A stretch of DNA of 48,155 nucleotides from Proteiniphilum sp. UBA5267. GTDB lineage: Bacteria; Bacteroidota; Bacteroidia; Bacteroidales; Dysgonomonadaceae. The notes below the pieces were generated by a model. It worked only from the letters and a program-made list of their open reading frames with translations, made no database searches and was not told the origin of the DNA. The stretch spans positions 53,389 to 101,543 of the forward strand of contig DHTF01000087.1 of NCBI GenBank assembly GCA_002411515.1. The letters run 5' to 3'. A program made the translations under genes and the position numbers. Of the stretch, positions 1-48,155 are shown one piece after another. How positions within the stretch are numbered: the first letter of the stretch is position 1; each line of letters begins with the position of its first letter.

Positions 1-1
1 C

Positions 2-9
2 TATCTTTG
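2..9 (+). promoter_or_regulatory. Bacteroidota -7 promoter element for tRNA-His
   Basis: TATCTTTG matches the Bacteroidota -7 consensus TAnnTTTG and lies 17 bp before the tRNA. The matching -33 TTG element would fall outside the window, so only half of the promoter can be seen. Confidence 0.6.
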
Positions 10-25
10 CACCCGATTACAATAC

Positions 26-100
<75 letters not shown>

Positions 101-104
101 CTGA

Positions 105-126
105 TCTCATGATAATGAGGTTTTTT
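105..126 (+). terminator. Rho-independent terminator after tRNA-His
   Basis: CTCAT (106-110) pairs with ATGAG (115-119) around a GATA loop, extended by a T-G wobble. Six Ts follow at 121-126. The short stem directly after the tRNA fits a tRNA terminator. Confidence 0.6.
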
Positions 127-150
127 ATTCTCTTTAGATTTGTTTTAGGT

Positions 151-184
151 AATCACCTGTTTTATAAATAGGTGATTTTTTTTT
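151..184 (+). terminator. Second terminator hairpin downstream of tRNA-His
   Basis: AATCACCT (151-158) pairs with AGGTGATT (170-177) and is followed by a run of Ts to 184. The T tract makes it work in the plus direction. It lies just beyond the 3' end of the minus-strand methyltransferase gene, so it also separates the two converging units. Confidence 0.65.
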
Positions 185-194
185 GTCCTTTTTT

Positions 195-956
195 TTAGAT
201 TCCATGCATTCGCCGACGGAACTCCGCGCAGACAATAGCCGTGGCAGCGGCAACATTCAATGATTCGGAAGTCGTGCGGTTCAAAGGGAAATTGGGAATA
301 AGCAGTCGCCGGTTAATTTCTGCCGCGGTGTCGGGTCTGATGCCTTTGCCCTCGCTGCCCATCACGATGATGCCATGTGTCGAAAGCTGATCGGCATAGA
401 TATTTTCTCCATCCAGGAAAGTGCCATACAGGGGCAGGTGTTGATGTTTCCGTAAAAAAGAGACGATGTCGGTGTAGCTGACTCTTACACGGGCGATAGC
501 GCCCATGGTAGCTTGTACCGTTTTGGGGTTAAACAGATCGACGGTGTCGGGTGAACAGACAAGGTGATCGATGCCAAACCAGTCGGCAATACGGACGATG
601 GTACCCATATTCCCCGGGTCCTGAATGCCGTCGAGCGCAAGATATAACTTTCTCTCGGGTTGAATTTCTTCGAGATTGTTTTCGGGTTGATAAAAAACAC
701 CGATGATCTGAGGGGCTGTTGCCAGCAGCGTTGCCTTCCTGAGTTCCGTCTCGCTTGCCTCCACCACTTCTTCTGCTCTTATACCGGGATGTGCAGACAA
801 TACCTCCGGTAGTGCCGCAATAAGCTGACAGCGGCAGGTATTCAGCAAATCGAAAACAAGCTTTGCTCCTTCGGCGATGAAGGTTCCGCGTTCATCACGA
901 AATTTCTTCTCTTTGAGCGACCGAATCTGTTTTATTTTGTTGTTGCTTAAACTCAT
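195..956 (-). CDS. TrmH/SpoU-family RNA 2'-O-methyltransferase
   Basis: The 253-residue product has the SPOUT-class TrmH layout: an N-terminal substrate-binding region (residues 1-90, with the typical EGAKLV segment near 29) and a C-terminal knotted catalytic domain. The three SAM-binding motifs are visible: DPGNMGTIVRIADWFG near 114-129, IIVMGSEGKGIRP near 195, and the IPNFPL...SLNVAAATA segment near 220-240. The family transfers methyl from S-adenosylmethionine to a ribose 2'-OH in rRNA or tRNA in the cytosol. The general form resembles RlmB-like enzymes, but the exact target nucleotide cannot be read from sequence. The ATG at 956 gives the usual family N-terminus. The gene stands alone and converges on tRNA-His. 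Confidence 0.9.
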   Translation of the reverse strand: MSLSNNKIKQIRSLKEKKFRDERGTFIAEGAKLVFDLLNTCRCQLIAALPEVLSAHPGIRAEEVVEASETELRKATLLATAPQIIGVFYQPENNLEEIQPERKLYLALDGIQDPGNMGTIVRIADWFGIDHLVCSPDTVDLFNPKTVQATMGAIARVRVSYTDIVSFLRKHQHLPLYGTFLDGENIYADQLSTHGIIVMGSEGKGIRPDTAAEINRRLLIPNFPLNRTTSESLNVAAATAIVCAEFRRRMHGI

Positions 957-1155
957 GGGTTTTTTAATATCGCAATCAGCGTTCTGCTATCCGATTTTTA
1001 AATGAATGTTATTTCCGTCAGTGGTTCGGCTTTTAGTGACTGCCTCCGGTTTTAGTCTTGCATCTATTTTCTGCTTGTTTCTGGAGTGTAAAAGTAACAA
1101 TTTAATCGCAACATTCTGTGTAAAAAGAGTACTGAACAAAGAAATTGAATAAAGC

Positions 1156-1173
1156 ATGACATAATTATGTCAT
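1156..1173. promoter_or_regulatory. Perfect 18-bp palindrome upstream of transketolase
   Basis: ATGACATAATTATGTCAT is a perfect dyad lying 32 bp upstream of the -33 element of the tkt promoter, inside the 352-bp divergent gap 957-1308. No coding frame covers it and it lacks a T tract, so an operator for a dimeric regulator is more likely than a terminator. The rest of the gap is AT-rich. It also holds TACTTTTA on the minus strand (1089-1096), a weak -7 candidate for the methyltransferase gene. Confidence 0.45.
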
Positions 1174-1204
1174 AAAATAGAACAAACATATCATTCTTGT
1201 AAGG

Positions 1205-1233
1205 TTGATAGTTTCAAAAAATCGTTATCTTTG
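1205..1233 (+). promoter_or_regulatory. Promoter of tkt-rpiB
   Basis: A TTG at 1205-1207 and TATCTTTG at 1226-1233 are separated by 18 bp, matching the Bacteroidota TTG-N19-TAnnTTTG pattern. The expected transcript would have a leader of about 70 nt before the ATG at 1309. Confidence 0.7.
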
Positions 1234-1308
1234 TAATAATTAGTTTGAGCGTTAATTGTGGATAAAATTTAATTTATAACAATATAAAAGGTATATTTCC
1301 AATAACTT

Positions 1309-3333
1309 ATGAACGAAAAAGCAATTATGGACAAAGTGGCCGATAACATCAGAATACTTTCGGCGTCGATGGTAGAAAAGGCTAAATCGGGACATCCCGG
1401 AGGTGCCATGGGGGGAGCAGATTTCATCAATGTCCTGTTCTCAGAATTTTTGGAGTACGATCCCGAAGATCCTACATGGGAATCACGGGACAGGTTTTTC
1501 CTCGATCCGGGACACATGTCGCCCATGCTCTATTCAGTGCTTTGTTTAAGTGGTAAATTTTCGTTGGACGAACTGAAGGAATTCCGGCAGTGGGGCAGTC
1601 CCACACCAGGACATCCTGAAATAGATTTGAACCGGGGTATAGAGAATACTTCCGGACCCCTGGGGCAGGGACATGCCTTTGCAACCGGTGCTGCTTTGGC
1701 AGCCAGATTCCTGCAGGCAAGACTCGGAGAGGTGGTGAACCATACCATCTACACCTTTATTTCCGATGGAGGTATTCAGGAAGAGATATCACAGGGCGTG
1801 GGGCGCATTGCCGGACACCTTGGCTTGAGCAATCTGATTATGTTTTACGACTCCAATTCCATACAACTCTCCACTACCACCTCCGAAGTGACCAGTGAAG
1901 ACGTTGCGAAAAAATATCAGGCCTGGAACTGGAAAGTAATTACCATAGACGGTAACAACGTAGAGGAAATTCGCAAGGCACTCACAGAAGCCAAAGCTGA
2001 AAAAGAGAAACCTACCCTCATTATTGGCAAAACCATTATGGGACGCGGTGCACTGGCTGCGGACTGCACTTCGTTTGAATGCCAGGTGTCTACGCACGGG
2101 CAACCACTCAGCGCTGCCGGAGCCGATTTCGCTCAGACAATCAAAAATCTGGGCGGCGATCCTGCAGATCCTTTTGTAATCTTCCCAGAAGCAAAGCAAC
2201 TTTATGAAAAAAGAATGCAGGAACTGAAGGAAATTGCAGCCAAAAAGAGGGCAAAAGAAATGGAATGGGAAAAACAAAATCCCGAATTGGCCGTAAAGAG
2301 ACAAAAATGGTTCTCGCGTGAACTGCCCGAGATCGACTGGGCAGCCATACAGCAGAAATCGGGCAGTGCCACACGTGCTGCTTCTGCCACTGTGTTGGGT
2401 GTACTGGCGCAGCAGGTAGAGAATATGGTGGTAGCTTCTGCCGACCTCTCCAACTCCGACAAGACGGACGGCTTTTTGAAACATACCAAGGCATTCAAAA
2501 AGGGAGACTTCTCCGGTTCCTTCCTGCAGGCAGGTGTTTCCGAATTTACCATGTCGTGTCTCTGCATTGGAATGAGCCTTCATGGTGGTGTGATACCGGC
2601 TTGTGGTACTTTCTTCGCCTTCTCCGATTATATGAAACCCTCGATTCGCGTGGCTGCACTGATGGAAACGCCGGTTATTTTTATCTGGACACACGATGCA
2701 TTCCGCGTAGGTGAGGATGGCCCTACACACCAACCTGTAGAGCAGGAAGCACAGATCAGACTGCTGGAGAAATTGCAAAATCACCATGGACAAAACTCCA
2801 TGCTGGTTCTTCGCCCTGCCGATGCAAACGAAACGACAGTCGCCTGGAAAATGGCTCTCGAAAACAAACATACTCCCACCGGACTGATTCTATCCCGTCA
2901 GAATATCAAAGATCTTCCTGCCGCAGAATCACGCTTCCAGGAAGCACTACAGGCCAATAAGGGTGCCTATGTTGTGGAGGATGAAGACAACTACGATGTA
3001 ATTCTATTGGCTTCGGGATCGGAAGTCGCCACACTGGTGGAGGGCGCTGCCCTGCTGCGTGCCGACGGAGTGAAAGTACGCATCGTCTCTGTTCCCTCCG
3101 AAGGACTGTTCCGGGCTCAATCGGCCGAATACCAGCAATCGGTACTGCCAAAAGGCAAAAAGAAATTTGGTATGACCGCAGGTTTGCCCGTTACGCTAGA
3201 AGGACTTGTTGGCGCCGACGGCTCGGTGTGGGGCTTGAACTCCTTTGGTTTCTCTGCACCTTACCAGGTACTCGACGAAAAACTGGGATATACTGCTAAA
3301 AATGTATATGAACAGGTAAAAAAAATATTGTAA
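1309..3333 (+). CDS. tkt: Transketolase
   Basis: This thiamine-diphosphate enzyme (674 aa) moves two-carbon ketol units between sugar phosphates in the non-oxidative pentose phosphate pathway, in the cytosol. Visible features are the N-terminal GHPGG segment (near 28), the GPLGQG turn (near 118), and a cofactor motif ISDGGIQEE followed about 27 residues on by the metal-binding Asn in FYDSN. The pyrimidine-binding half carries AGVSEFTMS with the catalytic Glu and HDAFRVGEDGPTHQP. The SDGG form of the usual GDG motif keeps the metal-binding Asp and, as I recall, is common in Bacteroidales transketolases. It is the first gene of an operon with rpiB (17-bp gap), and a clear promoter lies upstream. 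Confidence 0.96.
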   Translation: MNEKAIMDKVADNIRILSASMVEKAKSGHPGGAMGGADFINVLFSEFLEYDPEDPTWESRDRFFLDPGHMSPMLYSVLCLSGKFSLDELKEFRQWGSPTPGHPEIDLNRGIENTSGPLGQGHAFATGAALAARFLQARLGEVVNHTIYTFISDGGIQEEISQGVGRIAGHLGLSNLIMFYDSNSIQLSTTTSEVTSEDVAKKYQAWNWKVITIDGNNVEEIRKALTEAKAEKEKPTLIIGKTIMGRGALAADCTSFECQVSTHGQPLSAAGADFAQTIKNLGGDPADPFVIFPEAKQLYEKRMQELKEIAAKKRAKEMEWEKQNPELAVKRQKWFSRELPEIDWAAIQQKSGSATRAASATVLGVLAQQVENMVVASADLSNSDKTDGFLKHTKAFKKGDFSGSFLQAGVSEFTMSCLCIGMSLHGGVIPACGTFFAFSDYMKPSIRVAALMETPVIFIWTHDAFRVGEDGPTHQPVEQEAQIRLLEKLQNHHGQNSMLVLRPADANETTVAWKMALENKHTPTGLILSRQNIKDLPAAESRFQEALQANKGAYVVEDEDNYDVILLASGSEVATLVEGAALLRADGVKVRIVSVPSEGLFRAQSAEYQQSVLPKGKKKFGMTAGLPVTLEGLVGADGSVWGLNSFGFSAPYQVLDEKLGYTAKNVYEQVKKIL

Positions 3334-3350
3334 TCAAAAAAACGATTGAT

Positions 3351-3806
3351 ATGTCGCTATTCGACCATTCAGAAAAACCCATCGGGATTGGATCTGATCA
3401 TGCCGGTTTTGACAAAAAACAGATGATCATCAAAAAACTCGAAGAGCAAGGTATTCCTTATAAGGATTTTGGAACCTATTCTTTGGAAAGTACCGATTAT
3501 CCCGACTATGCACACCCCCTTGCTGCGGCTGTTGAAAGCGGCGAATGCTATCCCGGAATCGCCATATGCGGTTCCGGAAATGGCATCAACATGACGGTGA
3601 ACAAGCACCAGGGAATACGGGGTGCATTGTGCTGGAATCCGGAAATTGCATATTACGCACGGGCACACAACGATGCCAACATCCTCTCTCTTCCAGGTCG
3701 TTTTCTCAACGATGAAGAGATTTATGAGATCCTTGTTACTTTCCTGAATACCTCCTTTGAAGGGGGACGACACCAGAGGAGAGTCGACAAGATCCCATGC
3801 GTTTAA
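3351..3806 (+). CDS. rpiB: Ribose-5-phosphate isomerase B
   Basis: The 151-residue product interconverts ribose 5-phosphate and ribulose 5-phosphate. It shows the RpiB/LacAB signatures: GSDHAGFDKK at the N-terminus (near 14), the D-Y-P-D-Y-A segment near 48, and AICGSGNGINMTVNKHQGIR containing the catalytic Cys (near 74-93). It ends in a short basic tail. It follows tkt by 17 bp, so the two genes form a pentose phosphate operon. Length is normal for the family. The ATG at 3351 is the only start that keeps the first beta strand. Confidence 0.95.
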   Translation: MSLFDHSEKPIGIGSDHAGFDKKQMIIKKLEEQGIPYKDFGTYSLESTDYPDYAHPLAAAVESGECYPGIAICGSGNGINMTVNKHQGIRGALCWNPEIAYYARAHNDANILSLPGRFLNDEEIYEILVTFLNTSFEGGRHQRRVDKIPCV

Positions 3807-3831
3807 CGTGATATTTCGTCGTGAGTAACCC

Positions 3832-3860
3832 CATCTCCTCTTTATATTACAAGGGAGATG
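3832..3860 (+). promoter_or_regulatory. Inverted repeat covering the S41 peptidase start codon
   Basis: CATCTCC (3832-3838) is complementary to GGAGATG (3854-3860), with a 14-15 nt loop. The 3' arm contains both the purine-rich GGGAG and the ATG at 3858. In mRNA the hairpin would hide this start. It is either a translational control element or a sign that the downstream ATG at 3876 is used. No T tract follows, so it is not a typical terminator. Confidence 0.35.
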
Positions 3861-4886
3861 AAATTTATTGATCTCATGAAGTGGAAGAAACGATCCGGTC
3901 TGCTTTTGTTGCTATTTCTCTTCTTGCCTGCTTGCGAGTTGACGGAGATGCAATTTGATAATCATCCACGGGGCAATTTTGATGCCCTGTGGACGATTCT
4001 TGATCGGAATTATTGTTTCTTCGACTATAAAGAGATCGACTGGGATGCAGTTTATGCGGAATACAGTGCCCGTATCACGTCGGATATGAGCAGCGACGCT
4101 CTCTTTAAACTGATGGGAGAAATGCTTGCGGAGCTGAAAGACGGACATGTGAATCTGGCCGCAGCACACGATATTACCCGTTACTGGCAATGGCAGGACG
4201 ACTACCCGGTGAACTTCGATCCAACCATTCAGAAATATTATCTGGGAAAGGATTTCGGTATTGCATCCAGTATGCGATACAAGATTCAGGAAGATAATGT
4301 GGGTTATCTTTATTATGGCAGCTTTTCAAACGATGTGGGAGAGAGTAGCCTCGATCAGATCTTAAGCAGGATGGCCATCTGTCATGGCCTCATCATCGAC
4401 GTAAGAAACAACGGTGGGGGGAATCTGACCAACGTGGAACGCATCACCAGCCGTTTTTTCAATGAGCGCACTCTTATTGGTTATATCTCCCATAAAGTAG
4501 GACCGGGGCACGACGATTTTTCTCCATTATTTCCCAAGTATGTGGAAAGCTCCGATCGTGTGCGCTACCAGAAGCCGGTGGTCGTGCTCACCAACCGGGG
4601 ATGCTACAGTGCCACCAACGAGTTTGTCAGTATCATGAAGTATGCTCCCAACGTGCTGGTGATGGGCGATAAAACGGGTGGTGGCAGCGGATTGCCTTTT
4701 ACTTCGGAATTGCCCAACGGGTGGTCCATTCGTTTCTCCGCATCTCCCATGTTCAATGCCGAGAAAGAACACATTGAGTTCGGGGTGGAACCCGATATCT
4801 ACGTCAGTATGAAAGATGTCGACAAGGAAAAAAACAAAGACACCATGATTGAGGAAGCACGAAAGTGGATCAAAGGAATACAATAA
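3858..4886 (+). CDS. S41-family (tail-specific-protease-like) peptidase lipoprotein
   Basis: The 342-residue product starts with a signal peptide ending in a lipobox (FLPAC, Cys at 26), so it is predicted to be a membrane-anchored envelope protein. An N-terminal cap (about 30-130) is followed by the S41 core. Core features are VGYLYYGSFS, the oxyanion-region strand GLIIDVRNNGGG near 175-186, and the nucleophile segment GCYSATNEF with the predicted catalytic Ser near 249. The GKG lysine of classical Ser-Lys CtpA/Tsp enzymes is absent (GDKTGGGSGLP instead), as in the tricorn/IRBP-like branch. No PDZ domain is obvious. The start is uncertain: ATG 3858 has a GGGAG only 2 nt away and sits in a hairpin, while ATG 3876 would give a shorter lipoprotein signal. 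It is 51 bp from rpiB and may be a separate unit. Substrate unknown. Confidence 0.85.
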   Translation: MKFIDLMKWKKRSGLLLLLFLFLPACELTEMQFDNHPRGNFDALWTILDRNYCFFDYKEIDWDAVYAEYSARITSDMSSDALFKLMGEMLAELKDGHVNLAAAHDITRYWQWQDDYPVNFDPTIQKYYLGKDFGIASSMRYKIQEDNVGYLYYGSFSNDVGESSLDQILSRMAICHGLIIDVRNNGGGNLTNVERITSRFFNERTLIGYISHKVGPGHDDFSPLFPKYVESSDRVRYQKPVVVLTNRGCYSATNEFVSIMKYAPNVLVMGDKTGGGSGLPFTSELPNGWSIRFSASPMFNAEKEHIEFGVEPDIYVSMKDVDKEKNKDTMIEEARKWIKGIQ

Positions 4887-5005
4887 ACTGCATTTTACCA
4901 GTCATGTTCCGAAAAGAGATCTATACCAAGCGAAGAAAACAACGCGAATAAAACAACTCAAAGAATCATTCAAAAATCAAAAATGGGGTGTCTACAAGTG
5001 AATAA

Positions 5006-5021
5006 CCTTTATGCATAAAGG
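5006..5021. repeat. 16-bp perfect palindrome between convergent genes
   Basis: CCTTTATGCATAAAGG is self-complementary over its full length. It lies 119 bp beyond the S41 stop and 54 bp from the terminator of the beta-galactosidase gene. It may fold as a weak hairpin ending the S41 transcript, since CCATTTTCC follows, but the T tract is poor. Confidence 0.35.
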
Positions 5022-5074
5022 CCATTTTCCGTTGATAGAAAGGTGAATATCTTGTTTTTCAATATTGTAAAAAA

Positions 5075-5104
5075 AGAGACTGCCCCATAATTGAGGCAGT
5101 CTCT
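5075..5104 (-). terminator. Terminator of the beta-galactosidase gene
   Basis: AGAGACTGCC (5075-5084) pairs perfectly with GGCAGTCTCT (5095-5104) over 10 bp with a 10-nt loop. On the minus strand the hairpin is followed by a run of Ts (A run at 5069-5075 on plus). It lies 21 bp beyond the stop codon of the GH2 gene. Confidence 0.85.
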
Positions 5105-5125
5105 TGCGCATAATATCGTGTGTGG

Positions 5126-8278
<3,153 letters not shown>

Positions 8279-8287
8279 CTATAGTCA

Positions 8288-8295
8288 CAAAAATA
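8288..8295 (-). promoter_or_regulatory. -7 promoter element of the beta-galactosidase gene
   Basis: On the minus strand this reads TATTTTTG, a full match to TAnnTTTG, 51 bp upstream of the preferred start. No TTG is found at the -33 distance, so strength or an activator requirement is open. Confidence 0.45.
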
Positions 8296-8713
8296 GCACT
8301 ATTTATTGACACTTGATGCGAATTAAATAGATATTTTTCATCGGATACAACAATTATCGTATTATCTACACTTATATTCTCAGTCTTTTCATTGTTTGTT
8401 TCTATATATTTTTAATTATTAATCAAATTTTATTTACTTTGCATAATAAGTGTTTCTTTCTATTCTGGAAAAATAAATAAAAGACCGCCATTTCGGAAAG
8501 ATTTATTCAATGGATCCAGATGAAAGCATGAAAGAGGAGAAGTGGTGTGTGTTGTGAACAAAGTTGACCGACAGTAAAAGGGTTGTTAGAGCCTTTTTGT
8601 AAGTATATCAGAGCGTGTCCCGGTGTAGTAGCTACGAGCGGATTTTGTTGTGGGCAAAATATCCACAAGCCGGAGAGTGTTGGGTGAATAGTCGAATCTG
8701 AAATGATGATACA
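8296..8713. other. Long divergent intergenic region
   Basis: About 420 bp between the beta-galactosidase and the MFS transporter has no convincing gene. The left half (to about 8450) is very AT-rich. TTACTTTG near 8433-8440 is one base off the -7 consensus and is the best candidate for a transporter promoter, which would leave a leader of about 270 nt. A 15-codon frame starting at ATG 8510 (MDPDESMKEEKWCVL) lies in that leader, with no evidence of use. No riboswitch fold was recognised. Confidence 0.4.
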
Positions 8714-9928
8714 ATGAATGCAGTGATGGGAAAGCGAAACAAGAAGACACGATTGTCTCTGATGATGTTTCTTCAGTTTTTTATTCAAGGATCGTGGTAT
8801 GTTACCATGGGGACTTATTTGGGAAATACCCTTCGTTTTTCAGGGGTGGAGATTGGCTTGGCGTATAGTACGGCGGCTATTGCTGCCATTGTTTCTCCTG
8901 TGATAGTGGGAATGATTGCCGACCGGTTTTTCTCAGCCAACAGGGTGTTGGCATTTTTAAATATCACGGGAGCCTTTCTGCTGGTTTGGTTGACTCAAAT
9001 TGACCAGTTTGCGTTGTTTTTTCCGGTGTTGCTGATGTACACCATCTGTTTTATGCCTACCATGTCGTTGTGCAACGCCATTTCTTTTGATAACCTGACT
9101 GATACCGCTAAGGAGTTCTCCCGTATTCGTTTGTTTGGTTCATTTGGTTGGATCATAGCGGGTTTGCTGATTAGTTCGATGAATTTAGAGAAGCTCTCAA
9201 CCCCTTTTCTCATTGCCGCTGGCATATCTTTCCTCTCGGGTTTGTATGCTTTTACCCTTCCTTACAAGGCGCCTGAAAAAAGAGTTGAAAAGGCGACAGT
9301 GGGGCAGATTCTTGGATTTGACGCTTTTAAGCTGACTAAGGAGCGGTCGTTTCTGGTGTTGTTGGTGTTCTCGGCGATGACCTGCATCCCGCTCGCTTTC
9401 TATGACTCTTTTACCAATCTATTTATTGTGAATGTCGGCGTCAGTAATGCGGCTGCAGCTATGAGCATGGGGCAGGTGGCTGAAGTTGTCTTCCTTTTCG
9501 CATTTCCCCTCATCTTCCTGAAACTACGTTATAAGGGAAGTATTGTGGCGGCTATTGTGGCGTGGTTGCTGATGTATGGATTTTTTGCTCTCGGAGCGCG
9601 TACCGGAGAAGTGGGGTTCATTTATGCCGTGCTGCCGCTCCATGGATTCTGTTTTACCTTTTTCTTTGTTTCCGGACAATTGTTTGTGGATGAAAAGGCG
9701 CCCTCGTCGTTGCGCAACTCGGCGCAGGGGCTGATTGCATTTGCCACCTACGGTGTGGGTAAATATCTTGGTTCGCTGATAGCCGGAAATGTGGTGGATC
9801 AATACAGTACGGTTCAGGGTGCTTACAACTGGGTCTCTGTATGGACGGTGCCTTTTGTGATGACGTTGGTCATACTCCTTGGATTCATTGTCTTGTTCAA
9901 AGAGAAAAAGAATAAATTGGCAGCATGA
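8714..9928 (+). CDS. Nucleoside:H+ symporter family MFS transporter (NupG/XapB-like)
   Basis: The 404-residue product is a polytopic inner-membrane protein with about 12 hydrophobic helices and a short basic N-terminus. The opening segment (SLMMFLQFFIQGSWYVTMG), the inter-helix MIADRFFSANRVLAFLN and the helix-5 region RIRLFGSFGWIIAG resemble the nucleoside:H+ symporter branch of the major facilitator superfamily. The C-terminus ends in a basic FKEKKNK tail. Substrate is predicted from family only: purine or pyrimidine nucleosides, though Bacteroidota members of this branch are poorly characterised and a sugar-type substrate cannot be excluded. ATG 8714 is used; ATG 8726 (MGKRNKK) is an alternative. 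It is alone between a divergent GH2 gene and the SusCD pair. Confidence 0.83.
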   Translation: MNAVMGKRNKKTRLSLMMFLQFFIQGSWYVTMGTYLGNTLRFSGVEIGLAYSTAAIAAIVSPVIVGMIADRFFSANRVLAFLNITGAFLLVWLTQIDQFALFFPVLLMYTICFMPTMSLCNAISFDNLTDTAKEFSRIRLFGSFGWIIAGLLISSMNLEKLSTPFLIAAGISFLSGLYAFTLPYKAPEKRVEKATVGQILGFDAFKLTKERSFLVLLVFSAMTCIPLAFYDSFTNLFIVNVGVSNAAAAMSMGQVAEVVFLFAFPLIFLKLRYKGSIVAAIVAWLLMYGFFALGARTGEVGFIYAVLPLHGFCFTFFFVSGQLFVDEKAPSSLRNSAQGLIAFATYGVGKYLGSLIAGNVVDQYSTVQGAYNWVSVWTVPFVMTLVILLGFIVLFKEKKNKLAA

Positions 9929-9929
9929 T

Positions 9930-9951
9930 GTGTTATGTTTTTTTATAACAC
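9930..9951 (+). terminator. Hairpin after the MFS transporter
   Basis: GTGTTAT (9930-9936) pairs perfectly with ATAACAC (9945-9951) around a T-rich loop, beginning 2 nt after the stop codon. There is no immediate T tract after the stem (a run of Ts comes at 9968-9974), so it may be a weak terminator or an mRNA 3' stabiliser. Confidence 0.4.
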
Positions 9952-10035
9952 TGAATAATTAATAACATTTTTTTGTTACAGGAAGAAGCGAAAATTCGCG
10001 TTGTGTTTAGTAAAAATTATTTAAATCATTGAAGC

Positions 10036-13000
10036 ATGAATGAAACATTTAAAAAAATGAAAGCAAGTCGGAAACAACATGCATCCAAATTATGGGTGCT
10101 GCTGTTTTTTGTGTTGTGTACGGCAACCGTATCAGCACAAAAAATAGTAAAAGGGACCGTAAGTGATGTAAACGGAGAACCGTTGATTGGCGTGAATGTT
10201 GTAGTGAAAGATGCTGCCACAGCCATTGGAACCGTAACAGATGCGGACGGGTCCTATTCATTGAAGGTGCCGGGAGATAACTCCATCCTGGTATATTCCT
10301 ACATCGGCTACAACACTGTAGAAGTTGTTGTGGGAGCACAAACTGTCATTGATCAGATATTAACAGAAGAGACACAAATGATGGATGAATTGGTTGTGGT
10401 AGGTTACGGCGTTCAGAAGAAAGTGACCGTCACGGGCTCTGTGGCAAGCGTGGCTGGCGAAGATCTGAAAGCATCGCCCACCACCAACCTGTCGAATGCC
10501 ATCGTGGGTCGTATGCCGGGTGTAATTGGATTTCAACGTTCTGATGAGCCAGGAGGTGGTGGAACAACCATTCGTATTCGTGGAACGAACTCACTCGGAT
10601 TTAAAGACCCGTTGGTAGTAATTGATGGCGTGCCGGGACGTGCCGGCGGTCTGAATCGCATCAACCCCAATGAAATTGAGTCGATGTCGGTATTAAAAGA
10701 CGCTGCAGCAGCTATTTATGGTTCGCGTGCAGCCAATGGTGTAATCCTGATTACCACCAAACGGGGTAAAGAAGGGAAACCCACCATTACCTATACGGGA
10801 AATATGGGGTTCTCACAACCTACCCGCATCCCAGAGCTTGCCAATGCTTTTGAATATGCTACAATGGTGAATGAAATTGATAAATATTCCGGTCGGGATC
10901 CCCGTTATTCCGAGGAAGACCTTAGGCAATACCAGGATGGTTCCGATCCATGGGGACATCCAAATACGAACTGGTATAAAGAGACCATCAAGGATATTTC
11001 ACCCACCTATCGTCACGATGTCAGCATAACAGGTGGAAGCGACCGGTACAAGTTTTTTGTCAGCCTAGCCGCCAATGGAGAAGATGGTATTTATAAAAAT
11101 TCAGCAAACCGATATGACCAATTCAGTTCGCGGGTGAATCTGGATATGAAAGTAAACGACTATCTCGATATGTCGTACGGAAATGTCAATCGTCTGCAAG
11201 TTACAAATTATCCGGCACGTGGTGCCACGGATATCTTCAGCTCAATGGTTCGCAGTAAGCCTATCCTTCCTGCCTATTGGCCCAGCGGAGAGCCGGGACC
11301 AGATATTGAATACGGTGATAACCCTGTTGTTCGTGCTACTCCAGCAACCGGAAAAGATCTCTATAAAGCTTATTATATCCAGAATACGCTGCGGGCTACT
11401 TTCAAAGTGCCGGGTGTGGAAGGGTTGATCCTGACGGGAACTGCATCATATGACCAATATTTCAATAACCGGCGTCGTTTTGAAACACCATTCACCCTTT
11501 ATACATGGGATGGTAATAAGGAACATACGCTCACACCTTCTCTCAAGGGTGTATCTCAGCCTCAACTTGAGGAAAGAAGAGAAGAACAAACCGACTGGAT
11601 GACCAACCTTGTGGCTTCCTACGATCGTGCTTTTGGTAATCATAACTTTGGTATCACTGCAGGTGTGGAAGCACAGAAAAACCAGTGGCGCATGGTAAGG
11701 GCTACCCGTAAGTACTTCATATCTGATGCGTTGGATGAAATAAACAACGGATCGGTAACCGATATGGAAACAGAAGGATACTCCTGGACCGAGAGTCGTA
11801 TCAACTATTTCGGACGTGCAAATTACAACTATCTCGAAAAGTACCTGCTCGAGTTTGTATATCGGTACGACGGTTCTTACCGTTTCCCAAAAGATAAACG
11901 TTACGGATTCTTCCCGGGCGTATCTGCTGCCTGGCGTGCTTCGGAAGAGGAGTTCTGGAAGGAGAATCTTTCCTTTATCAATTATTTCAAACTACGTGGA
12001 TCAATTTCCCAGACGGGAAGTGATTATTTGCTCGATACCGGTGGAAATCTCGACAGAAGTATTCAATACCTCAACACCTACGGGTTCGGTACCGAGTACT
12101 TGTTTGGAACTTCATTCCAGAAGACCCTGTACCCCACACGTACTCCTAACCCAAACATTACCTGGGAGGTAGGAACAACCTATGATATGGGATTCGAATT
12201 TAAATTTCTCGACAACCGCTTAGGCGTAGAAACCGACCTGTTCTATCAGAAACGTACCAACATGTTGATTTACAGGAATGCCTCATTGCCACAGATCTCG
12301 GGAATTACCCTTCCAAGGGAGAATATCGGTGAAATGTCAAATAGAGGAATTGAGGGTTTGATTACCTGGAACGACAAAGCTGGAAAGGTGGAATATGATG
12401 CTTCTTTAAACATGACCTACTCAAAAAACAAGTTGCTTTTCTGGGATGAAACGCCGGGAATACCCGAATATCAGAAAAGAACCGGAAAACCGGTTAATAC
12501 GGAGTTGTGGTATATTGCCGATGGTGTGTTCAACACACAGGAGGAATTAAATAGCTACCCACATTGGGCCAATGCCAGAACCGGTGATATCAAGTTTATC
12601 GATACAAACGGTGACAAAATTATCGATGCCAATGACCGAGTTCGTTCCGATAAGAATTCAGAACCTACATTTGTCTTTGGTCTTACCTTGGGAGTCCGTT
12701 GGAATAACTTCGATTTGAGAACCTTGTTTCAGGGAGCTACAGGCGGTATCACTTATATCTGGCGTGAAAGAGCTGGAGAAGCTGGAAACTACTACAAGTT
12801 TATGTACGATAACCGCTGGACAGAGGAAAACCCGATGGTAGAACATCCGCGTGCCTATAACCGTGAAAATGAATATTGGGCAAAGCAGGGAACGGATCAG
12901 AAGAACACCTACTATCAGTTTAAGACCGATTATCTGCGCTTGAAAAATATGGAGTTAGGTTACACCTTTAATTTCCCGGCAATCCGCAATGTGGGTATCC

Positions 13001-13140
13001 AGAACCTGCGCTTGTATGTAAACGGAACCAACCTGTTTACGTTAGACAATGTAAAAGTACAAGACCCGGAAGCCAATGACACCGGTCGTGAATATCCGCA
13101 GCGTCGTATCTGGAATGCCGGTGTTTCTATCACTTTCTAA
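10036..13140 (+). CDS. SusC/RagA-type TonB-dependent outer-membrane receptor
   Basis: A 1034-residue outer-membrane transporter that, with its SusD partner, imports oligosaccharides or other large nutrients using TonB energy. It has a signal peptide (hydrophobic stretch 20-36, ending at VSAQ). Next comes a carboxypeptidase-regulatory-like domain (about 37-115) with VKGTVSDVNGEPLIGVNV, then a TonB-box-like DELVVVGYG (near 118-126). The plug domain contains GRMPGV and the IRIRGTNSLG/VVIDGVPG signature. A 22-strand-type barrel follows, ending in an aromatic C-terminus (GVSITF). It is directly followed by susD after 7 bp. The 107-bp upstream gap has a dyad (GCGAA-AA-TTCGC, 9988-9999) but no clear -7 element. 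No adjacent SusR/HTCS or sigma/anti-sigma gene is present, so regulation and substrate are unknown. Confidence 0.95.
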   Translation: MNETFKKMKASRKQHASKLWVLLFFVLCTATVSAQKIVKGTVSDVNGEPLIGVNVVVKDAATAIGTVTDADGSYSLKVPGDNSILVYSYIGYNTVEVVVGAQTVIDQILTEETQMMDELVVVGYGVQKKVTVTGSVASVAGEDLKASPTTNLSNAIVGRMPGVIGFQRSDEPGGGGTTIRIRGTNSLGFKDPLVVIDGVPGRAGGLNRINPNEIESMSVLKDAAAAIYGSRAANGVILITTKRGKEGKPTITYTGNMGFSQPTRIPELANAFEYATMVNEIDKYSGRDPRYSEEDLRQYQDGSDPWGHPNTNWYKETIKDISPTYRHDVSITGGSDRYKFFVSLAANGEDGIYKNSANRYDQFSSRVNLDMKVNDYLDMSYGNVNRLQVTNYPARGATDIFSSMVRSKPILPAYWPSGEPGPDIEYGDNPVVRATPATGKDLYKAYYIQNTLRATFKVPGVEGLILTGTASYDQYFNNRRRFETPFTLYTWDGNKEHTLTPSLKGVSQPQLEERREEQTDWMTNLVASYDRAFGNHNFGITAGVEAQKNQWRMVRATRKYFISDALDEINNGSVTDMETEGYSWTESRINYFGRANYNYLEKYLLEFVYRYDGSYRFPKDKRYGFFPGVSAAWRASEEEFWKENLSFINYFKLRGSISQTGSDYLLDTGGNLDRSIQYLNTYGFGTEYLFGTSFQKTLYPTRTPNPNITWEVGTTYDMGFEFKFLDNRLGVETDLFYQKRTNMLIYRNASLPQISGITLPRENIGEMSNRGIEGLITWNDKAGKVEYDASLNMTYSKNKLLFWDETPGIPEYQKRTGKPVNTELWYIADGVFNTQEELNSYPHWANARTGDIKFIDTNGDKIIDANDRVRSDKNSEPTFVFGLTLGVRWNNFDLRTLFQGATGGITYIWRERAGEAGNYYKFMYDNRWTEENPMVEHPRAYNRENEYWAKQGTDQKNTYYQFKTDYLRLKNMELGYTFNFPAIRNVGIQNLRLYVNGTNLFTLDNVKVQDPEANDTGREYPQRRIWNAGVSITF

Positions 13141-13147
13141 ATAAAAT

Positions 13148-15043
13148 ATGATTATGAGAAAAATAAAACAACTGACAATAATTATCGTATTGGGGTTTGC
13201 TATCCTCCTGTATGCCTGCTCCGATTTCATGGATATTGTTCCCTCTACTTCTTATACTGAAGAGATGGTCTTTACCGATGCTGCCCTGACACAGGCTTTC
13301 GTCAACGATTTGTACAATAACATTCATCCGGGAGCAAAGGAACATTCTCTCGACGGATTGACCGACGATGCCTATTTTACCCATAACTACGGTCAAAAAG
13401 ATGTAGTGGAAGCGGTCTCTATTTCAGAGACGAACCTTCAATGGTATAACAACGACAACAATCCGTTTAAGTGGCAAAAAAGATACAGCGGCATCCGCTT
13501 TGCAAATATCATCATCAATAACATTGAGAATGTACCCGAGAAAATCGGATATAATCTTGAGCGAATGACTGGTGAAGCCTATTATATGCGTGCACACATG
13601 TACCATGAACTTGTTCGCGGTTTTGGTGGAGTGCCCATTATAACTGAAGACTTTTCACTCGATCAGATGGAGGAAATGAAAAAACCGCGCAGCAACATGC
13701 GTGAATGTCTGGAGTTTATCGTAAGCGATCTGGAGAAAGCAGAACAATACCTGCCTGCTACAGTGGGTGCATCAGAATGGGGTCGTGTAACCAAATATGT
13801 TGCTACTGGATTGAAAGCCCGTATCTTGCTGCACGTTGCCAGTCCACTCTACGCAGATCGCACGATCAATACCCTCGATGTGAATCAGTTCGACGGTGAC
13901 CGCATGGCTACCTATCGCGCTGCAAAAGATGCAGCAATTAAAGTGATTGAAGAAGGTCCCTTCGAGCTGATCGATTGCAAGGGAGGCAGTAATACCGATA
14001 GAGCCGAAAAATTCAAAGCTATCATGACCGATACCCGGAATAGCGAACAGATGTTTGTCCGGAATTATCACACCTCCATCGGCGCTGAGAACAGAATGGG
14101 TTTGTGGCACGGTCCCAATGGTTATCATAACTGGGCGGGAACGACACCAACACAGGACCTGGTAATGGCTTTTGAGTTTGAAGACGGATCGATGCCCATA
14201 GGAATGACCAAGCCGGGTGAGTTCCAGAAGGGAAATCCCTATAATGGACGTGAACCGCGTTTTTATGCTACCGTGGCTACCGACGGGAATACTTGGGGAC
14301 GGCCTCGCCCAGCAGATGCCGTTACACTGGATCCCACTCCACTGGGGCGCCTACAGGCTGGAAAATATGAAGTTACCAACGGAGACGTGGAGATTGAATA
14401 CCGCGATGGTGTGAAACGTCGCTCCATGTGGGGAGTAGACACACGTCAGGGTCCTATTGAGGACTGGAACGGATCGTGGACAGGTTATTATGAGAAGAAA
14501 CTGATTGACACCTCGGTCGACGCCCAGTACTTCAGACAAACCGTACCCCACGTCTACATGCGTTTGGCAGAGATGTACCTGATTGCGGCAGAGGCATGTG
14601 TGGAACTCAATGAGTTGGAAGAAGCGGCAGAATGGCTGGACATCCTGCGCGGACGTATCGACCTGAAGGATACCAGAACTGCGTTGATTGCAAGGGGTAA
14701 ACAATTTAACCAGGCCGACATGCGGGAGTTCGTACGGCAGCAAAGACGAGTTGAATTTGCATATGAACAGCACCGATACTTCGATATCCGTCGTTGGATG
14801 ATTGGGCCGGAATGTGGCAATAAACCTTTAACCGGGATTGTGGTAGAGGGTATCCTAAAACCGGGACAAACATCGATGAAACCCTACATTCACAACGAGG
14901 ATAAATATGATTATTACTATTATGTAAATGATCTCTCCAGTCGTGAAAACAGAAAGTGGCTGGATAAGATGTACTTTGCTCCCATTCACCAGGATGAGAT
15001 TCGACGTAATCCCAACCTGGTTCAAAATCCAGGTATGGATTGA
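13148..15043 (+). CDS. SusD/RagB-type nutrient-binding outer-membrane lipoprotein
   Basis: A 631-residue surface lipoprotein, the lid/binding partner of the preceding SusC. The signal peptide ends in a lipobox LLYAC (Cys near 20). The N-terminal SusD domain (DFMDIVPSTSYTEEMVF...) and the TPR-containing RagB/SusD C-terminal domain are present. Typical landmarks are GEAYYMRAHMYHELVRGFGGVPI, ARILLHVASPLYAD and VPHVYMRLAEMYLIAAEACVEL, each in its expected order. An alternative start at 13154 (MRKIKQ) gives an equally good signal peptide. It lies 7 bp after susC and is followed by a strong terminator, so the SusCD unit ends here. Substrate cannot be inferred. Confidence 0.95.
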   Translation: MIMRKIKQLTIIIVLGFAILLYACSDFMDIVPSTSYTEEMVFTDAALTQAFVNDLYNNIHPGAKEHSLDGLTDDAYFTHNYGQKDVVEAVSISETNLQWYNNDNNPFKWQKRYSGIRFANIIINNIENVPEKIGYNLERMTGEAYYMRAHMYHELVRGFGGVPIITEDFSLDQMEEMKKPRSNMRECLEFIVSDLEKAEQYLPATVGASEWGRVTKYVATGLKARILLHVASPLYADRTINTLDVNQFDGDRMATYRAAKDAAIKVIEEGPFELIDCKGGSNTDRAEKFKAIMTDTRNSEQMFVRNYHTSIGAENRMGLWHGPNGYHNWAGTTPTQDLVMAFEFEDGSMPIGMTKPGEFQKGNPYNGREPRFYATVATDGNTWGRPRPADAVTLDPTPLGRLQAGKYEVTNGDVEIEYRDGVKRRSMWGVDTRQGPIEDWNGSWTGYYEKKLIDTSVDAQYFRQTVPHVYMRLAEMYLIAAEACVELNELEEAAEWLDILRGRIDLKDTRTALIARGKQFNQADMREFVRQQRRVEFAYEQHRYFDIRRWMIGPECGNKPLTGIVVEGILKPGQTSMKPYIHNEDKYDYYYYVNDLSSRENRKWLDKMYFAPIHQDEIRRNPNLVQNPGMD

Positions 15044-15060
15044 CATGCAGTAGATGATGT

Positions 15061-15118
15061 ACTGCCCTGGAGCGGGTTGCTTTCATCTGAATCGACCTGC
15101 TTCAGGGCAGTTTATTTA
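15061..15118 (+). terminator. Terminator of the susCD operon
   Basis: ACTGCCCTG (15061-15069) pairs perfectly with CAGGGCAGT (15103-15111). The stem continues inward with AGC/GCT and GGT/ACC, interrupted by single mismatches. TTTATTTAT follows. This separates SusCD transcription from the cytochrome cassette, though read-through is possible. Confidence 0.75.
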
Positions 15119-15303
15119 TAGGATGACCGTGAAGTGGTGAATGGAGCTTCTCTGGCATGATGCTATCGAATAAGAATGAGATCGCGAAAACGCATTTTAT
15201 GGCTATATCTTTTTATTTATAACAAAATTTCGTACTTTTATAGGCAAAACACCTTGTGGCATAGATAAAAACTATAGTTAAATTTCTCTTATCAGAAAAA
15301 AGA

Positions 15304-16884
15304 ATGTCTAGATTTTCAAAAAGAAACAGGAGGCCAGACAAAAAAAAACACGGACGAAGAGGCCTTATTCTGTTGTCAGGAATCATCATAGGAATTGTGC
15401 TTGTGGCAGCTTTGTACCAGACTTCCGTCTATTTCTCCTCCAACGAATCGTGTATGATGTGTCATGTTCATCCTCACGCGGAAGAGAGCTGGAAACTTTC
15501 CACTCATGTGAATAACGGTAGCGGCGTAATGGTTAATTGTGTGGACTGTCACCTTCCTCCCAAAGACAATACCTGGGAACATTACACAGCCAAGATGGCA
15601 TTGGGTGCACGTGATGTATGGGGATATCTCACCAAAGATAGTACCGATTTCAACTGGGATAAAAAATCGGAACTGGAAAATGCGGTGAAATACATCCCCA
15701 ATAAATCCTGTGTAAAATGTCACCAGAATCTTTTTCCCGAGGGGGTTACCGACGATGGCATCACCGCACACCTCTATTACGAAGAGAATGCCGAAAAACT
15801 TGATCTGCAGTGCATCAGCTGCCATCTCGATGTGGGACACTACAATCCCAATTATGCCCACGGCCAGATGGCGGGTATTCCGGGAATGGGCGGGTCGTAC
15901 GCTGTGGATACCAGTCTCTATTTTAAAGAACCCACTGTCGTCACTGCTTTTGCCGACTACCGGGAACAGGTGCCCGGCACAGCCGTATCATTCCTGATGA
16001 GGGCAATACCTGGAGGAACCTTCAGCATGGGAAGTCCGGAAAAGGAACCTTTCCGCAACACAGATGAATCGCCGCAGCATGAGGTGGAAGTCACCTCTTT
16101 CTTTATGGCAGAACTCGAAACAACCTGGGATCAGTATTGGTCGTTTTATGCCGAGACAATGAGCGAGGGACGTACGCCCCCGGAGACAGTTTATGAGAAT
16201 AACCTTACCGCACTTGGCGTGGATGCCATTTCAGGACCCACACCTCCTTTCGGTTATCCCGATCAGGGATGGGGGCAGGGCGACCGCCCAGCCATCACGA
16301 TGACACACTATGCCGCAGAGACATACTGTCAGTGGTTATCGGCAAAAACAGGAAAGAAATATCGTTTGCCTACCGAGGCTGAGTGGGAATATGCTGCACG
16401 TGGTGGCAAGCAGACAGCCTATTTCTTTCCGGGCAGCCCAAAAGATTTTTCTGCACACGGATTCATGCGAAATATCTTCAAACCCAAAACCGACAGCATC
16501 AGTGCCTATGTTGTCTACGATGTTAATAGCGACAGCCGCACACAACCGCCTTCTGTTGTTTTAGCCAATCCCTACGGGTTGAAGAATATATTGGGAAATG
16601 TGATGGAGTATACGGCCGATAAATATGACCCCAAGGCATACGGCAAGCGGTCGGGAGTTACCCGCGATCCGGTGGTTACACAAGGCGACGAGTGGGTGGT
16701 CCGTGGCGGTAGTTATGTTTCCGATGCTTCCGAAGTGCGGAGTGCTGCCCGGGCGCATACACATCACGAGGCGTGGCTCAAGACCGACCCGCAGCAGCCC
16801 AAGAGCATCTGGTGGTATTCCGATATCAAAGGGATCGGTTTTCGTGTGGTATGCGAGCCGGGTGACTCGCTGATAGCACGTTAA
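15304..16884 (+). CDS. NapC/NirT-type tetraheme cytochrome c fused to an SUMF1 (FGE-like) domain
   Basis: A 526-residue fusion. Residues 1-20 are basic, and 21-44 form one membrane anchor with the rest outside. Residues 45-180 resemble NrfH/NapC quinol dehydrogenases, with four heme-binding motifs: CMMCH (50-54), CVDCH (79-83), CVKCH (136-140) and CISCH (170-174). The usual CXXCHxM Met after heme 1 is replaced by His (CMMCHVH). From about 230 to the end is an SUMF1/EgtB/PvdO-type domain beginning MRAIPGGTFSMGS and ending in GIGFRVVCE. The cysteine pair of true formylglycine-generating enzymes is missing (WVVRGGSYVSDASEVRSAAR), so sulfatase activation is not supported. NapC-type proteins normally pass electrons between menaquinol and a periplasmic partner; no nrfA or napA is nearby. 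It is probably the first gene of the cassette. TACTTTTA at 15233-15240 is a weak promoter candidate. Confidence 0.9.
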   Translation: MSRFSKRNRRPDKKKHGRRGLILLSGIIIGIVLVAALYQTSVYFSSNESCMMCHVHPHAEESWKLSTHVNNGSGVMVNCVDCHLPPKDNTWEHYTAKMALGARDVWGYLTKDSTDFNWDKKSELENAVKYIPNKSCVKCHQNLFPEGVTDDGITAHLYYEENAEKLDLQCISCHLDVGHYNPNYAHGQMAGIPGMGGSYAVDTSLYFKEPTVVTAFADYREQVPGTAVSFLMRAIPGGTFSMGSPEKEPFRNTDESPQHEVEVTSFFMAELETTWDQYWSFYAETMSEGRTPPETVYENNLTALGVDAISGPTPPFGYPDQGWGQGDRPAITMTHYAAETYCQWLSAKTGKKYRLPTEAEWEYAARGGKQTAYFFPGSPKDFSAHGFMRNIFKPKTDSISAYVVYDVNSDSRTQPPSVVLANPYGLKNILGNVMEYTADKYDPKAYGKRSGVTRDPVVTQGDEWVVRGGSYVSDASEVRSAARAHTHHEAWLKTDPQQPKSIWWYSDIKGIGFRVVCEPGDSLIAR

Positions 16885-16990
16885 TCGATAAGGTGCTGGA
16901 TATAAAACCAACAAATGACGGTTGACTGCGAAAGCGGATTTATTGACAATACAACTTTTAATCATATACAATATCCTAAAACAAAGAAAG

Positions 16991-18367
16991 ATGAAAAAAG
17001 AAAACAATGTAACCAGAAGATCGTTTCTGAAAGCCTCAGCTGTAGCCGGGGCAGTAGGAGTTATCGGAACAGGCTCTGCAGGATTGTTGACCTCCTGTAG
17101 CGGATCAGAAAAGGGTAAAAGTGCCAACACCCCCTTGAAAGAGCCGGGAAGCTATTACATTCCCGAACTTCCTGATTTGGCTGCGGACGGCAAAGAACTG
17201 AAAGCAGGTGTGGTAGGCTGTGGCGGACGTGGATCGGGTGCTGCCATCAACTTTCTGAATTCTGCCAATGGTGTCACCATCGTAGCGCTGGGAGACGTAT
17301 TCCAGGACAAGGTCGATGGACTGGCCGATAAACTGAAAGCGGACAAAAATATAGATATTCCCGCTGAGAAACGTTTCGTGGGTCTGGATGCATACAAACA
17401 GGTGATCGATAGTGATATTGATATTCTTATCTGTGCCACTCCTCCTTTCTTCCGTGCCGAACATTTCAAATATGCAGTTGAAAAGAACAAACACTGCTTT
17501 TTGGAAAAACCTATTTGTGTGGATGCAGCCGGATACCGTACAATCGTGGCAGCGGCCAAACAAGCTCAGGCAAAAAACCTCTGCGTAGTTACCGGTACAC
17601 AGCGCCACCACCAACGCAGTTATGTAGAGTCTTATAAGCAAATCATGAACGGTGCCATAGGCGAGATCACAGGCGGAGTAGTATACTGGAACCAAAGTAT
17701 GCTCTGGTATCGCGAACGTCAACCACAGTGGAGTGATTTTGAATTTATGGTACGCGACTGGGTGAACTGGAAATGGCTCTCTGGCGATCATATTGTAGAA
17801 CAGCATGTACACAACATCGATGTCTTCACCTGGTTCTCGGGCCTGAAGCCGGTGAGCGCCGTGGGATTCGGTTCACGCCAACGTCGTGTGACCGGAGATC
17901 AGTATGATAATTTCAGCATCGACTTCACCATGGAGAACGGCATCCACCTGCACAGCATGTGTCGTCAGATTGATGGCTGCGCCAACAATGTGAGCGAGTT
18001 CATCCAAGGCACCAAAGGTTCTTGGTCGAGCAATGGCGGACATGTCATCAAGGATCTGGCTGGCAACGTGATCTGGCAATATGATGGTGAAGCAGAGAAA
18101 ACCAGTTTCCAGCAGACCGATCCATATACACTGGAACATGTGAATCTGGTTAACTGCATCCGTAGCAACAAACCCATTGAACAGGCTTCAGAAACAGCGG
18201 TTTCCAATATGGCAGCCATCATGGGCCGTGAGTCGGCCTACACAGGACAAGAAACTACCTGGGACGCAGTGACCGCCTCACCGTTGGATTATACCCCGGC
18301 CGACATGAATATCGGCAAAATGGATATGTCCGGATTTACGGTTCCTGTACCGGGAAGCGCCAAATAA
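16991..18367 (+). CDS. Tat-exported Gfo/Idh/MocA-family oxidoreductase lipoprotein
   Basis: A 458-residue product starting MKKENN. It carries a twin-arginine signal (TRRSFLKAS, RR at 9-10), a hydrophobic stretch, and a lipobox-like LLTSC (Cys 36), predicting folded, cofactor-loaded export and lipid anchoring. The Rossmann domain begins AGVVGCGGRGSG (near 72) and contains the family FLEKPI motif. The second domain has GDHIVEQHVHNIDVF, with the likely catalytic His. Relatives oxidise or epimerise sugars with tightly held NAD(P); an exported precedent is Zymomonas glucose-fructose oxidoreductase. The GH109 glycosidase hallmark is not seen. A longer frame back to TTG 16922 was rejected because it adds 23 residues before the Tat signal. 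It is 106 bp after the cytochrome fusion and 10 bp before the isomerase. Substrate unknown. Confidence 0.9.
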   Translation: MKKENNVTRRSFLKASAVAGAVGVIGTGSAGLLTSCSGSEKGKSANTPLKEPGSYYIPELPDLAADGKELKAGVVGCGGRGSGAAINFLNSANGVTIVALGDVFQDKVDGLADKLKADKNIDIPAEKRFVGLDAYKQVIDSDIDILICATPPFFRAEHFKYAVEKNKHCFLEKPICVDAAGYRTIVAAAKQAQAKNLCVVTGTQRHHQRSYVESYKQIMNGAIGEITGGVVYWNQSMLWYRERQPQWSDFEFMVRDWVNWKWLSGDHIVEQHVHNIDVFTWFSGLKPVSAVGFGSRQRRVTGDQYDNFSIDFTMENGIHLHSMCRQIDGCANNVSEFIQGTKGSWSSNGGHVIKDLAGNVIWQYDGEAEKTSFQQTDPYTLEHVNLVNCIRSNKPIEQASETAVSNMAAIMGRESAYTGQETTWDAVTASPLDYTPADMNIGKMDMSGFTVPVPGSAK

Positions 18368-18377
18368 CAACCTCGTT

Positions 18378-19292
18378 ATGACAATCGACAGAAGAAAATT
18401 TATTCAGACCACTCTCGCCGGTACTGCTGCCCTCGCAATTGGAGGTAGTAATTCTGTGGCTTCTGCCAGTCCGAAGAAGGAAAAAGCTCCCGGTAAGGTG
18501 AAATTAAACATCTCTTTTCAGGAAGGCACCGCTCCCGGTGCCAGCCTGAAGGAGAAGTTCGATTTTATGGAAGCACATGGTGTGGTAGGCTTTGAACCGC
18601 ATGGAAAGCCTTTACTCGAACGGAAACAGGAATTCAAAGATGCCCTCAAAGGACGAAACATCAAAGTGAGTGCTGTGTGTGCCGGATTCGACGGATTTAT
18701 TCTTTCCACCGATCCTGCTATTCGTAAGCAGTGTCGCGATTCGATGGCCGAGTTAATCATTGCCGCCGGTGAATTTGGTTCTACAGGCGTGATCATTGTT
18801 CCTGCCTTTAACAACCAGGTGCCGGTGATGCCACACACGCAGGCAACACGCGACTTCCTTTGTGAGCAGTTCAATGAGATGGGAACGCTGGCACAAAAGC
18901 ATGGCACGACTGTTATCCTGGAGCCGCTGAATCGCAAGGAAGCTTTCTACCTTCGACAGGTGGGCGATGCAGCTTCCATCTGTCGGGACATCAACAATCC
19001 GGGTGTGAAATGCATGGGCGATTTTTGGCACATGACCTGGGAGGAAAACTCCGACAAGGGGGCATTTATCTCCGCAGGTGAACATCTGCAGCATGTGCAT
19101 GTAGCGAGCCGCAAGCGTCGCAGCATGCCCGGAGAAGATGGTGAAGCCGACAATTACGTAAATGGATTCAAAGGCCTTAAGATGCTGGGGTACGACAAGT
19201 ATGTCAGCTTTGAGTGCGGCTGTCAGGGCGAACGCGCCGTCGTAGTGCCCGCTGCCCTGGAACTGCTTCGCAAACAATGGGAAGAAGCTTGA
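18378..19292 (+). CDS. Tat-exported TIM-barrel sugar isomerase/epimerase-like protein
   Basis: A 304-residue protein with a Tat signal (DRRKFIQTT, RR at 5-6; probable cleavage after ASA near 30) and a xylose-isomerase-like/AP-endonuclease-2-type TIM barrel related to hydroxypyruvate isomerase. Likely metal-binding positions are the Glu in VILEPLNR, the Asp/His in MGDFWHM, the His in LQHVHVASR and the Glu in VSFECGC. The family isomerises or epimerises keto/aldo sugars in the cytosol; an exported version placed 10 bp after an exported sugar-type dehydrogenase suggests both act on the same substrate in the periplasm. Alternative roles in this superfamily include keto-sugar epimerase or dehydratase. 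The 12-bp terminator-like stem downstream marks the end of this sub-unit. Confidence 0.87.
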   Translation: MTIDRRKFIQTTLAGTAALAIGGSNSVASASPKKEKAPGKVKLNISFQEGTAPGASLKEKFDFMEAHGVVGFEPHGKPLLERKQEFKDALKGRNIKVSAVCAGFDGFILSTDPAIRKQCRDSMAELIIAAGEFGSTGVIIVPAFNNQVPVMPHTQATRDFLCEQFNEMGTLAQKHGTTVILEPLNRKEAFYLRQVGDAASICRDINNPGVKCMGDFWHMTWEENSDKGAFISAGEHLQHVHVASRKRRSMPGEDGEADNYVNGFKGLKMLGYDKYVSFECGCQGERAVVVPAALELLRKQWEEA

Positions 19293-19321
19293 ACACTTTA
19301 TTCCTACTGAACTTTATATCG

Positions 19322-19359
19322 TAAAATGAGCGAAGGATGAATTTCTTTCGCTCATTTTA
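19322..19359 (+). terminator. Perfect hairpin between isomerase and ccsBA
   Basis: AAAATGAGCGAA (19323-19334) pairs perfectly with TTCGCTCATTTT (19347-19358), extended by T19322-A19359. The A and T ends of the stem allow action in either direction. It sits 30 bp after the isomerase stop and 40 bp before ccsBA, so it would end or attenuate transcription inside the cassette. No -7 element is apparent between the hairpin and ccsBA. Confidence 0.7.
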
Positions 19360-19398
19360 GTCCATAAAAAAGGCAAAACTGAGAATATAAATCGACTG

Positions 19399-21816
19399 AT
19401 GGATAAGTTAATAAATGCCCTCTCCTCCTACAAGACCAGCATCGTACTATTGCTTCTGTACGCAACCGGATTGGCAACAGCAACACTTGTGGAGAAACAG
19501 ATGAATACTGAGGCAGCAAAAATGCTGGTATATTACTCACCGCTGTTTATCCTCTTGCAGTTTCTGCTGGTGATCAATTTCCTCCTGGTGTTCGTCCGCT
19601 ACAACTATATCAAACGCAGGAAGTGGGCAATGATTGTGGTGCATCTTGCCCTCATTGTGATAATGGGTGGAGCGCTCACCACATTTCTGTTTGGCAAGGA
19701 AGGACAAGTACACATCCGTGAAGGAGAGCGTACCGATGAAATGGTGATGCACACCTCGAGGGGAGTCAAAACAGAAAAAATGCCTTTTGTGCTGGAACTT
19801 ATCGATTTCAGGCTGCACCGCTATCCCGGATCTCAGAGTCCCTCTTCCTATGAGAGCGATCTGCAGGTGCATATCGATGGGGACGTGCGCAAAACAAAGA
19901 TATTCATGAACAATGTGCTGGATCTGAAAGGATATCGTTTCTTTCAGGCTTCCTATGATGAGGATGAGCTGGGAACCATTCTTTCGGTGAATAAAGATGT
20001 GGCGGGTCGTACCATCACGTACAGCGGTTATGCGTTGTTATTGTTCGGCTTTCTGCTGATGTTCTTTATGCCGAATTCCCGTTTTAGGAAGTTGGGGCGA
20101 CAACTCAGAGAAGCACGAGAGGAGGCCGGCAAGCTGACTCTCATTGCTGCCATGTTGCTTGTTCCGCTCATCGCCTTTGGAGAACCAGACGATTCACTTC
20201 ACCAAATTACAATTCCCGAAGATCATGCAGCCCGGTTCGGTGCATTGCCGGTACAATTCCACGGACGGGTCATGCCCATGAATACCTTCTCCTCCGAGAT
20301 CCTGCGAAAAATATACAAAGAACAGACTTTCGGCACTCTCTCTTCCGATCAGTTTCTGCTCGGACTGCTCTCCATACCGCAGAAGTGGATGGAGGTGCCT
20401 TTTATCGCACTTCCGAATGAACAGATCAGCATGCAATATAATCTTCCGAAAGACGTTGCTCCCTATTACCATTTTTTCGATCAGGAAGGGAATTATCGTT
20501 TGCTGCCACAACTGCAGCAAATCTATCATCGGCCAGCTTCCGAACGAACAGCAGCAGAGAAGGATTTGATTCAACTCGATGAGCGCATCCACATCGTCTA
20601 TCAGCTGATCCATTATGCCATGCCGGGCATTTTCCCAAATCCGGGCGATCCCTCCCACACTTGGTATGCACCCGGTGATGATCTCTCCGATTTTCATCCC
20701 CAGGACTCACTGTTTATTGCCGGTATTTTTAACCAATATCTGTCGGAAGTGCGACTGGCACTGCAGCATGGCGACTGGAGCAAAGCCAATGAACGACTGG
20801 ATGACATTGCTCGTTATCAGCAACAAAACGACAAAGCTTCACTCATACAACCCAAAAAGATCGACGCCGAAGTACGCTACAACCAGATGAATATCTTTAG
20901 CCGCACCAGAACAGGTTATTTCATTTTCGGTGGGATTCTTTTAATTCTTGCGTTCTTGCAAATGTGGCAGAGACGCGATTGGCTGCGTAGCGCGATATTT
21001 TCAGCGGTTGTTTTTATCGTGTCTCTCTTCATTTATCATACCGCGGGCATGGCCCTACGGTGGTATATTTCGGGTTATGCACCCTGGAGTAACTCTTATG
21101 AAACCATGGTTTATGTAGCTTGGGCTACGGTACTCGCGGGATTCATCTTTGGTCGTAAAAATAGCCTCACCTTGGCTTTGGCGACTCTTTTCGGAGGAGT
21201 TATTCTCTTTGTCTCCGGCCTCAATTGGATGGATCCACAAATCAACACCCTTGTGCCGGTATTGAAATCGCCCTGGCTCATGTTTCATGTGGCGGTGATT
21301 GTGGCGGCATACGGATTCTTTGGAATCAGCTTTTTACTCGGGATTACCAACCTCTCCCTGATGGCTTTTTCAAAAAAGAATCTCTCTCTGTCGATTCGTA
21401 TCAGGGAACTGACCATCATCAATAACCTGTCGTTGTTGGTGGGACTTGCCTTGATGACCATCGGCACCTTTCTGGGGGCTATTTGGGCAAACGAGTCATG
21501 GGGCCGCTATTGGGGATGGGATCCCAAGGAGACCTGGGCATTGATTACCATCGTGGTCTATTCCATTGTCACCCACCTCCATCTGGTGAAAAAGTGGCAG
21601 AGTGAATGGCGGTTCAATCTGCTGTCGGTCTTTGCTTTCTCTGCCGTGCTGATGACTTTCCTTGGAGTGAATTATTTCCTGAGTGGGATGCACTCTTATG
21701 GGCAAACCAATAGTAACGCTGCTGTTTTTTTGTATATTGCAGCTGCTTTCGTGGCATTGGGTATATTGGGTGGCGTTTCTTACAGAGCAAATAAGAGCGT
21801 CAGCCAAATAAAGTGA
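19399..21816 (+). CDS. ccsBA: Fused ResB-CcsA cytochrome c biogenesis protein (CcsBA type)
   Basis: An 805-residue System II cytochrome c synthase that exports heme and attaches it to CXXCH motifs outside the inner membrane. The N-terminal ResB-like part (residues 1-240) has transmembrane helices and a helix His in MIVVHLALI (His 82). A large extracytoplasmic region (about 250-500) follows. The CcsA part has a WWD-type heme-handling motif WGRYWGWDPKETW (701-713) with flanking His candidates in SPWLMFHVAV, THLHLV (726/728) and SGMHSYG (765). ResB and CcsA are commonly fused in Bacteroidota and often sit beside nrfHA. Here no nrfA is present; the only multiheme cytochrome in the window is the NapC-SUMF1 fusion upstream, which it is likely to mature. 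Confidence 0.93.
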   Translation: MDKLINALSSYKTSIVLLLLYATGLATATLVEKQMNTEAAKMLVYYSPLFILLQFLLVINFLLVFVRYNYIKRRKWAMIVVHLALIVIMGGALTTFLFGKEGQVHIREGERTDEMVMHTSRGVKTEKMPFVLELIDFRLHRYPGSQSPSSYESDLQVHIDGDVRKTKIFMNNVLDLKGYRFFQASYDEDELGTILSVNKDVAGRTITYSGYALLLFGFLLMFFMPNSRFRKLGRQLREAREEAGKLTLIAAMLLVPLIAFGEPDDSLHQITIPEDHAARFGALPVQFHGRVMPMNTFSSEILRKIYKEQTFGTLSSDQFLLGLLSIPQKWMEVPFIALPNEQISMQYNLPKDVAPYYHFFDQEGNYRLLPQLQQIYHRPASERTAAEKDLIQLDERIHIVYQLIHYAMPGIFPNPGDPSHTWYAPGDDLSDFHPQDSLFIAGIFNQYLSEVRLALQHGDWSKANERLDDIARYQQQNDKASLIQPKKIDAEVRYNQMNIFSRTRTGYFIFGGILLILAFLQMWQRRDWLRSAIFSAVVFIVSLFIYHTAGMALRWYISGYAPWSNSYETMVYVAWATVLAGFIFGRKNSLTLALATLFGGVILFVSGLNWMDPQINTLVPVLKSPWLMFHVAVIVAAYGFFGISFLLGITNLSLMAFSKKNLSLSIRIRELTIINNLSLLVGLALMTIGTFLGAIWANESWGRYWGWDPKETWALITIVVYSIVTHLHLVKKWQSEWRFNLLSVFAFSAVLMTFLGVNYFLSGMHSYGQTNSNAAVFLYIAAAFVALGILGGVSYRANKSVSQIK

Positions 21817-21908
21817 GCGTAGCGAACAAGCAACACACACAAAGTGAGTGAATAATGTGCGCAGCACGAATAATGTGAACGGAGGGAACAAATAACGCGT
21901 AGCAAAGA
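21804..21908 (+). repeat. Degenerate tandem repeat in the ccsBA-oxidoreductase gap
   Basis: The gap consists almost entirely of imperfect copies of a short pattern, roughly (G/A)CG-N-AG(C/G)-GAA-(C/T)AA. Copies include GCGTAGCGAACAA, GCGCAGCACGAATAAT, ACGGAGGGAACAAATAA and GCGTAGC, joined by GTG. The pattern begins at the end of the ccsBA coding sequence (AGCGTCAGCCAAATAA). It has no good start codon of its own and no hairpin typical of a terminator. It looks like a slipped or amplified low-complexity element. Confidence 0.5.
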
Positions 21909-21909
21909 T

Positions 21910-22881
21910 ATGATACACTGGGGCTTTATTGGTTGCGGAAACGTGACGGAAAAGAAAAGCGGACCAGCCTTCAGCAAGGTGGAAGGTTCGGATGTTGTTG
22001 CGGTGATGCGGCGTGACATAGACAAAGCGAAAGATTATGCTCGTCGACATGGTGTCGGGAAATGGTACGACAACGCCGCGGATCTGATCAATGATCCGCA
22101 GGTGAATGCCGTTTATGTGGCTACTCCTCCCGGTTCCCATGCGGAACATGCCATTGCTGCCATGAGGGCCGGTAAGCCAGTCTATGTTGAGAAACCAATG
22201 GCGGCCTCTTATGAGGAGTGCTGCCGGATGAACCAGGTTTCTGCAGAGACCGGTATTCCTTGCTTTGTCGCATATTATCGTCGCACGCTGCCTTATTTTC
22301 TCAGAGTGAAGCAGTTGATTGACGATGGCTTGTTGGGTGAAATCTCCACCGTGCAGATACGTTTTGCCATTCCACCTTACGCGACCGATTATGATCGGGA
22401 AAATCTTTCCTGGAGGGTGAAAAAAGAGATTGCTGGAGCCGGTTATTTTTATGACCTTGCATCCCATCAGTTCGATCTGCTTGATTTTCTGTTTGGAGAG
22501 ATTGCGCAGACAGAAGGTTTTTCGGATAATAGGGCAGGTTTATATGATGTAGAAGATACCGTTGCGGCTGCTTTCAGATTCCATTCTGGTATTGTGGGAA
22601 GTGGAAGCTGGAGTTTCGTTGCTCCGCAAGATACCCGGACCGACCGGATTGATGTGGTGGGTACAAAGGGAAAACTTTCCTTTTCCACATTCGATTTCTC
22701 GACCATCCTTTTGGAGTCCGCCAGTGGAATTCAAGAGTTTAGTGAAGCAAATCCAGAAAATATTCAGTATTACCTGATTCAACAAATCGTAAATTACCTG
22801 AATGGTCGGGGCGAGCTACCGGTTAGCACAGGTGCAACGGCACTACGTACAAATTGTATAATGGATGAAATTTTAGGATAA
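21910..22881 (+). CDS. Gfo/Idh/MocA-family oxidoreductase (cytosolic)
   Basis: A 323-residue NAD(P)-dependent oxidoreductase with no signal peptide. The nucleotide-binding motif HWGFIGCGNVTEKKSGPA is at the N-terminus. ATPPGSHAEHA and the YVEKPMA lysine motif (near 95) follow, and the C-terminal alpha/beta domain has AGAGYFYDLASHQFDLLDF with the expected active-site His. Members oxidise or reduce sugars, inositols or related polyols. It is shorter and much diverged from the Tat-exported paralog upstream, so it is not a recent duplication. Being cytosolic and last in the cassette, it may act on the imported product of the periplasmic steps; this is inference. Its 3' end overlaps the convergent transporter gene by 9 bp. 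Confidence 0.9.
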   Translation: MIHWGFIGCGNVTEKKSGPAFSKVEGSDVVAVMRRDIDKAKDYARRHGVGKWYDNAADLINDPQVNAVYVATPPGSHAEHAIAAMRAGKPVYVEKPMAASYEECCRMNQVSAETGIPCFVAYYRRTLPYFLRVKQLIDDGLLGEISTVQIRFAIPPYATDYDRENLSWRVKKEIAGAGYFYDLASHQFDLLDFLFGEIAQTEGFSDNRAGLYDVEDTVAAAFRFHSGIVGSGSWSFVAPQDTRTDRIDVVGTKGKLSFSTFDFSTILLESASGIQEFSEANPENIQYYLIQQIVNYLNGRGELPVSTGATALRTNCIMDEILG

Positions 22882-23781
22882 TTTTCTATCTTTTCCCTTC
22901 GCATACCGCCATATCTGCCATGAGTTGACCAGGTTTTGCCATAAGACATAGGCTCCCGGTCCGAGTGTAGCCAATGGATTCAGATATGTTTGAGTGAGCC
23001 AGATAGCCAGTACTGTATTTTTTTGCCCTAATCCCTGGCCACCAGCGACAGTCCACCCAAAGCGGGTGCCAATTTTTCTGCCAAAAAAGAACTGGAGGAG
23101 ACAGATCAGCAGAGAGGAGACAGCAATGATCACCTCCAGCGTGTAGTTGCCGTCGTCCTGCAAACGAACATATTGGGTCACATTACCGATCACCACGGTG
23201 AGCGCGACTGCCCAAAGGTAGAAGGAGATAATTTGTGCAGACCGGATCTTTTTGTGGACTTGGGGAGCGGTTTTCTGTAAAATGAAAGACAGCAGGAAGG
23301 GTACAACGAGAATGGGCATCACCTTCAGCAATATATGCCAAAAGGAAGAGGCAAAGGAGACCTCCACGCTGCTTTCCCCCACGACTGATAAAAACAAGGG
23401 AGCAATGAATGCCACGGAAAGATTGCTGATGATGGAGTAGGCGGCTGTCACAGAGATGCTTCCCCCAAGGATCCCTGCCACCACAGGAGCCGAAGTAGCT
23501 GTAGCTGTCAGCACGCAGATCATGGCGGCCTGAGCCAGTATTTCGTTAAATGGTCTCAGCACCAGATATACCAGTGCACTTCCCAAATATTGTATGGCTA
23601 GGAGGATAAAATGAAATTTGTTTAGTCTAATGTCACTCCAGCTTACCCGACAATAGGTAATAAAGAGCATGAGAGAGAGCAGGTAGGGTATAACCGGTGA
23701 AAAAATAGCAAGCTGTTTGTGAAAAGTGATCCCCAGGATCATTGCGACGGGGAGCAGATATTTCTCGATATATTTCTGCAT
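22873..23781 (-). CDS. BASS (bile acid:sodium symporter)-type membrane transporter
   Basis: About 302 residues starting MQKYIEKYLLPVAM, with roughly nine to ten hydrophobic helices and almost no soluble domains. The layout and the helix segment LTATATSAPVVAGILGGS resemble the bile acid:Na+ symporter superfamily (BASS/PnaS type). The true substrate is unknown; family members move bile acids, pantothenate, keto acids and other organic anions. A 23-residue longer frame (ATG 23850) overlaps the upstream esterase gene and lacks sense as a membrane N-terminus, so 23781 is preferred, 1 bp after the esterase stop. It is last in the yicC-gmk-esterase operon and overlaps the convergent oxidoreductase end by 9 bp. 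Confidence 0.75.
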   Translation of the reverse strand: MQKYIEKYLLPVAMILGITFHKQLAIFSPVIPYLLSLMLFITYCRVSWSDIRLNKFHFILLAIQYLGSALVYLVLRPFNEILAQAAMICVLTATATSAPVVAGILGGSISVTAAYSIISNLSVAFIAPLFLSVVGESSVEVSFASSFWHILLKVMPILVVPFLLSFILQKTAPQVHKKIRSAQIISFYLWAVALTVVIGNVTQYVRLQDDGNYTLEVIIAVSSLLICLLQFFFGRKIGTRFGWTVAGGQGLGQKNTVLAIWLTQTYLNPLATLGPGAYVLWQNLVNSWQIWRYAKGKDRKLS

Positions 23782-23782
23782 A

Positions 23783-24706
23783 TCAATTGTAATAGTTCGC
23801 AGGCGTAGAGGATGGTTCCGATGAGCGGAGCATGTCTTTGAAACGGACATCCAGCATCCATTGTTTGCGGTCGAATACGAAGTCGGTGATAAATTTTTCT
23901 ATCTCAGGAAGAAACTCTCTCATGGGATATTCCGATACTTCGTGGCCAATACCTTCCATGATATAAAAAACATGGGGATATCGCTCATTTCTGAATCGTT
24001 TAGTGAGTGATTTGGATCCAAACATGCCCAGTTTAAATAAACGGGTATTGTCGTAGGGTACCAGTTTGTCGGCACTGCCGTGAAAAAACAAGGTGGGAGC
24101 AGGTGGTTGTGCGTAAGAAGGGAGTCCCTCCGTACTGAATATGCCGCCTGCAAAGGAGATGACACCTGCATACCGGAAGTCATCGGGTAGCACCTCCGAC
24201 ACAGGATGGTTATTGCGTTTCATATAATCGGCTTGTAGTACCGTGATGGCACCTGCACTCGAACCGCTGATGATGATAAGTGAAGGGTCGATATGTAGTG
24301 CATCGGCATGTTTCAGCAGATAATTCGTTGCAGCATATAAATCGGTCACAGCCAATTCAATGGCCTGCTGGAGCGGTTTAAAATTTAAAAGACCCGGAGC
24401 CTCTTTTCCTTTCATACCCAACCGGTAATCAATCGAGGCTACGGTAAAACCTTTGTTGGCAAAATATTGAAAATAGGGAAGATAATATGCGGCATCGCGC
24501 TTACCCTCCTTGAATCCCCCGCCAAATACAAACAGAAGACAAGGTTGAGGCAGGATGGTTGCAGAGTCGGTTTTGTATAAGTCGAGTTGTAACTGGATGC
24601 CCTCCACCTCTTTATAAACGCGAGTTTCTTTCTGCAACGTTCCCGCAAGCAGCACAATGGGCAAGAGTAGTGCTGCAATACCTATAAAAACCCTCTTGAG
24701 TAACAT
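23783..24706 (-). CDS. Exported alpha/beta-hydrolase (esterase/lipase-like)
   Basis: A 307-residue protein with a Sec signal peptide (FIGIAALLLPIVLLAG) and an alpha/beta-hydrolase fold of the BD-FAE/hormone-sensitive-lipase type. Visible landmarks are the oxyanion-hole segment FVFGGGF (near 59-65), the nucleophile elbow GSSAG (near 147-151), FFHGSADKLVPYDN with the predicted acidic residue, and GIGHEV with the predicted catalytic His. Such enzymes remove acetyl or feruloyl esters from sugars or cleave small esters; which one applies here is not known. It is translationally close to gmk (3 bp) and to the transporter (1 bp), so co-transcribed. Confidence 0.85.
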   Translation of the reverse strand: MLLKRVFIGIAALLLPIVLLAGTLQKETRVYKEVEGIQLQLDLYKTDSATILPQPCLLFVFGGGFKEGKRDAAYYLPYFQYFANKGFTVASIDYRLGMKGKEAPGLLNFKPLQQAIELAVTDLYAATNYLLKHADALHIDPSLIIISGSSAGAITVLQADYMKRNNHPVSEVLPDDFRYAGVISFAGGIFSTEGLPSYAQPPAPTLFFHGSADKLVPYDNTRLFKLGMFGSKSLTKRFRNERYPHVFYIMEGIGHEVSEYPMREFLPEIEKFITDFVFDRKQWMLDVRFKDMLRSSEPSSTPANYYN

Positions 24707-24709
24707 ATC

Positions 24710-25273
24710 TTACGATTGAATAAATTGGGTGACCAGTTTCACTGTTTCTTCCTTCGCACGGTCGAAATCGTCATTACACACCACCACATCGAACTGAGGT
24801 GCAAAACTCATTTCATACTCTGCTTTAGCAAGACGGTTTTCAATCACCTGCGGCGTGTCGGTACCCCTTTTCTCAAGCCGCTCACGCAATACCTCCACCG
24901 AGGGTGGCATCACGAAGATGCTCAGTGCCTGTCTGCCGTAGTATTTCTTGATGTTCAACCCTCCGATGCAATCCACGTCGAAGACCACATTGCTGCCTTT
25001 TTCGAGAATGCGGTCAACTTCGCTCTTCAGTGTACCATAAAACTTGTCGGTATAAACCTCTTCATATTCGAGAAACTCATTGTTGGCGATGCGCTTGCGA
25101 AATTCCGCTGGTGTAAGGAAAAAATATTCTACCCCATTTTTTTCGTCACCACGGGGTAGACGGCTGGTTGCCGAAATGGAAAACCGAAGATCCAATCCCT
25201 GTGCCAGCAGATATCTGACGAGTGTGGACTTACCCGCACCGGAGGGAGCTGAAAATATAATTAGTTTCGCCAT
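24710..25273 (-). CDS. gmk: Guanylate kinase
   Basis: A 187-residue cytosolic enzyme that phosphorylates GMP to GDP with ATP. The P-loop APSGAGKST lies at residues 9-17. The GMP-binding region has SRLPRGDEKNGVEYFF and EEVYTDKFYGT, and the lid contains RLEKRGTDT. Length and order are normal. It follows yicC by 44 bp, a pairing common in bacteria. In many Bacteroidales nadD comes next, but here an esterase and a transporter follow. Confidence 0.97.
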   Translation of the reverse strand: MAKLIIFSAPSGAGKSTLVRYLLAQGLDLRFSISATSRLPRGDEKNGVEYFFLTPAEFRKRIANNEFLEYEEVYTDKFYGTLKSEVDRILEKGSNVVFDVDCIGGLNIKKYYGRQALSIFVMPPSVEVLRERLEKRGTDTPQVIENRLAKAEYEMSFAPQFDVVVCNDDFDRAKEETVKLVTQFIQS

Positions 25274-25317
25274 ACATGAAATTGTTCAGGTAGCAAACCC
25301 TTGTTGATAAACTGTTG

Positions 25318-26190
25318 CTACAGAATATTTAAAATTTGTTCTTTGATCTGCTCCAGCTCATCCTTCATTTGTACCACGATACGTTGCATGCCCGATTGGT
25401 TGGACTTTGAACCGAGTGTGTTGATTTCACGCCCGATCTCTTGTGCGATAAATCCCAGTTTCTTTCCCTGGGAATGACTGTCGGCAAGCGTTTCTGTAAA
25501 GTAATCGAGGTGATGGGCCAGGCGTGTCTTCTCCTCGTTCACATCGAGCTTCTCAATATAATAAATCATCTCCTGCTCGAAACGGTTTTTGTCGTATTCT
25601 ATTCCCTCCAAGTTGTGCAAACCATCATAAATGCGGTTTTTGATGGTCTCTATGCGTTCCGTCTCAAAAGGTTCCACTTCTATCAATAGTGTACGGATAA
25701 GCTGTATTTTCTCTGTCAACACCCGGGTTAACATCTCCCCTTCTTGTTTACGGAAAGCAATCACTTCATCCACAGCCTGGATGATTGCCTTTTCAATGGT
25801 ATCCCATTCTCCCTCATCCAATGCGTCGGCCTCCTGTTTCATCACTTCAGGCAAACGCAGCAACAACGAGAACCACTCCTGTGGGGGAGCTATATTGAGT
25901 TCTGCAGCCATATCGCTGATTTCACGATGATATTGAGCCACTACCTGATGGTCAATTTTCGAAGACACATCTTTGGAGATCACCTCCACATTCAAGGAGA
26001 GATCAACTTTGCCTCGTTCCAGTCGGCCAGCAAGTGTGTTGCGTAACGCTATTTCCTTCTCTCGGTAAATAAGTGGAAGACGGGTGAACAGATCAAATTG
26101 CTTGCTGTTCAGAGTTTTTATTTCAATTGTGACTTTTTTATTGGGGAGCTCAGCTACCGCTTTGCCGTATCCCGTCATGGATAATGCCAT
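25318..26190 (-). CDS. yicC: YicC-family endoribonuclease
   Basis: A 290-residue YicC/YloC-family protein, starting MALSMTGYGKA, the family's usual N-terminus. It carries the conserved IEIKTLNSKQFD segment (near 25), the central coiled-coil-like acidic/basic region, and the C-terminal GREINTLGSKSNQ signature. Characterised homologues are RNases that affect small-RNA turnover. A longer frame to ATG 26217 is rejected because it would run across a perfect -7 promoter element at 26206-26213. It is first gene of the operon yicC-gmk-esterase-transporter. Confidence 0.92.
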   Translation of the reverse strand: MALSMTGYGKAVAELPNKKVTIEIKTLNSKQFDLFTRLPLIYREKEIALRNTLAGRLERGKVDLSLNVEVISKDVSSKIDHQVVAQYHREISDMAAELNIAPPQEWFSLLLRLPEVMKQEADALDEGEWDTIEKAIIQAVDEVIAFRKQEGEMLTRVLTEKIQLIRTLLIEVEPFETERIETIKNRIYDGLHNLEGIEYDKNRFEQEMIYYIEKLDVNEEKTRLAHHLDYFTETLADSHSQGKKLGFIAQEIGREINTLGSKSNQSGMQRIVVQMKDELEQIKEQILNIL

Positions 26191-26205
26191 TTTTTTTGTT
26201 TTGCA

Positions 26206-26213
26206 CAAAGGTA
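26206..26213 (-). promoter_or_regulatory. -7 promoter element of the yicC operon
   Basis: On the minus strand TACCTTTG matches TAnnTTTG exactly. It ends 15 bp before the yicC ATG at 26190, implying a very short leader. No TTG was found at the -33 distance. Confidence 0.6.
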
Positions 26214-26289
26214 GCATTTTTGGCTGAAACAGGTATGTTTTGGCATCGAAACTTCAACAGTGCCGTTGCCAAATAATCAGAAAACGGGT

Positions 26290-27018
26290 TCAAGCATTTT
26301 CTTTGCGCAGGGATTCGTGCTCTTTCTCCTTCAATGCCCGGGCTGCTTTATCCTGTTCGTCGGCCAATCGGAGGAGCCGCCTGCTTTCCACAAGATTCGA
26401 TACAAGCAGGAAGAGACAGGCTGCTGTGGCAAGAAATTTGAGGGAACCCGGAACAAAGACCTCGATGGTGATGATGGTACCTAAAAGCAGGCGCACTTCT
26501 GTGGGGCCGAATATGCCCGAGTCAATGGAATACTGTCCGCCTATTTTGTAACGGAGCTGCGCAGTGATCATCTCCCATCCGTATAGCACCACGAACATGA
26601 ACCCAGCATATTTCCACAGGCCGGGCACAAAAATGGTGAATCCCAGACCAATGAGAATGGTTCCAATCCAGTCTACCGTGACGTCGAGCGAGAAGCCGTA
26701 CCACTTACGGGGTTTATTGCGGTAGTAAGCTAAACGGCCGTCGAGTGAGTCACCGAACCAGTTGATGATGAAGCCTAGTAGGGACAACAACAGCCAGTAG
26801 CGACCAAAGTAAGCCCCCAGCACAAAACTGGATGCCACCATCAGGTTGCCGAAAAGACCAATGGCCGTGAGCCCGTCAGAACTTATCCACGAGGGTATTT
26901 TTTGTACCAGATATGCAATGCTTTTCTGTTCCCACTCGCGAAGAATGTTGGTTCTTTGCCTGTCTGTGGCGATGAGCCTGAGCGACTTCGCCATGCTTCT
27001 TTTACTATTTTTCATCAC
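26290..27018 (-). CDS. CDP-alcohol phosphatidyltransferase family membrane protein
   Basis: A 242-residue inner-membrane protein with about six hydrophobic helices and charged ends. The CDP-alcohol motif is recognisable as GDSLDGRLA...GFSLDVTVD, keeping all four acidic metal ligands (D-x2-D and D-x3-D) and the intervening Gly. The Arg of the usual D-G-x2-A-R is Tyr here and the spacer to the Gly is one residue longer. The family swaps CMP of CDP-diacylglycerol or another CDP-alcohol for an alcohol, making phospholipids such as PI, PG or PS; the substrate is not predictable. ATGs at 27018, 27015 and 26994 are all possible starts. It has its own promoter and is not part of the yicC unit. Confidence 0.85.
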   Translation of the reverse strand: MMKNSKRSMAKSLRLIATDRQRTNILREWEQKSIAYLVQKIPSWISSDGLTAIGLFGNLMVASSFVLGAYFGRYWLLLSLLGFIINWFGDSLDGRLAYYRNKPRKWYGFSLDVTVDWIGTILIGLGFTIFVPGLWKYAGFMFVVLYGWEMITAQLRYKIGGQYSIDSGIFGPTEVRLLLGTIITIEVFVPGSLKFLATAACLFLLVSNLVESRRLLRLADEQDKAARALKEKEHESLRKENA

Positions 27019-27050
27019 CGGGGTTCTTTTTGTGAATCATCTTAACATGG

Positions 27051-27082
27051 CAAAAGTAAGGATTAAATTGTCATGTTACAAA
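27051..27082 (-). promoter_or_regulatory. Promoter of the CDP-alcohol phosphatidyltransferase gene
   Basis: On the minus strand TTTG (27079-27082) and TACTTTTG (27051-27058) are separated by 20 bp, a good match to the Bacteroidota promoter pattern. The start codon lies 32 bp downstream. Confidence 0.7.
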
Positions 27083-27124
27083 TTTGTTTCCAAAAAAATG
27101 GGTCCATCTATTTCTTGAAAAAAT

Positions 27125-27154
27125 AAAAAGCCGTCCTCTACGAGACGGCTTTTT
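27125..27154 (-). terminator. Terminator after rprY
   Basis: AAAAAGCCGTC (27125-27135) pairs perfectly with GACGGCTTTTT (27144-27154), with an 8-nt loop. A/T tracts on both sides make it usable in both directions; the upstream gene that ends here is rprY, 21 bp away on the minus strand. Confidence 0.85.
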
Positions 27155-27175
27155 ATAAGATTGAGTTAGACTCTC

Positions 27176-27889
27176 TTATTTTTCTACATTCTCATCCTCA
27201 GTGGGTACAATCAGCTTGTATCCTTTTCCATGGATGTTGATGATCTCGATGTTGGGTTCGGGTTTCAGCAGTTTACGCAGTTTGGTGATGTACACGTCCA
27301 TGCTGCGTGCATTGAAATAAGTATCCTCTTCCCATATCTGTTTCAACGCGTGGTTGCGTTCAAGGATGTCATTTGCGTGAGAACAAAGGAGCGATAACAG
27401 TTCAGATTCCTTGGTAGTAAGCTTTGTTTGCGTATCACCAATGATCAGAATCTGTTTCTGCGTGTCGAAGGTCATTGTGCCAAAATTGTACACTTGTTGT
27501 TCTTTGCTCTTTTTACCTTTCACCCGACGGATGATTGCTTCAATACGCAGCACCAGTTCTTCCATGCTGAAAGGTTTGGTGATGTAGTCGTCTGCTCCAG
27601 CTTTGAAGCCTTCCAGTACATCCTCTTTCATATTTTTGGCAGTGAGGAAGATCACCGGGATCTCCGTATTGATGGTTCTGATCTCTTTCACCAGCGTTAC
27701 GCCGTCTTTCTTGGGCATCATCACATCGACAATGCACAAGTCGTATTTTGTTTTTACAAATCCTTTGAAACCGGCCTCTCCATCGGGAAACAGATCGGTA
27801 TCAAAACCCTTTGCCTGGAGATATTCTCGCAGCAACATGCCAAGATTTTCATCATCTTCGCATAAAAAAATTTTTAATTTCTCTTCCAT
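27176..27889 (-). CDS. rprY: OmpR-family response regulator, RprY-like
   Basis: A 237-residue DNA-binding response regulator. The receiver domain (5-118) has the acidic pair Asp12/Asp13, the phosphoacceptor Asp55 in CIVDVMMPK, Thr83 and Lys105 (ITKPF). The C-terminal winged helix (about 135-230) has the ARSMDVYITKLRKLL recognition-helix region and the GKGYKL wing. The sequence and pairing resemble RprY of Bacteroides/Porphyromonas. It follows rprX by 1 bp and ends at a strong terminator. Target genes cannot be read from the window. Confidence 0.94.
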   Translation of the reverse strand: MEEKLKIFLCEDDENLGMLLREYLQAKGFDTDLFPDGEAGFKGFVKTKYDLCIVDVMMPKKDGVTLVKEIRTINTEIPVIFLTAKNMKEDVLEGFKAGADDYITKPFSMEELVLRIEAIIRRVKGKKSKEQQVYNFGTMTFDTQKQILIIGDTQTKLTTKESELLSLLCSHANDILERNHALKQIWEEDTYFNARSMDVYITKLRKLLKPEPNIEIINIHGKGYKLIVPTEDENVEK

Positions 27890-27890
27890 A

Positions 27891-29447
27891 TCATTTTTCT
27901 GTTATTACGGGTAAACTAATTATAAATTTTGTTCCTTTACCTAATTCACTTTCGGCACGAATGGTGCCGTTTACGTCGGTTACGATTTTCTTTACGTATG
28001 CCAGTCCCAGCCCGAAGCCTTTCACATCATGACGGTTACCGGTATGAACACGGTAAAACCGTTCAAATACTTTTTTTGCATCTTCCTTCTTCATACCGAT
28101 GCCATTGTCTTCGATAGAAATAATGATCTTATTGCCTTCATTCCGGGTTCGAATCATTAATTCAGGTGCTACATCCCTTTTCCGATATTTCAATGCATTA
28201 TCGAGAATGTTGAAAAGGACATTGGTGAAATGCATCTCATCCACCTTTATGGTGGAATGTTCGGCTTGTAAATCTACATCGAGGGTGCCATCCAGTTTTT
28301 CGACCTTGAGCACATGGGTGTTCGCCACACTCACGACCAAATCGTTTACATCCATCTCTCTCATCTTCAACGTGGTCTTCTGTTTATCGAAGAGCGACAT
28401 CTGCAATACCTTCTCCACTTGAAAACTCAATCGCTTTGTCTCATCATGGATTACGCCAGTGACATGTTTAAATACATCGGGCGATTTCAGGATGGACTCA
28501 TCCTTGAGCATCTGAGAAGCGAGTGAGATGGTGGAAACGGGTGTCTTCAGCTCGTGTGTCATGTTGTTGATAAAATCATTCTTCATCTCCGACAAACGCT
28601 TTTGTCTGAATAGAGATACCACCGTAAATATAAACGTTATCAGCAGGATAAACGTGAATAAAAGCGAAGGTATGAAAAAGGAAAGTTCACTATAAACATA
28701 ATTTCTTTTAGTCGGAAAATAAGCTCTTAACCTGTTTAATTTTGCCGGTGGATCGTTGGGAAAAAGTATCTGGGTATATACCGCATCCTGGTATTTTGTG
28801 GAAAATCCAGGGGATGAATAAATCACCTTGTTGTTAAAATCCACTATCTGAAAGCTGAACGGTTCATTCAATCCGTTGTATGAGAGCTCATAACGAATAT
28901 ACTGCTCCACCCTGCTAAAATCAATCCGCTCCTCTATTGGCTCGTTACTTGCCCGGTTCAGAATTTTAAAAATAACCTCATCAAGCAGTACTCGTTCGTG
29001 CAGATATCTTTTCGACAGGGATTGCTGCATATCATACTGCGTTTTGGAAATTGTGCTGGCACCCCGGTTGGGCGACATAAACACCCTGTCACGTTGCGCT
29101 CGCGGGTTTATGGACTGCTGCGTGATATCCAGAGCAATTCTTGATTCACTCCCATCGGGATTGGTTATGGTAGCAGTTGTTTGCTCACGGGTAATTTGTG
29201 TACCCTGAGGTTGGTTGTACTGCGAATACCTGTTCTCCGATTCAATCATGTCCTGTTCCAGATAATCACGTGTCTGATCCTGCTCGAGGTCTCTCATTAC
29301 GTTATAAAGACTCCTAGTTACCTGTTCATCGAACTGTTGTGAACGGATGGTCATGCTCGTTCGCATGTATCTGACCTGCAGGAACAATAGGGCGAGAAAC
29401 GCAGAAAACATCACCAGGGCAAGCAACCAAATTGTCGATTTTTTCAT
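27891..29447 (-). CDS. rprX: Sensor histidine kinase, RprX-like
   Basis: A 518-residue membrane sensor. Transmembrane helix 1 is near 8-26, a periplasmic sensor region spans about 27-255, and helix 2 is near 256-280. The dimerisation/phosphoacceptor domain has FINNMTHELKTPVS with His298. The ATPase domain shows the N box (NVLFNILDNALKY), the G1 box (IEDNGIGM), the F box (FERFYRVH) and the G2 box (GFGLGLAYVKKIV). The periplasmic domain is long and Gln/Arg-rich with no recognised ligand fold. An AGGAG lies just before the ATG, unusual in this genome. It is first in the rprXY pair, with a promoter at 29483-29514. Confidence 0.94.
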   Translation of the reverse strand: MKKSTIWLLALVMFSAFLALLFLQVRYMRTSMTIRSQQFDEQVTRSLYNVMRDLEQDQTRDYLEQDMIESENRYSQYNQPQGTQITREQTTATITNPDGSESRIALDITQQSINPRAQRDRVFMSPNRGASTISKTQYDMQQSLSKRYLHERVLLDEVIFKILNRASNEPIEERIDFSRVEQYIRYELSYNGLNEPFSFQIVDFNNKVIYSSPGFSTKYQDAVYTQILFPNDPPAKLNRLRAYFPTKRNYVYSELSFFIPSLLFTFILLITFIFTVVSLFRQKRLSEMKNDFINNMTHELKTPVSTISLASQMLKDESILKSPDVFKHVTGVIHDETKRLSFQVEKVLQMSLFDKQKTTLKMREMDVNDLVVSVANTHVLKVEKLDGTLDVDLQAEHSTIKVDEMHFTNVLFNILDNALKYRKRDVAPELMIRTRNEGNKIIISIEDNGIGMKKEDAKKVFERFYRVHTGNRHDVKGFGLGLAYVKKIVTDVNGTIRAESELGKGTKFIISLPVITEK

Positions 29448-29482
29448 CTTACTTACTCCTTTTTACTTTCAATTTTGTATTT

Positions 29483-29514
29483 CAAAGATCGTTTGTTGCT
29501 TTTAATTTAACAAA
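29483..29514 (-). promoter_or_regulatory. Promoter of rprXY
   Basis: On the minus strand TTTG (29511-29514), a 20-bp spacer and GATCTTTG (29483-29490) match the Bacteroidota promoter with one mismatch in the -7 element (G for T). The remaining AT-rich gap to 29690 shows no gene. Confidence 0.5.
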
Positions 29515-29690
29515 TAAACGACTTTTTTGTTTAACATATCCTCTTAAAATTAAAAAAAAGCGTAAAAAATCAACATATATCACAAATATTAAGATAAATT
29601 CAGCCTTAATTGCTTGTTTTTAGTATTGTTTAAAATAAAACCTGTTGTTGTTTCGCTTATTTTCATTGTTCGGTCTTTCCGATTACGTAT

Positions 29691-32600
29691 TTATTGGTTC
29701 AGGTTGAACCGCAGGCTTATTCCTGCACTTGTGTTGGCGGTAGCGTAGGTGCCGGAGGAGACCAGAGGCTTGTTGAGGACCTTGTCGTAGAAGGCGCGCA
29801 GGGTTGTTGTGCTGCTCAAGGCATAATCGGCAGCAAAACGAATGGATGTGGTTTGTATTCCACCGATAGCCTGTGTGAATCCGCTTTCAATTTTTCTAAT
29901 CAACGTACGGGTAAGTTTATGCGATATATCCAGTTTGATATTTAGGTCGTTATTGAATTGTGAAGCGGAGTTGTCTGCCTCAGGACGTTGTGCGCCTTGC
30001 ACGGATGAACTAAGGCGTCGTGTCCCTGTGTTGCTCTGTGAACCGATGCCGATGATGTGATCGAAGTGAGCGATGCGATAACCAAGTCCCACAACCAAGT
30101 CGTTGTCGCTTGTCTCCACAATCTGCACCGAGGAAAGATTCAGATTTACCGTACGTGTGCGATTCAGACGCAAGCCAAGATTCAAGTCATTGAGGAAAAC
30201 ACTCCTCATCTCGATGAGGGGATTGAAGCTTTCCACAATGCTTACAGAAGAAATATCAAAGGGCGAGGAGGGGAGCGGAACCCCCGAGACGGCATCGCGA
30301 ATAAACCCCAGCTCATTGTCGTCGTCGGCAGCTATCCAGCTCAGAAAGGAGCCAAATGATCCTATTCTGTATTGTGATAGATACTGGTGGTGGAAGGTAA
30401 GCGATCTGAGGTACGTTTGCAGTGCAGGAAACGCAGTGGCCATGTTGTAGGTAACATGCCAGTTCGGCAACATGGAAGAGACATTGGGAAAGGCGCCAAG
30501 ACCGATCTTAGCCGGATCCTTACCCGTGTATGCAGCCAGAAAGGAAGGAATGAGCACATCAGCCGCATTGCGCTGTACATCACCCACCGTGGGATTAAAG
30601 GGCTCTCCGCTGAGGCTGGTTTCCGAGAGAAATCCTCTGGATGGATAATGGGTCGCTGTATATTGTGTGCGCACCCGGTTGGCTATTTCCTCCCGGTATG
30701 TCTGGAGATGCGTAAAAGCCGCGGAATGGTAATTGTTGCTTGCGGTGGCATGTTCAAATGCAGACGAGAAAGAGATGATGCTCATGGCAAAACTGCCGCC
30801 ACCTGTAGAGGGCATTCCTTCAAACATGTATTGCATTTCTGTGCGTTGGTTCTTTTCATGCAATGCATGCAGATTGATGCTGAGACCCGGCAGTGGGTCG
30901 ATAGTTGCATCGACTCGGATATTCTGGGTTCGGTTGAAGAAGGCCGGTCTGAGGTTTTCTTCGTTGATCACTAGTCGGTTTTGGGCCAAACTTTTCCGGA
31001 CAAACTTTTCTCCGCCTTCCAGTCCAAAGGCAAAACCCAGTCCTGGAATAAGACCGGTTGCACTTTTCTGCTGCCCGAAGAAATCACCGATAGCGGAATT
31101 ATACGCCGGGAGATCGGTTCTGGTCTTGTAACCGATATTGACATTTATCTGTCGCACCATCGTCATTACGCGAGCGAGCGATTGTGTCACATCGTGTACA
31201 ACAAATCCGTTCGTCTGGTTATTGTCTCGCAATTCTCTGTCAGAAAGGTTGTTTGCCTGTCGCAGAAAAGCAATTTTGTTATAGAGTGATTGCAAATTAA
31301 ACCGACTCTGAAGGGTGAAGGAGAGGTCGTTTTGCAGGTAATTGCCCATATTCTCATCCTCAATCAGGGCGCCACGTTCCCATCGGTATCCTGCGTTGTA
31401 AGCCGCGCTGGAGCTGATCCAATCCAGGGCGGCTATCTGTGCGAAGGGCAGGGAGTATGTGATGTCGGTCATTTGCGTGTAACGGAGAGGCTTACCCAAT
31501 TCACGGATACTTTGCATCACCGAATCTTTCCATGCCTCATAATCACTTCGATTGATTTCCTTGTTGACCTGCAGGTAGGGCTCCTCAATCTCAGCCACAG
31601 TGCCAGAACGAAATGAAGCGTGCAGGTTTCTCGTCAGATCCCAGGTAAGTGAGAAATTTCGGTCCCAATAGAAGTCGCTGCTAAACGAGAGGTATGTATG
31701 TAAGTCGCGCAGCTTTGTTTCCTGATAGTGACGTGTGACAAGATTACTTATCCGGATATTATTGGGCAGGTAATTGAAATGGAGAGCTCCCCATGGTTTC
31801 ACATTTGGGCTGTAGTTGTAATGTGCCTGCAAAGAGAAATCTTTTGCCGATGCGTATTCGGTATCGGGTCTGCGGTGGTTTTCTTCATTCCTTGAAAAGC
31901 CGAAGCCGAAGTTTGCCGGATCATAAGGCATGGGATTTTTACTTTTCAGATCTACCTTCACATTGTGGAGACTCAGACTCTGCATGCTGCTGCGGGTAAG
32001 CGATACACTTTTCAATGAATCGCGTATGGCTCGATTTCCGGCATTGTGCAATGTTTCCTTTAACAAGATATCCTGGTTGAATGGATCATAGAGTGGGGCC
32101 GAAGTTTCACTGGACCATACGTAATGAAGAGGGGCTGTAATCTTTGCTCCCTTGGGAAGAAATCGTCCCAGTTCCAGGTTTATGGTGAGATGTTGTGCGC
32201 TATAATCATCGTTGCGTCGTTGTTGCAAACGCTGGTCAAGAGCTCCGAATCCGACAGTTTCTTTGCGTCCCGAGAAGTGAACCATTCCCAAATCGGAGAG
32301 CGCCAGGTTCACATCTCCCTGTGCTGCCCAGCCTCCTTTTTCGTCAAACTCACTCAGCCTCATTTCGTTCACCCAGATCTCTCCCGATCGCTCTTCCCGG
32401 CTGTTATTCCGGATACCGATCATCATCACTTTCACCTCCGCCAAAGAAGGATTGCCCACGATGCTTATCCGGTTGTCCGGTTTGTCGGGATCAAACTGCG
32501 TGTAGGGGATGAAATAATCGATTCCGCTCCCGTGAGCCTGATCGGTATTGCGACTGATTTTCAGATCGGTGAACAGCTCCAGGGGAAAGTCGAACATGTT

Positions 32601-35600
32601 TTCCAGAGGCCACACAGCCAACTGTCCCGAAGAGGTGTGGGCGCTATATTGCCCTTGGGGGGTGAGGCGAAGGGGAATCTCGTATTCGTAAAAGTTGTTC
32701 CGGTAGTCCGACCCCACTCGCAGGAAGATGGAGAAATCGCCGTCCTGCAGTGTGTTTGTGTCGTCCTGCAATGCTTCGGCATGCACGAACATCTGCATTC
32801 TTTTATAGCGACGCAGATCGTGTAGGCTGTTTTTGTACACTGTGCGGGAATCGCCCGGGTCAAGTCGGTTCACCTTCAGTGAGAGCGACTGCTCGTTCTC
32901 CTGCCGCAGTTGTGGTTGCCCTGGATCCAGTATGCGTGTCACGCCGGGAGGCAAGAGGTAGTTGACCGGTGTCCTGCTGCCATTCTCTTCGATGTTCACT
33001 GCCGATATCTCCAGGCTGCCATTCCCTGTGAGTGCCCCGCCGGAGAGGAGATCGTTGTCATAGCTCCTCCATTCACTGCGCACCAGTTCCAGCGTGGCAA
33101 AACGTAGAAACAGTGGCTCTTCGAAACCGGTGAGAAACATCCGCATAAAACGGATGTTGTGAAACCCCTGTATGGTGCCGATTCTTGTCTGATATTCGCG
33201 AAGAGGTATCCTGAACTGATACCATGTTACTGGGCTGTCGGTTCCATTGCGCAACTTCACACTCACCTCCCTTTTATCGGTGATGAAATTGGAGCCTACC
33301 TCCATGGCTCCATGACGAAGAGATACTTTGTATTGGAAGTAAGATTCATTTCCGTTCATCGTGTGATCGTTGTCGATATCTTCTACGTCGGGGGTGGTGC
33401 GTGAAGCACTGTGATAGGGGTTATTCTCTTCCGGTGCCAGCGAGTTTCCCTCGGTACCGTTGTAATATTTGTAGCGGTCTAGGATGCCCAGCTGCTGCCT
33501 GTCTTGTTCTTCACCGCGGTAATGGCGGAAGCTGTCGCCTGCCGGATCATTGAGCGGTGAATGGGCATCCTCCTGCATCCGCGCCAATGTTTCTCCCGTA
33601 AGACGAGGCTTCAGCTCATCGAGATAAGTCGCGTAGGTGGGAAATGTTTTCTCCTCTTCGCTGCTCAGGCCGTTCAGTCCCACATCCTGCAACTTGCGTG
33701 ATTCCATTCCCAGAGAGTTGTCGAAGCCATATACGGTGGACTGTCTTTTGGAATATTTTCCCCACACCGAAAGGCCTACAGCTGTGGTATCCTCATTCAC
33801 AGGTAATCCGTTTTCAAAGAACTTCTTCCCGTCTTTGAGGATGTCTTCCGATATCTCGCCGAGGTTAAAATAGAGGTCACCACCCTGTGATGTGCCCAGC
33901 GTGTCATTCACGAAGGGATCCATCAGCCAGAATTCAATGTACTCGATGTTGGCTGCTTCAAAATCGCGGGTCTCCATGCGACGGGTGATGCCACCCCAGC
34001 GTTGGCGGGGATTGTGGAGCAAGCCATTGCCGTCGACATCGGTATCGAGGTTATAGGGCCCTCTTTCGTGCGGGTAGAAGGAGAGATTCAATACGGGCAA
34101 TGTGGCTGGCTGCCCATATAATGCATCCCGGTTGGGAAAGATCTCCCGCTCGTAGACCTCTCTCACCCTGTGATCGGAAAGCTGGTCGGCATCATTTCTG
34201 ATGTGCGCGGGCGTAAGGTTGGAGTTCCTTCGTGTAAAGATTCCGTCGATGTAAAACCAGGCCAAATGGGCCCTGTTCTTTCCATAATCGATGTGATTTG
34301 AGAGCGATGCCTCCGGGAAAAGAGCGGAGGAGGTATTGTTATAAGGTGTGGCCGCGAGCGACCAGGCATATGGTGTACGCAGGTCGATGGCTGAGGTGGA
34401 AGATTCAAAATCATCGAGATAAGAGTAGCCGCCAGTATATTTGTTTTTGTAATGACCCGGAATCATTTGTGCGAAAGCAAGATTAGCCGTCAGCTGAGAG
34501 GGTGTTGTGGCTTCCACGAAAGGCAGCTTGTCGAGGAGGTTGGTAAGGAGAAACGACTGTTTTGTGTAGTTCATGTGGGTCCCCCACAAGGTGTTTTTGG
34601 CCGATTCATCACCAAAAGCCGCTTTCATGGTGAGCGGCTTTTCGGAATAGTGCATCAGAGTGGTACCCAGAGAGAGATGCTTAGAGAAATCGTACTGCAG
34701 GTCGATACCCATCAGCGTTTTCCGTTGCATCTGTGTCAGCTGCTGATTCTCGAGCGTGACACTCACGGGTGTCCCTGCTGAGAGGATGGCCTGATTGATG
34801 ATGTTCACCGTGCCGGAGAGATAGTCTACTGTGTAATCGACCCCCTCGGTGAGTAGCACCCCTGCGGCGGTTACCCGTACCGATCCCCGGGCAACGTTCA
34901 TGGCATTGAGGTTGATCTCAGAACCCGTGGAGCCCCTGTATTCACCACTAATACGGAATTTGTTTTTCTCAGGAAGCTGTTGTGCCATTGTCAGTGTGGA
35001 GTCATAAAGTTCCTGATAAACATATTTATCTGCAACGAGATCGTTGTCAATTTTTTCGCGCAGGTAAGAACCAAACGGCTCCACCACAGGGAAGATAATC
35101 AGTCCGTTTTGGGTATCCACGGTATAGCCTTCCAGAAAGTCGAAGTTGCCATCGGGGGAAGGGTCATTCCGACTGTTTAACCGGTCGAGGTGCAGCAGTT
35201 GCAGCAGCAACTGATCCCGCAGGCCGCTTTCGGGAAGAAAATTCAGATACACCCCTGCCGTATCGCTTTGCCAGGTAATCTGTAACCGGAACCGATCGCG
35301 TTGCACATTGTAGGCGCTGTGACCGATGGAGTAGATGTTCTTCATCATCAGATCCCAGGTGTGGGCTTTAGGCGATAGCGACACCGGCTTGAGCAGCTTC
35401 AGGAAAAGTGCTTCGCTGCCGCCGGCGCCTGTGCTGCCACCGCCAACATCTGCTGAAAACTCCCCAACTTGATATACCTCACCCCGATACGTAAACTCAT
35501 ATGCTACCGCGAGCACCTCATCGGGTTGCAGTGGCATGTTCAGTGAGAGGTATCCCAGTTGAGGTTGGAAAGTGTATTCCGATGGAGCAAGGAGACGGGC

Positions 35601-36785
35601 ATTCTCCAGCTTCTCATAATCCACCCCATCGATGACACTGCCCGGGAGTGCGTGTGCTGCCTCGCCAGGTGTTCTCGCTCCCGCCCAGATGCCGGTGAGC
35701 TGCTCATACAACGTGTTGGCTTGATTGTGTGGCACCTCTGCTGCCCCTTGTGGCATCCATTCATTGTGGTGTATGTGATCCCGTTCACCCAAATCGGCAA
35801 AGGCAACGATGTTCCTCGCCTGTGCATAATCACCCCGTTTGTTGGTGACCCATACTTCCATTCTGGTGATGGAGACTGCAGACTGGATGTAAGGCATCTT
35901 TTCCAGCGCTTCGTCATACTTTTCCCGAAACCAATATCCCAAAAAGAAATGTTTGTTCTCTTCATACTGGTCGGCGGAGAACTCATAAGGTGTTGTCTGT
36001 ATCCCTCCGCGGGTGTTGATGGTTTGCGACTCCGATTGTTGCTGTGAAAAGAGGCTGCGTACGCGGAGTTTCCCAAACTGAAGCTCCGACTTGATTCCGA
36101 AAAGTGCTGCACCTGCTTGAATGAGTGGGTTGTTACTTTGCATACTCACGTTGCCCGCTTCAATATGCTGGATGATCTCATCCTCATCACCCTGATAGGC
36201 AAGTTTGAGCTGCTTGCTCTGAAAGTCGAAGGTGGCTTCGGTGTCATAATGGATGTCGAAATCTATTTTATCGCCCACCTTTGCATTCACATTGAGCTGG
36301 ATCTGTTGGTCAAAGTCGAACATGGTCCTTTTGCGGGCGCGCTGTGGGAGAGTCGGGTTGTCGGTGACATCCCGGTTCATGCCTGCTGATATCTCTACCG
36401 AACCTTGCGTGGTGAGCCGCAATCCGCCCAGGCCGAAGATGTTTTCCGACCGATCTTTCTTTTTTCGCATTTGGGCAGGATAAATAGGCTTTGATAGGGC
36501 CTGGAGAGATGGCTGCAGGCTGTCGGCATGGAGTGCGTTACGCTTCCTGAAATAGTTGGTCTGTGCCTGGCGCAGTCTGTATTCCATATACTCACGCGAC
36601 GTCATGGAGTAGGGGGTACCCACCACGATGCCAGCTATTTTGTTTTCGAAGATGTAAAGGCCGGAGAGGGGATCATAATGCACTTCTGTTTGTATGCCCG
36701 ACGAACTGGTCTGGGCATGAATCAGATACATCCCATTCATGGTAAACAGGAGGAAGAGAAGGAATATGTGAATGAATTTTTTCAG
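29691..36785 (-). CDS. sprA: SprA/Sov, type IX secretion outer-membrane translocon protein
   Basis: A giant outer-membrane beta-barrel protein, 2349 residues from ATG 36740 or about 2364 from the proposed CTG at 36785. SprA forms the pore of the type IX secretion system. Length and landmarks fit SprA/Sov: the EVHYDPLSGLYIFENKIAG opening, the repeated SprA N-terminal blocks (NIFGLGGLRLTTQGSVEIS; VGDKIDFDIHYDTEATFDF), a GGYSYLDDFE segment in the middle, and a C-terminal barrel ending SLRFNLNQ. Starting at ATG 36740 would remove most of the signal peptide. In frame just upstream lies CTG-KKFIHIFLLFLLFT, which with MNGMYLIHAQ makes a complete signal peptide, and an in-frame TAA stands upstream of it. 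No ATG, GTG or TTG exists in that stretch. It lies 60 bp downstream of ruvA, a neighbour also seen in other Bacteroidota. Confidence 0.93.
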   Translation of the reverse strand: MKKFIHIFLLFLLFTMNGMYLIHAQTSSSGIQTEVHYDPLSGLYIFENKIAGIVVGTPYSMTSREYMEYRLRQAQTNYFRKRNALHADSLQPSLQALSKPIYPAQMRKKKDRSENIFGLGGLRLTTQGSVEISAGMNRDVTDNPTLPQRARKRTMFDFDQQIQLNVNAKVGDKIDFDIHYDTEATFDFQSKQLKLAYQGDEDEIIQHIEAGNVSMQSNNPLIQAGAALFGIKSELQFGKLRVRSLFSQQQSESQTINTRGGIQTTPYEFSADQYEENKHFFLGYWFREKYDEALEKMPYIQSAVSITRMEVWVTNKRGDYAQARNIVAFADLGERDHIHHNEWMPQGAAEVPHNQANTLYEQLTGIWAGARTPGEAAHALPGSVIDGVDYEKLENARLLAPSEYTFQPQLGYLSLNMPLQPDEVLAVAYEFTYRGEVYQVGEFSADVGGGSTGAGGSEALFLKLLKPVSLSPKAHTWDLMMKNIYSIGHSAYNVQRDRFRLQITWQSDTAGVYLNFLPESGLRDQLLLQLLHLDRLNSRNDPSPDGNFDFLEGYTVDTQNGLIIFPVVEPFGSYLREKIDNDLVADKYVYQELYDSTLTMAQQLPEKNKFRISGEYRGSTGSEINLNAMNVARGSVRVTAAGVLLTEGVDYTVDYLSGTVNIINQAILSAGTPVSVTLENQQLTQMQRKTLMGIDLQYDFSKHLSLGTTLMHYSEKPLTMKAAFGDESAKNTLWGTHMNYTKQSFLLTNLLDKLPFVEATTPSQLTANLAFAQMIPGHYKNKYTGGYSYLDDFESSTSAIDLRTPYAWSLAATPYNNTSSALFPEASLSNHIDYGKNRAHLAWFYIDGIFTRRNSNLTPAHIRNDADQLSDHRVREVYEREIFPNRDALYGQPATLPVLNLSFYPHERGPYNLDTDVDGNGLLHNPRQRWGGITRRMETRDFEAANIEYIEFWLMDPFVNDTLGTSQGGDLYFNLGEISEDILKDGKKFFENGLPVNEDTTAVGLSVWGKYSKRQSTVYGFDNSLGMESRKLQDVGLNGLSSEEEKTFPTYATYLDELKPRLTGETLARMQEDAHSPLNDPAGDSFRHYRGEEQDRQQLGILDRYKYYNGTEGNSLAPEENNPYHSASRTTPDVEDIDNDHTMNGNESYFQYKVSLRHGAMEVGSNFITDKREVSVKLRNGTDSPVTWYQFRIPLREYQTRIGTIQGFHNIRFMRMFLTGFEEPLFLRFATLELVRSEWRSYDNDLLSGGALTGNGSLEISAVNIEENGSRTPVNYLLPPGVTRILDPGQPQLRQENEQSLSLKVNRLDPGDSRTVYKNSLHDLRRYKRMQMFVHAEALQDDTNTLQDGDFSIFLRVGSDYRNNFYEYEIPLRLTPQGQYSAHTSSGQLAVWPLENMFDFPLELFTDLKISRNTDQAHGSGIDYFIPYTQFDPDKPDNRISIVGNPSLAEVKVMMIGIRNNSREERSGEIWVNEMRLSEFDEKGGWAAQGDVNLALSDLGMVHFSGRKETVGFGALDQRLQQRRNDDYSAQHLTINLELGRFLPKGAKITAPLHYVWSSETSAPLYDPFNQDILLKETLHNAGNRAIRDSLKSVSLTRSSMQSLSLHNVKVDLKSKNPMPYDPANFGFGFSRNEENHRRPDTEYASAKDFSLQAHYNYSPNVKPWGALHFNYLPNNIRISNLVTRHYQETKLRDLHTYLSFSSDFYWDRNFSLTWDLTRNLHASFRSGTVAEIEEPYLQVNKEINRSDYEAWKDSVMQSIRELGKPLRYTQMTDITYSLPFAQIAALDWISSSAAYNAGYRWERGALIEDENMGNYLQNDLSFTLQSRFNLQSLYNKIAFLRQANNLSDRELRDNNQTNGFVVHDVTQSLARVMTMVRQINVNIGYKTRTDLPAYNSAIGDFFGQQKSATGLIPGLGFAFGLEGGEKFVRKSLAQNRLVINEENLRPAFFNRTQNIRVDATIDPLPGLSINLHALHEKNQRTEMQYMFEGMPSTGGGSFAMSIISFSSAFEHATASNNYHSAAFTHLQTYREEIANRVRTQYTATHYPSRGFLSETSLSGEPFNPTVGDVQRNAADVLIPSFLAAYTGKDPAKIGLGAFPNVSSMLPNWHVTYNMATAFPALQTYLRSLTFHHQYLSQYRIGSFGSFLSWIAADDDNELGFIRDAVSGVPLPSSPFDISSVSIVESFNPLIEMRSVFLNDLNLGLRLNRTRTVNLNLSSVQIVETSDNDLVVGLGYRIAHFDHIIGIGSQSNTGTRRLSSSVQGAQRPEADNSASQFNNDLNIKLDISHKLTRTLIRKIESGFTQAIGGIQTTSIRFAADYALSSTTTLRAFYDKVLNKPLVSSGTYATANTSAGISLRFNLNQ

Positions 36786-36822
36786 AGAAACAACAGCTAT
36801 ACGATTTTTTTACCAAAAAAAC

Positions 36823-36837
36823 GTATTACGTAATCAA
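36823..36837 (-). promoter_or_regulatory. TTGATTACGTAATAC motif upstream of sprA
   Basis: The minus strand reads TTGATTACGTAATAC, with the palindromic core ATTACGTAAT. It lies 38 bp before the proposed sprA start and directly upstream of TACGTTTT, a one-mismatch -7 candidate. The same 15 bases occur on the plus strand at 37502-37516. Confidence 0.35.
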
Positions 36838-36845
36838 GCCGCTGT

Positions 36846-37436
36846 CTATAACCTCTTCAATGCTTCTTTGATGACACCCTCCACTGGCAGAGAAGGCGAC
36901 TCTTTGATAATTTTTGAAACCACTTTTTGCGAGGCTGTCTGCACAAAACCGAGCATCACCAGCGCCGAGACGGCGGCATGGCCTGTTTCGGAAAGATCGG
37001 CTTTGGCAGGGAGCTGTATGGTTCCGCTCTCGTCGGTAAATTTGATCTTGTCCTTGAGGTCTACGATGATGCGTTGTGCCGTTTTTGCGCCGATACCTTT
37101 CACCGATTGTAATACGGCAGCATTTTCTGTGGTAATCACGCTCTCCAGTTCTTTGGCACTGAGAGAGGACAGGATCACCCGTGCAGTACCCGGACCCACT
37201 CCCGACACACTGATCAGGAGCAGGAAGAGTTCCCGCTCATGTTTATCCATAAATCCGAATAAAACATGTGCATCATCGCGGATTACTTCATGCACGTAGA
37301 GTTTTGCTGCAGGCTTGTTGTTGAGGGCACCGTAGGTGTTGAGTGAGATATTCAGCTGATACCCGATGCCTCCGCATTCAATGGTGACGTTTGTGGGCGT
37401 CAGTTCGACCACTTCACCCTTAATATAGTCTATCAT
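36846..37436 (-). CDS. ruvA: Holliday junction branch migration protein RuvA
   Basis: A 196-residue DNA-binding subunit of the RuvAB branch-migration machine. It starts MIDYIKGEVVEL, the family N-terminus; a longer ATG at 37451 adds five residues and is less likely. The OB fold (1-65), the helix-hairpin-helix region with LISVSGVGPGTARVIL and SVKGIGAKTAQRIIVDLKDK (about 70-135), and the C-terminal RuvB-binding domain (150-196) are all present. It ends 60 bp before sprA. Confidence 0.95.
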   Translation of the reverse strand: MIDYIKGEVVELTPTNVTIECGGIGYQLNISLNTYGALNNKPAAKLYVHEVIRDDAHVLFGFMDKHERELFLLLISVSGVGPGTARVILSSLSAKELESVITTENAAVLQSVKGIGAKTAQRIIVDLKDKIKFTDESGTIQLPAKADLSETGHAAVSALVMLGFVQTASQKVVSKIIKESPSLPVEGVIKEALKRL

Positions 37437-37501
37437 ATCCGATGCATTCAATTACACCATTTTCAGGTTTCTGTTCTTCTTAATTTGGAAAATGGCAGGG
37501 T

Positions 37502-37516
37502 TTGATTACGTAATAC
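37502..37516 (+). promoter_or_regulatory. Second TTGATTACGTAATAC motif, upstream of ruvA
   Basis: Identical over 15 bp, in opposite orientation, to the site upstream of sprA. It lies 65 bp upstream of the ruvA start in the gap after sdaA. A shorter copy, GATTACGTA, is at 29681-29689 beyond the sprA stop. All three are intergenic. Confidence 0.35.
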
Positions 37517-37554
37517 CGAACATATAACGGTGAAAAACGTAGAAAAGTATTTTG

Positions 37555-38769
37555 TTATGCAAATTTGTGTCCTTTGGCCAGTCCCCCTTCACTTGTTTCC
37601 TTGTACAGTGAGGGAAGGTCGTGTCCCGTCTCTTTCATTACATTCACCACACGATCAAACGATACCCGATGGATCCCGTCTGTAAATGAGGCGTAGAGAT
37701 TGGCATCCAGGGCACGTGCGGCGGCATAGGCGTTGCGTTCGATACAGGGAATCTGTACCAGCCCGCATACCGGATCACAGGTCATTCCCAGATGGTGTTC
37801 CAGTCCCATCTCGGCAGCATATTCAATCTGTGCCGGACTGCCTCCGAAGAGTTGGTTGGCCGCTGCTGCTGCCATGGCACAAGCTACACCCACCTCACCC
37901 TGGCATCCCACTTCGGCACCCGAAATGGAGGCGTTTTCCTTCACGATATTGCCGAAAAGGCCGGCAGTGGCCAGGGCACGCAGCATCCTGTTGGTGCTGA
38001 ATCCACGGATATCCTCCAGATGATAGAGCACCGAGGGTACCACGCCACAAGAGCCGCAGGTGGGGGCCGTCACAATTTTTCCCCCCGCAGCATTCTCCTC
38101 CGATACAGCCAATGCATAGGCGAATACCAGTCCGCGTGACTGGAGCGAGGCCTTGTATCCCTTTGCTTTGATGAAGTAGCTCACTGCCTTGCGGTGGAGG
38201 CTGAGCGGTCCGGGGAGCACCCCTTCGTTGTCGAGTCCCCGCTTCACTGCATCCTTCATCACGTTCCATACCTCTCCCAGGTAGTCCCATATATCTGCAT
38301 CTTCACACTCCTCCACATATTCCCAGTAGCTCTTTCCTGTGGCCTCACACCATTCCATGATCCCGGTGAGGGTGGTCATCGGGTAGATGTCGCGGCCTTC
38401 ATTCTCTGAGAGGGCTATGATCTTCTTTCCGTCCGAGAGAGCACCTCCGCCCACACTGTAAACCGTCTGTGCGTCGTAGCATGTCTCGCCGCGGAATGCT
38501 TCCAGCATCAATGCATTGGGATGAAAAGGAAGGAATGTTTTGGGTTGCCATACAATGGTGGTGGGTGCTACTGGCTCCATTGAACCCAGGATGGCTTGAT
38601 CGGTGAGGTGCCCCTTCCCAGTGGCAGCAAGGCTACCGTAGAGGGTGACCACGAATCTATCGGCATCGTTGTGTGCTCCGGCAAAAAGAGACGCTGCCTT
38701 TTTGGGACCCATGGTGTGACTGCTCGAGGGTCCGTTGCCAATGCGGAAAAGTTCTTTGATGGATTGCAT
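37555..38769 (-). CDS. sdaA: L-serine ammonia-lyase (iron-sulfur, single chain)
   Basis: A 404-residue cytosolic enzyme that deaminates L-serine to pyruvate and ammonia using a [4Fe-4S] cluster. Alpha and beta parts are in one chain: the N-terminal beta domain has GPSSSHTMGP (near 14), and the C-terminal alpha domain has APTCGSCGVVP, GCQGEVG and CDPVCGLVQIPCIERN with the cluster Cys residues. The preferred start MQSIKELF (38769) lies 3 nt from a perfect -7 element; the longer frame from 38775 overlaps it. The transcript may therefore begin at or next to the start codon. Monocistronic, divergent from the thioesterase gene. Confidence 0.95.
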   Translation of the reverse strand: MQSIKELFRIGNGPSSSHTMGPKKAASLFAGAHNDADRFVVTLYGSLAATGKGHLTDQAILGSMEPVAPTTIVWQPKTFLPFHPNALMLEAFRGETCYDAQTVYSVGGGALSDGKKIIALSENEGRDIYPMTTLTGIMEWCEATGKSYWEYVEECEDADIWDYLGEVWNVMKDAVKRGLDNEGVLPGPLSLHRKAVSYFIKAKGYKASLQSRGLVFAYALAVSEENAAGGKIVTAPTCGSCGVVPSVLYHLEDIRGFSTNRMLRALATAGLFGNIVKENASISGAEVGCQGEVGVACAMAAAAANQLFGGSPAQIEYAAEMGLEHHLGMTCDPVCGLVQIPCIERNAYAAARALDANLYASFTDGIHRVSFDRVVNVMKETGHDLPSLYKETSEGGLAKGHKFA

Positions 38770-38772
38770 AAA

Positions 38773-38780
38773 CAAAGATA
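38773..38780 (-). promoter_or_regulatory. -7 promoter element of sdaA
   Basis: The minus strand reads TATCTTTG, an exact TAnnTTTG match, only 3 nt from the sdaA ATG at 38769. With the usual 4-7 nt to the transcription start, the mRNA would be leaderless or nearly so. Confidence 0.6.
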
Positions 38781-38816
38781 GTCAAAAATTCAATCCTGTA
38801 AAAGCCATTTATTTTG

Positions 38817-38824
38817 TACTTTTG
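38817..38824 (+). promoter_or_regulatory. -7 promoter element of the acyl-ACP thioesterase gene
   Basis: TACTTTTG matches TAnnTTTG exactly, 19 bp before ATG 38844. The next in-frame upstream ATG (38814) overlaps it and is therefore not used. No TTG is seen at the -33 distance. Confidence 0.6.
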
Positions 38825-38843
38825 CGGTTCACGAATCGAAACA

Positions 38844-39578
38844 ATGGGTACAAAGAAAACATACAGTTACAACATAGAGGCACAGGATATTGATTTTCGC
38901 AGGCGGGTTTCACTGAGCTCACTGACCGATTTTGTGCTGATCACTGCCGGCAAGAATGCCGATGAAAATGGCTTTGGCCTGTTGGAGTTGCAGAGTGACA
39001 ATTTCACCTGGGTGCTCTCACGTTTGGTGATCGACATGAAAAGAATGCCCACAGAGAGCGATTCACTTTCTATTGAGACCTGGATTGAGAAAATTGGGAC
39101 CGCCTTTACCACCCGAAATTTCCGGATTTTCGATGGGGCAAATAACCTCATTGGGCACGCTTCCTCTTCGTGGGCGGTTATGGACATGCAAACGCGGCGC
39201 AGCGTGTCGCTCAATACACTTCCTGCGATGCAACAATACATCGTGCAGGAGAGCACGCCCATCGGTGAGCCCGGGCGCATACCCAGCCAGTCAGGAGAGG
39301 TGGCAAACAGCTTCCGGGTGAAGTACAGTGACATCGATGTGAACAACCATGCCAACAGCCTGCATTATGTAGCATGGCTATCCGACTGCTTTACGCCCGA
39401 TTTTTACCGGAAGCACCATATCCGCCGGTTTGAGATTAATTTTCTGAAAGAACTCACTTTTGGTGATTCAGGCGAGGTGCATCGCCATATGAATGCTCCT
39501 GGTGATTATGCTTTTCTGATTGTAACAAAAGAAAAAGGCGACGTTTGTCGGGCGCGCATCCTCTTTGAAGAGGTATAA
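38844..39578 (+). CDS. Acyl-ACP thioesterase
   Basis: A 244-residue FatA/FatB-type thioesterase that releases fatty acids from acyl carrier protein. It has two hotdog folds. The C-terminal half contains the catalytic pattern D-x-N-x-H in SDIDVNNHANS, followed by RRFEINFLKEL with the conserved Glu. The N-terminal half has SDNFTWVLSRLVIDM and FTTRNFRIFDG, typical of the family. Chain-length preference cannot be inferred. It is divergent from sdaA and converges, with a 14-bp gap, on the lipoprotein gene. Confidence 0.9.
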   Translation: MGTKKTYSYNIEAQDIDFRRRVSLSSLTDFVLITAGKNADENGFGLLELQSDNFTWVLSRLVIDMKRMPTESDSLSIETWIEKIGTAFTTRNFRIFDGANNLIGHASSSWAVMDMQTRRSVSLNTLPAMQQYIVQESTPIGEPGRIPSQSGEVANSFRVKYSDIDVNNHANSLHYVAWLSDCFTPDFYRKHHIRRFEINFLKELTFGDSGEVHRHMNAPGDYAFLIVTKEKGDVCRARILFEEV

Positions 39579-39592
39579 AAGAGGAATTTCCC

Positions 39593-40186
39593 TTATTTAC
39601 CACCAAAGTTGAAAACAACGGGAATGGCAGCGGGTACCTTTACCACTGTGCCGCCGACCGTTAATTTTGGCCATAACTTTACAGAAACCGATGTTTCCTT
39701 GGGTGTGATTCCCAGGAATGCACTCATCTCGCTAGCTAATCTTTCCTGGGAGTAGCGGTTCATCAAACTTTTCAAATCTACGCTTACAGGAATGCCCACC
39801 ACCTTGGTTTCACCCGGTTCAATGCGGATGGGGATATCCATCTTTCCCTGTACGAACTCCATGTCATTCACTTGTATGGTGTAATCCAGTGCGTCGAGGA
39901 AGGCGGCAGAGCTGTTCGGATTGGTGACATTCATGTTGAGCGTCATGCTAAAGGGTATGGTTTGCATCGAGGAGCCGCCGGCCAGCACTGTGGCAATGGA
40001 AGCCAGGTTGGAAACAGAGATGCTCGATGCGTTGCCCAGGTTTATCCCGGCCAGCTGAATGTTGGTCAGCGAATGATACTTGTACTCACTCTGTGAGAGC
40101 TGTATGGCGCCCCCAATCTGGTCTATGATGCCGCAACCTGTAAGAAGGAGAGCCGCAAAGAGAATTGTGAAATTTTTCTTCATCAT
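39593..40186 (-). CDS. LEA-type-2-like lipoprotein
   Basis: A 197-residue lipoprotein with a clear lipobox (LLTGC, Cys near 18). The rest resembles LEA14/WHy-type beta-sandwich proteins: a strand-rich domain with IPFSMTLNMNVTNPNSSAAFLDALDYTI, where an Asn-Pro follows the first strand, and VKLWPKLTVGG near the end. Function is unknown in bacteria. It starts 6 bp after the Smr-domain gene and is probably co-transcribed. No terminator is visible between it and the convergent thioesterase gene. Confidence 0.75.
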   Translation of the reverse strand: MMKKNFTILFAALLLTGCGIIDQIGGAIQLSQSEYKYHSLTNIQLAGINLGNASSISVSNLASIATVLAGGSSMQTIPFSMTLNMNVTNPNSSAAFLDALDYTIQVNDMEFVQGKMDIPIRIEPGETKVVGIPVSVDLKSLMNRYSQERLASEMSAFLGITPKETSVSVKLWPKLTVGGTVVKVPAAIPVVFNFGGK

Positions 40187-40192
40187 ATGATA

Positions 40193-41239
40193 TTACTTGA
40201 TGGTTACCATGGTCGCTCCATAGCCATATTCCTGAAAGGAGGCATCCTGGTAATAACAGGTGGGATATTTTGTTTTCAATTCTTTGAGGAGGGCATTTTT
40301 CAGTATGCCATCACCCTTGCCATGAATAAACACAATTTTTTGGCCTTTGTGTTGAATTTCTTCCTTCATCACCTCATGAAATTTCTGTAGCTGGTATTCC
40401 AACAGATCGGCATTGTTCATTCCCGCAGTGGTGTCGAGCAATGCGTCGGCATGCAGGTCAATTTCAATTGGTTTATTTTTTTCTTTTTTTTCGATCCGTT
40501 GAATGCGTGGCCTTCTCTCCGCAACTTCCTTTTCTTTGATCGCACGCTCCAGGTCGCCCGCAGAAACCAGTAACTCCCGCTCGGGTACATCCTGCTGCAT
40601 GATATAATAGAGCAAGGCGTCATCCTCGAAGTAATCGTTTTCCCTGAAACTGTGAAGTTTGTAAAATTTCACAGTGTCAATGCGCAATTCCACCGAACAG
40701 GGATTCTTGAACCGGTACGCTTTTTCATGCTTGAAGGCGATGAACTGCACAGATACTTTTTCAATTTCATTGAGAACCGTTTTATCGAACTCCTCCAGAA
40801 AGATCTTGGTGTTGGGTTCTATGGAACCGTTGTAGCGACTCTTCCAGGTGTTGTTCTCACGACACATGTAGTTGAAAAAAAGATGGTAGTTGCTATCGTT
40901 CACAAAATAACATTCATAAGATGAGTTCGAGAGCTGCTTCACATCGGTAGGCAAAAAGGCCAGACAGGCTGTGATTTGTTCCCCCTCTGCTGTCTCTTCA
41001 GCTGTTTTGCTACGATCAACTTTTACTTCGGGTGGTGGAGGTGTTTGCTTTGGGGGTGTGGGTACAGGTTTCTTTTCATCAGCCGTTTCCACAGGCACAC
41101 ATTCCGAAACGAGTATGGGCAGATCGAATCCATGCTCATCCTCAACAATCACCAGTTGCTTGCTGATGAAGCCTTTTACAACCCCACCTCCCACGGTGTT
41201 CAGAAAACGCACTTTGTCGCCTGTTTCCAATTTCTTCAT
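40193..41239 (-). CDS. DUF2027 and Smr domain protein
   Basis: A 348-residue cytosolic protein. The N-terminal part (2-60) has the KVRFLNTVGGGVV beta-barrel element. A Pro-rich linker (about 55-80) follows, then a DUF2027-like middle domain (about 85-235), a charged Lys/Glu helix (245-275), and a C-terminal Smr domain (about 270-348) with IDLHAD and the HGKGDG motif. Smr domains are nucleases or nucleic-acid-binding modules found alone or in MutS2; the role of this architecture is unknown. Its upstream region overlaps the queA promoter; CAACTTTG (41282-41289, minus) is a one-mismatch -7 candidate. Confidence 0.85.
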   Translation of the reverse strand: MKKLETGDKVRFLNTVGGGVVKGFISKQLVIVEDEHGFDLPILVSECVPVETADEKKPVPTPPKQTPPPPEVKVDRSKTAEETAEGEQITACLAFLPTDVKQLSNSSYECYFVNDSNYHLFFNYMCRENNTWKSRYNGSIEPNTKIFLEEFDKTVLNEIEKVSVQFIAFKHEKAYRFKNPCSVELRIDTVKFYKLHSFRENDYFEDDALLYYIMQQDVPERELLVSAGDLERAIKEKEVAERRPRIQRIEKKEKNKPIEIDLHADALLDTTAGMNNADLLEYQLQKFHEVMKEEIQHKGQKIVFIHGKGDGILKNALLKELKTKYPTCYYQDASFQEYGYGATMVTIK

Positions 41240-41267
41240 GCTCTTGGGCTGCTTACAGCCATTTTAT

Positions 41268-41299
41268 TTTGTTACCTGTTGCAAAGTTGACTAATTTTG
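41268..41299 (+). promoter_or_regulatory. Promoter of queA
   Basis: TTTG (41268-41271), a 20-bp spacer and TAATTTTG (41292-41299) match the Bacteroidota consensus at both elements. The leader holds an inverted repeat CGAAAAA-TAG-TTTTTTCG (41323-41340) shortly before the start codon, which could fold in the mRNA. Confidence 0.7.
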
Positions 41300-41350
41300 C
41301 GGAATAAATTCATTAATAATTACGAAAAATAGTTTTTTCGGTTGTAAAAA

Positions 41351-42583
41351 ATGAAAAAGGACGACATCGGAGCGTTGCGGATATCCCGTTTCAATTATCA
41401 TCTTCCCGACGAAAAGATTGCCAAATATCCTCTGCCTCAAAGAGACAATTCGAAGCTGTTGCACTATCACGATGCGCAACTCACTTCTTTTATGTTCAAC
41501 GATTTACCGGATTTGCTACCACATGAGAGCCTCCTTCTTTTCAACAACACCCGGGTGATTCATGCCCGTTTATTGTTTCGCAAGGAAACCGGTGCACAGA
41601 TCGAGGTCTTTTGTCTTTCACCCCATGAGCCAGCCGATTACGCCGTGAACTTTCAACAACGGAAGCAATGTGCCTGGAATTGCATGATTGGCAATGCCAA
41701 GCGATGGAAAGAAGAACCTTTGTATATGGAAATACCGTACGAAGGAGCGGTCATCACCCTACAAGCTGTCAAAAAAGATACCCGGTGTGGGGAGAGTGTT
41801 GTCAGCTTTTCCTGGGATCACGCCGACGTGACTTTCTCCGAGTTGCTTGAACATGCCGGAAAGCTACCCATCCCTCCTTACCTCAATCGCCCTTCCGAAG
41901 CTCGCGACGATGAAACCTACCAAACCGTTTATTCACGTGTTGAGGGTTCTGTTGCTGCACCCACGGCCGGACTTCATTTCACGCCCCTCGTAATGGAGCA
42001 ACTTCGTGAAAGAGGTATGGATACCACCGAGGTGACGCTGCATGTAGGTGCAGGTACATTCCTGCCGGTGAAATCAGATACCATTGCCGGTCATGTCATG
42101 CATACCGAGTTTATCTCTATTTCACGGGAGACGGTGGAGAAGATGCTTCTCAATAAAAGCAAGCTCATTGTGGTGGGAACCACTTCGCTGCGTACGGTGG
42201 AGAGCTTGTACTATATCGGAAAGAAGCTGCATGTTCACCCCGATGCTACTTCTCAGGAGCTGGGCGTGAAGCAGTGGGAGCCTTATGAAGAAACCGATCC
42301 TATTCCTCCGGCACAGGCACTGCAAAATATCCTCGACTATCTCGATAGGCACCAACAAGAGCGATTGATTACCGATACCCAGATCATCATTGCACCGGGC
42401 TACCAGTTTCATTATGCCGATGCCATCATTACCAATTTTCATCAGCCACAGAGCACATTGCTGCTACTGATCGCTGCTTTCGTGGGAGACGACTGGCAAA
42501 AGATTTACGATTATGCTTTGGAGCACAATTACCGCTTCCTCAGTTATGGCGACAGCTCTCTATTGTGGAAAAAGAACAAATAA
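41351..42583 (+). CDS. queA: QueA-type S-adenosylmethionine:tRNA ribosyltransferase-isomerase
   Basis: A 410-residue enzyme of queuosine biosynthesis that transfers and rearranges the ribosyl part of S-adenosylmethionine onto 7-aminomethyl-deazaguanine at tRNA position 34 to give epoxyqueuosine. Typical blocks are YHLPDEKIAKYPLPQRDNSKLL at the N-terminus, LLLFNNTRVIHARL near 61-74, the YQTVYSR...GSVAAPTAGLHFT segment near 195-217, TLHVGAGTFLPV, and the C-terminal ITNFHQPQSTLL. Length is on the long side (E. coli about 356), mainly from a divergent insert around 95-160. It has its own promoter and is divergent from the Smr gene. Confidence 0.92.
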   Translation: MKKDDIGALRISRFNYHLPDEKIAKYPLPQRDNSKLLHYHDAQLTSFMFNDLPDLLPHESLLLFNNTRVIHARLLFRKETGAQIEVFCLSPHEPADYAVNFQQRKQCAWNCMIGNAKRWKEEPLYMEIPYEGAVITLQAVKKDTRCGESVVSFSWDHADVTFSELLEHAGKLPIPPYLNRPSEARDDETYQTVYSRVEGSVAAPTAGLHFTPLVMEQLRERGMDTTEVTLHVGAGTFLPVKSDTIAGHVMHTEFISISRETVEKMLLNKSKLIVVGTTSLRTVESLYYIGKKLHVHPDATSQELGVKQWEPYEETDPIPPAQALQNILDYLDRHQQERLITDTQIIIAPGYQFHYADAIITNFHQPQSTLLLLIAAFVGDDWQKIYDYALEHNYRFLSYGDSSLLWKKNK

Positions 42584-42692
42584 CCTTATTTTTTGGTTAA
42601 AATACTCGCTGCGTCAAGGCCTTTGCTCCTTTTTTTTGTAATATTGCATAGTTGAAAAGTCAAGATCATTCACCTGTTTTGTTTCATATAAC

Positions 42693-45600
42693 TTGGTTGC
42701 AAAAATTGCCCGTATACTCGCTATCATTGTTATAAGTATCATATTGTTCAATATTATACTTTTCATTGTCTTTAGCATACCTACCGTGCAAAAGAGAGCT
42801 GCCGACTTTGCACTCGAAAAGATAAAACCGGCCCTCAACACCGAGGCGTCACTCGAAGGCATCCGCTTTCGTCTTTTCAATACCCTTGAACTGAATGGAA
42901 TATACCTTGAAGATCAACAGCAGGATACCCTCGCTTATATAGCCAGGCTGGGTGTGCGCATCCACGCCCTTGAGCTGCTTCGAAACAAAGTATCGGTGGA
43001 GAAGGTGAGCCTCGAGGATTTCCTGCTCCGTGCAAATCGTCCCTCACCCGATGATCCGTTTAACTTCCAATTTCTGATTGATGCTTTTGCCAAAGAAAAA
43101 GACACCACGATCGTGAAGAAGAAACCAGTCTGGCGTATTACGGCAAACGAAGTGATCTTACAAAACGGACGACTACAATACAATATCCAATCGGTACCTC
43201 ATACGCCGGGATTGTTCAATGCTTCCCATTTCGATATACACAATTTGAACTTCAAAGGGAAAGTCGATTTTCTGAGCCTGGAAGATTTGCAGGCCAATAT
43301 AAGCCTGTTCAGTTTTCAGGAACGACTTGCCGGGCTCACGTTATACAACCTGAAAACTGCTGCCAAGGCCAAAGGAACAACCATCACAAGCGATAAGCTC
43401 ATCGTGTCGCTGAATCACTCTGAGATCAAGGTGACTGAGGCACGTTTCGACCGGGAGACAAAAGCATTCTATCTCCAGGTAGGGAGTGAGCTTGTAGATC
43501 CACATGATATCTCCATCTTTACTCCCCGTTTCGATCACCTGAATAAAACCGTCTCCTTCGAAGCGGAAGTGGAAGGAAAATTGCCACAGGCAATACTTCA
43601 ACAATTTGAATTCCAATATGGATCCGATACGAAAATCAACTTGTCGGCGGAGATCTCCGATTACAGCGATTTCGACAACAGCGATCTGCAAGCCAATATC
43701 CGGCAGCTGACTGTTTCACAGGAAGATCTGCGGGATTTTATCAGAATAGGCCCCCCACTTTTTGAGTCACCTGTTCAGCTTTGGAGCCTGGGCGACATCA
43801 GTCTGCAGATGCAGGCAAGAGGTAAACTGCGTAACTTCCGGTACAACGGTGATGTGCGTACTGAACAGGGTGATATAACGCTAAGCGGTATCGGACGGAT
43901 AAGAAACATGTTTCAACAGATGGAATTCGAAGGACCAGTGTATGCCGAAAATATGCAGGTGGCCCAGATCATTGGAGAAGGACCCGGTGTAGGCAATGCC
44001 ACCCTGCGTGCCAATGCAAAGGTGCTTATCAAAAAAGACGCAGGGGTTACGGTTACATCCGACGGAAGTGTTGAGTCATTGATTTACAAGGGTTACTATT
44101 ATCACGATCTGAGTTACAACGGTACCTACAGTGGCAACAACGTCACCGCGAATATCCAAAGTAATACCGAAAGAAACAGGTTTGATCTCAACGGCGATGT
44201 GACCTTTGGAGAAGGAATGCGCTTTATCGTGAACGGAAATATTGACAGGCTTGAGCTGAAACCTTTCCTGATGATGGCAGACTGGAAGAATCCTTACATC
44301 AGCTTACAGATCGACGGAGATGTGGCTGGTGCCACCATCGACGAGATGACCGGTACGCTGGTGGTAGACAACGTGTCGTTGGTTGACAGCAGCTTTATTT
44401 ATAATCCCGGTGCCATCTATCTGCAAGCGCTCGCAGACTCTGTGGGGAGGGGGAAAAAGCTGCAACTGATGTCTTCATTCCTCGAGGCGGAGATGCAGGG
44501 CGATTATTATTTTTCTACGATTGGCAAGGAAATAAAGCAAGCGTTGCATCCGCACCTCCCTTCGGTCATCAACCTGTCCCAAAAATCTGAACACGAAAAG
44601 GGGATCAATAACTTCCAATTCAATGTCTTGTTAAAAAATACGGAAGATATTTCATATGCTTTCTCGTTGCCGTTTTATAATGTGGAACAGGCTACCATAG
44701 CCGGCAGGGTGCAAATGACAGACAACGGCTTTATTCAGCTGAATGCGCATGTTCCCCGGCTGATGGTCGGCAACAGCGACCTGCGCGAAACAAAAGCAGA
44801 TCTGCAGAGTGCGCTTTCGTCCGACATGAAAGTCAATGTAAATACCTATCTGGTACAAAATAACGGATTTGTCAATGCCCGTCTGCAGAGCGTTGCCACC
44901 GACGACTCATTGAGAAATGTACTATCCTACGATTTGAGGCAGAGCAGCACAAATTCAACCGGAGAGATCATACTCACAGCCGGATTCCAACGTGATGCCG
45001 ATGCAAATCTCGCAGCAGATATACGCGTTCACCCCACCACCATCCTGTTCAACAACAAGCAGGTGAAATTCAATGATGCCACCATTGCTTACCGCAAAGA
45101 TCACATCGCCATCAACAATTTCGGTCTGCGCGAACAGGACATGCTCCTCCTCGGGATCGATGGGGTTGCTTCGAAAAGTGAAGCGGACAATGTACGGATC
45201 TATTTCAACAATACAGAACTGGAAAATATTCTTTCGGCCTTCAACGTGTCAAACCTTGCCGGTTCCATTAACGGGGACATATATATAAGGCAGGCTCTCG
45301 ATAATCCGTTGATACGCACCGAGGATCTGCGCATTGAAAACATTACAGTGAACAACGACAGCATTGGTACGCTGAAGTTAGAGGGGAACTGGGATAATCT
45401 CTATTCAGGCCTGGATCTGAACGCCTATCTCACCCACAAGGGCGTACGCAATTTAGACATTCAGGGATTTATCCCTACTGGCGACAACAGCCTCCACCCA
45501 CTGGATGTAAAATTTAAAATAGAAGAATTTAACCTGAATGCACTTCAGCCGCTTACTGTCAACGTCTTCAGTCAACTCTCCGGAAAATTAAACTCCAACA

Positions 45601-47129
45601 TTCGCATCACCGGTAAGCTCTCTGAACCCGTGACCGAAGGGTGGCTGGGTATTGATAATGGAGTGATGAAGGTGGCTTACACCAATGTCACTTACTACGT
45701 ATCGGACACCATCGAAGTAAATAGGGACAACGTGGGATTGGAAAATCTGGTCATTCGTGACCAGAACGATCATACAGCAAATCTGGATGTGCGGCTTTCT
45801 CACTCCAATTTTGGGAAGATGGCATACCATGCCACACTCCGACTGAACGATTTCATGTTGCTGAACAACAAAGAACGTACCGACCTGATGGTCTACGGAA
45901 ACCTGCGCTTATCGGGCGAATTGGAGGTAACCGGTTCACCGAACGGCATCTTTGGCAAAGGCAATCTCTCCACACAAAGCGCGTCGGAGGTGATGGTGAT
46001 GCTTCCCCAAACGGCCAAAGCCACCCAATACAGTGGCGTAGTTTATATTAATACACCGCAGGATGACTCACTGGCCTTCCTGCGTAAAAAAGAGAGCGAA
46101 CTCATCCAGGTCAACACCGGTGTAAAATCGGGGAACCCCATTGTGATGAACTTTACAGTGAACCTGAGCCCCCTGCTCAAGGCCGGGGTGCTGCTCGATC
46201 CCACTACAGGCAACGCGCTTGAGGTGAGCGGCCAGGGAGAACTGAACGTCAATTTTAATTCAAAGTCGACGCCCCCCGTACGTTTATATGGAGACTACGT
46301 GATAAACAGTGGTAAATTTCATTATAACCTGCAGAATCTGCGTACCATCGACTTCAATATTCGTGAAGGAAGCCGGCTTACCATGGAGGGAAATCCCATG
46401 AATACGCAGTTTAACATCACTGCCTATCTCCCAGTAAGAGCCGATTTGGCAGCGCTCAGTCCCACTTTCTCCACTGAGTTGGCCAATACGAGGGTGCCGG
46501 TAAATGCACTGTTACGGATCAGTGGTGATTTCGAAGCCATGGATTTGCAGTACGACATTGAGCTGCCGGAAAGTTCAGGCGACATTCAGCAGCGGGTGAA
46601 CAGCTTTATCAACAATGAGGAGAACAAGATTCTGCAGTTTGCTTATCTGGCTACTACAGGCAGCTTTATTCCTTCAGAGGGTTCTCCCGACATGAATTTA
46701 GGTTCCTCGGTATTTACCAAATTTGCCTCCAATACCTTATCGCGCGGATTGGACGCCCTCTTTGCCAGCGCATTGAATGATAACTGGTCAGTCAGCACCA
46801 ACCTGGAAACGGTGGACGGTACTTTCGAAAATGTTCGCATGGGCGTTGATGTGTCCACCCGCTTATTTAACGATCGTCTTCGCCTTACCACCAACCTGAG
46901 TTATGGCGACAACAGCATGTTGGCTGGTCAGCAGGCCTTCATGGGAGAGTTTGAAATGGAATACGATATCAACAACTGGTTGATGTTACGTGCTTACAAC
47001 CGGGCAAATGAACGTTTCTACCGCCGGAATCCCACTACCCAGGGAGCGGGTGTGGTGGTGACTAAAGAGGCCAAATCGCTCCGTGATCTCTTTAACTTTC
47101 GGTTCACCAAACCCAAAAATGAGGATTAG
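42693..47129 (+). CDS. tamB: TamB-type translocation and assembly module protein
   Basis: A 1478-residue inner-membrane-anchored, periplasm-spanning beta-helical protein of the TamB/AsmA (DUF490) type. An N-terminal membrane helix (about 8-30, IIVISIILFNIILFIVFS) precedes a long run of short beta segments with repeated FNLNGDV/LDVRLSH-like strands. The C-terminal DUF490 domain (about 1100-1478) contains VNFNSKSTPPVRLYGDYVINSGKFHYNL and a terminal barrel-like end. TamB with a TamA-type Omp85 partner assembles outer-membrane proteins, and related proteins carry lipids. No ATG precedes the membrane helix: the frame opens at 42642 and the only credible start is TTG at 42693. TAATATTG (near 42639) is a weak -7. 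tamL follows after 3 bp. Confidence 0.9.
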   Translation: MVAKIARILAIIVISIILFNIILFIVFSIPTVQKRAADFALEKIKPALNTEASLEGIRFRLFNTLELNGIYLEDQQQDTLAYIARLGVRIHALELLRNKVSVEKVSLEDFLLRANRPSPDDPFNFQFLIDAFAKEKDTTIVKKKPVWRITANEVILQNGRLQYNIQSVPHTPGLFNASHFDIHNLNFKGKVDFLSLEDLQANISLFSFQERLAGLTLYNLKTAAKAKGTTITSDKLIVSLNHSEIKVTEARFDRETKAFYLQVGSELVDPHDISIFTPRFDHLNKTVSFEAEVEGKLPQAILQQFEFQYGSDTKINLSAEISDYSDFDNSDLQANIRQLTVSQEDLRDFIRIGPPLFESPVQLWSLGDISLQMQARGKLRNFRYNGDVRTEQGDITLSGIGRIRNMFQQMEFEGPVYAENMQVAQIIGEGPGVGNATLRANAKVLIKKDAGVTVTSDGSVESLIYKGYYYHDLSYNGTYSGNNVTANIQSNTERNRFDLNGDVTFGEGMRFIVNGNIDRLELKPFLMMADWKNPYISLQIDGDVAGATIDEMTGTLVVDNVSLVDSSFIYNPGAIYLQALADSVGRGKKLQLMSSFLEAEMQGDYYFSTIGKEIKQALHPHLPSVINLSQKSEHEKGINNFQFNVLLKNTEDISYAFSLPFYNVEQATIAGRVQMTDNGFIQLNAHVPRLMVGNSDLRETKADLQSALSSDMKVNVNTYLVQNNGFVNARLQSVATDDSLRNVLSYDLRQSSTNSTGEIILTAGFQRDADANLAADIRVHPTTILFNNKQVKFNDATIAYRKDHIAINNFGLREQDMLLLGIDGVASKSEADNVRIYFNNTELENILSAFNVSNLAGSINGDIYIRQALDNPLIRTEDLRIENITVNNDSIGTLKLEGNWDNLYSGLDLNAYLTHKGVRNLDIQGFIPTGDNSLHPLDVKFKIEEFNLNALQPLTVNVFSQLSGKLNSNIRITGKLSEPVTEGWLGIDNGVMKVAYTNVTYYVSDTIEVNRDNVGLENLVIRDQNDHTANLDVRLSHSNFGKMAYHATLRLNDFMLLNNKERTDLMVYGNLRLSGELEVTGSPNGIFGKGNLSTQSASEVMVMLPQTAKATQYSGVVYINTPQDDSLAFLRKKESELIQVNTGVKSGNPIVMNFTVNLSPLLKAGVLLDPTTGNALEVSGQGELNVNFNSKSTPPVRLYGDYVINSGKFHYNLQNLRTIDFNIREGSRLTMEGNPMNTQFNITAYLPVRADLAALSPTFSTELANTRVPVNALLRISGDFEAMDLQYDIELPESSGDIQQRVNSFINNEENKILQFAYLATTGSFIPSEGSPDMNLGSSVFTKFASNTLSRGLDALFASALNDNWSVSTNLETVDGTFENVRMGVDVSTRLFNDRLRLTTNLSYGDNSMLAGQQAFMGEFEMEYDINNWLMLRAYNRANERFYRRNPTTQGAGVVVTKEAKSLRDLFNFRFTKPKNED

Positions 47130-47132
47130 CAG

Positions 47133-48155
47133 ATGAAGAAATATCTCCTTGCCATCATACTCACGCTGCTGTTTGGCGCTTGCAACGTAACCAAAAAGGT
47201 TCCGGAAGGAAGTTATCTGCTCAACAAAGTGGAGATCGACTCCGATGTGAATGGAATTGGATCCTCTGAGCTGAAGTCTTACCTCCGACAGAGGCCCAAC
47301 TCTTCCATTCCCCTTATCGGTAAGTGGAAGCTGCATATGTATAACTTACCCAACAGCAACGATACCTGGATGAACAGACAGCTGTTAAGGTATGGAGAAC
47401 CTCCCGTGTTGTTCAATGAACAGCTGGCGGTGATCTCTGCCGAACAAATCAGGCTCCACCTGAGCAACAAAGGGTATCTCAATGCGGAGGTAGATACGAT
47501 CGTAAAAAAGAAAAATAAAAAAGCCAACCTGACCTTCGACGTCACCGAAAATATACCTCATCGGATCCGTTCTTTCAGCGATACCATCCGTTCAGCCGAT
47601 ACCATCATCTATCGTATCCTGCACGATGCCAAAACTCTTGAGGTAATGAAAGAGGGAGATATCTTCGATTTGTCCGTTCTGGAAAAAGGCAGGGAGCGCA
47701 TGACCACCACCTTGAAGAACAGGGGGTACTATAATTTTCAGAAAGACAATTTTTACTTTTTGGTCGATACCGCCGTCGGTAACCACCGGGTTGATGTCAC
47801 CATGGCTTTGGGTAATCCTACCGACTCAACGAAACACAAGCAGTACAACATTGGAAATGTAACGGTCATCAATGGTGTGGAGGAAGCTTTTTTGCAGGAT
47901 ACTACAGGTGCTGCCAGACTGGACACGGTTGAATATAGGGGACTGCAGATTATATCCGAAAAAGATCGGTTCCTGTTGCCCAAGACGGTCTATTACAATA
48001 CATTTTTACGACCTGGCAGGCTTTATTCCGACCGGATTGTGGAGAGAACCTATTCTTCATTAAACGGCATTGACGCCGTGAACCAGACGGCCATCAACCT
48101 CACTCCGGTGGTGCGCAACGACTCCAGTTTCATTGATACAAGGATCACACTCTTT
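47133..48155 (+). CDS. tamL: TamL, lipidated TamA-like Omp85 protein (5' part)
   Basis: The first 341 codons of an open frame that runs off the window. It starts MKKYLLAIILTLL with a lipobox FGAC (Cys near 17), so the product is a lipoprotein, unlike proteobacterial TamA. The visible part holds POTRA-like modules: LNKVEIDSD...GIGSSELKSYLRQRPN, FNEQLAVISAEQIRLHLSNKGYLNAEV and VLEKGRERMTTTLKNRGYYNF, each with the G-Y/GYY turn typical of POTRA domains. The Omp85 barrel must lie beyond the end. The 3-bp spacing after tamB and the lipobox fit the Bacteroidota TamL-TamB pair. Confidence 0.88.
   Translation, partial: MKKYLLAIILTLLFGACNVTKKVPEGSYLLNKVEIDSDVNGIGSSELKSYLRQRPNSSIPLIGKWKLHMYNLPNSNDTWMNRQLLRYGEPPVLFNEQLAVISAEQIRLHLSNKGYLNAEVDTIVKKKNKKANLTFDVTENIPHRIRSFSDTIRSADTIIYRILHDAKTLEVMKEGDIFDLSVLEKGRERMTTTLKNRGYYNFQKDNFYFLVDTAVGNHRVDVTMALGNPTDSTKHKQYNIGNVTVINGVEEAFLQDTTGAARLDTVEYRGLQIISEKDRFLLPKTVYYNTFLRPGRLYSDRIVERTYSSLNGIDAVNQTAINLTPVVRNDSSFIDTRITLF

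Follow-up and report, generated by a model that had tools for sequence, protein, structure and literature searches.

The window (the whole stretch of 48,155 nucleotides that was analyzed) contains a gene for a protein in which a NapC/NrfH-like tetraheme cytochrome is joined to a SUMF1-like domain, and in every surveyed locus carrying such a fusion a Gfo/Idh dehydrogenase of one subfamily is encoded close by. We think that the locus may encode a periplasmic glycoside or sugar dehydrogenase wired to the quinone pool; to this model as a whole we give slightly less than an even chance. Judged from sequence, the SUMF1 domain is the hub of the set, being fused to two kinds of cytochrome (NapC and PSCyt1). 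The initial annotation had already suggested a route from periplasmic sugar to quinone. This suggestion gained from the conserved Gfo and TIM-barrel linkage and from the quinone-site residues, whereas the part of it in which sugar enzymes had replaced nrfA found no support. The five co-directional genes described there were all found in place on the + strand, and their domain assignments agree with the Pfam matches (Table 1).

Table 1. Features of the locus and of the neighboring genes considered with it.
Feature	Position	Strand	Basis
MFS transporter (Nuc_H_symport), likely importer	8714..9928	+	probable member of the set
SusC-like outer-membrane transporter	10036..13140	+	probable member of the set, from position
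SusD-like lipoprotein	13148..15043	+	probable member of the set, from position
NapC/NrfH-like tetraheme cytochrome and SUMF1-like domain in one protein, 526 aa	15304..16884	+	Pfam
NapC/NirT domain, residues 19-183	15358..15852	+	PF03264, NrfH alignment
K97..D104	15592..15615	+	alignment to K82 and D89 of NrfH chain 2j7a_C
SUMF1/FGE-like domain, residues 234-488	16003..16767	+	Pfam, HMMER alignment
DAISGPT loop, residues 307-313 (T313, proposed FMN site)	16222..16242	+	likeness to ApbE flavinylation motif
DPQQPKSIWW insert, residues 495-504	16786..16815	+	conservation in Gfo-linked SUMF1 subfamily
Tat-exported Gfo/Idh dehydrogenase, possibly a lipoprotein	16991..18367	+	conserved SUMF1 partner
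Tat-exported xylose-isomerase-like TIM barrel	18378..19292	+	Pfam; relatives 3kws, 6wn6
16-bp hairpin, terminator-like, in the TIM-CcsBA gap	19322..19359	+	fold energy
CcsBA cytochrome c synthase, 805 aa	19399..21816	+	ResB and Cytochrom_C_asm
Gfo/Idh oxidoreductase, cytosolic, without signal peptide	21910..22881	+	Pfam

The listed ORF of the exported Gfo enzyme (16922-18367) begins at a TTG codon upstream of the start given in Table 1. The hairpin behind the TIM-barrel gene folds with -23.7 kcal/mol (z -6.75), and because it sits between the TIM and CcsBA genes, a single transcript over all five genes is doubtful. Scans for E. coli-type promoters (10 sites against 11.6 in shuffled sequences) and E. 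coli-type terminators (10 against 8.5) gave no excess; the stem-loop layout of this hairpin is too long for the latter scan.

We then compared the locus with its relatives. The counts rest on 123 loci, 33 fused and 90 standalone. One selection used the motifs TEAEWEY and QPKSIWW, the best 80 of at least 526 loci being kept. Fourteen of these 80, weak SUMF1s (L088-L093, L095-L102), and the duplicates L067 (same contig as L184) and L146 were left out, and several loci end at contig ends. The Gfo, ApbE and TIM profiles were built from the surveyed loci and the window itself, 24 of the 41 genomes recovered with A3 had themselves contributed rows to it, and the initial genome scans scored the best 3-4 candidates per genome.

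All 33 de-duplicated loci with a NapC-SUMF1 fusion have a Gfo gene of this one subfamily at a distance of no more than 500 bp, and 26 of them also have a TIM-barrel gene within 3.5 kb; the association of the fusion with the Tat-exported pair that had been proposed for the window is thus conserved. The core SUMF1-Gfo pairing recurs in several bacterial phyla. The same SUMF1 domain, here without NapC, adjoins that Gfo in 68 of the 90 standalone loci, which come from several phyla. The mirror-tree correlation was 0.84 for 97 SUMF1-Gfo pairs and 0.67 for the 64 standalone pairs, values that were obtained without a species-tree control and are no proof. The exported Gfo begins with MKKENNVTRRSFLK, in which a Tat signal and a possible lipobox (LTSC) can be read. 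It matches PF01408, and G76/G78/R80/G81, E172-K173-P174 and H274 are invariant in 67 rows; we take the glycines to be nucleotide-binding, and the EKP motif and the conserved His to be hallmarks of the Gfo/Idh/MocA family. The TIM protein, which begins with MTIDRRKFIQ, is xylose-isomerase-like and appears to be related to 3kws (E 4e-145) and to the 3-keto-D-glucoside 4-epimerase 6wn6 (E 2.2e-22 over 247 residues).

Cytochrom_NNT (5.4e-26) and FGE-sulfatase (5.4e-38) are both matched within the single 526-aa protein, and the score for PF03264 is 91.8 bits against a cut-off of 24.1. The protein resembles NrfH, NapC and CymA in its four CxxCH motifs (residues 50, 79, 136 and 170), which are invariant among the fusions, in its N-terminal helix and in a K/D pair. 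The helix spans residues 16-44 in a structure model that is weak (pLDDT 75.5, and below 50 in the DAISGPT loop). K97 and D104 align with K82 and D89 of NrfH, which we take to be quinone-site residues, and are kept in 48 of 48 fused rows. Since these NrfH-like residues are invariant, a link of the cytochrome domain to the quinone pool is plausible. The fusion differs from NrfH, NapC and CymA in having H56 where NrfH has M49, in its C-terminal SUMF1 domain and in its sugar-enzyme neighbors. The NrfH, NapC and TorC models match it, all below their cut-offs (69.7 against 134.2 for the NrfH equivalog TIGR03153), and in the tree the NapC-SUMF1 fusions form a single clade.

The SUMF1 domain carries two features of its subfamily. 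The DPQQPKSIWW insert is kept in the Gfo-linked SUMF1s and absent from 14 of 14 outgroup SUMF1s, a conservation that is partly biased by the selection of loci on QPKSIWW. The conserved loop D-[AG]-[IV]-[ST]-G-[PA]-T resembles the attachment motif of the flavin transferase ApbE, for which the part of PMC12052999 available to us gives the consensus D-x-x-[ST]-G-A-[ST]. Our protein reads DAISGPT, with P in place of A. The same replacement at position 6 is seen in 30 of 33 fused and 82 of 90 standalone relatives, while the exact motif occurs in 3 of 33 and 5 of 90, respectively; among the standalone relatives, position 5 is R in 60 of 90 and position 4 is A in 15 of 90. The strict form D..[ST].[PA][ST] was found in none of the 14 outgroup SUMF1s, and a relaxed form fits one (L091, DRFAEAT).

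An ApbE gene lies near the standalone SUMF1 in 33 of 90 loci. No ApbE gene was found within 3.5 kb of the 33 fused loci, all of one clade, or of the eight exact-motif members. The genome of the window has two ApbE (PF02424) genes, and ApbE is present in 18 of the 25 fused genomes; none was found in the other 7, two of which are at least 90% complete. FMN_bind proteins in 6 of these 7 suggest assembly gaps. The 60 control genomes for ApbE are unmatched in family or size, and the Gfo subfamily is absent from them as well. We considered that the local ApbEs might be dead enzymes; judged by eye, the majority of them retain the H, D and S/T residues, and one group, which includes two Pedobacter and one Sphingobacterium, has N for T. 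In L194-L198, ApbE adjoins Gfo without a neighboring SUMF1, so that Gfo or another protein could be the target of ApbE; a search of Gfo for a conserved [ST]GA[ST]-like site found none. We also considered whether G at position 5 of the motif goes with a missing local ApbE, but the difference was not significant (1 of 8 against 32 of 82 standalone loci, p 0.25).

From these findings we propose the following scheme. SusCD would import a glycoside over the outer membrane, and the Tat-exported Gfo/Idh enzyme would oxidize a hydroxyl group, most likely at C3 to judge from its family, with bound nicotinamide. The SUMF1-like domain, no longer a formylglycine enzyme, would serve as a docking and relay module for the reducing equivalents, and FMN placed by ApbE on T313 of DAISGPT could possibly split the two-electron hydride chemistry into one-electron steps. 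In loci of the Bacteroidales type, the NrfH-type tetraheme domain would hand electrons from the SUMF1 domain to menaquinone. The exported TIM barrel may epimerize or isomerize the keto sugar, the MFS permease may import it and the cytosolic Gfo may re-reduce it, while CcsBA would attach the hemes of the cytochrome. The electron flow and its direction, the flavin and the substrate in this scheme are what we infer from the sequences. A wider proposal is that this SUMF1-fold subfamily is a covalently flavinylated carrier for periplasmic Gfo/Idh sugar respiration, which we regard as possible and on the whole doubtful. ApbE would put FMN on the D-x-x-[ST]-x-[PA]-[ST] loop, and the carrier would plug into a different cytochrome in each lineage, the NapC tetraheme domain for Bacteroidales and PSCyt1 for Verrucomicrobia. 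Several exported Gfo enzymes may share one carrier.

The same proteins could also work without a flavin or in the opposite direction. The SUMF1 domain might be a non-redox scaffold, or a C-type-lectin-like sugar binder, serving to dock Gfo to the membrane or the cytochrome; any electrons would go directly from Gfo to heme, and ApbE would act on a different protein. This is a real contender that we nevertheless doubt. It agrees with the occurrence among the relatives of PorK/GldK, which have the SUMF1 fold and serve structural roles, with ApbE found beside Gfo where SUMF1 is not adjacent, and with a motif loop that in most members does not match the ApbE consensus. It accounts less well for the strict motif and the DPQxPKSxWW insert, both missing from the outgroup SUMF1s, and for six loci in which ApbE lies near SUMF1 with no Gfo nearby, although in two of these (L051 and L085) the SUMF1 is at a contig end. 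Reverse flow, in which menaquinol would supply Gfo with electrons by way of the tetraheme domain and the SUMF1 domain, would make the system an anaerobic electron sink that reduces periplasmic keto sugar, comparable to NrfA and flavin-linked reductases. NapC/NrfH proteins are quinol dehydrogenases that normally oxidize quinol. With potentials of about -0.07 V for menaquinone and about -0.2 V for ketone/alcohol, however, the downhill direction is oxidation of the sugar, and SusCD, an epimerase and an importer would fit catabolism. We hold reverse flow to be unlikely, even though the NapC-family protein ImoA gave evidence of quinol oxidation in the part of PMC9600427 available to us.

Two further readings were considered. 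SUMF1 could be an active formylglycine-, EgtB- or PvdO-type oxidase whose target is a protein or a metabolite of the periplasm and whose electron partner is the cytochrome. Its PF03781 match speaks for this, as does PvdO being the top structural match among the matches listed; the absence of a fold from the Foldseek/VIA matches listed is uninformative. In HMMER alignments, GGSFLC of the FGE 6s07 aligns with GGSYVS, so the FGE cysteine after GGS is missing and an active FGE was rejected; the second FGE cysteine falls outside these alignments or in a gap. The conserved neighbor is moreover a sugar dehydrogenase, and there is no sulfatase among the 18 scanned window proteins. This reading is very improbable. 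Least credible to us is a modified nrf operon with sugar enzymes in the place of nrfA. In its favor, the sugar genes lie between the NapC domain and CcsBA in 15 of 15 loci of the genus. Against it, such a derivative would be expected to lack nrf genes from their usual set, yet the same genome retains a separate nrfH-nrfA-like cluster followed by apparently split ResB and CcsA genes (L151), calls that rest on gene order and heme counts, nrfA being assigned by position and four CxxCH motifs. CcsBA, which here has ResB and Cytochrom_C_asm in one chain, neighbors the fusion in only 1 of 18 fused loci outside the genus, that is, its linkage is nearly genus-specific. Because the pairing of SUMF1 with Gfo is widespread where NapC and CcsBA are absent, it is more likely that a sugar module gained NapC than the other way round. 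In 12 of the 15 same-genus loci, CcsBA is followed by a Gfo gene (by eye); one of the 15, L135, is cut by a contig end.

Several known systems resemble parts of the proposed pathway. LacA is a GMC-family flavoenzyme accompanied by a small cytochrome, whereas in our locus a Gfo/Idh enzyme would be the catalyst and the NapC-SUMF1 fusion would be the relay. According to the available part of PMC9007349, a LacABC-type glucoside 3-dehydrogenase occurs with a 3-keto-glycoside hydrolase in Caulobacter and Agrobacterium; as proposed here, a membrane-bound dehydrogenase oxidizes periplasmic sugar, and epimerases, a reductase and a transporter are nearby. We found no 3-keto hydrolase among the 18 scanned window proteins. 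BT2156-BT2160 of Bacteroides form a 3-keto-disaccharide pathway, which shares with our locus the Gfo/Idh enzymes, a TIM-barrel enzyme and the phylum Bacteroidota; the exported Gfo scores only 34.8 bits against the cut-off of 750 for BT_2158 (NF058561), and the cytosolic Gfo 45 bits against 650 for BT_2159. Glucose-fructose and aldose-aldose oxidoreductases share the Gfo/Idh fold and are exported or hold NADP tightly; a second sugar re-oxidizes their cofactor, and a cytochrome is unneeded. ApbE-dependent carriers, as far as the available parts of PMC8238504, PMC11334425 and PMC12052999 describe them, share the extracytoplasmic location, a D-x-x-[ST]-x-x-[ST] loop, coupling to further redox proteins and, in relatives, ApbE linkage. 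The available main text of PMC8238504 and PMC11334425 does not mention SUMF1, sulfatase or Gfo, that of PMC11334425 does not mention formylglycine, and the available part of PMC12052999 does not mention SUMF1. In the open-access literature we found no description of the gene set and no paper joining SUMF1 or formylglycine enzymes with ApbE flavinylation and Gfo, and among the matches listed SUMF1 is absent from the work on NapC/NrfH tetraheme proteins.

To our knowledge, the route by which exported Gfo/Idh enzymes re-oxidize bound nicotinamide outside the cytosol is not established. If our model is true, a dedicated relay that recurs beside Gfo in several phyla, joined in some lineages to one of two types of cytochrome, would be a testable answer, part of the glycan breakdown called fermentative would be respiration, and a set of SUMF1-annotated proteins would have a new role.

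The second kind of cytochrome fusion, PSCyt1-SUMF1, was found in five relatives, all verrucomicrobial. Gfo lies within 500 bp in one of the five (L042), and this fusion is therefore less informative about Gfo than the NapC fusion. It had been overlooked in the initial annotation, together with the SUMF1 hub and the recurrent ApbE partner in relatives.

The initial annotation had described five co-directional genes in the window, and an ORF listing and a domain search bore out their coordinates, strand (+) and domains. The fusion protein consists of a predicted N-terminal helix, four CxxCH motifs (residues 50, 79, 136 and 170) and a SUMF1 domain (residues 234-488). The intergenic gaps are, in order, 106, 10, 106 and 93 bp, and a 16-bp hairpin was found by folding in the gap 3' of the TIM-barrel gene (z -6.75). 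In the alignment, residue 56 of the fusion (window 15469-15471) is His, invariant in 48/48, where NrfH has M49, which suggests that the first heme may have a different ligand or potential.

A protein search with the fusion scored 7997 candidates; 7786 of them reached E <= 0.001 and count as relatives, though many may match over a single domain. The 120 matches listed showed 67-97% identity, and the closest among them include Porphyromonadaceae, Fermentimonas and Proteiniphilum entries. A near full-length match was present in 19/24 same-genus genomes (own genome not counted), and a fragment in one more. Loci were gathered from named genomes (the best 80 of 526), 392 genomes sampled evenly across the phylum, and relatives, and genes were marked by profiles. 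After de-duplication there were 123 loci, 33 with a NapC fusion and 90 with standalone SUMF1.

The association of the fusion with the Tat-exported pair was kept in this search: the dehydrogenase (Gfo) lay within 500 bp of SUMF1 at 33/33 fused and 68/90 standalone loci, and the isomerase-like barrel (TIM) within 3.5 kb at 26/33 and 30/90. Within the same 3.5 kb, CcsBA was present at 16/33 and 0/90, and the flavin transferase ApbE at 0/33 and 33/90, respectively. Inside the genus, Gfo, TIM and CcsBA each accompanied 15/15 fused loci; outside it, the counts were 18/18, 11/18 and 1/18. Phylum-sample loci alone gave Gfo at 35/42, TIM at 20/42 and ApbE at 14/42. The Gfo subfamily occurred in 41/41 phylum-sample genomes with SUMF1 (E <= 1e-40) vs 29/351 others, a count that takes in genomes where both genes stand apart. 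The Bacteroidales-type order is NapC-SUMF1, Gfo and often TIM, and SUMF1-Gfo-ApbE-TIM recurs elsewhere (e.g. L063, L072, L156, L164, L174, L180). Judged from these neighbourhoods, the core of the set is SUMF1 plus Gfo. The earlier observation was right and its interpretation half right; the object of greater interest is a SUMF1-Gfo module with interchangeable putative electron outlets.

The NapC-fused SUMF1s form a single clade (33 tips, support 1.0), which implies one origin of the fusion. In five verrucomicrobial relatives, PSCyt1 cytochrome domains take the place of NapC; Gfo lies within 500 bp at only one of these loci (L042), and ApbE adjoins one (L061). The main sign that SUMF1 stands between cytochrome and dehydrogenase is that it has been fused to two kinds of the former and usually has the latter as its neighbour.

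We propose that glycosides would enter through SusCD and be oxidized by Gfo in the periplasm, that electrons would pass from Gfo through SUMF1 and the four hemes to menaquinone, that TIM would convert the keto sugar, and that an MFS transporter and the cytosolic Gfo/Idh enzyme would finish assimilation. Oxidation is ranked above reduction because of known redox potentials. Since the own genome has two more subfamily Gfo genes at a locus lacking SUMF1, one fusion could serve several dehydrogenases.

Related loci on other contigs of the own genome
Locus (contig)	Positions	Feature
L212 (C64)	7519-13219	two more subfamily Gfo and a TIM barrel by a GH127-type beta-L-arabinofuranosidase, without SUMF1
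L215 (C63)	7669-11227	ApbE-like gene (271 aa) flanked by 468-aa and 443-aa Gfo/Idh proteins
L214 (C99)	8831-12287	the better-scoring own ApbE, followed by a porin-like ORF and then, as second ORF downstream, a protein with a 3-keto-disaccharide hydrolase domain (PF06439)

Two further same-genus genomes carry ApbE-Gfo pairs like that of L215 (L227, L228), and no SUMF1 profile match was present at these three clusters.

It is also conceivable, but rather unlikely, that the SUMF1 domain carries covalent FMN, since supporting motif and ApbE linkage must be weighed with points against. ApbE (one member checked, PF02424, 6.5e-77) adjoins SUMF1 without a nearby Gfo in six loci, two of them at a contig end, and is encoded in 38/38 standalone-SUMF1 genomes vs 37/60 controls, which also lack the Gfo subfamily and are not matched by family or size. 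The motif given in PMC12052999 is D-x-x-[S/T]-G-A-[S/T]. At fusion residues 307-313 the subfamily has D (119/123) or E (4/123) at position 1, S or T at position 4 (105/123), and P or A at position 6 with S or T at position 7 (123/123); eight members have the exact motif. The strict form occurs in 0/14 outgroup SUMF1s and a relaxed form in one (L091), and the Gfo alignment has no such site. Against the flavin, P replaces A in the motif, R replaces G in 60/90 standalones, no fused locus or exact-motif member has a local ApbE, and ApbE-Gfo clusters without SUMF1 exist. ApbE was not found in 7/25 fused genomes; FMN_bind proteins, which would need an ApbE, are nevertheless encoded in six of the seven.

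The proposed set would work like LacABC, as described in PMC9007349, but the proteins differ. The available portions of the flavinylation papers (PMC8238504, PMC11334425, PMC12052999) do not mention SUMF1, and a search of open-access papers found no description of the set. Membership of BT_2158, NrfH and FGE was in each case ruled out by the tests applied.

A YceI-like protein adjoins SUMF1 at L039:3897-4439 (PF04264 match checked here only) and at L050, L051 and L060. YceI binds isoprenoid quinones. In the window, two degenerate copies of GTGAGCGTAGCGAACA lie in and around the gap 5' of the cytosolic Gfo/Idh gene (21813-21890); at <=3 mismatches it has four matches in the window, against a shuffle mean of 1.3, and 4/100 shuffles reach four.
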